In this document: positions 1-36,097 of the stretch, one piece after another
How positions within the stretch are numbered: position 1 is the stretch's first letter
Layout: each line of letters starts with the position of its first letter
Source: a virus
IMG/VR virus record: IMGVR_UViG_3300045125_000025
Coordinates: 1 to 36,097 of that record
Length of the DNA stretch: 36,097 nucleotides
Strand: one strand, 5' to 3'
Position numbers and translations under genes: made by a program
Notes under the pieces: generated by a model
Told to the model about the DNA's origin: nothing
The model's input: the letters and a program-made list of their open reading frames with translations, nothing else
The model's database searches: none

Positions 1-6
1 TTTATA
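1..6 (-). promoter_or_regulatory. TATAAA -10-like box at the genome junction
   Basis: On the minus strand these six bases read TATAAA. If the ends are joined, this box lies about 40 bases upstream of the terS start at 36058, inside a gap of about 92 bases between the HNH stop and terS. No good -35 hexamer is visible at the right distance (the region is purine-rich), so it would need an activator or be weak. It could be a late promoter for the head genes. The call depends on the contig being circular. Confidence 0.25.
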
Positions 7-53
7 TGCGACACCCCTCCACACTTCCGACCCGCCCCCGGTTTTGCGATTTT

Positions 54-368
54 TTATGGTTTGGCACGCTCTTTGATCGTCTTCCGGGCGTGGCAGCGTA
101 TGCACAACGTTTGCCCGTTGGCCACGTCGTACCGTGCCCCACCTCGAGCGATTGGCACAATGTGGTCTGCCTGTGCTTCCTTGCGGTTCGTGCACACCCG
201 TTGGCATTCGCGGCAAGTCCATGCGTCTCGCGTCAACACAGCCTGCCGCCACGCCCTGTGAGCCTTGTCGCAGTACCCACGCTGTGCGGCGTTGGGCCGC
301 AGGCTATCGTCTCGCCTGCGTGACGGGCGAAGACGCAGCGGCCTATGCGTTGGTATCCGAGATGGCAT
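54..368 (-). CDS. Phage HNH endonuclease
   Basis: This 104-residue protein has the HNH nuclease signature: a CRECQ motif near residue 53, an ADHIVPIARGG motif near residue 67 and CIRCHARKT near residue 88. Together they form the zinc-binding Cys pairs and the His-Asn-His type metal site. The size fits the small phage HNH proteins that are nearly always encoded directly beside terminase and that support DNA packaging in HK97-like phages. The ATG follows the TGA of the upstream gene with no gap. The next gene in the same direction would be terS at 36058 if the molecule is circular, which is the best evidence for circular permutation. The domain call is secure; the packaging role is inferred from position. 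Confidence 0.9.
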   Translation of the reverse strand: MPSRIPTHRPLRLRPSRRRDDSLRPNAAQRGYCDKAHRAWRQAVLTRDAWTCRECQRVCTNRKEAQADHIVPIARGGARYDVANGQTLCIRCHARKTIKERAKP

Positions 369-722
369 TCAAGACTTCATGACCACAGACACCGCAGCCG
401 TGGCGTTGGTGTTCGCCGCAACCAGCTTCACGTACGGCATGGCATACGCTGCATCAGGCAGGGCATACGCAGTGTAGTTGGTCGTGCTCGGGGCCAGCGT
501 GATATTGGCCGCTGAGCCGTCCGAGCCATAGAGCTGGCAAAACGTGCCGGTGTCGGTGTCGTTGCCCCAGACTTGGATGGTGGCCGCATTGGTCGTGATG
601 GTTGGCAACTCAACCACCGCACCCGCCATGTCATCCATACGCAACGTGGTGCAGGTTCCCGTGGCGGTCGTGATGGTGGCCGACACAACGCGAAACAGAC
701 GCTTGATCTTGACCTGGCTCAT
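369..722 (-). CDS. Hypothetical beta-rich virion-like protein
   Basis: This 117-residue protein is rich in Thr, Ala and Val, has almost no charged residues after the first 12, and alternates short hydrophobic strands with Gly/Asp turns. That composition resembles small decoration or fibre-associated proteins. It resembles, in composition only, the head-region protein at 29773-30204. A basic start (MSQVKIKRLFR) is followed by the Thr-rich body, and there is no signal peptide. It sits between the fibre cluster and the HNH gene, with its stop touching the HNH start codon. I do not recognise a family; a structural role is inferred. Confidence 0.7.
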   Translation of the reverse strand: MSQVKIKRLFRVVSATITTATGTCTTLRMDDMAGAVVELPTITTNAATIQVWGNDTDTGTFCQLYGSDGSAANITLAPSTTNYTAYALPDAAYAMPYVKLVAANTNATAAVSVVMKS

Positions 723-768
723 GGCGTTCTCCCTGGTGGCTCGGGTCGTGCCCGATTGTGGCCTGCTG

Positions 769-980
769 TCACACTACACCGATTCTGCGACTCTCTTGCA
801 GTTTGCCAGCAGTCGAGCAACCCTCGGCCTCAAGCTGCTCGATCCGGTCTGCGGCCGTCGCCAATGCCTTCTCTGCTGTAGCTGCACTCGCTCGGCATGG
901 CCAATCCGGTCGGTCAGGTCCGTGCCCATGTGGTACGAGGCCACCAGACGCAGGTGCTTGATGAGCCCGGCATCGCTCAT
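769..980 (-). CDS. Small coiled-coil protein (frameshifted)
   Basis: The start overlaps the stop of the upstream gene by four bases. The first 30 residues (MSDAGLIKHLRLVASYHMG...) read in one frame. From about base 888 the sensible continuation is in another frame and contains AEKALATAADRIEQLEAEG, a typical phage coiled-coil segment, ending at a TGA at 769-771. One indel near 885-895 joins the two. The reconstructed product is about 70 residues. Family and function are unknown. The coiled coil and its position after the fibre genes suggest a small accessory protein. The 46 bases between this gene and the next hold nothing I recognise. Confidence 0.55.
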
Positions 981-1261
981 GGGGTTGACCGCCTCGGGAA
1001 CAGTGCCGCGTATGCTTCGGGCGTTATCTCTTCGACGGCACCGCTTGCCAGCAACTCGGGAAGCATTTGGCTCGGCAGCACGTACTCGCAGACATCCTCA
1101 GACACGACCAGATAAACGCGGCCTTGCGAATCAGATGCCAGCTCGCTGGCCAGTGGCAGGGTGCGATCTGTTTTGGTAGCGGCATTCGGATACCCATACG
1201 CGGCATCCAGCGTTGCACAGATGTCGGCATACACGGCCGAGGTGGCACGAAAGTACCTCAT
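977..1261 (-). CDS. Conserved-looking small protein beside the fibre gene
   Basis: This is a 94-residue soluble, acidic protein beginning MRYFRATSAVYADICATLD. I chose the start because its ATG overlaps the TGA of the LamG-like gene upstream (ATGA), the usual junction throughout this phage. The frame stays open further upstream, but only as the antisense of the fibre gene's coding pattern. The sequence has no membrane segment. A hydrophobic middle part (RVYLVVSEDVCEYVLPSQ) suggests a small alpha/beta fold. It is probably translationally coupled to the fibre protein and could be a chaperone or a second component of it. No family is recognised. Confidence 0.75.
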   Translation of the reverse strand: MRYFRATSAVYADICATLDAAYGYPNAATKTDRTLPLASELASDSQGRVYLVVSEDVCEYVLPSQMLPELLASGAVEEITPEAYAALFPRRSTP

Positions 1262-1975
1262 GACAGCGTGAAGCCCCATTTCTTGGAAAGGTACTTGTAC
1301 ACGGTGGCAATCTCCGTTGTGGTCATCGCCCGGTTGTAGTACAGCACCTCGCACATGCTGCCCAGCAAATACTGCAACCCCGCGCCGTCGCCGCCGGCAC
1401 CAATGATGTGCGAGTCGCCGCCGGCGTAGTTTGCCGTGGTGTTGAGAATCCGCGTCCCCTGGTAGTACACGTCGTATGTTGACGATGACGACAGGACGCA
1501 CACGCCGTTGACCGCATTGGCATTGAGGTTGATGGCTGTGGCCCCAAGGCGAGTATTGCGAAACACGCCCAGGTACGAGTTGGACGCAACGTACCGCCAC
1601 CAGCCGCTGTTGTTTCGTGTTGCCGCCGCAATGTACGAGCCGGCAGACGCACCCGTGTGTTCTGTCACCACATAGAACGCCGTGGCAGCGGTTGGGAATG
1701 CCGCCGACAAATCACCCAGCAGCAAATGGTCGCTGTTGCCGTCAAACTTAATCGCAACCCTTGCCGTTGACGGTTGCGGTGGTTGGCTGGTTAAGAGCGG
1801 TGCCTTGTGTTGCGTTGCGGCTGTTTCCGCTCTTGTCCGACCACTGGCTGACGGCAGTGCCGTTGAGGGTGATGGTTGACGAGTCGGCCCCGTCAAGCCA
1901 GAGCGACAGGCCGCTGAGGCTCTTTGGGTTGAAGCCTGTGGCCAAGGGTCGCATCAGGCGAGGATTCATCCCCAT
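1258..1975 (-). CDS. LamG/concanavalin-like tail fibre or adhesion protein (frameshifted)
   Basis: The N-terminal frame (start 1975) contains GLSLWLDGADSSTI and VSQWSDKSGNSRNATQ, the hallmark opening of LamG/ConA-like jelly-roll domains. The second frame continues with IKFDGNSDHLLLGDLS and ends with MCEVLYYNRAMTTTEI, the equally typical closing strand. The switch falls at a GGG run near 1748. Removing one G gives a continuous protein of about 238 residues (NGK-VAIKFDG). Such domains bind carbohydrate or surface polymers, so a receptor-binding or virion-decorating role is likely. It follows the holin-like gene by 11 bases and is coupled by ATGA to the next small gene. The domain call is firm; the fibre role is inferred. 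Confidence 0.82.
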
Positions 1976-1986
1976 CGTGGCACTCC

Positions 1987-2259
1987 TCAGTTCTTCCCGT
2001 CATCGGGCTCGACAGCGTTCACCGTCCGCATTGGCGGCTTTGACCCTTGTATCGCATAAAGCAAGCGGGTCTGCTCGTTGACCGCGTCGGCGATTTCTCG
2101 TTGCGTCTCACGCACTTCTTTCAGCGTCAGGCGGTGCTCCTCAAGCAGCGGCATCAACAGATCCTGGCGAATGAAAAACGCCAGGCCAAGGGCCACGAGC
2201 GTGGGAAAGCCCCAGCGTTCCAGAATGCCGAACATCGTATCTTTGGCGGCGTCGGTCAC
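1987..2259 (-). CDS. Holin-like single-TM protein with coiled coil
   Basis: This 90-residue protein starts at a GTG that overlaps the upstream stop (GTGA). There is one membrane segment (FPTLVALGLAFFIRQDL, about residues 18-34), then an amphipathic, charged helix (LLEEHRLTLKEVRETQREI) and an acidic tail. One N-terminal TM followed by a coiled coil is the layout of BhlA/UviB-type and related phage holins. It is adjacent to a second one-TM protein, a lipoprotein and a papain-like peptidase, which together look like a lysis cassette. A membrane anchor for another virion or lysis component is the alternative. Confidence 0.6.
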   Translation of the reverse strand: MTDAAKDTMFGILERWGFPTLVALGLAFFIRQDLLMPLLEEHRLTLKEVRETQREIADAVNEQTRLLYAIQGSKPPMRTVNAVEPDDGKN

Positions 2260-2616
2260 TGCATGCCCTCCTGCTGCCACAGCATGAGCATCACGCGATT
2301 GGCGCGCCGCTCGAGCCACCACTTGAGGATGACTTGAATCACGGCACTGGCAACGGCAGAGAGTAGTAGCGTCCAGATCATGCCGTACTCGCGTTCTCCG
2401 TAGCCGCCGACCGCCTGGTGCATACGCTTCACATCGGCCAGCATGTTGGTGCACACAACCTGCCGCTCGTTGTCGTTGCTCGCCGACTGCATGTAATCGC
2501 TGTGCCAGTTCTCAACGGCCAGCTGCGTCAGCAGGTCAACCTGAGCCTTTGCCGACGAGCCACTTGCGTGGCCCCAGGCTTTTCCACACAAGCCCCTTGA
2601 GATCGGCCGGCGTCAT
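2256..2616 (-). CDS. One-TM protein, possible second holin or antiholin (frameshifted)
   Basis: An ATG at 2614-2616 overlaps the upstream TGA and opens MTPADLKGLVWK. An AAAA run near 2585 then shifts the frame. With one A removed it continues AWGHASGSSAKAQVDLL and onward. The reconstructed product is about 119 residues: a polar helical N-terminal half, then one strongly hydrophobic segment (MIWTLLLSAVASAVIQVIL) followed by a basic C-terminus (KWWLERRANR). This is an N-out or C-in type membrane protein. It lies between the lipoprotein and the holin-like gene and is coupled to both, so a role in lysis is reasonable but unproven. Confidence 0.55.
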
Positions 2617-2896
2617 TGTTGGCACCTCCCGTCAGGGCAGGCCAGCACCTTTCCGCCGCCGTTGCATGGCTGGCACTTTGTCTTGATTGTGCCATCGCCC
2701 ACATAGCCACGGCCGTCACAGTTTGGGCACAGTCGCCCGGTTTCGGCTTGTGGTCTGGCGTTGGCTGCCGCACGGCACGCAGCTGCACAATGGCCCGTGC
2801 CGCTTCGCACGCGAGATCCGCCGATACCGTCGGGTCGCTCGGCAGCGTGGCAACGCATCCGGCCATGCCAATGAGCAGCACAATCAGAAACCTCAC
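2613..2896 (-). CDS. Small lipoprotein with a DnaJ-like Cys motif (frameshifted)
   Basis: A GTG at 2894-2896 overlaps the peptidase stop (GTGA). It starts a clear lipoprotein signal: a basic n-region, FLIVLLIGMAGC with the lipobox Cys at about residue 14, then a polar mature part. A frameshift near 2725-2740 is needed to reach the C-terminus, which reads CPNCDGRGYVGDG and KCQPCNGGGK, the CxxCxGxG zinc-finger repeat known from DnaJ, and ends at 2613. About 93 residues. An outer-membrane or envelope-anchored small lipoprotein in a lysis block recalls an o-spanin, although spanins are Pro-rich and lack zinc motifs. A superinfection-exclusion lipoprotein is an alternative. Confidence 0.6.
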
Positions 2897-3822
2897 AGCA
2901 CGCCTCCCGTCCAATCGGGCATCTGCGTGGGCTCAAAGCCTGAGTAGCCAGCGTAGACATACGAGTCACGCCCGCTGAGCATTTTTGTGCAGGTGGCCGC
3001 GTCCACCCAGAAGCTGCAGTGCCGCACCGCCTGCGGCATCGTCTCTGGGTAATGCTTGCCGACCGTGTTGCTGTCGCCCCATGAGTTGAAGCAGAGCAGC
3101 CCGGGCCGCTTGCCCCAGCGGACACCGGCAAAGCACATGCAATGCCACCATGTCCCGCCCGGCCGGCAAAAGCCGTCTTCGTCGCGGGCCATGCTGAATC
3201 CCTGCCCGCTGCACACCACAACCGGATAGCCGTTCTGGATCGCTGCCGCTGCCTGCTCAAAATCCACGGCAAGCGTGGTCTCGCTGCACCGCCTCAGCTT
3301 GGCAAACGGCTCGAGCACGTCGGGCACGCCGTTGCGGACCCCAGTCACGATCTCGCTGCTGCTTGTTCTCTTCACGGATGACGGTGCCGTTGTAGTCCAC
3401 GCCGTAATGCAGCGAACCAAAGTCCCTGATGGCCTTTGGCGGCATGGAATCCCGTGCTGCCATCGCCGCCGTTGTTGGTCCGCAAGCCACGAGCCTCAAC
3501 GCGGGAAAACCCGTACATGCTGGCTTCGATGGTCCGGCCACGCCACGCCTCTGGCTCGTCGCGGTAGACGATGTCGCAAGCCGCGACCATGTCCACGCCA
3601 AGGCTGCTGCCCCAGCCGACACACGAACCGACCGAACCCTGCGAGCCACGCTTCCAGCCAGGCATGCACCGCAGCAGGGCCTTCGTACAGCATGACCTCG
3701 CGCTTCTCGTCAACGGCGAAGTCTGGGGCCGCCGTGGCCAGCGTGGGGTGCGGCAGCGTGGCAACGAAAGCATCAGAGCCGGCCGGGTCCGGCACGTACC
3801 CAAAGGCGTGAGGCTCGGCCAT
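2893..3822 (-). CDS. Papain-like (C1-type) cysteine peptidase (three frameshifts)
   Basis: Four consecutive frames join into one protein of about 310 residues starting MAEPHAFGYVPDPAG at 3822. All papain landmarks are present in order: the oxyanion Gln and nucleophile in SQGSVGSCVGWG (Cys codon near 3621), the His in GGTWWHCMCF (near 3142) and the Asn in CFNSWGDS (near 3085). Papain-family enzymes cleave peptide bonds with a Cys-His-Asn triad. There is no signal peptide. It is followed, with overlapping starts, by a lipoprotein and two one-TM proteins, so it may serve as an unusual endolysin-type endopeptidase; virion protein processing or host degradation are alternatives. The frameshifts near 3400, 3460 and 3640 look like sequencing indels, since every catalytic motif survives. 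Confidence 0.78.
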
Positions 3823-3825
3823 CAG

Positions 3826-4436
3826 TCACCTCGTGCCAGCCCACGCAATCGCCCGTGCCACCTCGGCATACCGGCCCCGCATTTCCGCTGTGACGGGCAC
3901 GGCGTCCAAGCCCAGCACTGACCGCATGGCGGTCTCAACGGCCGTCCTGAGCCCGTCCACGCTGCCGGTGGCCTGGTCGCCGATGCGACGCCACGCCACC
4001 TCAAGTGCAACCTGCGTGAACAACCGTAGGCCGGGGTGTCAGTGAACACCGCCACCGTGGTGGTGCCCTCGGCCTCAACAACCAATGCTGCCTTGCTCCA
4101 AGTCGCTGCCCACAGTGAACGCTTGTCTGCCGGCAAGCCGGCGAGGGCATCGGCCACCGGGGCCACGAGCCGCTGCAGTTCCGCCGAAGGCTCAGGCACT
4201 TCGATGACCGGCACATCAATGACGAGCGCGGCATCTGCGGCATCGGCACTTTTCCCCACGCTGCCGCTACAATCAGGATGGCTGCGGCGATGCGGGCTAA
4301 GCCGGCCCGATGGGCTTTGGCGGTTCGCGGCGGCCTCAGCGAGCTTGCCGAGGATGAGCCGATGGTATGCGTCTGCAGCGAGCAAAGCAGCGGCTGCAAC
4401 GACGGCGATGGTGCGAAGAACCGCATCAGAACTCAC
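3826..4436 (-). CDS. Two-TM membrane protein (several frameshifts)
   Basis: The start is a GTG at 4434-4436. It opens SSDAVLRTIAVVAAAALLAADAY, a first TM helix, followed in a shifted frame by a second (ARIAAAILIVAAAWG). An acidic region (AALVIDVPVIEVPEPS), a helical domain and the C-terminus ending at 3826 (AEVARAIAWAGTR) complete it. Frameshifts fall near 4025, 4250 and 4320. The reconstructed length is about 200 residues. An ATG at 4426 in a different frame opens a less sensible protein. Two N-terminal TMs followed by a soluble domain, immediately upstream of the peptidase, suggest an envelope protein of the lysis or entry-exclusion kind. No family is recognised. Confidence 0.5.
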
Positions 4437-4736
4437 CGATCGCCTCCGCCCGAAGCAGGCACCACCGCACAAGCGACTCGCCTTCCTTGGTCTTGAGGAT
4501 GTCGGCCAGCATCCGCACCAGTTGGTCATCGGCCTTGGCGTCGGTCTTGCTGGCCATCCACTCAGCGGCCTCCGGCCACGATCAACCCCTTTGCGGTACG
4601 GGTCAATCTCCTGCACGAACCGCTGCCCAAATCCAATCAGCGGCGACCACGTCGAAAGCAACTGCAGCTGCTGCCAGATGTTGAGGCCGGCACCGTACCG
4701 CTGCACTTCCTCGGGCGTCGCTTCGTAGCTGGGCAT
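4426..4736 (-). CDS. Hypothetical helical protein (frameshifted)
   Basis: It opens with MPSYEATPEEVQRYGAGLNI at 4736 and continues through IWQQLQLLSTWSPLIGFGQ and a frameshift near 4590 into WMASKTDAKADDQLVRMLAD and a C-terminus ending RAEAIGEF. The reconstructed length is about 103 residues. It is mostly alpha-helical and soluble, with a conserved-looking Trp/Phe-rich middle. It lies between two small genes of the accessory block and overlaps the next start by about 11 bases. I do not recognise it. Confidence 0.55.
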
Positions 4737-4740
4737 GGCA

Positions 4741-5005
4741 TCACTCCTCGGTGGCATCGTCTTCCTGCGATTCTGGCGGTAAATCCTCATCCCTTGCAGT
4801 CGAATACCACAGCACGGTGTCCTGCAGCCATTGGTAGAGTTGCTGCCAGCACTCGGTTGCCTCCTCGTGCACATCCTTTCGTTCCAAGCGAAACGGCTGC
4901 TTGAACGACTCTTCTTTGCAGCACGCGGCCGTTACTGTCAGCCAGGTAGCAGTAGGCGTAGTAGTGCCCGTACTCGACAACCACCCGCCGCACCACTCTC
5001 GTCAC
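4741..5005 (-). CDS. Hypothetical small acidic-tailed protein (frameshifted)
   Basis: The first part, from a GTG at 5005, reads MTRVVRRVVVEYGHYYAYCY. The second part, after a frameshift near 4915 at a run of A and G, reads KEESFKQPFRLERKDVHEEA and ends in a very acidic tail (PPESQEDDATEE). An alternative ATG at 5020-5022 overlaps the upstream stop but needs a further frameshift. About 88 residues. A strand-rich N-terminus followed by two amphipathic helices suggests a small alpha/beta fold. Function is unknown. Confidence 0.5.
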
Positions 5006-5020
5006 GCTCGGCAGCCGCCA

Positions 5021-5407
5021 TCAGTCCCTCAAGTCATCTATGAGCTGCTCGATTGAGTCGGTCTGTATGTCGTGCGACCGCTGAAACCGAAAAGAAATCA
5101 GGTCGACCTCGGTGGTGCGGTACGTTCGCGATGCCGGCTCGTCTCGCCGCTGAGCCAGGTGCTTTTCACGCAGGGAGGCACACGCGGCAGCGATTTCTTC
5201 GGGCGTGGGGTCTCTGTGCCGTGGCGGCTTCTTGCGGGCACTGCGATCCAGCCGCAGCGGAAGTTTCAGCCGGTCACGCAGCCGAAAGATCTGGTCTTTC
5301 GTGACGCCGAAAAAGTCGGTCATCTCGGCGTAGGTAGAGCCGGATGACCAGACCTTACGCAGCGTCGTCTGAAACGTTTTGCACGCAGTCGAGACGGTGC
5401 CCCGCAT
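5021..5407 (-). CDS. Putative helix-turn-helix DNA-binding protein
   Basis: This is a 128-residue protein whose part from about residue 26 (STYAEMTDFFGVTKDQIFRL) fits a helix-turn-helix in which VTKDQIFRLRDRL is the recognition helix, followed by a basic stretch (RSARKKPPRHR) and a helical C-terminus. The pattern recalls GcrA-like or MerR-like small regulators, but I cannot assign a family. The ATG at 5407 is preceded by a GGAG and lies inside the end of the glycosyltransferase gene (53-base overlap). A downstream ATG at MTDFFGV would cut the HTH, so the long start is preferred. It could regulate late or accessory genes. Confidence 0.6.
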   Translation of the reverse strand: MRGTVSTACKTFQTTLRKVWSSGSTYAEMTDFFGVTKDQIFRLRDRLKLPLRLDRSARKKPPRHRDPTPEEIAAACASLREKHLAQRRDEPASRTYRTTEVDLISFRFQRSHDIQTDSIEQLIDDLRD

Positions 5408-6287
5408 CGCTGGTCTCCATCCAGTTCATGACCATTCGCTGGCTCGGATTCAGATACATGCCGAGCCTCGTGGCTTCCCGAATGCTGCGATGAAACGTGA
5501 CGTGCTCGCAGTCGCCACCGGTGTACGTGCCGGCAAAGAACGCATCAGGCCGGTAGATCGTCAGGCCGCCAAACGCCGAGCGGCACGGCACCGGGTCGCT
5601 GCCGACCGGCGGCCACCAGTGCGGGGAACCACGTCATGTCGTGCTCGTTCCAGTGGTTGGCTCGGTACGCCCAGGCGTCGTAATGAATCCGCAGCCGGGC
5701 CGCTTGGCACCGCCGCCACGGCCACCTCGATACTCGATGATGCTGGCCATGCCGGCCGCGTCATTGCACCGCTGCAGATGGTGCAGCCCGGTCATCACGC
5801 CATCATCCGACCACCCACCCCACGTATCGAGGTCGATGACGATGATGCGATGCAGCGTGCTGAGCGGCTCGTTGTCTCGTGCCCACGCTTGGCAGCGTGC
5901 CCGGTACTCAGCCAGGGCAACGGTTCGCCTGCGGCTCTTTTCCGATGACAGCATGGGCCGGTCATGCACGACGGTTTGGACCGTGGCGTTTTCGCATGAC
6001 GCAGCCCATTGCCGCAGATATTCGGCGGTGCCGTCGGTGGAATCGTTCTCGTAGACAAACGCCCGCCACTTGGCGAAGCGTTCGCCGAGCTGCTGGATGC
6101 GGTGCGTGTTGAACTGAATCCACGGCTGCGAGTTCCGACCGAGGCCGACGATGGTCACATCAGTGCGTTTTGCAATCTGCTCGCCACTGGCCACGGCATC
6201 CCAGTACAGCGGGGCACACTCTCGGCTGGTCGCCGGGTGCAGTTGGTCGGGGTGGTGCGAAGCAACTTCAGCGTGCGTGATGTTCAT
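5355..6287 (-). CDS. GT-A type glycosyltransferase (frameshifted)
   Basis: It starts MNITHAEVASHHPDQL at an ATGA overlap with the radical SAM gene. The long first frame has VTIVGLGRNSQPWI, YENDSTDGTAEYL and RIIVIDLDTWGG. These are the nucleotide-sugar fold, the ENDSTDGT turn seen in Anp1-type and related glycosyltransferases, and a metal-binding DLD motif. The next frame gives YDAWAYRANHWNEHDMTW, and the last gives FGGLTIYRPDAFFAG, the acceptor-side end of such enzymes. Indels lie near 5600 and 5660-5700. About 310 residues, soluble. It should transfer a sugar from an NDP-sugar; the acceptor (virion protein, envelope glycan or modified base) is unknown. Its partner is the radical SAM gene just upstream. 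Confidence 0.78.
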
Positions 6288-7138
6288 TGAACGTGCTTGA
6301 TGTGGTCGCAGCAGGCGAAGCAGACGGCATCGCACCACTCGACTCGCTTGGGTAACTGCTCCAGCAGAATGGTGCCGTCAACCTTGCAGATGGGCTCGAT
6401 GTCTTGGTACGCAAACGTAACGCACTGGTAAAGAGAACCGTCGGCCCCGACCGCCATGAGCCCCTCGTGCCGGTTGCACAACTTGCCCTGCGGTGGCGGG
6501 CCGGCGAGATACACGGCTGCTCCACCAAGAATCTCGTCGGCGGTCGCCTTGAGCTGCGACACATCAGCGACGCCGTGAGCATCCAGAGTGGAAGTTGACG
6601 CCGGCCACCGGCGGGCTTTGCAGAAACTGCAGCGTGTCTCGCAGCCGGCCGATGGTGGCCTCGGCAATCACGACCGTAACGCGAGCATGCCGGTTGCACT
6701 GAGCAAGCAGTTCAACTCGACCGCGTGAATGACGCCTCCATGCCGCTGCACGGATGCCAGCTGGCGGTCCACGCCACGCACCTGGCCAATGCCCAGTTGT
6801 CGATCATCCGCTGGATGGCCGTTGACATCAGCGTGTTGGACGTGATCGCCCAGTGATGCGGGATGGCCGCCAGGATTTCTGGCAGGTCTTGCCGCATGAG
6901 GGCTTCGCCGCCGCTCACCTCGAGGTGCCCGCCCATCGCGGCATGGTTGGCGTTGAAGAACGCAATCAGGTCGGCGGCCGGGGCACGCTCGTCTGACGCC
7001 GTGATTCGATTTTCAAACACCAGCCGCTTGGTTGCCTTGTCGATTCCGTACGGACAATACGGGCACTTTGGCCCAAAGCTGGTGCCACTAGGCCCGTAGT
7101 TCTCGGCACGCCCACGCTGGGAACCATACAAGCTTCAT
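6284..7138 (-). CDS. Radical SAM / SPASM-like protein (frameshifted)
   Basis: Three frames join into about 284 residues. The ATG at 7138 overlaps the RusA stop (ATGA), with an indel within ten codons. Then follow FGPKCPYCPYGIDK (iron-sulfur Cys pair), HLEVSGGEALMRQDL (the GGE motif that binds SAM), ITSNTLMS and a middle part (VTVVIAEATIGRLRDTL). The C-terminus has LCNRHEGLMAVGADGSLYQC and WCDAVCFACCDH, the layout of a SPASM or twitch auxiliary cluster. The first Cys of a canonical CxxxCxxC is not visible at normal spacing, which may be another sequence error. Radical SAM/SPASM enzymes modify peptides or small molecules. Coupling to a glycosyltransferase suggests a two-step modification. Confidence 0.75.
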
Positions 7139-7534
7139 GAGATCCGCACGGTCGTGCGTCCTTCGGTGCCCCAAGACTTTTCAACGAGCAGGCGGCTGAC
7201 GTTCGTGTCATCGCCAATGACCTCCTGCAAGGCGTCAAGCACGGCCTTGCCGATGTTGTCCACGTCCGGCCTTGGCAGAGTTGGCGACCCTGGCTTTACG
7301 CCGGACTTGTTGAGGTGCGACTTTGGCCTGGCAAAGACGGCGTCGATGATGACGCTGACCGGGCCGCCAGCCTCAGCCACGCCAGCCGCTTCGAGCAGCG
7401 ATTGCAACCGCCTGGCGGTAGGCGTGAATGGCGTGGCTCTTCGGCACGTACGCACGAGCGAAGCCGCCGGCAGTCGAGACTCGTGGCCTCGGCTGCGGCA
7501 CAGGGTCGCCCGGAACGCTGAACGTGATCGCCAT
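7135..7534 (-). CDS. rusA: RusA-type Holliday junction resolvase (frameshifted)
   Basis: The first frame reads MAITFSVPGDPVPQPRPRVS, the RusA opening in which a strand is followed by PxPRPR. The second carries VSVIIDAVFARPKSHLNKSG, then PRPDVDNIGKAVLDALQ, the RusA active-site motif with Asp residues that bind magnesium (PDxDN-KxxLDAL), and IGDDTNVSRLLVEK. A single indel near 7400-7410 joins them into about 130 residues, normal for the family. RusA cuts four-way junctions during phage replication and recombination and helps prepare packageable DNA. The start at 7534 begins 171 bases after the DUF551 gene, in a region with repeats. Confidence 0.88.
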
Positions 7535-7574
7535 GCCCGCAAGAGTGGCGAGCGTGTCAAGCGTCAGCGTCCAA

Positions 7575-7664
7575 GCGTTATCACGACGGCCGACGTGATA
7601 GCACCGCCGGGTTAGGCGAGTACGCCGGGCGAAACGCTGCATGGCCGCGCGTTATCACGACGGC
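7575..7664. repeat. 16-bp direct repeat with nested inverted repeat upstream of rusA
   Basis: GCGTTATCACGACGGC occurs at 7575-7590 and again at 7649-7664, 74 bases apart. Within and beyond the first copy, TATCACG at 7579-7585 pairs with CGTGATA at 7594-7600 around an 8-base spacer, a perfect 7-bp dyad. These sit in the 171-base gap between the DUF551 gene and rusA, which otherwise contains no gene I can support. They look like operator half-sites or a protein-binding repeat controlling rusA and the accessory block. Confidence 0.5.
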
Positions 7665-7705
7665 TGGCGTGTTTATCGGGAACCGCAGAAACAATGGTTC
7701 TGTGG

Positions 7706-7972
7706 CTACTTGTCGTTTTGTGGCGGGGCCGGGAGGGGCATCCAGTGGGTCGGCGCACCGTCCTCGCCAAGACTGTATGCGTCAGCGGTCGGGTCGCTGC
7801 TGAACCACATGCCGCCCTCGTCCAGCGAAGCGATGAACGTCTTCTCCTCACTGACCGGGATGTAGACGAGGACGTTGACGTTTGTGTCCGGCAGTCGCTC
7901 GCTCACATGAATCCAAGGCTGCGGCGTGATCGTCATCTCATATCCCTTTGGCAGCACAACTTCGTTTCTCAT
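7706..7972 (-). CDS. DUF551 domain protein
   Basis: This 88-residue protein has the DUF551 pattern: a Trp-initiated strand (WIHVSERLPDTNVNVLVYI), a central GGMWFSSD and the closing THWMPLPAPP. DUF551 proteins are small phage early proteins of unknown role that are often found in accessory gene blocks. I chose the ATG at 7972 (MRNEVVLPKGYEM) because a good ribosome-binding site (AAAGGGAC) lies just upstream. The GTG 21 bases earlier would place that site inside the gene. It is the last of the run of small genes separated by attC-like hairpins, directly after site A. Confidence 0.82.
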   Translation of the reverse strand: MRNEVVLPKGYEMTITPQPWIHVSERLPDTNVNVLVYIPVSEEKTFIASLDEGGMWFSSDPTADAYSLGEDGAPTHWMPLPAPPQNDK

Positions 7973-7993
7973 ATCGTCCCTTTCTACGCTCAC

Positions 7994-8045
7994 AGAACCA
8001 GCGGATGAAGCGGACGGCAGAGCCGCCGCTTATCCTGCGTGTTCT
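7994..8045. repeat. attC-like hairpin A
   Basis: Ends AGAAC/GTTCT form the outer pair. Inner arms GGATGAAGCGGACGGC (8003-8018) and GCCGCCGCTTATCC pair perfectly except for two unpaired bases on the left arm, the G in GATGAAG and the A in CGGACGG. An unpaired segment separates the outer and inner arms, and the loop is three bases. This stem with fixed extrahelical bases is the architecture of an integron attC site. It follows the stop of the 8045-8368 gene (TGAGAAC) and precedes the DUF551 gene. Its flanks match those of site C (CTACGCYCACAGAACCA and GTTCTCAGCCTA). Confidence 0.6.
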
Positions 8046-8368
8046 CAGCCTAATCGTTCCAACAGCGAGCGAAGCGTCTCGCTCCATCCCCACCGTTCGC
8101 CCAGCCGCATAGCCTCGCCAATTGCATCGCGTTCCTCGTCAGTGAGCCGCATATCATCGAAGCCAATCCCGACAGGCCGATCAGGCGGAACCGGGTGCGT
8201 GTAGAGCGGCACAATCGTCCTGCCAGACGCCGCGTCGGCAGCCCCTTCTTCTGTGTACCCGATCCATGCAATGTCGCCGTCGTCGTTGATCGCAGCCCAC
8301 GCCACCGGCTGAGAACCAGCGGATGCAGGAGACGGCTCGGCCGCGTCTTGCGTGTTGTCAGTGTCCAT
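8045..8368 (-). CDS. Cassette-borne hypothetical protein with LLERLG C-terminus
   Basis: This is a 107-residue intact protein. The N-terminal part (ASAGSQPVAWAAINDDGDI) has the SQPVAW signature common in small phage proteins that carry a short beta domain ending in a VPLYTHP motif. The C-terminal part (MRLTDEERDAIGEAM, then SETLRSLLERLG) is clearly paralogous to the 9117-9386 protein. The start codon lies in the loop of attC-like site B, and its first 20 codons are encoded by the site's arm. Its stop TGA begins the outer arm of site A. Function is unknown. The gene is bounded on both sides by attC-like hairpins, as an integron cassette would be. Confidence 0.75.
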   Translation of the reverse strand: MDTDNTQDAAEPSPASAGSQPVAWAAINDDGDIAWIGYTEEGAADAASGRTIVPLYTHPVPPDRPVGIGFDDMRLTDEERDAIGEAMRLGERWGWSETLRSLLERLG

Positions 8369-8397
8369 GATTCGCCGCTCCTGATCCTGTGCGTTCT
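8312..8397. repeat. attC-like hairpin B
   Basis: Outer ends AGAAC (8312-8316) and GTTCT (8393-8397). The inner arms GGATGCAGGAGACGGC and GCCGCTCCTGATCC pair fully except for the same two extrahelical bases as in sites A, C and D. The loop is long, about 35 bases, and contains the ATG of the 8045-8368 gene, so the site lies partly in coding sequence. The 3' end of the preceding gene also runs into it. Long variable terminal structures are known in natural attC sites. Confidence 0.6.
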
Positions 8398-8733
8398 GTG
8401 GTTAATCGCTGCCGCAATTCGTACATAAAGTTTTGAACATTATGGCCGATATATCTCGCAAACTGTTTCATTTCAGCAACTTGCGTCGCGCGCAATTCAC
8501 TCTGTGATTTTGGACATCGCCTGCCATTTGGCCGCACGCTCCGACATGGCCCACTTCTTTGCGTCAGCCGCCTCGGACTGCAACTGCTCAACGGTCGCAA
8601 GCAACTGAACGAGACAATGCCTCGCGTCCACCATTGCGTTCCCGATCTCGCGCTCGCGGTCGGTGTTCCAAGGCCCGCCAGCCAGTCGCCTCAAGTCCGC
8701 AATCACACGGTCAACGGTTGGAAAGTCGCTCAT
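8358..8733 (-). CDS. Hypothetical coiled-coil protein (frameshifted)
   Basis: The first frame, from an ATG at 8733 overlapping the upstream stop, reads MSDFPTVDRVIADLRRLAGG and a coiled coil (VEQLQSEAADAKKWAM). It stops after an AAAA run near 8507. A single-base correction continues it in the frame reading SELRATQVAEMKQFARYIGH to a TGA at 8358, giving about 124 residues. The end overlaps both the start of the next gene and attC-like site B. Helical and soluble; function unknown. It shares the cassette between sites C and B with the 8730-9035 gene. Confidence 0.55.
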
Positions 8734-9035
8734 TCCCTGCCGTCCTTTATCCGAGCCTCGCTGCCTCGCTTGATGCCGCTTTCAACTGCGGCGCGAATCA
8801 GTGCCGCCATCTCTGCGATTGGCCGCGAGTCCATATCGTCCATGATGTCAGCAACCGCATCTTCCAGTGGGAGGTAAACGAACGTCGCCTCCTCGGCCAT
8901 GCTGTCCGTAGACGCAATGACGCACGGATCGCCCGTGCCATACGTCCCAGTCGTTGAGCCGTAAATCTTGAGTTCGTCAAACTCGCCGTCTGTCCGCAGC
9001 AGCATTCGGTCTTCAGCCTTTGTGCGTCCCATCAT
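8730..9035 (-). CDS. Cassette-borne hypothetical protein
   Basis: This is a 101-residue intact protein beginning MMGRTKAEDRMLLRTDGEFD, with a strong ribosome-binding site (AGGAGG) 7 bases before the ATG. It has an N-terminal beta-rich half and a helical C-terminal half containing EDAVADIMDDMDSRP and AALIRAAVESGIKRGSEARI. The latter is often found at the end of small phage and cassette proteins. It lies directly after attC-like site C and is coupled by ATGA to the next gene. No family is recognised. Confidence 0.72.
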   Translation of the reverse strand: MMGRTKAEDRMLLRTDGEFDELKIYGSTTGTYGTGDPCVIASTDSMAEEATFVYLPLEDAVADIMDDMDSRPIAEMAALIRAAVESGIKRGSEARIKDGRE

Positions 9036-9070
9036 TGTCCTCCTTTGTGAAAGTCCGATCCTACGCCCAC

Positions 9071-9117
9071 AGAACCACGCGATGCAGCGGACTGCGCCCG
9101 CTGATCGCTGGCGTTCT
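9071..9117. repeat. attC-like hairpin C
   Basis: This 47-base imperfect palindrome has AGAAC/GTTCT ends. Inner arms GCGATGCAGCGGACTGC and GCCCGCTGATCGC pair with two unpaired left-arm bases in the same positions as in the other three sites. On the plus strand it translates as NHAMQRTAP, a string I recall as recurring in spurious small proteins of planctomycetes and verrucomicrobia; that is recollection, not a search. It starts at the stop of the 9117-9386 gene and precedes the ribosome-binding site of the 8730-9035 gene. Confidence 0.65.
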
Positions 9118-9386
9118 CAGCCTAGTCTCTCCAGCAGAGCGCGCAGCAACGCCGCATCATCTCGGTGCCACTTCGCCTCTGGGTGCAGGCCAGCAGACTC
9201 AGCGTCGTCAGCCACGCCCTCGTTCCATGTCGCTGCCCGGCGGATCGCCTCCCGCTCCTCGCCGGTGAGCCGCAGCCGCTGAATCTCCCGGTACTGATCC
9301 TGCTCTGTAGCCGTGCATGCGCAATCGGCGGGGCCGCACATCGGGCAATCGTTCTTGAGCATGGCAAGGATTTCCCTGTCTGTCAT
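9117..9386 (-). CDS. Cassette-borne protein with Cys cluster and LLERLG C-terminus
   Basis: This 89-residue protein starts by ATGA overlap with the previous gene. Its N-terminus carries a compact Cys cluster (NDCPMCGPADCACTATEQ) that could bind zinc. Its C-terminus (RLTGEEREAIRRAATW, then DDAALLRALLERLG) matches the end of the 8045-8368 protein. The two genes share a C-terminal module and both end with TGA immediately at an attC-like hairpin. The shared ending suggests duplication of a cassette with exchange of the N-terminal domain. Function is unknown. Confidence 0.75.
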   Translation of the reverse strand: MTDREILAMLKNDCPMCGPADCACTATEQDQYREIQRLRLTGEEREAIRRAATWNEGVADDAESAGLHPEAKWHRDDAALLRALLERLG

Positions 9387-9910
9387 GTGTCTCGCGTCTC
9401 CCTACAGTGTGACTGCACACTACCCTCGCACGGTGTAGCGTGCGTCTGCGGTGCAGCGTACAGCGGAGCGACGCTCCACCCCACTCGTCTGCGGCGGCCT
9501 GTGCCTGCGCCTGCATCATGTAGACCGCCGACGATTCGCTGCCATCGGTGGCGTCATGCCAGCCATGCGACAGGCTGCGGACTATCACTTTCGCGTTTCG
9601 CGATAGGCGAAAATGTATCGCCGATGCCCAGCACGGGTCGCGTCACGGGTTTATCAGTCCCGTCGCTGCCGTGTCCGCCACCGGGTTCCCCAGTTGCGGA
9701 ATCTGTTCGGGCTATCGCCATCGGCGCGGCGTCATGATTTGTTTCCCACTCAGGCCGCAGCCTGACGAGCAGCGACCGCAGGATGCCGTAGTCTTCCATG
9801 CAGGCAATCCGACCTTCCACCACAACGTATTCCAGGGCGTCGATCTCGGCTTCTGACAGCCCGTGAGAACCACCCGATGCAACGGACGGCCCTGCTACGT
9901 CATGTGTCAT
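9383..9910 (-). CDS. Cassette-borne SQPVAW/VPLYAAPQ-type phage protein (frameshifted)
   Basis: It starts MTHDVAGPSVASGGSHGLSE at 9910, inside the loop of attC-like site D. The first frame runs through a helical domain (IDALEYVVVEGRIACMEDYG) to SDSPQPVAW near 9560. The continuation is in a second frame (HDATDGSESSAVYMMQAQAQ) and, after 9480, a third (GWSVAPLYAAPQTHATP), ending at the TGA that overlaps the next ATG. The PVAW...PLYAAPQ pair bounds a domain very common in small phage proteins of unknown function. About 175 residues once two indels are corrected. Confidence 0.6.
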
Positions 9911-9950
9911 GGTTCTTCCTCCGGTGGCCGCCGTTGATCGGTAGCGTTCT
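9866..9950. repeat. attC-like hairpin D
   Basis: Outer ends AGAAC (9866-9870) and GTTCT (9946-9950). Inner arms CCGATGCAACGGACGGCC and GGCCGCCGTTGATCGG pair perfectly except for two extrahelical left-arm bases, in exactly the same places as in sites A-C. The loop, about 40 bases, contains the ATG of the 9383-9910 gene. It is the cleanest of the four pairings and marks the upstream border of the cassette block, adjacent to the HTH gene 9949-10305. Confidence 0.65.
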
Positions 9951-10305
9951 ACACCGCCGCCACACGCCGCCGCCGTGGCCCGGATGTAACCAACGCGGTG
10001 ACGCCAATCTCAAGCCTGGCCGGCTCGCCGCGTTGTTCTTTTTCCCGGCGGAACATTTCGGCTCTGGCCGCTACCCACGGCGACAGTGCCAGCGAGTCCT
10101 GCGACCGCAGTTCCTCGGCGTCTGATGGTGCGTCGTTGTCGCTGGTGTCCCGCCATACGGGCCTAGCAGCAAGCCCGTAGTACGCCGCCGCACGACGCAG
10201 GTAGGTCGTGCTGATGCCGAGCTTTATTGCCACGTCCTCTGGCCTGATGGTGTGGTCGTTCCACAGGCGGAACAACGCCGGCACGTCAATCGCTTTGCGT
10301 GGCAT
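9949..10305 (-). CDS. HTH-domain small regulator
   Basis: This is a 118-residue protein. The first 45 residues form a helix-turn-helix: VPALFRLWNDHT is the first helix, EDVAIKLGISTTYLRRAAAY the turn and recognition helix. An acidic linker (DTSDNDAPSDAEE) and a basic C-terminus (MFRREKEQRGEPARLE) follow. The layout resembles resolvase-like or sigma-like HTH proteins that recruit to DNA. It is the last early gene before the cassette block. Its stop lies at the outer end of site D. The targets are unknown. Confidence 0.7.
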   Translation of the reverse strand: MPRKAIDVPALFRLWNDHTIRPEDVAIKLGISTTYLRRAAAYYGLAARPVWRDTSDNDAPSDAEELRSQDSLALSPWVAARAEMFRREKEQRGEPARLEIGVTALVTSGPRRRRVAAV

Positions 10306-10308
10306 CTG

Positions 10309-10455
10309 TCATCCTTTCGCTGCTAGGTAGAGTCCGACGTTAGCCGCCGCGTACCCGGCGTAGGCGATGGCAAGCCCGTGCTTGCCATGCCACGCCAGGT
10401 CTGCGGACACCCACACGTAAATCACGCCCGTCAGGGCGATGAGCCACGGTGCCAT
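10309..10455 (-). CDS. 48-residue membrane protein
   Basis: The ATG at 10453-10455 overlaps the sliding-clamp stop (TGATG). The protein is two short hydrophobic helices, APWLIALTGVIYVWVSADL and GLAIAYAGYAAANVGLYLA, separated by a His/Lys turn. The pattern of a two-helix hairpin with YAAANVGL is familiar from small phage inner-membrane proteins of unknown function. Starts further upstream in the same frame overlap the clamp gene and are less likely. Confidence 0.65.
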   Translation of the reverse strand: MAPWLIALTGVIYVWVSADLAWHGKHGLAIAYAGYAAANVGLYLAAKG

Positions 10456-11564
10456 CAGTCGGCCGCCAGCGGCATGATCACGCCCGTGTACGGGCCGCAC
10501 CGCAGCAGCACACGGCTCTGCCGGTCGGTGGCGTACACGTCAACCTGCGGCTCTTCGTCCAGCGGAATCGACCGCAAGAACTCAGCCAGAAATCTTGGGT
10601 CGACCTTTGTGCCGCTGGCGGTGCCGGCCTGCACGACCTCACACTTCACGGTGCTTTCGCCGTACTCGGCAGACCGGGCCGACAGCACGAGCTTCCCGCT
10701 GGTGTAGTCCAGCTCGATGCCCTTGCTCTGCTCGCTGGTCACGATGGCCGCAGACCGCACGGCGGCAAGCAGCTGCTGCACATCGAGCACCGTAGCCGTG
10801 CCCTCGGGATCGCCGACCACATCGCGCCACCTCGGGAATCGCCCGTCGATGAGCGTGCCGGTTACGGTCGTGCCTTCCAAGTCGAACCGCACTTCCTTGG
10901 CGTTCGCCTCAACCTGCACCGAGCCGTTGCCAGTGGCCATCGCCGCAACGATGTCCAGCACCCTGCGTGGCACCAGCGTTGCCGAGTCATCCACGGCCTG
11001 GTCGGTCTCGGTCTCAACGCACGCCAGCCGCCGGCCGTCTGTCGCCACCCACGTTGGGTTTCCCTTTTCAACCTCAATCAGCACGGCACCAAGTGCGTAC
11101 CTGCTGCTTTCGGTATCGGTGGCGTACGTGGTCGCCCTCGCCGCCCTGGCGAACTGGTCAGCAGGCAGCCGGCAGATTGCCTTGAGGCTGGTGGGCTCCC
11201 ACGTCGGGTACTCGTGCACATCCTCAGTGGGCAGCTCCCACTTGCCGCCACCGCACTTGACGGTCACAGTCGTGCCGTTGGCCTTGAGCGTCACGCTGTC
11301 GCCGGTCGCCGCCCGCACGATGGCCAGCAGCCTTTCGTGCGGCACAAGAAACGCCTCGCACATCTCGCCGATGGTGCGGTCAATCCGCACCTCGAGGTCT
11401 GTTCCAGAGATGACGCCTTCGCCGATGCGGCAGTTGGCCAGTATTGGCTTCGCTGGTCGCGTGGGCGTCGCCGGCTTGATCGCCACCAAGGCGTCAAGAA
11501 GCTCGGCCCTCGCCATCGTCAGGGTAGTACTGGAAACCTTCGGCTTCGTAGCGGTTGCGGTCAT
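10455..11564 (-). CDS. dnaN: DNA polymerase III beta subunit (sliding clamp)
   Basis: This intact 369-residue protein is the usual length of bacterial beta clamps (about 366). Three repeated clamp domains are recognisable: domain 1 with ILANCRIGEGVISGTDLEVR and a EYPTWEPTS loop; domain 2 with VEKGNPTWVATDGRRLACVE, the conserved TDGRRLA; domain 3 with GKLVLSARSAEYGESTVKCE and a C-terminal YTGVIMPLAAD, matching the typical VxMPMRL end. It encircles DNA and tethers the replicative polymerase. No polymerase gene is in the window, so it presumably recruits host Pol III. Start at 11564 is supported by AAAGGA upstream. The preceding small gene overlaps by about 70 bases. Confidence 0.93.
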   Translation of the reverse strand: MTATATKPKVSSTTLTMARAELLDALVAIKPATPTRPAKPILANCRIGEGVISGTDLEVRIDRTIGEMCEAFLVPHERLLAIVRAATGDSVTLKANGTTVTVKCGGGKWELPTEDVHEYPTWEPTSLKAICRLPADQFARAARATTYATDTESSRYALGAVLIEVEKGNPTWVATDGRRLACVETETDQAVDDSATLVPRRVLDIVAAMATGNGSVQVEANAKEVRFDLEGTTVTGTLIDGRFPRWRDVVGDPEGTATVLDVQQLLAAVRSAAIVTSEQSKGIELDYTSGKLVLSARSAEYGESTVKCEVVQAGTASGTKVDPRFLAEFLRSIPLDEEPQVDVYATDRQSRVLLRCGPYTGVIMPLAAD

Positions 11565-11679
11565 GGTCAGAGTCCTTTCTGTTGCGAACCACCGTCACGC
11601 CCACGGCACACCCGAGGGCGAATGTCAAGACGTTGAACAACATGCCCAACGCAATGCAGGTGAACTCAGAGACGGTCAT
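11494..11679 (-). CDS. 61-residue one-TM protein
   Basis: It begins MTVSEFTCIALGMLFNVLTF with a hydrophobic segment to about residue 31 and then a charged tail (RNRKDSDHDRNRYEAEG). Its ATG overlaps the previous TGA (ATGA). The last 23 codons lie inside dnaN in another frame. This could be a true overlap, or an indel could hide an earlier stop. The N-terminal membrane anchor is convincing; function is unknown. Confidence 0.55.
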   Translation of the reverse strand: MTVSEFTCIALGMLFNVLTFALGCAVGVTVVRNRKDSDHDRNRYEAEGFQYYPDDGEGRAS

Positions 11680-11918
11680 GCCGCACCGCCTTTCTGAGAG
11701 CCATAATGCAGCACGAACAGATGAGCGGCGTCGGCCTCGGCCTGGTCACGGTCGTGCCGAAGTTGGTTGTTTTCTCTGCACTTTTCACGAATGGCGTCTG
11801 ACGCCCACTCAAGAAGCATCCGCGTCGAGTCTGGAATGTCTTGCTTCCATGCCGCTTTCGCACACATGCGAGCCAGCACCAGCGGAGCCGGTGCCGGGTA
11901 CGGGTTGTCACTCGGCAC
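11676..11918 (-). CDS. Hypothetical 80-residue protein
   Basis: It starts at a GTG (11916-11918) overlapping the stop of the LexA-like gene, giving VPSDNPYPAPAPLVLARMCA. The rest is helical (TRMLLEWASDAIREKCREN, then LRHDRDQAEADAAHLF) with a coiled-coil character. The open frame extends further upstream, but only antisense to the LexA-like gene's codons. Function is unknown. It belongs to the early operon, tightly coupled on both sides. Confidence 0.6.
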   Translation of the reverse strand: MPSDNPYPAPAPLVLARMCAKAAWKQDIPDSTRMLLEWASDAIREKCRENNQLRHDRDQAEADAAHLFVLHYGSQKGGAA

Positions 11919-12141
11919 TGAGCACCTCGATTCCACGCGGCTTGCCATGAGCCATGCGGATGTGGCCCTTTCGCTCAAGAGCCTCAAGGTGCCCAGTGAC
12001 GCCGTGCGGCGACTTGATTGAGAACGCTGCGGCAATCTCTCGCACGGTCGGCGAGTAGTACCCCATGTTCGCCTTGATCCACTCCAGCACCTCACGCTGG
12101 CGAGCGGTGAGCGGAAGCGGTTCGGTGGTCTCTGTGGTCAT
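11908..12141 (-). CDS. LexA-type winged-helix protein without peptidase domain
   Basis: This 77-residue protein, MTTETTEPLPLTARQREVLE..., matches only the N-terminal DNA-binding domain of LexA. TARQREVLEWIKANMGYYSP is helix 1, TVREIAAAFSIKSPHGVTGH is the helix-turn-helix with the SP-x-GV-x-H-L-x-ALE-KG hallmark, and ERKGHIRMAHGKPRGIEVL is the wing. The self-cleaving S24 peptidase domain is absent, so it cannot be inactivated by RecA in the LexA way. The start at 12141 overlaps the upstream stop (ATGA). It may be the phage repressor, an antagonist of host LexA, or an early-gene regulator. It is the only LexA/Cro-like protein I see. Confidence 0.82.
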   Translation of the reverse strand: MTTETTEPLPLTARQREVLEWIKANMGYYSPTVREIAAAFSIKSPHGVTGHLEALERKGHIRMAHGKPRGIEVLSAE

Positions 12142-12984
12142 TGCAAATCCTCCTCCTTGAGTTTCACGGCGGCCGCAAGCGCGGCCACTTCCTTCGGCGT
12201 GCGGTACGCGGCCGGCTGGTAACGGTCCTTCCACACCTTCGGTGCCGGCTTGTCATCAGGCCGGCGGCCTGGCTCGCGGTGCGTTCCGCCCTTGTCCTGG
12301 CACCGCTGCAGCCATCCCACGAGAAACCGCCGCCAGTTCCGTTTGCCGCACCGCTTCGGGTTCGCCTTCAGCCAGGCCGTGGCCTTGGCCAGTTCCTGGT
12401 CAAGAACGGCACCGGGAAAAGCTGTGGCCCATTCCTGGCGGTCTGCGTCAGTGATCCCGCACCAGCCCGCGTCAGCATCCCACGACACGACAGGCTTCGC
12501 CCGCGAGCGAGACGGCGTAGCCGGCTTGCTCGTGGGAACCGGCGCAGCCGGTATGTATTCTTCTCTCCTGTCCTCTCCTCTCCTCTCCTCTGGTGACGGT
12601 GCAGCGTCACCACCATGTGACGCTGATGCGTCACGCGGCCTTCGCCGGTACCCGTCCTGCCGGCGGGCGTGAAGCGTGCGAGCCTTGGCAGCCTGGGAAA
12701 AACGCTTGTCCCAGCCCTCAACAGTCGCGTGCGGCCCGTCAAAACGGAGCCAGCCCACGCGAGCCACGGCCAACCAAAACGCCTCGTCACCGCCGCAGGC
12801 CGTCGCAATGCGGGCCGGTGTGGCCCGGATCACGCCGTCCGCTGTCACCATCGCGGCCCACGACCACAACTGAATGAGACGCCAGCCGACAACCTCAACA
12901 GGTAGGCCGGTCTCGTCCACCAGCTTCGAGCACCTCGGGCTTAGTGCCGAGGTTGCAGTCAATGGGCACCCACTCACCGGCCAT
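12138..12984 (-). CDS. Phage replication initiator-like protein (frameshifted near start)
   Basis: It starts MAGEWVPIDCNLGTKPEVL at an ATG preceded by AGGAGG. After one indel near 12920 it continues KLVDETGLPVEVVGWRLIQL, a winged-helix N-terminal domain, then RVGWLRFDGPHATVEGWDKR and FSQAAKARTLHARRQDGYRR. This arrangement is common in phage replication organiser and DnaT/DnaD-like proteins. A charged low-complexity hinge (EERRGEDRREEY) leads to a C-terminal helical domain with KRCGKRNWRRFLVGWLQRCQ, the YNW-type end that contacts single-stranded DNA or helicase. About 281 residues. The iteron-like cluster at 12559-12634 falls inside it, as in lambda O. It probably recruits the host DnaB helicase. 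Confidence 0.7.
12559..12634. other. Candidate replication origin inside the initiator gene
   Basis: A polypyrimidine tract (TCCTC pentamers, 12559-12590) is followed by four hexamers in alternating orientation: GTGACG at 12593, CGTCAC at 12605, GTGACG at 12617, CGTCAC at 12629. They are spaced exactly 12 bases apart start to start, so each pair forms a dyad and the unit repeats every 24 bases. This regularity is stronger than coding needs require. Position inside the initiator gene parallels phage lambda, where iterons for protein O lie within O. Confidence 0.5.
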
Positions 12985-12993
12985 CCTGGCCTC

Positions 12994-13922
12994 CTAAAAA
13001 AGCACCACAGCCCCAAACCGCGAGAACGCATCACAAAACTTTTCCGCGTTCGGCCCGATGTAAACGGCAACTTGGCCCTGTACTGGCGTGTTTGCAGGCT
13101 TGCCTGTTTTGTCAAGAAACCGGATTCGGCCTTTGAATAAGCACGCCGCCGAAGATACAGAAGCCAACTGGTGAAACCACGCCGTGTCGGTTGCGTTATT
13201 GACCAGAACAATGGCCTGCTCAAAACGCTGCGATTCATACACAACCTTTGCTGCAAACAGACCGATCAGGTCTTTTGAGTAAGGAGGGTTAAGCCAGACG
13301 TTCCCTCGCCACGGCTTGTCCAGGCCGTTGTCCTCAATGTCGAAATACCGCTTCGCCATCACGTTCGCTTGGGCCGTCTCGCAACTCGCTGGATCGAGGT
13401 CGATGCTGCCCATAGCATCGCGTGCTGCCTCAATGTATTCCTGCGGCGTGTACCACTCGTTCTCGCCGCTGTTGAGGGAAACATGGCTTCCGTTGGCAAT
13501 CTTCAGCAGTCCGGCTTGTGTCACCTCGCGGCCTTCATCGCGGCACGACTCGACGTAAGCCTCAAACTGCTCGTCCGGCACTTTCGCCTCCCGCTGCCAG
13601 CGAGACGACTGCTGCTCGGTTACGCCAAGTTCCGCAAGCGAAGTCTCAGCGGTAACCGCTGACACGATGTCAGGAGTTTTTGGCGGCCTGCCGCCCTTCG
13701 GTTTCTCCATCGCCGCCAACATCTCGCCGGCCCTTCCGCTCGGCGCAACTTGATTTCTGACGCAGCGTTGGCAGCGTCTAGGCTGTCAGCGGCAGCTTTG
13801 ACGTAAATGCGAAGTGCTTCTGCCTGGTCGCGTATCTGCAAAACGTCATTCAGCGTCGAGGCCGACGCCAACGCTCGGCGTGCCTCGCTGATCTTTGCAA
13901 TGCTTGTTACGGCAGCAGCCAT
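12994..13922 (-). CDS. HTH-fused DNA N6-adenine methyltransferase (Dam family, frameshifted)
   Basis: The N-terminal part, MAAAVTSIAKISEARRALAS..., is a helical coiled-coil region that runs in one frame to about 13745. An indel then leads into KPKGGRPPKTPDIVSAVTAE, ELGVTEQQSSRWQREAKVPD (a DNA-binding HTH) and the catalytic domain: NEWYTPQEYIEAARDAMGSI, IDLDPASCETAQAN (SAM site) and NVWLNPPYSKDL (the NPPY version of motif IV). This domain order is standard for phage Dam-family adenine methyltransferases. It methylates adenine in DNA, protecting phage DNA from restriction or regulating replication. About 306 residues. The start at 13922 overlaps the end of the HNH gene. Confidence 0.85.
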
Positions 13923-14514
13923 GTTTCAAACCCTTTCCAGCCCAGCCAGTGCGCGTACTGAACAGAAACGCCGCTGGGAAACTTGAGCCTGCAGTCTTCG
14001 TGCACGCGGTCGTGGCACCCATCGCACAACGTCAACAAATCAACGATCGGCTCGTTGAACAGGTTGGCGTACGAAACGTGATGGCACCGCAAGGAGTCAA
14101 CGTTCCAGCACAGCACACACCTATGGCTGTCTTTTTCAAGCCGCAATGCGCGAGCGGAAATCCAGTGCGGAGTTGCGTAATAAGCCGCCTTCATGTCTGG
14201 CGTAACACGCGCCAGCAAAGGCCGCTGCGTTACATCACGCAACATATATGGCTTTGCAATCGACCCGTCGCCGGTAATGGCAAAGCCGTGAGCGTTTCTC
14301 AACTGCTCTATGACTGGCGCAAGTCTGCTGCCGTTTTTTACGCTTGACTCATAATCTTTTTTGTTTACAGCCGCGCCCCTTCGCAGCGTTGCCAAAACGT
14401 TAGCCTGCGCTTCGTCTCTTTCGTGGAAACACCGTACGTCATCTACTGCCGCCCGCGCTAAAAAAGTGGCATTTCAAGCCGAAGAGAATCAATGTCTGGC
14501 CAATAGTCGCTCAT
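13907..14514 (-). CDS. HNH endonuclease, early region (frameshifted)
   Basis: The ATG at 14514, preceded by GGAGGG, opens MSDYWPDIDSLRLEMPLF. A run of six T (seven expected) near 14462 then breaks the frame. Restoring one T gives ARAAVDDVRCFHERDEAQAN and the long remaining frame. The C-terminal half has HRCVLCWNVDSLRCHHVSY and LLTLCDGCHDRVHED, the Cys pairs and the His-His-His/Asn metal site of an HNH nuclease. About 202 residues. It may be a homing-type nuclease or a genuine replication or recombination nuclease beside Bet and the methyltransferase. It is distinct from the terminase-associated HNH at 54-368. Confidence 0.8.
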
Positions 14515-14573
14515 CCGTTGAGCCCTCCGTGTCGTGCGTGCATTGGCCCGTGTCGCTGGACTGCGTCCGGTGA

Positions 14574-14942
14574 TTACTCGCCACCCGCTGCTGGGCGGCC
14601 CATGTCGCCGGATGTGGCAGCGACCGTGGCCAGGGCTGGCCCGCCGTTCTGCTCAAGCTCGTCGGCCTGGCGTAGCAGTCGCTCGCCTATAGCCCGTATG
14701 CGTGGTGACAGCACGGCCAGTGCGGCCTCTGGCGTCTCTTGCCAATGAGGCGTGACCTTTGTGCGTACCACCTCAGTGCGTCCGTATTCGTAGTCAGACT
14801 TCCACGGCCTCACCTGTTTCTGTTCCACCCACTCGCCATCCTCAGTGACGAAACCCCAAGTGGTGAAGACACCGACGCCAGACGTTGCATCAGCACGGTC
14901 GGCGATAAAGCCGATGTAGAGACGCTTGCGTGCGTCGCTCAT
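14574..14942 (-). CDS. Hypothetical early protein next to bet
   Basis: This 122-residue intact protein begins MSDARKRLYIGFIADRADAT. It has a beta-rich N-terminal half, including FTTWGFVTEDGEWVEQKQV, then a helical C-terminal half (EAALAVLSPRIRAIGERLLR, RQADELEQ). The start is fixed by an ATGA overlap with the bet stop; the upstream extension of the frame is only antisense of bet. Proteins beside annealing recombinases are often their exonuclease or single-strand binding partner, but no such motif is visible. Function is unknown. Confidence 0.75.
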   Translation of the reverse strand: MSDARKRLYIGFIADRADATSGVGVFTTWGFVTEDGEWVEQKQVRPWKSDYEYGRTEVVRTKVTPHWQETPEAALAVLSPRIRAIGERLLRQADELEQNGGPALATVAATSGDMGRPAAGGE

Positions 14943-15619
14943 GAGTGCACCTCGCTCTCGGCAGCCTCGTGCGGAAAGTCGGTGCCGCTGTCTTCCGGCT
15001 CGACAGTGATTGCAGGCTGAGAGAACCGCCGATGCTGCAGCTGCTCGCGGGCCTGCTGGACGTTGACCGCGACCGTCATCTGCGGCCTCATGCGGTCGGC
15101 CTCGTCTGGGTCGACGATGCCCGAAAATCCGAAGGCGTACCGAATCGCCTGGATCGCGGCCTTGTGCCGCAGCATGCGGGCTGGCCACTTCTTCCAGGGC
15201 TCGGTTGGCTGCCGGCACTCGGCGAGGTACTCAGTCACCTCGACCGGATGGCTGCGGTCCTTGCGGTGCACCTGTGCGGTGATGGCCACCAGCTGCCCGT
15301 CATCGCCGAGGCGGTCAACAAACGTGATGCCGTCGTACGCCGCGTGGTTGTTGGCCATCGTCATCCAGCCGTCGATGCTGACGATGGGCTGAATGCCTCC
15401 GCCCCTAGTGGGGAAGGCATAGATTTCACGAGTAGCAGGGTTCAACTGGTATTCGTTGGCCACCAACAGAAAGGCCGCAAACTGCTCGCGTGTGGCCTTT
15501 TCGCAACCGCACGTCGCTCGAACCGTGGCCTCATAGGCCGCAGGCTCCATCCCGTACCTAGCGGCCATCGACAGCAGGATGCTCTTGCGGTCGGGCGTGG
15601 TTGTGATCTGCGTGCTCAT
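14939..15619 (-). CDS. bet: Bet/RecT-family single-strand annealing protein
   Basis: This intact 226-residue protein begins MSTQITTTPDRKSILLSMAA. Recognisable elements are REQFAAFLLVANEYQLNPAT, REIYAFPTRGGGIQPIVSID and DGWMTMANNHAAYDGITF, the conserved core of the Bet/RecT family, and AECRQPTEPWKKWPARMLRH followed by KAAIQAIRYAFGF. It anneals complementary single strands during phage recombination and replication restart. I see no partner exonuclease, so it may work with a host nuclease. The ATG at 15619 has AAAGGA upstream; the same frame is open for 49 codons more without a Bet-like sequence. Confidence 0.92.
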   Translation of the reverse strand: MSTQITTTPDRKSILLSMAARYGMEPAAYEATVRATCGCEKATREQFAAFLLVANEYQLNPATREIYAFPTRGGGIQPIVSIDGWMTMANNHAAYDGITFVDRLGDDGQLVAITAQVHRKDRSHPVEVTEYLAECRQPTEPWKKWPARMLRHKAAIQAIRYAFGFSGIVDPDEADRMRPQMTVAVNVQQAREQLQHRRFSQPAITVEPEDSGTDFPHEAAESEVHS

Positions 15620-15647
15620 CGGTCGTGTCCTTTCGTTGTGGTGTCGT

Positions 15648-16113
15648 TTAGGAATGAAAGCCATTGCTTCCGAAATCGCCTGACGGCTCTGGAATGCTGA
15701 TGTCGTCCATACGCACCAGTGGGTGCTGATCTGCAATCCGCTCAACGGCCATGGCGATGCGTTCACAGGCGTTCTCCAGCCGAGTCAGCGTCGCCTGCAT
15801 TAGTGCAATGCCGTTGTCCAGATGGGATTGAGTCCCCTGATGGTGACGCAATGACAACTCATGCCGCTCGTGCCGCAAGCTGCGGCGGCTGGCCCGCCTG
15901 CTCGCCGTCGCATCGACATGAGCCAAAAGAACAAACCAAGGTCCGTGTTCACCAAGCCGAAATGCTTCGACCTCTTGCCGCTCACATAGCCTGTTGAGTT
16001 GTCGATGTAGGCCAGGATCTGTTTTGTGAAACTCGCCAATAGCCACAAACCCTGGCGGTATGTGCTCTCGCTTGCTGACGATGCTTGGCTTAGTATGTCT
16101 TTTTCGATTTCAT
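15648..16113 (-). CDS. Small wHTH-like protein (frameshifted)
   Basis: The ATG at 16113, after AAAGGGAC, opens MKSKKTY and hits a stop after seven codons. Correcting one base there continues KPSIVSKREHIPPGFVAIGE, then HKTDPGLHRQLNRLCERQEV and EAFRLGEHGPWFVLLAHVDA. A helix pair followed by a wing that ends in a hydrophobic strand resembles a winged-helix domain. The C-terminal half is a coiled coil (LMQATLTRLENACERIAMAV) with an acidic tail ending at 15648. About 154 residues. Probably an early DNA-binding protein; no family is assigned. Confidence 0.55.
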
Positions 16114-16185
16114 CGCGTCCCTTTCGTTGCGTGTGAAATCCCGGCTCCGCGTCCTGCCTTGCCGGGTCATCCCTTCCGTGGCTCA

Positions 16186-16200
16186 CCCGGTTCCACCGGG
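16186..16200. terminator. Short GC hairpin after the first early gene
   Basis: CCCGGT (16186-16191) and ACCGGG (16195-16200) pair perfectly around a three-base loop, 10 bases after the 16211-16441 gene. There is no T-run on the minus strand afterwards, so it is not a classic intrinsic terminator. It may act as an attenuator or an RNA processing/stability element in the early operon. The surrounding 97-base gap contains only the ribosome-binding site for the next gene. Confidence 0.3.
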
Positions 16201-16210
16201 CTCCTGTGTG

Positions 16211-16441
16211 TCAGCGAATCAGCTCGAGCTCGTCGAGGTACATCAGCAGCCGCCCCTCGGCCGTGTCGACGAGCCACGCCCCGTCCTCTGGTCCGTGCAC
16301 CACGCCGTCTTGGTAGCCGCCACCGAAAGCTCGCGGGCACCGGACACGGTCGCCGGACTTGGGTTTCCAGACGCTGCCGTAGAACTCGGCCATAGCAGCC
16401 GAAGCGGCAGATGCTTCGGCATGGTGGGGGTCAGTGGTCAT
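16211..16441 (-). CDS. First gene of the early operon, hypothetical
   Basis: This is a 76-residue protein beginning MTTDPHHAEASAASAAMAEF. The C-terminal part is a small beta domain (SVWKPKSGDRVRCPRAFGGG, then GVVHGPEDGAWLVDTAEGR), with repeated Gly-flanked strands like an SH3/KOW-type fold. I start it at 16441, downstream of a good promoter at 16473-16500; a longer frame exists (MMNERTV) but would overlap the -10 box. The fold suggests a nucleic-acid or protein-binding accessory; function is unknown. Confidence 0.65.
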   Translation of the reverse strand: MTTDPHHAEASAASAAMAEFYGSVWKPKSGDRVRCPRAFGGGYQDGVVHGPEDGAWLVDTAEGRLLMYLDELELIR

Positions 16442-16472
16442 CGTGGGGGCCTCGTGTCGTAGTGGGTTGCGT

Positions 16473-16500
16473 ACTGTACGCTCGTTCATCAAAAGGTCAA
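16473..16500 (-). promoter_or_regulatory. Early-operon promoter
   Basis: On the minus strand TTGACC (16495-16500) and TACAGT (16473-16478) are separated by 16 bases, matching sigma-70 hexamers at 5/6 and 4/6 positions. The predicted start lies about 25 bases upstream of the 16441 ATG. A second GGTCAA (plus-strand sense) occurs 8 bases away at 16503-16508, so the -35 lies in a tandem repeat that a repressor could use. It would drive the whole leftward early operon. Confidence 0.55.
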
Positions 16501-16557
16501 GCGGTCAAAAACAGCGGGGAAACTTGGGTTCGGGGAATCGAATGCGTGTACACCAGT

Positions 16558-16584
16558 CGGTATCGCTAGCGTTAGTTGGTTCAA
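16558..16584. repeat. Switch-region repeat, copy 1
   Basis: CGGTATC, then GCGTTAGTTG and TTCAA. It shares CGGTATC, GTTAGTTG and a final TCAA with copies at 16707-16731 and 17024-17046. The minus strand reads TTGAACCAACTAACG, but no good -10 follows. It is probably an operator or a decayed promoter. Confidence 0.45.
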
Positions 16585-16652
16585 CAAAACTGGCCGGCGG
16601 CCAGAACTCGCAGCACCACCATCAGCAGCTCGATCCAGACCTGAGCGTTCAT
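16581..16652 (-). CDS. 23-residue hydrophobic miniprotein
   Basis: A short frame opens at an ATG (16650-16652) with a strong ribosome-binding site (GGAGGG) 7 bases upstream. It encodes 23 residues: MNAQVWIELLMVVLRV, then LAAGQFC, mostly one hydrophobic helix. It sits about 50 bases downstream of a promoter-like sequence and a perfect palindrome, inside the switch region. The good translation signal is the main evidence. It could be a leader peptide, a small membrane regulator, or chance. Confidence 0.4.
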   Translation of the reverse strand: MNAQVWIELLMVVLRVLAAGQFC

Positions 16653-16677
16653 GGGTTTGCCCTCCGTGGCAGTCGCA

Positions 16678-16694
16678 GCCATCACCGTGATGGC
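16678..16694. promoter_or_regulatory. Perfect 17-bp palindrome, candidate operator
   Basis: GCCATCAC C GTGATGGC has 8-base arms with a one-base centre and no mismatch. It lies just downstream of the -10-like box at 16702-16707, over the expected transcription start. Its size and position fit a dimeric repressor operator. It is the best candidate for the lysogeny repressor's site in this region. Confidence 0.5.
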
Positions 16695-16701
16695 GAGCGG
16701 C

Positions 16702-16731
16702 ACACTAGCGGTATCGTTAGTTGTGCGTCAA
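16702..16731 (-). promoter_or_regulatory. Promoter-like element, copy 2 of the switch repeat
   Basis: Minus-strand TTGACG (16726-16731) and TAGTGT (16702-16707), spacer 18. The repeat AGCGGTATCGTTAGTTG... (16707-16731) is its body. Immediately downstream is the perfect palindrome, then the miniprotein gene. The -10 is weak, so an activator or a diverged sigma preference is likely. Confidence 0.4.
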
Positions 16732-16764
16732 GAGCAGTTGGCAAAGATTCTGCGGCGTCACAAA

Positions 16765-17011
16765 CTACCGGGACTTCCGACGTTTGCGGGCAGCCTTCTT
16801 GGAGCCCCGCTGGCCGACGCTGCGTAGCGTCAGTGAGCCACGCAAGGCTCGAGCGGCGGCTGCTTCAACCAGCCAGGCACGCTCACCGGCTTTCCAGCCA
16901 GAGCAGGTCTCCACGCCCCAAAAGCAGCCGAATCCAGCCTTGGGTGCAGCCGGCTGCCTCAGCGGCCTCGGAGACCGTCAGCCATTCTTTGTCCGGTGAT
17001 GCCACGACCAT
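16765..17011 (-). CDS. Excisionase/AlpA-like HTH protein (frameshifted)
   Basis: The ATG at 17009-17011 opens MVVASPDKEWLTVSEAAEAA, then AGCTQGWIRLLLGRGDLL, a MerR/AlpA-type helix-turn-helix with the wing lost by a frameshift near 16895. The adjacent frame restores it: GWKAGERAWLVEAAAARALR, then a basic tail (RGSKKAARKRRKSR) ending at 16765. About 81 residues. Small basic wHTH proteins next to a divergent integrase are normally recombination directionality factors (excisionases). A good promoter lies so close upstream that the transcript would be leaderless. Confidence 0.7.
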
Positions 17012-17018
17012 GCCCCAA

Positions 17019-17046
17019 AATGTAGCGGCTGCGTTAGTTGCGTCAA
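17019..17046 (-). promoter_or_regulatory. Promoter of the excisionase-like gene, copy 3 of the switch repeat
   Basis: Minus-strand TTGACG (17041-17046) and TACATT (17019-17024), spacer 16. The -10 is 7 bases from the ATG at 17011, so transcription should start at or beside the start codon and give a leaderless mRNA. The spacer contains the switch repeat (CAACTAACG), shared with copies 1 and 2, so a common regulator probably binds here. Confidence 0.5.
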
Positions 17047-17187
17047 ACGACCAAAACCTTGCCCAGCCAGCCCAACCCTCCGTAGGATCGGCTGACCGGT
17101 CAAAGTTCGACTGGAGGCGGCGGGAGTCGCAGACTTGTATACTGGTGTACAGTATGCTCCAGTTTTGTGGCCGGAGAAGGTGCACCG

Positions 17188-18087
17188 ATGCAACCAATGA
17201 CGTTTGACGAGTTGATCGACCGATATGCCACCCTGCGGAATCTTGATGCCAAGACGGTGGCCCTCTACCACGGGCTGAGAGAACGCCTCACAGCGTTCTT
17301 GGGGCACGAGCCAACCGTGGCTGACCTGGATGACCTAGTCATCAGCCGCTACCTGCGGTGGCGTGCTGTGACGCCACGATGGATGAACAAGCTTCCGTCA
17401 GCCGCCAGCGTCCAGAAGGACAAGGTCATGGTGCAGGCGATCTGGAACCTAGCCGCACGAAAACGGTGGGCAGCCGAGTTTCCTGAGTTGCCCCGCATCA
17501 AGGTGCCAAAGCGTCTACCGACCGGACGTGCCTACACAGCCGATGACGTTGCCAAGTTGGTCATTCGTGCCAAACGGCGGCAGGGGCGGACGGGAGGCAA
17601 GCCGTCGGCCTGGTGGTGGGCCACGGTCATCTACGCCGCGTACTGCACCGGCGAGCGATTTACCGCCCTGACGAGCCTCCGGTGGGCTCAGGTTGATCTG
17701 GACCGCAGACGGGTCATCTTCCTGGGAGAGACCCGAAAGGGACGAACACGCGACGTAGAAAGGGACATCACTCCCGACCTCGCCGCCATGCTGGCCCGCC
17801 ACGAAGGCCCGCCAGAGGCCCTAGTGTGGCCTTGGGACCGCAAGAGCCGCGCTCAGTGGAACAGCCTCAAACTGCTCTGCAGCCAGGCAGGCGTGAGATA
17901 TAGGGGCTTTCACGGGTTTCGCAGGACGGCCGCGTCATACGCAGCCCTAGCCGGCGGGACGGCCGCCGCCACGCAGCTGCTCGACCACGCGGACCCCAAT
18001 ACGCAGCAGGTCTACGTGGACCCCGCGATTTGCCCGCAGGCCAGGGCGACGCTGCCGCCTCTCGACCTGGGCGGCCCGGCCGGCTGA
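17188..18087 (+). CDS. int: Tyrosine-family phage integrase
   Basis: This intact protein is 299 residues from the ATG at 17188, chosen for the GGAGAAGG ribosome-binding site; a start 21 bases upstream precedes that site. The N-terminal SAM-like core-binding domain (MTFDELIDRYATLRNLDAKT) is followed by the catalytic domain with the full set: Arg157 (CTGERFTALTS), Lys184 (GETRKGRTRD), His242 and Arg245 (GFHGFRRTAAS), His267 (LLDHADPNT) and nucleophile Tyr276 (QQVYVDP). It integrates phage DNA at a host attB. It is the only plus-strand gene, divergent from the excisionase-like gene and convergent with the end of the late operon. Confidence 0.95.
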   Translation: MQPMTFDELIDRYATLRNLDAKTVALYHGLRERLTAFLGHEPTVADLDDLVISRYLRWRAVTPRWMNKLPSAASVQKDKVMVQAIWNLAARKRWAAEFPELPRIKVPKRLPTGRAYTADDVAKLVIRAKRRQGRTGGKPSAWWWATVIYAAYCTGERFTALTSLRWAQVDLDRRRVIFLGETRKGRTRDVERDITPDLAAMLARHEGPPEALVWPWDRKSRAQWNSLKLLCSQAGVRYRGFHGFRRTAASYAALAGGTAAATQLLDHADPNTQQVYVDPAICPQARATLPPLDLGGPAG

Positions 18088-18152
18088 GCCGAGCAGGCGG
18101 GGAGGCAGCGCGGGGAAAGGTGACCTGCGCGCCTCAACCCGCCGCCCGGCTC
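18086..18152. terminator. Long imperfect hairpin between converging genes
   Basis: GAGCCGAGCAGGCGGG (18086-18101) pairs with CCCGCCGCCCGGCTC (18138-18152), and an inner pair (GAGGCAGCGCGGG with CCTGCGCGCCTC) extends it. The structure spans exactly from the integrase stop to the stop of the 18151-18357 gene, so it can shield both genes from read-through. There is no T-run, so it would be a bidirectional, perhaps Rho-assisted, terminator. It could also contain attP; I cannot tell. Confidence 0.4.
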
Positions 18153-18357
18153 AATCCGAGAAATACCCCAGTGCCGGCAACGGCCGCCGAAGGTTGTCGC
18201 GGTACGCGGCCTGCACCTTAAGCCGCTGCACTTCAAACAGCAGCCGCAGCACGTCAGCGGCAAGCGTGCCGCTGGTGCCCGTGTAGGCACCCTGGAACTG
18301 CCGAGCCCGCTGCTCGCACTGGGCTAGGTACTCGTCGGCCAGTGGCTCACGCTCCAC
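18151..18357 (-). CDS. Hypothetical last gene of the late operon
   Basis: This 68-residue protein begins at a GTG (MEREPLADEYLAQCEQRARQ) overlapping the upstream stop by about 11 bases. It is helical (TLAADVLRLLFEVQRLKVQA) with a short C-terminus (ALGYFSD). It converges on the integrase across the long hairpin. No family is recognised. Confidence 0.6.
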   Translation of the reverse strand: MEREPLADEYLAQCEQRARQFQGAYTGTSGTLAADVLRLLFEVQRLKVQAAYRDNLRRPLPALGYFSD

Positions 18358-18799
18358 CGTGCTCCTCCCGGTGCAACAGCAGGGCCAGCAGCGAGTAACT
18401 GGCCAGGTCGAAAAGGTTGTCCTCGAGGCTCTCGTTCTCCAGCCGGCCTGTGGCGTTGTAGCTGGCGAGCCTGGTCACCTTGTCGGACAGCCTGACCATG
18501 GCACCCTTCCACGCCGGGATGCCGACAAACTTGGCACCGTTGCGGATATTGGCCAGCGGATCTGTGCCGCTCGGGCAACCGTAGTCGGAGGATTTCCTGC
18601 GGTGCATTTGTTTCAACTGTTCGCACAAGTCGAAAAACGCTTGCGATGTTGGGTGCACGCCACCGCAGCACGTAGGTTCTGGGTCGCCCTGGTCGATCTT
18701 GTATCCCACCATCTTCGGATCATCGGACGGCGTCGCAGCCATCCGCTCGCGAACTGCTGCTCGCATCGCCTGCATCGACTGCTCCAACGTCACTGTCAT
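18347..18799 (-). CDS. DUF1599-like (Nmad1) / MazG-type helical protein
   Basis: This is a 150-residue intact protein. The middle and end match a family I recall from phages as DUF1599 (nucleotide modification associated domain 1): FFDLCEQLKQMHRRKSSDYG, ANIRNGAKFVGIPAWKGAMV, RLSDKVTRLASYNATGRLEN and NESLEDNLFDLASYSLLALL. It looks like an all-helical MazG/dUTPase-like nucleotide-binding fold with acidic residues in ESLEDNLFD. Its proposed role is nucleotide or base modification, or dNTP pool cleaning. The start overlaps the phosphoesterase stop. The family name is from memory; the fold call is moderately sure. Confidence 0.65.
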   Translation of the reverse strand: MTVTLEQSMQAMRAAVRERMAATPSDDPKMVGYKIDQGDPEPTCCGGVHPTSQAFFDLCEQLKQMHRRKSSDYGCPSGTDPLANIRNGAKFVGIPAWKGAMVRLSDKVTRLASYNATGRLENESLEDNLFDLASYSLLALLLHREEHGGA

Positions 18800-19875
18800 G
18801 CCTGTGCCTTTCTCAAGTCCCTATCGCAAAACAACGGATATGCCCGCGTTACTTCCTGCCGGCCGTGGTCAACAATCACCATCCCTTGGCACGGCCGCTC
18901 TGGCGAAGCAACACGCTCAGCGTAGGGCGAGTGTCCAATGACGCTGCCGTTGGCCACGTACCTCGCACCACGCAGCCAGCCCCAGCAGTGATAATGGCCG
19001 AAGATGGTCAGGTCAGCACGGCGGCCGGCATCCCAGCGGGCAATCGCCTTGCTTGCCGGCAGGGCCAAGCCGTACACACCGCCGGCGTAGCGGATGCTGT
19101 GACCGTGCGTGGTGCGTAGCGTGAACCCGTCCAGGTCGACGTAGCCCAGGTGCCCCTCGGCGATTTGCCACCGCACGTTGTTGTTGGTCTCTTCACGGGC
19201 CAGCGTGAAGTACATCATCTGTTCCCACGAGTGATCGAGTTCCGTGGCGATACGGTTTTTCTCGGTCGACCGCCCGTGGTTTCCGGCATTGGTGCAGACG
19301 ATGACCTCATCGGCTGCGGCGGCCACGCTGTCGATCAATGCCCGCAGCCGCTCGGCGATCCATCGGGTGGCGTTCATCGGCGAGAGTTGTGCCACCTCAA
19401 CGCAGTCAGGATGGATGTGGCCAGTAATGAAGTCACCGCCCAGCCAAATCACAACGCGGCGTATGTTCGCCTGGTTCCGCTCGTGCTGCAGGCAATCAAG
19501 AAACCGCTCCTCAAGCTCGGCAAGCCGCAGTTGACATACGTCAAGCGAGTAGTCGTTTTCGCCGTTAACGGTTTCTGGCAGCACCCGCTCCTCGCAATGA
19601 ATATCTGACAGCATGAGAATGGCCGTGGCCTCGTGCTTCGCTCGTTTCTTCGGCTTGCCAGTTCTTGGAAGAGACGCCGGCTTCACGTTCTGCAGCGACG
19701 CCAACCCATCTGCCCTGGCTCGCTCGCGGTCAATCTGCTCGAGGGCGGCGCGGTACTTGGTGCGAAGCCCTGCAACCTCTGACCGCAACTTTGCAATGTC
19801 GGCATCAGCCTGCAGCTGCTGAGCAGACGCGGCCACAGCAGCAACCTCGTCGCTCAATCGTTTAGAAGCAGCCAT
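18796..19875 (-). CDS. Calcineurin-like metallophosphoesterase
   Basis: This intact protein is 359 residues from the ATG at 19875 (MAASKRLSDEVAAVAASAQQ). After an N-terminal coiled coil come the dimetal motifs in order: LMLSDIHCEE (Asp-His), VIWLGGDFITG (GGD), VCTNAGNHGRSTEKNR (GNHGR), TTHGHSIRYA and TIFGHYHCWG (GHxH). Such enzymes hydrolyse phosphodiesters or phosphomonoesters; phage members include nucleases and anti-defence nucleotidases. The coiled coil suggests oligomerisation or DNA association. It lies with a DUF1599-like and an HExxH gene at the end of the late operon, a place for accessory genes. Confidence 0.87.
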   Translation of the reverse strand: MAASKRLSDEVAAVAASAQQLQADADIAKLRSEVAGLRTKYRAALEQIDRERARADGLASLQNVKPASLPRTGKPKKRAKHEATAILMLSDIHCEERVLPETVNGENDYSLDVCQLRLAELEERFLDCLQHERNQANIRRVVIWLGGDFITGHIHPDCVEVAQLSPMNATRWIAERLRALIDSVAAAADEVIVCTNAGNHGRSTEKNRIATELDHSWEQMMYFTLAREETNNNVRWQIAEGHLGYVDLDGFTLRTTHGHSIRYAGGVYGLALPASKAIARWDAGRRADLTIFGHYHCWGWLRGARYVANGSVIGHSPYAERVASPERPCQGMVIVDHGRQEVTRAYPLFCDRDLRKAQA

Positions 19876-20099
19876 TGGCACATCCTCGTTGCGTCGCAGG
19901 TTTTCCAGCCACGTTCTTGGCATCGCTCAACGACGGCACGAGCGACGTGCAGCCGCTTCACGCTGCCGAACTCACCGGCCTTCCACCGTCGCCGCACCTC
20001 GAGCAGCTCGTCAGTTGCCTCTTGTGGCAACAACTCCCACCACGTTTTTCGCCCGCCGGCAAGCGGCACGGACGCCGCAACTTCATCAGCCAGACCCAT
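19854..20099 (-). CDS. Hypothetical 81-residue DNA-binding-like protein
   Basis: It begins MGLADEVAASVPLAGGRKTW. The body is basic and helical: LLPQEATDELLEVRRRWKAG, EFGSVKRLHVARAVVERCQE, then CDATRMCQWLLLND. The last 30 residues read like a helix-turn-helix in which TCDATRMCQWL is the recognition helix. It overlaps both neighbours (phosphoesterase start and HExxH stop). No family assigned; a small terminase-like or regulatory role is possible. Confidence 0.6.
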   Translation of the reverse strand: MGLADEVAASVPLAGGRKTWWELLPQEATDELLEVRRRWKAGEFGSVKRLHVARAVVERCQERGWKTCDATRMCQWLLLND

Positions 20100-20376
20100 C
20101 GTCCACCTCCCGATAGCCCAGTGCGGTCAGCACTCGCCGCTGCACGCGGGCCAGTTCCGTGATGCTTTCCTCGCTGATGGTCGGCCCCAGCACGGCATGG
20201 GCCAGTTCATGCAGGATTGTTTCGAGCCGCGTGCCACCGCGAAGGCGGTCATCAATCAGGATGCGTGGCCGCTTGGCATTGTCGAAATACGTCCAGCCGG
20301 CGGCGTCACCAGTGAGGCGGGTGAACCGCAGCAGCCAACGCTTGCCGTCGATCGTCACATGGTGGTCATCGGGCAT
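20086..20376 (-). CDS. HExxH zinc metallopeptidase-like protein
   Basis: This 96-residue intact protein has the zinc motif ETILHELAHAVLGPTISEES (HELAH, with a downstream Glu in TELARV) typical of small SprT/ImmA-like or gluzincin-type phage metallopeptidases. The N-terminal half is a beta-rich entrance (VTIDGKRWLLRFTRLTGDAA, then WTYFDNAKRPRILIDDRLRG). It might cleave a host or phage regulator, as ImmA cleaves ImmR, but no partner repressor is adjacent. Confidence 0.8.
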   Translation of the reverse strand: MPDDHHVTIDGKRWLLRFTRLTGDAAGWTYFDNAKRPRILIDDRLRGGTRLETILHELAHAVLGPTISEESITELARVQRRVLTALGYREVDDGSG

Positions 20377-20411
20377 CGGCCAACCCTTTCGCCGGCACTA
20401 TGGCGAGGCTG

Positions 20412-21182
20412 TCAACCGATGCCGATGCGCCGGCCAAGATCGTTGAGCTGCTGCTGCCGCTTCTTGCAGCCGCAGTCTTTCACGCCGAGAGCTTTGCTCG
20501 CACGCTCTGGCGTTATGCCGAGAGCAGACAGACCAGCGGCAACCATGTCGCCTAGACCTGGGCGTTGCAGTATTTTGCGGCCAGGATGGGCAGCGAGCTC
20601 GTCAGGCGACAACGGTGTCGGAACGTCGCATTCAAGATGCTCTGCTATCGCTGCCACTAGGGACGGCTTTTCCTGATTTGTGGCATCGTCTGGGTGAAAA
20701 ATAGTGCCTTTGTCAATGTGCATAAACGTACCGGAGAGCAAGCTTTCCAGCGTTAGCGTCGGCAGCGGCTTCACATAACGCATTGGGCCATGCGTGCGGG
20801 CAAAGCCCGCATTGCGTACTCGTGTTGCCTCAAGTACCGCGGCCGGCGGCACAAAAGCGTCCGCGTGATATTGAACGGTGTGGCCCGCAAAACGGATGAC
20901 GTGCGGCCCAAGAGCTTAGTTGACGACCACGGCAGCACCGGCACGCAGTCATCGTGCAGGATTACGCTTGGGCCGTCAATCAACGGAATGATGTCCTGCC
21001 ATGCCTTGTAGCCGGCTGTCGTTCCATCTAGCACCTGATCAACGCCATGCCACTTTCGGCGCAACCCGCCGGGTGAACAACCACTACAAACCGATACGGT
21101 TCAGACAGCGTTTTTTAAGGGCGCAAGCCAATATCTGCACATAGTCTGGGCGGCAGCATGTGGACGTGTAGACGGTCAGCAT
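20412..21182 (-). CDS. Glycosyltransferase with C-terminal Cys motif (frameshifted)
   Basis: The ATG at 21182 opens MLTVYTSTCCRPDYVQILAC. An A-run near 21113 (six, seven expected) shifts into RFVVVVHPAG; further indels lead to GYKAWQDIIPLIDGPSVILH and the DD motif in ILHDDCVPVLP. A last shift gives GPHVIRFAGHTVQYHADAFV and the C-terminus. This N-terminal sequence and the HDD element fit a GT-A glycosyltransferase. The C-terminus (GLGDMVAAGLSALGITPERA, KDCGCKKRQQQLNDLG) is a helical extension with CGC. About 256 residues. It starts at the tail-tip operon's last overlap and may glycosylate a virion component. Moderately sure. Confidence 0.65.
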
Positions 21183-21663
21183 GGCGGATTAGAGAACGTG
21201 ACAGAGAACGAGCCAAGATCGGGCGGGCAGTCCCCGTCGCAGGGAATGCCGATGTTGTCAAACTCAATCGTTCCACTGACTGTCCCGAGATACCAGTCTT
21301 CTGCCTCGGAGCAGGCAATTCCGTCGCTACCTCGGCCAGATGTGCAAATGCACGCGCCGATTAGCCCAGCCCAACCAGCAGTCACGGAAATGCCACCGAG
21401 AATCGCAATATTGCACGCCATCGTGATTGCGTAATCAAAGCCAGAAAAATAAATTGTTCCGGTATTATTGAAAAAACAACGTCATCTTGATCTGCCGCGT
21501 AAGCATTTCCGTTGTAATCTGTCAAAGTGATGGAAATGCAAAGAGATTCTAGGTCTGGGCATGGCGCGCATGGAGGAGGTTCCTGGCAGCAGCAAGGTTG
21601 TTCAACGCCAACGCGACCATCAACCATAACAGGGCGGAGGCCCTTAAAAGCTATGCGTGTCAT
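21176..21663 (-). CDS. Cys-rich tail-associated protein (frameshifted)
   Basis: It starts MTRIAFKGLRPVMVDGRVGV at an ATGA overlap. It runs through a very Cys-rich segment (QPCCCQEPPPCAPCPDLESL), then beta strands (CISITLTDYNGNAYAADQ). An indel near 21440 leads to ACNIAILGGISVTAGWAGLI and GSDGIACSEAEDWYLGTVSG, ending TFSNPPC. The reconstructed product is about 162 residues with some 15 Cys. Disulfides or metal are likely, and a surface-exposed tail-tip protein is plausible. No family. Confidence 0.6.
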
Positions 21664-22175
21664 GCAGCGGTAGCCGTTGTGCAAGTTGTTACGGAATACC
21701 ACTCCAAGCACGCTGAAGATCCGTGACCAAGCAGTTGCACTTCACTTGCCTCAAACCCAGGCAGCTCCCTCAAGTCAGTTCCTCCCAGCACAAAGTTTTC
21801 GCAGGTAGATGTATTGGCGGCTTGTATTTCTACAACTGAGTTGGTTCCACTGGCACGACAAAAGAGAACCGTGCGCGATTCTGTCGCTGTTGACGTAACC
21901 GGCACGCACCAATTCTTGACTAGAACCGTAGCGGTGCTGTTGAGAAGCGTGACGGTTTTAGTTTGACCAATGTCCCAAGCTCCTGTGTATGTAGCAATTT
22001 GCACCTTGAAATAGCTGAATTGCGGATGATCAAACACAATGCCAGGGCCGGCGCGGTCGCCCTGCTCGACGTGCCGCACAACCTTGGCAATCCGCTGTGC
22101 AGATTGCCGGCTGAACTTCACAAACTGCTGACCGGCTCCCTGCCCGGGGCCGTTGTTGGCTCCCTGGCTCGACAT
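21660..22175 (-). CDS. Tail-tip-region hypothetical protein
   Basis: This 171-residue intact protein begins MSSQGANNGPGQGAGQQFVK. A Gly/Asn/Gln-rich flexible start and a basic coil (SRQSAQRIAKVVRHVEQGDR) are followed by a beta-rich body (VFDHPQFSYFKVQIATYTGA, WDIGQTKTVTLLNSTATVL) and a Cys/Thr-rich end. The ATG at 22173-22175 lies 2 bases after the previous stop. Its position between minor tail proteins indicates a virion component. Confidence 0.7.
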   Translation of the reverse strand: MSSQGANNGPGQGAGQQFVKFSRQSAQRIAKVVRHVEQGDRAGPGIVFDHPQFSYFKVQIATYTGAWDIGQTKTVTLLNSTATVLVKNWCVPVTSTATESRTVLFCRASGTNSVVEIQAANTSTCENFVLGGTDLRELPGFEASEVQLLGHGSSACLEWYSVTTCTTATAA

Positions 22176-22177
22176 GG

Positions 22178-22559
22178 TCAACCCTCGACGATTGAGATGA
22201 CCAGCTGAGTGCCGGCAAGGTTGCTCAGGGCAGCGTAGTTGCCGGCCGCCAGCCGGCCGAGATGCAGCCTCACCGCCTCGCAGGGAGACCGTGGGCACCA
22301 ACGCGCCCAGCCGAAAGTTGGCCGAAGGACACCGTAGCAGTGCTGACGGTCGAGAGGTTGCGAGCAAAGAACATACCGACGCTGGAAAGAGTGGCGGTGC
22401 TAATCGCCACCGTGCCGGCCGCGTTAATGCCAGGAGCGTCAGCGTGGAGGTAGCAATTCCGCTGGCGTTGCAGTTGGCTGTGACGCCCGACGCTACAAGC
22501 GACTGCGACAGGGCACCGCGACTTACGGCAGCACTGATTGAATAGGTGATGTCTGCCAT
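22178..22559 (-). CDS. Minor tail protein-like, beta-rich (frameshifted)
   Basis: It starts MADITYSISAAVSRGALSQS. After indels near 22440 and 22290 the sequence continues GINAAGTVAISTATLSSVGM, FFARNLSTVSTATVSFGQL, then LVPTVSLRGGEAA and AAGNYAALSNLAGTQLVISI, ending VEG at 22178. About 126 residues of alternating strands, characteristic of small phage tail-tip or baseplate proteins. Family not recognised. Confidence 0.55.
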
Positions 22560-22568
22560 TGCTTGCTC

Positions 22569-23430
22569 CTACGGTTGGGTTGGTTGGCCGAAGTAGTCGT
22601 TGAATGCAACCTCTCGCTGCACTCGCCGCTCGAGGATGTCCGGGGCACCAGTCTTGAGTGTGCCATTCGCATTCAAGGGTTGCGGATTGCTTGACGGCAC
22701 TCGCTCGTTGGTGTCTGGGTCAACGACGTACGCACGCTTTTTGTTCCGCCATCAAGGTAGTTCCAGCCAACGTCTGGCAGTTGCAGGTTCCACTTGTCCG
22801 GACGGTATTCCAAGCTGACCTCAACCTGCCAGTAGCGAATTTCTACCTCATTCACCACCTCAACGGCCGGCTGGCCAGAGATGCCGCCGCACTTCCATGT
22901 GCCTGGCGGTCCGCCAGAGTATGTGTCGCTGTTGACGCTGTTGGCAACGGCCGAGCCAGCCCGTAGTCAAACGTCAGACGGTTTCCGCTGATGCTGGCCT
23001 GCAGCGTGCTGATGTCTACGGTCGCCCCTTCAAAGAAATCGTCCGCTGAGTTCTGCAGCGGCTTCAGCGTGTCGCCGTCGTAGTAGTACAGAGCCGGCAC
23101 GCTGAGCCCGCCGGTAGTCCACTTCCAGATGTCAGGCCGGGCCAGCGGGTTGGGGTCCAAGTTTTGCTGCTTGGGCAGCTCGTAATCCCACGTCACCTCG
23201 TAATGCCAGCGAGATCCACTGTAGTTTGCAACCGAGACATTCATGGCCCGGCAGTACACCGCCTCCGGGTGAGGCGTCAAAAACGACACGCCAGGTGCAT
23301 TGACGATGTCTGTCTGCGGCGTAGTTGGGTCATCGACCTCAACAACCCACTTGCGTTGAAACACAGGCGGCTCGCCGAACTTTCGGCTGGCCGATACGGT
23401 GGCGAGCTCGGTGTATTTGACAATGCCCAT
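22569..23430 (-). CDS. Tail protein (frameshifted)
   Basis: This protein of about 286 residues begins MGIVKYTELATVSASRKFGE and is well ordered in the first frame (AVYCRAMNVSVANYSGSRWH, WDYELPKQQNLDPNPLARPD). An indel near 22960 and another at an AAAAA run near 22740 lead to EVEIRYWQVEVSLEYRPDKW, RAYVVDPDTNERVPSSNPQP and REVAFNDYFGQPTQP. The first codon overlaps the tape-measure stop (ATG at 23430). It is the first gene after the tape measure, where distal-tail or minor tail proteins are encoded. Family not recognised. Confidence 0.7.
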
Positions 23431-25120
23431 TACGCAGCCGCCCCCAGTATGTCGACCTGCTGCTGCTGCAAGGCGCGAAGCTCGGCCTTGAGTTCTTCGA
23501 GTTTCTGTGTTTGCTTGCGGTATTCGGCAAGTGCGGGATCTTCACGGCCGGTCGCCAAGGCAAGAAACTGAGACATGCCCTCTGAAGAACGTATGTCGTT
23601 CGCCTTTAGCGATTCGTTGGATTTTCCTTTCAGCCGCAGCGGCACGCCCCGCGACAATCTCGTCAACGGCGGCCTGCTTGTCTGCGGCCTTTGAACCAAT
23701 CTCGGCAGCTTTTTTGCTGCTTCTTCCTGCCGTTTTTTTGCTTCCTCTGCATCCTTTTCTGACTTGGCCTTGGCCGCCGCCGCCTCGCGTGCGGCCTTGG
23801 CCTCGGCCTCTTTCGCCTTGCGAGCCGCCTCACGCTCAGCTTGTGCCTCTGGCGTCATGCGTGCCCTGGCGGCAGAAACCGCACGGCCAGCTGGGCCTGT
23901 TGAACCCTGATTGGCTGGTTGGCCAAACACAGCACGCGAAGCCGCCGCGCCAGCGTTTGAAGCAGCATTCTCCATCTCTCGAGAGTTTTGGTCGGCCTGC
24001 TTTTTGGCGTTCTCGGCCATGTCTTTGCCGAACTGCTCAAGGTCGCTGGACACCCAGCTGCCGATGCCTTCCAAAAACTTTCCCAGCCCCATTGCCAGCA
24101 CGTTGCCGGAAATCTGAAACAGATTGAATCCGGCACGCAGTATTTCGGCGACGGCAGCGAACGTATTGAATCCGGCATCAAATACTTGACCAACCTCCGA
24201 CAGCGTCACGCCAAAGCCTTCAAAGCCGGCTATTGCGTTGTCGAACACGCTCGCCAAATAATCGGCCACGTCCAGCAGGGCGTCGGTGATGGTGTTGGCA
24301 ATCCCTTCGCCGCCGCTTCCGTTCACGCTGTTGAACGATTCAACAAATGCCAAGAACTCTTCGGCAAGACTCGTGACAATCGGGGCCAGGTTGCCAACCA
24401 CCTGGCCAATGATGCCATCAAACGTGGCCCTCACCATGTCCAGAGAATCGTTCATGTCGCCGATGGCCTCAACGCCGTCGGCACTGACAATGGCACCAAG
24501 CCGACGCATCCGCTCCTCAACTTCGGCCAGGTTCTGATTCATCAGCGGCAGCAACTCAACGCCGCTCTTGCCAAAAATGGCCACGGCGGCAGCGGCTCGT
24601 TCAGCCGGAGTCGGTAATGCTGCGATGGCCTGCTGCACAGCCCGGAACTGCTCCTCTGGTGACATCGCCTGCAGGGCCTGAAAATCCAGCCCCAGCTTGG
24701 TGAAGGCTTCCGTTTTGCCGCTCTCAGCAGCGTTGCCAATCGCTACGGTCAGTTTCTGCACGGCCGCCGTGGCGTCATCCACGCCGCTCAGCTTCGCGGC
24801 CATCTGCAACGCTTGAAGCGACTCAACGCCCATGCCGGTGCGTTGAGCCAAATCGTTCATGGCATCAACGGACTGAGCAACATGAGAGGCATAGGACAGC
24901 GCGCGGCCCTGCCAGCAGACAAAAACGCATCGGCTGCCATTGAGACGCCTTTGGCAACCACGGCACCGATGGCAATGTTCTTGAGCGTGCCAACATCGCG
25001 AGAAGTTTGTTGAGCTTGTCTGCCGAGGCGGTCCATTGCCCGGGCGGCATCGTTGGCCCCAGACACTACGCCGCTTGCGGACATACTCGCCCGCATCGCC
25101 AGTGCTAGTGTGGTTGCCAT
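23430..25120 (-). CDS. Tape measure protein (frameshifts)
   Basis: The ORF starts at 25120 (MATTLALAMRASMSASGVVS) and, after one indel near 24890, continues SYASHVAQSVDAMNDLAQRT to 23430, about 562 residues. Features are a long helical N-terminus, a hydrophobic central region (GIIGQVVGNLAPIVTSLAEE; AAVAEILRAGFNLFQISGNV), and an Ala/Glu/Lys-rich coiled coil (EAQAEREAARKAKEAEAKAA). Two compensating indels near 23705 (A6 run) and 23630 garble about 25 residues. It sets tail length and may carry the DNA-injection segment; a short tail, roughly 80 nm, would follow from about 1.5 Å per residue (inference). Confidence 0.85.
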
Positions 25121-25124
25121 GCTT

Positions 25125-25421
25125 TCACCGCTTGAGCTTTGCCAGTTCCGCCGCTATCTGGTCAGACGTCATCGGAGGCTTATCGGTCGGCATGAAATCG
25201 TCTTCGCGTGGCGGCCGTCCGCGACCGCAGTACGGGGCCAGGACTGCTGCCGTGATCCTGGCCGTCTGCCTCCACTCGCCTCCCAACGGATTCACGTAAC
25301 GATGAAACGCCAACCACCGCCTGTACTCGGCCACATCCATGCGCTGGCCGAGTTCCCGCTCCGTCATGCCAAGGTGACCGGCCAACAGCAGCGGGAATGC
25401 GTCCAGCGGCCGGTCAATCAG
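25125..25421 (-). CDS. Tail assembly chaperone T-like extension (-1 frame)
   Basis: This frame lies -1 to the G-like gene upstream and, counted from 25421, adds 98 residues: LIDRPLDAFPLLLAGHLGMT, then LGQRMDVAEYRRWLAFHRYV and a Pro/Lys-rich end. The WLAFHRYVNPLGGEWRQTAR region resembles the gpT/DUF4035 part of lambda-like chaperones. It should be made only as the G-T fusion (about 208 residues) by frameshifting at 25421-25427, though an internal ATG exists. The G-T fusion recruits tape measure for tail assembly. Confidence 0.75.
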   Translation of the reverse strand: MIDRPLDAFPLLLAGHLGMTERELGQRMDVAEYRRWLAFHRYVNPLGGEWRQTARITAAVLAPYCGRGRPPREDDFMPTDKPPMTSDQIAAELAKLKR

Positions 25422-25750
25422 TTTTTTCCAATCTCCTCAATCTCTTTCTCATCCAACTCGTTGTGCTTTTGAGCCAGCTTAAACAGCCGTGCACCGACGG
25501 TGCCGCTGATTCCTTTGAGCTGCTCGCTCGTGAAAATCTGGCTGCCCTGCTCATCGACCAGGCACTTGCTCAAGTACCGGGTGCGATAATCGTCTACGCC
25601 CTCGCCTTTGCTGCGAAGACATGCCAACTCCCACGCCTGCAACTCGCCGAGCGGCAGCGTGCGAATGAACACGTCACGCTTCCACTCAGGGACATGCACG
25701 CGAATGCTCGCATTGGCGTCCGCTGCAAGGATTTCTTCGGCTAGCCCCAC
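25418..25750 (-). CDS. Tail assembly chaperone G-like protein
   Basis: This 110-residue protein begins MGLAEEILAADANASIRVHV, with the phage tail chaperone core (KRDVFIRTLPLGELQAWELA, then DEQGSQIFTSEQLKGISGTV) and a C-terminal helix. Its end (ELDEKEIEEIGKN) stops right after the heptamer A AAA AAC, where most ribosomes terminate and some slip -1. The tube protein is one gene upstream and the tape measure two genes downstream, as expected. Confidence 0.8.
   Translation of the reverse strand: MGLAEEILAADANASIRVHVPEWKRDVFIRTLPLGELQAWELACLRSKGEGVDDYRTRYLSKCLVDEQGSQIFTSEQLKGISGTVGARLFKLAQKHNELDEKEIEEIGKN
25421..25427 (-). promoter_or_regulatory. -1 programmed frameshift slippery site
   Basis: On the minus strand the zero frame reads GGA AAA AAC TGA, so the heptamer A AAA AAC sits just before the stop of the G-like gene. 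A -1 slip continues into the T-like frame without a stop. Site, order and -1 direction match lambda gpG/gpGT. A downstream hairpin was not assessed. A chance six-A indel could mimic this, but the slippery phase makes it unlikely. Confidence 0.7.
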
Positions 25751-25751
25751 G

Positions 25752-26105
25752 TCAGGCTCCTACTTTGAATGACACTGAGTAAACCTGCAGCTCCCCGACG
25801 CTCGCCGACCATCCAAGCTTTTCAAAGATGGCTCGCGAGAACGACATCGAGAAGTTGCTGCCACTGATAGATAACGCCGCCGTCAAGCCGACGTTGGCAC
25901 TTGACATCGCAGCCGTTCCGCGAACGGTGCACGAAATCGTGCCCTGATCAATGTCGGCCGGCGAGAACGACTTGACCCGAGAGGCTTGCGTGCGGGGCGT
26001 TACCTCAACGGCATCCGATGAGATGCCGTCTACGCTCACATTGATGAGCTCGCCCAACGCCACGCCATTCCAAATGACGGTGGTGCCCTGCGATACTTCT
26101 GCCAC
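25752..26105 (-). CDS. Major tail tube-like protein
   Basis: This 117-residue protein begins MAEVSQGTTVIWNGVALGEL. Beta strands alternate (VSVDGISSDAVEVTPRTQAS; INVS, GTISCTVRGTA) and it ends GELQVYSVSFKVGA, a typical tail-tube beta-sandwich with a long loop. It is encoded one gene before the G-like chaperone. A similar, slightly shorter protein precedes it at 26121-26447, so either could be the tube. Confidence 0.78.
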   Translation of the reverse strand: MAEVSQGTTVIWNGVALGELINVSVDGISSDAVEVTPRTQASRVKSFSPADIDQGTISCTVRGTAAMSSANVGLTAALSISGSNFSMSFSRAIFEKLGWSASVGELQVYSVSFKVGA

Positions 26106-26120
26106 GACGGCCTCCCGTCG

Positions 26121-26447
26121 TTAGCTCTTGACCTTGAAGGTCACGCTTGCTTCACCAACTCGCCGACCGAGTACGCCACGCTTCGAGCTGGACACGGTCG
26201 CCGTGTAGGTCACGCTGGCGAACGACAGCACGCCGCTTGCACCGACCGCTAGGGCGGTCGTGCCAAAAGCCTCGGCCGACACCTCGTCATCCTTGAGGGC
26301 CGGGGCCTGATATATGCGGTTTGACCCGCTGGCTTGGCCGAGGTGCGACTGGTCGAGCAGGTCACCGCCGGGCGTCACAGTGACGCTGGTGACGGTGTAG
26401 GTCGACCCCGCGAAAACGAACGTGTTGCCCTGCGAATCTGTGGCCAT
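26121..26447 (-). CDS. Second tail tube-like or tail-decoration protein
   Basis: This 108-residue protein begins MATDSQGNTFVFAGSTYTVT. Beta-rich (VTVTPGGDLLDQSHLGQAS, AEAFGTTALAVGASGVLSFA) with the same length and ending (VGEASVTFKVKS) as the tube-like neighbour, so the pair probably arose by duplication. It may be a second tube subunit, or a decoration domain as some phages have. Confidence 0.68.
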   Translation of the reverse strand: MATDSQGNTFVFAGSTYTVTSVTVTPGGDLLDQSHLGQASGSNRIYQAPALKDDEVSAEAFGTTALAVGASGVLSFASVTYTATVSSSKRGVLGRRVGEASVTFKVKS

Positions 26448-26523
26448 GCTGGCGTTGCTCCTGGTGAATCGTGGGCCTGTGGCCCAACCTCAAACGTAGA
26501 ACGGAACGCGGGAATCCTTGCAG

Positions 26524-27292
26524 TTACAGGTACTTCTCCAAGTCCTTCATTTGTGCCGCCCTGCGAACTTGGTCTTCAAAGATTTTCCTGCCGTTCTCCA
26601 GGGCTTTTTGCATCTCGCCCTTGAGGTTGGCGGCAATGGCTCCCTTGCTTCGCTGAAACGCTTCGTGCACTGGGCGTTGCGCACTGACGCCAGTGATGCT
26701 GATGGGCGTGGCGGATTTTTTGAAGAATGCCTTGGGGTAACCGGGGGATGTCTGAACCCGCCCCCACCCTTTGATTTTTGAAAACAAATGGGCCGAGCGT
26801 TTTGAATGACGAGGCAATGTAGCCGCCCTTCCGTTTGCCGCCGCGGGCGTGCAATGCACGCTTCAACAGTTTTGCTGCTTTTTTCCGATCAGCTTTTGCA
26901 CTTGTTTGCTAATAGGAGTTCCGACAAGCCTGGTATCCGTTCCAAACTCAAGCCAAAACTGATGAAACGCCCTGTCTGACCCTTTCTTTACTTTCCCGCC
27001 CTGGGCGGATTTGCTTTGCCGGTGCCGGCCTTTACAAAACCAACGATTGCTACGGCGGCTCCATCTCGCGGATACCGTTTAACGGTTGTCTTGATAGACC
27101 TTCTTAAGTTGCCTGTCGGTCCCTTCGGCGTCAGTTGCTTGAGTGCGGTTTCGCCCGGCTTGGCCGCTCGCTTCAGTGCTGCTCCGATGACTCTGGCTGC
27201 AATGTTTCTGGGCAGTTTTTGAACTCGTTGCGAATCTCGTAGAGGTCTGGACCCTCTATCTTGATTTGCGCCTGTTTGTACGAAACGCCCAT
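26524..27292 (-). CDS. HK97 gp10-like tail component (frameshifted)
   Basis: The ATG at 27290-27292 opens MGVSYKQAQIKIEGPDLYEI. After an indel near 27215 comes KLPRNIAARVIGAALKRAAK, PTGNLRRSIKTTVKRYPRDG and VAIVGFVKAGTGKANPPRAG, the HK97 gp10 pattern. Another frame near 26990 adds KGSDRAFHQFWLEFGTDTRL. An A-run near 26885 and another indel near 26770 lead to the end (ANLKGEMQKALENGRKIFED). About 257 residues. gp10-type proteins sit at the head-tail or tail-completion joint. At least four indels make the exact protein unsure. Confidence 0.72.
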
Positions 27293-27714
27293 CACGTCGC
27301 CTCGTTGATCCGAAACTCGTACGATTGCTGCACGCTGTAATACGGCAGCATTTGGTCATCATCGGGCATGTCTACGCCATCAGCCTCGGTGACAAGCGTG
27401 CTGCGTTGGATGGTCACGCCGGCCGTGGTGCCGGTCCAGTTGTCAACGGCCAGGCGAACCGCTCGGGCAATCGCCTTCACGCTCGTGTAGGACGTGCCGT
27501 ACGTGGTGAGTTGCAGCGTCACCACCGGATTGCCGACGTTGCCGCCGAGCGACTGCGGGCGGTCCACGGCCGTTCGCTGGTACACCACCAATGGCAGCGG
27601 CGTGCCCTGCGGGGCAATGAGCGGGTACACACGCGAGCCAATAAGCGATGACACCGCCGTCTGGCTGGTCAGCCGCTGGTACAGAAAAGCTTCGGGGGCT
27701 TCTGGCAGGCTCAT
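27292..27714 (-). CDS. DUF3168-type tail completion protein
   Basis: This 140-residue intact protein starts MSLPEAPEAFLYQRLTSQTA at an ATGA overlap with the adaptor gene. The layout is an N-terminal helix, RVYPLIAPQGTPLPLVVYQR, a strand pair (VVTLQLTTYGTSYTSVKAIA), RAVRLAVDNWTGTTAGVTIQ and MLPYYSVQQSYEFRI. This matches DUF3168/tail terminator proteins, which close the tail's top end. Confidence 0.82.
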   Translation of the reverse strand: MSLPEAPEAFLYQRLTSQTAVSSLIGSRVYPLIAPQGTPLPLVVYQRTAVDRPQSLGGNVGNPVVTLQLTTYGTSYTSVKAIARAVRLAVDNWTGTTAGVTIQRSTLVTEADGVDMPDDDQMLPYYSVQQSYEFRINEAT

Positions 27715-28037
27715 GCGTCCCTCTTCTCGGTGCAAATGATTTCCTGATGCCAGAGCCGATCCCGCTCGAGGATCTGGCCGATTTCCAGAATGCGGTCCCG
27801 GTACTTGATCCGCATGGCAGACGTGAGGCCCGACAGGTAGCGAATCCGCACGCGGTGCGTCATGAATCCAACCGTTTCGGCAAACCGCTCTGTCTCACGA
27901 GCCGACAGCGAATCCACGGCAGCCCACACGGTGGCGAACGTCGACCACGACAGAACAGCCTCGCCGACAGCATTGGCCGTGCTGGTCGGCTGCTCAATCG
28001 TTACGCGGGTCCACATGTCGCCGGCGGGCAGTGGCAT
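27711..28037 (-). CDS. Head-tail adaptor (head closure) protein
   Basis: This 108-residue intact protein begins MPLPAGDMWTRVTIEQPTST. The segments WSTFATVWAAVDSLSARETE, HRVRIRYLSGLTSAMRIKYR and DRILEIGQILERDRLWHQEI match the SPP1 gp16/HK97 adaptor family: a beta barrel with a RDRILEI core. It connects the connector ring to the tail. It is coupled to the connector gene (ATG/TGA overlap). Confidence 0.88.
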   Translation of the reverse strand: MPLPAGDMWTRVTIEQPTSTANAVGEAVLSWSTFATVWAAVDSLSARETERFAETVGFMTHRVRIRYLSGLTSAMRIKYRDRILEIGQILERDRLWHQEIICTEKRDA

Positions 28038-28717
28038 CAGCGGTAGCTCCCCCAGCGGATGGTGTCGAGCATCGCCTTGACGCCGAACGGCACCTCGGTC
28101 AACGCAGCCTCGGCCGCCGCGTCACGATTGGCCCACAGATGCGAGACAATCATGAGCACGGCCGACTTCACCGGGGCCGGCACGCTCGTGCCATCGGCCG
28201 AATAGCCGGCGTACCACGTCACGGTGGTGCTGTTCTGGTCAACCAAGTGGCTGGGCCACGTCCTGCCGTACAGCGGCCGGCAGACGCCCGGGGTGGCCTG
28301 ACGGTCAACCCGGTACTCAGTGGCGTCTAGCGTTGTCGTGGAGGCCCCTGCAGATGGCGTGTAGGTAATCGTGACCGCTGTGGCAGTTCCGGCCTGCACC
28401 ATCGGCGGCCGGGGCAGCTCAATGTCCAGGTTGGGCACCGTGCCCTGGCGGCCTTCGATGTTGTTGCCGTCGGCCTTGAGTCCGAACTGCACCGGGCTGC
28501 CAACGGGGCCGTAGAAGGAATCCAGCCGCATCGTCCACTGCGTCGTGCAAAACGTGCGGTCTGTGTAATCCTCGGCCCAGCGAGTGGCTGCCGTGATGAG
28601 ATTGCCAATGAGGGCATCGTCATCGGTGCTGTCGATACGCAGGTGCAGCTTGGCCTCGGCCAGCGTCACCGGATTGCTTGCGGGCTCGGTGGCCCGCACC
28701 AGGCTGCGATACCTCAT
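28037..28717 (-). CDS. Head-tail connector protein, gp6-like
   Basis: This 226-residue intact protein begins MRYRSLVRATEPASNPVTLA. The N-terminal VTLAEAKLHLRIDSTDDDAL, IGNLITAATRWAEDYTDRTF is the helical gp6-like motif, common to HK97-family connectors. The middle is a beta-rich insert, and a C-terminal helix (VKSAVLMIVSHLWANRDAAA) follows. It forms the ring that binds to the portal. The preceding small gene overlaps its start by four bases. Confidence 0.9.
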   Translation of the reverse strand: MRYRSLVRATEPASNPVTLAEAKLHLRIDSTDDDALIGNLITAATRWAEDYTDRTFCTTQWTMRLDSFYGPVGSPVQFGLKADGNNIEGRQGTVPNLDIELPRPPMVQAGTATAVTITYTPSAGASTTTLDATEYRVDRQATPGVCRPLYGRTWPSHLVDQNSTTVTWYAGYSADGTSVPAPVKSAVLMIVSHLWANRDAAAEAALTEVPFGVKAMLDTIRWGSYR

Positions 28718-28935
28718 CGGCCCTTCCTCCCTCTACGCCTGGGGCTGTCGGCCGTTTCAACGGCACGGTTTTCCACCATCGCCACCTCGAGCAGCTGCGG
28801 CTCAGCCCCGACGATCTCCACCGCCCCAGCGATGACCAAGGACTTAGCCGGCCCCCTCGGGTACTCGATGATGTCACCCTTGCGGTACGCACCGTGGGGC
28901 CGCAGGAATCTCAGGCGAACGTGGTCAGGTTGCAT
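28714..28935 (-). CDS. Small head-module protein
   Basis: This 73-residue protein begins MQPDHVRLRFLRPHGAYRKG. A beta hairpin (YRKGDIIEYPRGPAKSLVIA) and a basic tail (SPRRRGRKGR) are visible. Start and stop overlap the neighbouring genes (glycosyltransferase and connector). Similar tiny proteins lie next to connectors in other phages, but I cannot name it. Confidence 0.65.
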   Translation of the reverse strand: MQPDHVRLRFLRPHGAYRKGDIIEYPRGPAKSLVIAGAVEIVGAEPQLLEVAMVENRAVETADSPRRRGRKGR

Positions 28936-29692
28936 TGCTTGCTTCTCCGTGCTCGACAGAACCCCACGCCTCGGCTGGCCGACGCCCGCCTTGGTTCCAA
29001 TAACTGCTTGGCGTTTGATAGACGGGCTTTAAATCTCGGCCCGGCCAAGTGAACTTGAGTTCTGCGTGGCCAATCGCCACCTGCGGGGCAATGCCGAGCG
29101 TGTTGCCGGCGGCCTTGAACGCCTTCCAGAAGTGAATATCAGGGTCAACCCGGGTGACCTCGCCGGCCGGGGCGTCACCCCAGTGCCCATCCGGCCGGGG
29201 CGTGCCCAGAAACCAGGGGGCCGGCGTCCTCTTCAACGCCTCGCTGCGGATGAGCGTGCACCCGAAGTGGGCGGTGTCGACGGGCTGAATCACCGACTCA
29301 AACCACGTATTAGGCAACTGCACCACGCCAATGCTGCCGTCGTGGCCCTCGGGCGTGAACATCGGCACGCCCTCGTCTCGCTTGGTCTGCAGCGGGGCCA
29401 CGGCGTCGTAGCCAGAGATCATGGCCGCCGTCATCAGCCGCTGCACCGTGTCGGCCTCAAAGACGCTGTCGTAATCGATGACCAGCACCCAATCGGTGCG
29501 GTCCAGCATGGCCATGAGCACACGGTCAAGACACTGCTCCCAGAAAGCCCCGGTGAACTTTGTTGGCCGGATGCCCAGCGGCAGCAGGGCCTGGGCCGTG
29601 CAAAAGAAGTTGTCACTGAACGTGAGCCGAGGCACGCTGAACGCGGCCTCAACTCGCAACTCGTGTTGTACGCTGCCGACGGAAACTTTCAC
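28925..29692 (-). CDS. Glycosyltransferase-like protein in the head module
   Basis: This protein is 255 residues from the GTG at 29692, chosen because GAGGGA precedes it. The GT-A fold shows in VLVIDYDSVFEADTVQRLMT, with the DYD metal motif, GYDAVAPLQTKRDEGVPMFT, and HFGCTLIRSEALKRTPAPWF. The C-terminal part (DPDIHFWKAFKAAGNTLGIA) holds the catalytic-acid region, and the end has HAELKFTWPGRDLKP. It probably transfers a sugar; the acceptor could be a capsid or connector protein. It is intact and oddly placed between head genes. Confidence 0.78.
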   Translation of the reverse strand: MKVSVGSVQHELRVEAAFSVPRLTFSDNFFCTAQALLPLGIRPTKFTGAFWEQCLDRVLMAMLDRTDWVLVIDYDSVFEADTVQRLMTAAMISGYDAVAPLQTKRDEGVPMFTPEGHDGSIGVVQLPNTWFESVIQPVDTAHFGCTLIRSEALKRTPAPWFLGTPRPDGHWGDAPAGEVTRVDPDIHFWKAFKAAGNTLGIAPQVAIGHAELKFTWPGRDLKPVYQTPSSYWNQGGRRPAEAWGSVEHGEASNAT

Positions 29693-29772
29693 TGGTAGTC
29701 CCTCAACGCCAAACGGGCGGCCCGGGCGTACCGAGCCGCCCGCAGTGGGCGTTATCCGTTGGCTGTCAAGCG

Positions 29773-30204
29773 TCAAGAGTTGACGATGTTGTTGACGCCG
29801 GCCTCGGTCGCCGTGACGGCGAACTGCTCGCCCTTGCTGAGCCGGGCATTCGTCACCACAGCCACCGTGTTGCCGGGGCTGGTCACGACCGTCAGGTATC
29901 GCTTGCGGCCACGCAGGTCAACGTTGAAGCGGGCAACCGCCCCGACGTTCGCACCAGTGGTCGACCCGGCACCAGCCGTAACCGACAGGCCGCTCACGTC
30001 CGCCTGGCCGGAACCGGAAGCGTCAGATTCCTGAACCTTCAGCACGCTGGCATACGCCGCAGTGACCGCCGTGAACGGCGAAAACACCACGTCGATGCTG
30101 GCGTACTTAAAGCCTGCACAGTCGATCTCGTGCGAGTGCGTGGCCGAAGCCGCAACGCTCGCCGCCGCCTTCGTGACGCTCTTGTTTCCAGATCCGTGAT
30201 TCAT
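29773..30204 (-). CDS. Small head-module protein after major capsid
   Basis: This 143-residue intact protein begins MNHGSGNKSVTKAAASVAAS. It is Ala/Ser/Thr/Val-rich, with strands (FKYASIDVVFSPFTAVTAAY; FNVDLRGRKRYLTVVTSPGN) and no Cys-rich or catalytic motif. It directly follows the major capsid gene by 31 bases, where phages encode head decoration proteins. Family not recognised, so decoration is inferred from position. Confidence 0.7.
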   Translation of the reverse strand: MNHGSGNKSVTKAAASVAASATHSHEIDCAGFKYASIDVVFSPFTAVTAAYASVLKVQESDASGSGQADVSGLSVTAGAGSTTGANVGAVARFNVDLRGRKRYLTVVTSPGNTVAVVTNARLSKGEQFAVTATEAGVNNIVNS

Positions 30205-30235
30205 TGCTCAGAGTCTCCGGGGAGGGGTGTCAGGG

Positions 30236-31651
30236 TTAGGCGAGCTTGAGGGCGATGACCGGGCCGGCGGTGCTGTTGTCACCGAGGCTGTGGTGGTTAA
30301 TGTCCACGCGGTAGGTGACCCTCCACGCGGTCTGATCCACCTCGAAGTAGCGGTCAGCACTCGAGGCAATCTGCATGTCGCCCTTGTTCGCCATGATCGA
30401 CGAGAGCGACAAATCGCCGACGTAGGCCGCAATCTGGCCGGTGGTCGGGGCCGAGTTCATCTTCAGCACCCACACGACCGGCAGGCCGAGGAAGGTGTTG
30501 GGCGTGCCCTGAGCCAGATTGGCCGCCGTGTTGCCGCCGGCCAGTGCACCAACGGTGCCGCTGCCAACCGTGCCGGTGGACAGCATCATCCGCTGAACGC
30601 TCTGGTGGTACACCGCCGGGTGCATGTACCAAGCTGAAGTTCCGATGGCATACCGAGGCAGCTTGGAAAGGGCCAGCAAGTAGTCGTCAATGTCGAGCGT
30701 TGCCAGCGTCGTGTTGCCGGAAGCCGCCGCTGCCACGGACGCCGTGTGCGTGCCGTCGTTGATCTGCGACAGGCCACGGATGCCGCCGTAGGAGGCAAGC
30801 GTGCCATCGCCATTGAAGAAGGCATCGTCCAGGGTGCCGCTGATGGTGGTGGCGTATTCCTGCACCAGCCACTGGGCCACCGAGATGGCGTTGTCGGCCA
30901 GCAGCTCGTTGCTGACGCGGGTGGCCGCTGCGAGCTTCTTCAGCACCAGCTGCACCATCGTCGCGGTCGGGTCGCTGGTCGTGATGGTCGTGTTCTCACC
31001 CAGCCAGTAGCCGGTGACGCCCGAAAGACGCTTGGGCACCAGGAGGGTATCCGAGGACATCGTGACCCGCTGGGCGAGGTTCATCGACACGCCGAAGGTC
31101 TCAACCAGCCTGATGAGGGTGTTCGAGAAATCCTCAAACACCAGGGCACCGCCGAGGCTGTTGACCTGGCCGCCGAGATCGCGAGCCTCAATGCCGAGGT
31201 TATCGCTGCACCACTGCCGGGCCTGCACGTCGCCGTTGAGCGACTTGAGCCACTGGCCGCAGCGGTGGGCCACTTCGGGCGTGTCGAAAACGCCGGCCTT
31301 GTAGCCGCGATACGAAACGGGCTGAATGCGAGTCTTCATCTCGGTGGTCTCCACAGGGGCCGGTGCGGCCCGGTTCAGAACCTTGAGCAGTTCAGCCTTC
31401 TCGGCCTCACGGGCCTCGGCCTTGGCAATCGCGGTCTTGAGCCGCTCGGCCTTTTCCTTCAGCGCGTCGTACTTGGCCTGCCGCTCCTCGGCCTGCTCGA
31501 GCACCGAACGCTCGCCACCCTCGGCGTCACGCGGCGTACCGTCTTCGTTCTCGGTGGCCTCTTCGGCCGCGCCTTCAGCGTCGAGTGCACCCATGTCGGC
31601 CAGAGTGCTGGCGAGTTCGTCGAGCAGTTCCTTGACGCGGCTGGCGGCCAT
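30236..31651 (-). CDS. HK97-type major capsid protein with N-terminal scaffold-like coil
   Basis: This intact protein is 471 residues. A charged coiled coil (LDELASTLADMGALDAEGAA; AEERQAKYDALKEKAERLKT) corresponds to the delta-domain scaffold that the protease removes. The mature HK97 fold follows with GVSMNLAQRVTMSSDTLLVP, TGYWLGENTTITTSDPTATM, RVSNELLADNAISVAQWLVQ and the C-terminal MANKGDMQIASSADRYFEVD and AWRVTYRVDINHHS. It is the main capsid shell protein. Start at 31651 with CAGGAG upstream. The leader carries a hairpin and a palindrome. Confidence 0.95.
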   Translation of the reverse strand: MAASRVKELLDELASTLADMGALDAEGAAEEATENEDGTPRDAEGGERSVLEQAEERQAKYDALKEKAERLKTAIAKAEAREAEKAELLKVLNRAAPAPVETTEMKTRIQPVSYRGYKAGVFDTPEVAHRCGQWLKSLNGDVQARQWCSDNLGIEARDLGGQVNSLGGALVFEDFSNTLIRLVETFGVSMNLAQRVTMSSDTLLVPKRLSGVTGYWLGENTTITTSDPTATMVQLVLKKLAAATRVSNELLADNAISVAQWLVQEYATTISGTLDDAFFNGDGTLASYGGIRGLSQINDGTHTASVAAAASGNTTLATLDIDDYLLALSKLPRYAIGTSAWYMHPAVYHQSVQRMMLSTGTVGSGTVGALAGGNTAANLAQGTPNTFLGLPVVWVLKMNSAPTTGQIAAYVGDLSLSSIMANKGDMQIASSADRYFEVDQTAWRVTYRVDINHHSLGDNSTAGPVIALKLA

Positions 31652-31709
31652 GTGTTGGCTCCTGTGTGCGGTAGGTGTGACCTATTCGCACGGTAGGGGC
31701 CGGGCCGGC

Positions 31710-31728
31710 ATCCCTTGCAGTTAGGGAT
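31710..31728. promoter_or_regulatory. Hairpin in the major-capsid leader
   Basis: ATCCCT (31710-31715) and AGGGAT (31723-31728) pair perfectly around a 7-base loop, in the 90 bases between the zinc-ribbon gene and the capsid start. It may protect the 5' end of a capsid mRNA or attenuate read-through. It is not followed by a T-run. Confidence 0.35.
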
Positions 31729-31737
31729 TGCAACTCG

Positions 31738-31753
31738 TTACCTAAGTAGGTAA
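31738..31753. promoter_or_regulatory. Perfect 16-bp palindrome upstream of major capsid gene
   Basis: TTACCTA (31738-31744) and TAGGTAA (31747-31753) form a dyad with a two-base centre. It overlaps the last codons and the stop of the zinc-ribbon gene. A regulator-binding site for a capsid promoter is possible; no convincing -10/-35 was found beside it. Confidence 0.4.
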
Positions 31754-31915
31754 TGAGCGGCGGCGAATCTCGCACGACTTCACGACGTGCTTCGCCGTCT
31801 TCCGGCACGCAGGACAACGCAGATACCGCGTACAAACGCCACCCTTGTCAACCGACGCATACACGCCAAAGCGTGCTTGCCGGCAGGGGCAAACGTCACC
31901 CGACTTTGTGGCCAT
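31742..31915 (-). CDS. 57-residue zinc-ribbon-like protein
   Basis: The short frame opens with ATG at 31913-31915, overlapping the protease end by 20 bases: MATKSGDVCPCRQARFGVYA, then SVDKGGVCTRYLRCPACRKT and a Lys/Arg-rich tail, ending SLPT. Cys at 9, 11, 28, 34, 37 and 47 (CxC, CPAC) suggest a zinc ribbon, and the Cys/Lys spacing resembles NrdR- or Com-like small zinc fingers. It could bind nucleic acid and act on capsid-gene expression; the open frame with several Cys pairs makes it more than chance. Function is unknown. Confidence 0.55.
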   Translation of the reverse strand: MATKSGDVCPCRQARFGVYASVDKGGVCTRYLRCPACRKTAKHVVKSCEIRRRSLPT

Positions 31916-32525
31916 GCTTTGCCAGAAACGCCCGCAGGGCAGCCTCGGTGCTCGCGTCCCGCTTGAGGGCCGGCAGTTTCAACGCCGGTCGGTGCGATTG
32001 TAGGAACCGCTCATAGCTCCGCATCACGACAGACGCAGTGGCATCCTCGTAGGCAGGACTCAAAACGGGCGACACGTCGTACACGCCGTCCACCTCGTGC
32101 ACGTACCTGACGGCCTGGCCGTCTTCCTCTGCCCATGATTCGCCGTCGCGGCTGGCAATGGCGAACGCAAACGACGAGCCCCACACGTCCCCGCGAGCAA
32201 TCAGCACCTGCAAATCCCGGCCCAGCGACGTATCGGGGATTTCAACCGCGTACCGCATACCGATGTCATCGGTCTCGACCGTCAGCGTGCCGCTGCGGGT
32301 GCTGCCAAGAACTTGGTTGCTGTCGTGATTCCACAGGGCCACGATGGGGTGCGACTGCTCGCGCAGGGCACGGTCAAGCGCCCCCGGCTTGATCTCCTCG
32401 CGGAAGTTGCCGAGCAGCGTTGACCGCACGTTGTACTTGGCGGCATAGCCGGCGATGTACGACTTGCCATTGCCACGGCGTTCAATGTCGAGCGGAAGCT
32501 GCGAGTGCAGGCGTTCGCGGTTCAT
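31896..32525 (-). CDS. HK97-type prohead protease
   Basis: This protein is 209 residues from the ATG at 32525 (MNRERLHSQLPLDIERRGNG), with GAGGAAG upstream. It has the herpesvirus assemblin-like fold: AGYAAKYNVRSTLLGNFREE, IKPGALDRALREQ, the catalytic His in VALWNHDSNQVLGS and Ser in DVWGSSFAFAIASRD, and VDGVYDVSPVLSPAYEDATA. The protease cleaves the capsid's delta domain and itself. It overlaps the portal end and is followed by the zinc-ribbon gene. Confidence 0.93.
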   Translation of the reverse strand: MNRERLHSQLPLDIERRGNGKSYIAGYAAKYNVRSTLLGNFREEIKPGALDRALREQSHPIVALWNHDSNQVLGSTRSGTLTVETDDIGMRYAVEIPDTSLGRDLQVLIARGDVWGSSFAFAIASRDGESWAEEDGQAVRYVHEVDGVYDVSPVLSPAYEDATASVVMRSYERFLQSHRPALKLPALKRDASTEAALRAFLAKHGHKVG

Positions 32526-34067
32526 TTTTCTTCCTCGTGCGTGAGCGTGGCTGAGGTGGTTGACTTGCCGCTGGGGTGTCAACTGGCAGTGGCGATGCAG
32601 TTAGCAACGCACCCTCGACAATCTGTTGCGCCTCTGGTGCGGTAATCGCCGGGAATGCCGACGTGATGAGCGTGACGGCAGCATCTTTGTCGAGAGCCCC
32701 GGCGGAAATGCTGGCCAAAATCTGCAGCAACGCAGTGACTTGGGCACCGTTAAGTGCCGTATCCTGCAGCGTAACGCTTGGCTTCTTTGGCTCTTCTGCG
32801 GGAATCACGCCAGCGTCAACGCTTTCCGCCGTCCCATCAGTCGGCTGCTCAGGCGTCGTAGCCTCGGCCGCGATGCCCTGCATCGTGGTCAGATTCATCT
32901 GCATGTACCGCTGGTCGCCATCCGGGCCGATGGGGTTCATGTTCAGAACCTCGCGGCACTCGTTGATGCTGTAGATGCCGGTGTTCAGCATCGTCTGCAG
33001 CCAGTTGGCCTGAGCGGCCAAGTCGCCACGCAGCAGGCCACGGGTGTCGAACTCGGCAAAGTACACGTCATCCTTCACCACCAAGTCGCGGGTGATGGCG
33101 GATTCCCAACGCCGGAACCACGGCAGCAGCGTCTGTTGCACCAAGTCGATGGCGGCCTGCTCTTGGCTGGCGTAGCCCACCTTGGTCTTGTCCTGCACGT
33201 ACGACGGGTCGACGCGGTACGCCCGGCAGATTTCAATGACTTGGTACTGCCGCGTTTCCAGAAACTGGCTGGCCTCGTTCGTGCTCTGCACGTCCTTCCA
33301 GTGCACGCCCTGCGGCAGCACGGCCGTCCGGTGGGCTCGATCCGCCCCCCGGTGCATCCGCTCAAACTGCTCACGCAGACGCTCGGCCGTCTCGATCGTG
33401 ATTGGGTTGTCGGATTCCATCAGCCCCGACAGCCGGCAAGCGTTGCCGAAGTAGGCACCGCCATGCGTCTCAAGGGCTTGGGCCAGGGCGATGGCGTCAC
33501 GCGAAAGCGTGATTGGCAGCATGCCCATGACGCCGTCGTTGCTGAGCCACCGCAGGTGAAAATCTGATCTTGCCGGTAGATGGTTTCGCGGCCGTTCTGC
33601 TCGCGGTAACAGTATCGCAGCGTGCCGTCCTCAAGCTGCTCCACCTTCATGCGGCTCGGGTGTAGCGGCCACAACTCACTGACCGCACCAGCCGAGCCGC
33701 TGCGAATCTCGGCGTACGCATTGCCGTACAGCAGGCAGTGGGCCGTGAGCATCTCGCGAAACTCAAACGACGTTTGCCAGCCGTTGGGCTGCTGGTTCAA
33801 AAGCCGGTACAGCGGCACGCTGCGGGCTCGCTCTTTGCCGCCCACAGTCAGCCGCTCGTACAGGTGCAGCGGCACCGTCGCGACGTTCTCGGCGATCAGC
33901 CGCACGCAGGCCAAGACGGTTGAGCACTGCAGTGCCGTCTCGGGCGTGATCCGCACCCCGGCCGGGCCACGGGCCGGCGAATCGTTCCAGCCATCACCGT
34001 AGCCGCCGCCCCGCAAGTCAATGATGCGGTAGCTCTTGTCCTCGGGCGTCTCGGTGGCGGCAATCAT
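32482..34067 (-). CDS. Phage portal protein (HK97 type, frameshifted)
   Basis: The ATG at 34067 overlaps the terL stop (ATGA) and opens MIAATETPEDKSYRIIDLRG. The first frame has CSTVLACVRLIAENVATVPL, LLNQQPNGWQTSFEFREMLT and GNAYAEIRSGSAGAVSELWP. An indel near 33560 leads to LSRDAIALAQALETHGGAYF, LPQGVHWKDVQSTNEASQFL, ICRAYRVDPSYVQDKT and LQTMLNTGIYSINECREVLN, all typical of HK97 portals. The C-terminus is a disordered Pro/Thr tail; an AAAAA run near 32528 may hide the real stop. About 520 residues. The portal ring is the DNA gate and motor base. Confidence 0.9.
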
Positions 34068-35639
34068 ATGACCGTTAAATCCCAGGTTTGTTCTGGCGTT
34101 GGTGCGGTCGCCGTCTGCCACAGGCCGATGGCCATGACCAAACTGACGATGCCGTCAATGCGTTCTGTGCTTTTGGCCTTGCTTGGCTTGATGTTCCCGG
34201 CCGCCGAATCGCTCTGAATCGCCACGTTGGCGGCCTGCCAGCCGAGCACGGGGTGACCGCCGTGCAGGAGCTTGCCGCTAACCACCCAGTTCTCCAGTTG
34301 CTTGGACGGGGCCGACATTGACGCATAGCCCTGCCGAAAGTGTTGCATGGGAAGCCCATCTCCTTGCAGTTGCTGGCCCAACTGTGCTGCGTTCCACGGG
34401 TCCAGACCGATGCCACGCACGCGGTACTTCGTGCAGATGTTGTTGATGTCCCGCCGCAGTTGATCGAAGTCAGTGACGTTGCCGTCAGTCATGTGCAGAT
34501 GCCCTTGCCGGTGCCACGTCAGGTACGGCACCTTGTCTCGCCGCTCACGCTGATGGGCGTTGTCGCTTGGTATCCAGAAGTGCGGTTCCACCCAAAACGT
34601 GCCGTCATCTAACGGGAACAGCAGCACCAGGGCCGTGGTGTCGAACGTCGTGGCCAAGTCCAGCCCGGCCCAGCACTCTCGGCCGGCGAGATCCACGGGG
34701 CACGCCCCGTTGCCCTGTGCCCAGTGATCCATCCGCAACCAGCGGGTTTCAACTTCAACCCACTGGTTGAGGTACAGCTGCCGAAACGCAGACTCATACG
34801 CCGGCATCTCAACCGCTCGAGCACACTCGCTGCGTAAGAACTCAAGGTTCACCGACACGCCTAGGTTGGGATTGGCACGAGCCCACACGGCCTCGTCTTT
34901 CCAATCAGCATCAGGCGGGGCACTGAAAATCAGCGGTAGGAAGGTCTCGTCTTTGATGACGCCGTCACGCACTGCCTCGGCGTATTTCCACACCTCCAGC
35001 ACACGCTTCGCCGGTCCCAGCCGGCCGTGGTCAATGCCACCGTCAGCGGGTTCCGCCGGGCACCCTGGCCGGAAATCATGACCTCCCACATCTCGCGGTT
35101 GCTTACGTGCAGCTCATCAAACACCACAGCGTGCGGCGACAGCCCGTGCTGGATTCCGGCCTCGGCGGAAAGGGCTTTGTACGTGGCGTGCGTCGACTCT
35201 CGCACGATGGCGTTTCGGTACACCTTCAACTTCTGCGATAGCACCGGCGACTGCTCGACGGCAATCTTGGCGGTATCGAAAACAAGACGTGCCTGATCAC
35301 GGGACGCAGCACACGAGTACACCTCAGCCCCGGGCTCGTGCTCCATCAGACACCGCAAGGCGATGCCCGCTGCCAGAGTGCTCTTGCCATTTTTGCGAGG
35401 CAACGCCAGCAGCGAGGTACGCACAACCCGCCGCTCATCACGCTCACGGAACAGCGACCACACGTACCGCTTTTGCCAGGGCTCAAGTACGAACGGCTTG
35501 CCGCCGAGCTCGCCCTTGGCATGGGTCAGGTGCTTTTCAAAAACCGCACCGCGATGCACGATGCACAATCGTTGCACGGCTTGTCAGCCGAACATCTTGC
35601 GGTCTTCTTCGTCGTCGGAGGCTTGCGGCTTTTCGACAT
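34064..35639 (-). CDS. terL: Terminase large subunit (frameshifted)
   Basis: About 520 residues. The best start is ATG 35639 (MSKSRKPPTTKKTARCSADK, with Cys pairs), followed by an indel near 35560. The ATPase half has Walker A LLALPRKNGKSTLAAGIALR and Walker B HAVVFDELHVSN. An indel near 35060 leads to the nuclease half: CWAGLDLATTFDTTALVLLF and RGIGLDPWNAAQLGQQLQGD, with its catalytic Asp residues. It uses ATP to pump DNA into the prohead and cuts concatemers. It overlaps terS by about 56 bases and the portal by four. Confidence 0.9.
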
Positions 35640-36058
35640 GCAATGACGCCCTGGCCGACGGGTTCAGTCCAAAGTCCTGCTTTCGAGCTGCCGCAGTTGC
35701 TGGGCGAGCTTGTGAGCTATCGACACCTCGGGCCGTTGGGCGATGTACTTCACCTCGCCACCGTCGTTGAGGATCGGGTACGTGTCGCCTTCCTTTTGAG
35801 TTTGGCCCTGGTGGCAAGCCACCATTCGTAGGTGTCGCAGTACCGGGCGAGGGCCTCAATGTCGGCCTGCGTCATGACACGCACTGACTGCAGCATGGGC
35901 AGCAGTTGCCGCCAGCGAGCGGCGGCCACGTCGCCGAGGTGGGCCGGCATAACCACGCCAGTAGTTGGGGGCTGCGGTTCGTTGGCGGGAACTGCCCGGC
36001 GAGTGCCTCGGGCAATCTTGATGGCGGTTGGAGTTTTGGCGGGGCCGCGTTTTCCCAT
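35584..36058 (-). CDS. terS: Terminase small subunit, P27 family (frameshifted)
   Basis: It begins MGKRGPAKTPTAIKIARGTR, then RWRQLLPMLQSVRVMTQADI and EALARYCDTYEWWLATRAKL, the P27 family helical DNA-binding start. Frameshifts near 35800 and 35690 lead to the family's C-terminus: TYPILNDGGEVKYIAQRPEV, AQQLRQLE, and FGLNPSARASL. About 155 residues. It recognises the packaging site and loads terL. The start lies 39 bases from the window end and should lie just downstream of HNH in a circular genome. Confidence 0.88.
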
Positions 36059-36097
36059 GACCTACCCTCAACGAAAAACCTCACGCCCCGTACGCAC

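Follow-up and report, generated by a model that had tools for sequence, protein, structure and literature searches.

The window analysed here, a 36,097-nt contig of a planctomycete-type phage from IMG/VR taken at its full length, carries on its minus strand a gene for a replication initiation protein (Table 1). The gene product matched the PHROG family phrog_2509 ("replication initiation protein") at E=1.2e-11 over residues 10-217, a span that takes in both N- and C-terminal parts, and the protein of a close homologue (L008) matched phrog_2509 at 3.9e-18; an earlier, sequence-only reading of this DNA had proposed an initiator-like protein, and the family match bears this out. Pfam gave no match for the window initiator, its C-terminal part included, and no sequence relation to lambda O was found by Pfam or PHROG, the best PHROG being 2509 and the O-like phrog_345 being unmatched. 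Nearby genes on the same strand encode a Bet-like annealing protein, an HNH protein, a Dam-type methyltransferase (adjacent to the initiator gene), a LexA-like HTH protein (directly downstream of it) and a clamp-like processivity factor. Near the initiator gene, the minus-strand gene at 10455-11564 matched phrog_947, the processivity factor of a phage DNA polymerase (E=4e-57). Within 12924-12927, the window has one extra base (CTCGAAGCTGG, compared with CTCGAGCTGG in every homologue), near 12925, and the frame is broken after residue 19 or 20. This base is probably an error in the sequence or else a mutation that inactivates the gene, and the array described below is untouched; that the initiator copy in the window is frame-broken was counted against reading the locus as an origin.

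In the AlphaFold model of L008, a confidently predicted winged helix is followed by a helix at residues 97-118 with a pLDDT of about 65, and the hinge between this helix and the C-terminal domain was predicted to be disordered. The best solved-structure matches of the winged helix, all weak, were plasmid RepA-type initiators and CRP-type winged helices at Z about 6; the RepA-type structures 5kbj, 4pt7 and 4pql (Z about 6, rmsd 4.7-4.8) were tied with the CRP-type ones. Fold searches of the PDB returned no match with E below 0.001, and the missing lambda O structure in their lists carries no weight. A RecA stretch over 26 positions, the sole match of a PDB profile search, was judged spurious.

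Table 1. Features of the initiator gene and of the repeat array within it (window positions)
Feature	Position	Strand	Remarks
Replication initiation protein gene	12138..12984	-	Start ATG at 12984, stop at 12138-12140; open body 12141-12923; basis: homologue starts
Winged-helix domain, about residues 10-90	12714..12957	-	AlphaFold model of close homologue L008, pLDDT 89-97 over most of the domain
Isolated fifth GTGACG half-site within the gene	12785..12790	.	Gene nt 194; position matched in homologue L003
Putative recognition helix AKARTLHARRQDGYRRRPR, about residues 97-115	12639..12695	-	Directly precedes the sites; basis: helix prediction, word association, near-invariant residues
Dyad 1, GTGACGCTGATGCGTCAC	12617..12634	.	
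Dyad 2, GTGACGGTGCAGCGTCAC	12593..12610	.	24 nt from dyad 1
NNANA tract, CCAGA GGAGA GGAGA GGAGA GGACA GGAGA GAAGA ATACA	12554..12593	- (coding strand)	52% GC by direct count
C-terminal helical domain	12141..12506	-	Conserved among planctomycete-type homologues; DnaT domain (PF17948) there in other family members

Four hexamers with a strict 12-base phase had been reported at this place, and all four were recovered: GTGACG at 12593 and 12617 alternates with CGTCAC at 12605 and 12629, with exactly 12 nt from each hexamer to the next. Together they make up two perfect 18-bp dyads, GTGACG-N6-CGTCAC, found nowhere else in the contig. When both strands of the 36,097 bases were considered, the array was the sole 60-bp stretch in which any 6-mer occurred four times without overlap. 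An alternating series of four copies of a 6-mer, spaced exactly 12 nt, was seen once; from base composition, about 1e-6 such series would be expected. The array lies mid-gene, ∼350 nt from the start of the initiator gene. When synonymous codons of the window gene were reshuffled with the protein held fixed, P was 0.04 for repeat pairs and 0.02 for copies of the best 6-mer, and when the gene was scanned blind with the same crude statistic, the peak fell at body nt 613-684 and not at the array. Because of these modest P values and the blind peak elsewhere, a claim made from the window sequence alone would be weak. A GC-skew change had been suggested as a check, and no switch was seen at the site. 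In the window, as in four complete phage genomes, cumulative skew ran monotonically; its extremes lay at the contig ends, and there was no switch at the array; GC skew is therefore uninformative here as an origin marker.

Adjoining the sites, the coding strand carries a purine-rich, strand-asymmetric tract of eight pentamers of the form NNANA. The sequence-only reading had described a 30-base polypyrimidine tract; such a tract is present at 12559-12591, with a period of 5, but is better described as NNANA pentamers. NNANA was preferred to polypurine, which was rejected as the tract rule: in L007, L202 and L224, runs stay 7-9 pentamers long although uninterrupted purine covers only one pentamer; the NNANA rule is also kept where purine purity fails, as in GGACA, AGATA and TAACA. 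NNANA runs had a mean length of 6.5 pentamers, compared with 1.7 in synonymous shuffles, and the periodicity (z=25 at lag 5, z=22 at lag 10) is out of step with the codons. In the window, the first base of the tract is also the last base of the last half-site; overlapping first pentamers are CCAGA, CTAGA and CCACA, and this overlap fixes the register between sites and tract. When five phage sequences were examined whole, this tract was in each of them the only purine-rich one of period 5.

Whether the dyads persist where the protein diverges had been named as a check; this test is the decisive one, and they do persist. The first homologue scan returned 53 viral relatives, and the comparison came to include more than 150 homologues, epsilon15 and phiPSA1 among them. 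In these homologues, a half-site array was found at the same hinge; array and tract stay, while the amino acids and the word change together. The word is lineage-specific and changes in all copies together, being GTGACG, GTAACG, TGTCCGC, TGTCCGA, CGTACGC, GTGGCGC, GTGCGC, TGTCCGCA or CGTACGCA, to which a later scan added GTAGACGC. Homologues of 52-76% identity had class-specific arrays at this same place, as did epsilon15, SPN1S, phiPSA1, Olaya, CP2 and VW-6S, six reference phages in which the same layout is joined to other C-terminal domains (a DnaT domain in epsilon15, SPN1S and VW-6S). The change of word is concerted: replacement of D by N and of S by L converts both arms, GTGACG..CGTCAC becoming GTAACG..CGTTAC, and TGTCCGCA becomes CGTACGCA in four copies (three direct and one reversed) with the amino acids differing. 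Half-sites were spaced 12-12-12 in classes arranged >< and 11-13-11 in classes arranged >><<, and the last intact half-site usually lay 1-3 nt from the tract, or one further site away. Half-site density was 40 per kb in the hinge, compared with 0.4-1 per kb in the flanks (0.5 per kb in the upstream flanks). In L057 (epsilon15; gene nt 55-101) and in L149 (gene nt 149-194), a second array with the word of the hinge array was observed towards the 5' end of the gene, its place depending on the class. Such a class-matched 5' array, found in the epsilon15-type (TGTCCGC) and GTAACG classes, is possibly an autoregulatory or an accessory origin site; since some classes carry it, not every site need be an origin.

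Constraint at the DNA level was assessed by synonymous shuffling with the protein fixed in 35 representatives, which gave a Fisher P of about 4e-44 for the arrays and about 5e-56 for the period 5 of the tract, both values being inflated by relatedness. Synonymous heterozygosity was measured in 77 Proteobacteria-type genes that had been collected by N-domain patterns, with the tract not used in selection; it was 0.301 for the winged helix and 0.441 for the helix, compared with 0.080 for the array and 0.000 for the tract. Among 15 GTGACG genes, array heterozygosity was 0.09, and six-fold degenerate codons were invariant (TCA in 15/15 at two serines, CGT in 15/15). Arginine was encoded by AGA or AGG in 77/77 cases within the tract, compared with 108/846 elsewhere. 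When whole genes were scanned blind, the strongest window fell at the tract in 18 of the 35 representatives, where the chance for each is about 12% (P about 2e-8); several of the others peaked at the second 5' array, and the window's own gene peaked elsewhere. The earlier statement that hinge codons fail to explain the dyads accordingly holds across the family, by shuffles and synonymous diversity, while the window alone gives it only modest support.

The amino acids that vary with the word were located by nearest-neighbour prediction of the word from protein windows. Accuracy was 0.45-0.63 from most winged-helix windows, compared with 0.82-0.86 from residue 93 on, and the first well-predicting windows (residues 93-105) precede the site-coding codons. 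In the helix, A99, K100, R102, R108 and R113 are near-invariant and surround class-specific residues, HARRQDSY occurring with GTGACG, [ML]EDARRK with TGTCCGA and LTAKR with GTAACG. These comparisons indicate that the half-site word goes with a single helix, at residues about 97-112, and not with the winged-helix domain; the winged helix was rejected as the main carrier of specificity, as near-identical winged helices occur with different words and predict the word less accurately. When L018 was compared with L044 or L027, DNA identity was 93-100% across almost the whole N-domain and, for the most part, above 90% in the C-domain, but 25-33% in the helix-plus-array segment, and L021 and L025 repeated this pattern. 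Near-identical flanks around a divergent helix-plus-array segment mean that helix and sites move together: genes that are nearly the same in other respects have exchanged the two as one cassette. A different exchange was observed between L040 and L045, whose C-domain coding DNA is identical but whose N-domains and arrays are unrelated; here a module has been cleanly exchanged, and the border lies close to the tract.

As positive controls for the blind array scan, lambda and P22 were examined. The scan placed both the lambda iterons (annotated at 349-433) and the P22 origin (annotated at 353-497) at gene nt 349; in both lambda O and P22 gene 18, the most purine-rich 40-mer directly follows the array and is AT-rich without a pentamer period. 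Generality was examined by querying viral contigs with the tract DNA alone, which returned initiators of PHROG families 270, 9474, 9327, 3729, 5810/345 and 2509. Significant repeats were found in the 72 nt upstream of the tract in 39/43 non-redundant genes, compared with 1/41 and 6/40 for control stretches of the same genes. The search also brought to light a family of short initiator-like proteins (LWCLGSESDG..; L235, L252, L261 and about 20 similar contigs) with an AGAGA pentamer tract after a winged-helix-like part; no clear dyads were found beside this tract, and the sites may be elsewhere. The same pentamer tract also forms the end of an ORF in L237 and L305 that contains long tandem repeats (PRTFQAN units, CGGACA words). 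Literature searches, which reached few subscription journals, found no paper on these arrays or on the pentamer tract. The pentamer repeat, the specificity that follows the neighbouring helix and the recurrence in many phage initiator families had been overlooked by the sequence-only reading.

Taken together, these data make it very probable that the hinge-coding stretch is a phage replication origin of the lambda type, situated inside the initiator gene and working like oriLambda. The hexamers had been put forward as candidate initiator-binding sites of such an intragenic origin, and the family comparison of array, tract and word supports this. The case rests on comparative evidence because the window dyads only modestly exceed what the protein forces. 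The anatomy of the locus, its DNA-level constraint, the concerted change of half-sites, the association of word and helix, the cassette exchange and the recurrence of the layout are established here; a replication start at the array, half-site binding, tract opening and helicase loading are what we infer. In the mechanism that we propose, the initiator would bind the GTGACG half-sites in pairs through its winged helix and, above all, its basic helix at residues ∼97-112, and the array, with about one half-site per 12 bp, would form a nucleoprotein complex. The duplex beside the array would open at the NNANA tract, and the C-terminal domain, following the disordered hinge, may recruit the host helicase-loading machinery, as the DnaT domain of relatives suggests.

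Three other explanations were weighed against a lambda-type origin. The sites could be an operator through which the initiator or another regulator, such as the neighbouring LexA-like HTH protein, controls transcription or translation of the initiator gene, with the origin elsewhere. The size of the dyads suits dimeric repressors, the LexA-like gene is directly downstream and the TGTCCGC and GTAACG classes have the second matched 5' array; however, the main array is in the middle of the gene beside a conserved pentamer tract for which an operator has no need, the upstream flanks are nearly devoid of copies, the word goes with a helix in the initiator protein, and the array sits where the proven origin of lambda and the annotated one of P22 are found. 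We therefore consider an operator unlikely.

It might also be argued that codons for a charged, disordered hinge (DASAS..GGDAAPSPEERRGEDRREE) yield the repeats by low complexity alone, as would agree with the predicted disorder and the modest shuffle signal of the window-only test (P 0.02-0.04). Across the family, however, the DNA layout stays while the amino acids change, six-fold codons are invariant, the tract has zero synonymous variation and its period of 5 is out of the codon step, so that low complexity is very improbable and has largely been refuted already. Least credible of all is a site of another type, namely a point of recombination or module exchange, a partition or packaging site, or a methyltransferase target. 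Module boundaries do lie at the helix and at the tract, and a Dam-type methyltransferase gene is adjacent, but a class-specific word matched to the initiator helix would then have no role, the half-sites contain no Dam target, and the layout is tied to initiator genes across many families.

Beyond the origin itself, we propose tentatively, and with slightly less than even confidence, that these loci form a large unnamed class of phage origins, in which helix and half-sites are encoded back to back as one cassette of ∼110 bp that abuts, in fixed register, a universal NNANA element; common to non-homologous initiators, this element would be a signal for strand opening or helicase loading that is read as single-stranded DNA. 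If this is right, origins could be read from sequence in many temperate phages without annotation by means of the half-site array and the NNANA tract. The recognition helix and DNA word of about nine classes would offer a set of natural examples from which to derive a protein-DNA recognition code, and could be used for swapping replicon specificity in laboratory phages, and a pentamer element shared by unrelated initiators would bear on sequence cues beyond AT-richness for strand opening and helicase loading.

Among known systems, the nearest kind is the intragenic origin of the lambda type (PMC7466680, PMC6022878). In lambda, gene O carries oriLambda mid-gene, with repeated initiator sites that are inverted-repeat iterons of about 18-19 bp (PMC7466680) and with a strand-asymmetric purine tract beside them (PMC5043065). 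The window likewise has repeated initiator-type sites under DNA-level constraint within an initiator gene, inverted repeats (two 18-bp dyads, other classes being arranged >><<) and a strand-asymmetric purine tract adjoining the sites, placed as in lambda and P22. The likeness extends to P22 gene 18 and the O genes of Stx phages, with mid-gene sites and a purine tract; in lambda and P22, the position in the gene is the same and the sites were found by the same blind test. Unlike lambda, the initiator belongs to another family (phrog_2509, not the O-like phrog_345), and its words are unrelated and vary with lineage. The tract, moreover, is not an AT-rich unwinding element, which counts against the lambda-type reading: its GC content is ∼50% with an NNANA period of 5, compared with 32.5% in lambda and 22.5% in P22, both without that period; an unwinding element may lie elsewhere. 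The system is probably lambda-like in its working, yet outside the lambda O family and without an AT-rich tract, and on our best reading the sites, the cassette structure and the pentamer tract are new with respect to lambda-type origins.

The family of the window gene includes the phrog_2509 and phrog_9474 initiators of epsilon15, phiPSA1 and SPN1S, which have the same array and tract with other words and other C-terminal domains; the epsilon15 record has no origin annotation at the array position. Initiator repeats inside the initiator gene are also known from SPP1, whose gp38 has binding sites in the direct repeats of oriL, inside gene 38 (PMC6316719), and from the lactococcal Tuc2009 rep, annotated "contains origin of replication". 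SPP1 differs in its AT-rich unwinding element and its second origin, and in Tuc2009 rep the repeats are present without a long NNANA run (4 pentamers). The NNANA tract may also be compared with the DnaA-trio and the DnaD Recognition Element, in which a motif of short period on one strand lies next to initiator boxes. The core of the latter in Bacillus oriC is 5'-TnnT-3' (PMC10201434), and the strand opposite NNANA reads TNTNN, giving 5'-TnnT-3' once per pentamer; TnnT is a loose motif, and its presence on that strand follows from the NNANA rule. By analogy, NNANA may be a parallel to the DnaD Recognition Element, from which, as from the DnaA-trio, it differs in having a period of 5 rather than 3, in lying within coding sequence and in occurring in phages. 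Sequence-specific binding of one strand of an unwinding element has been described for plasmid Rep proteins (PMC4081077).
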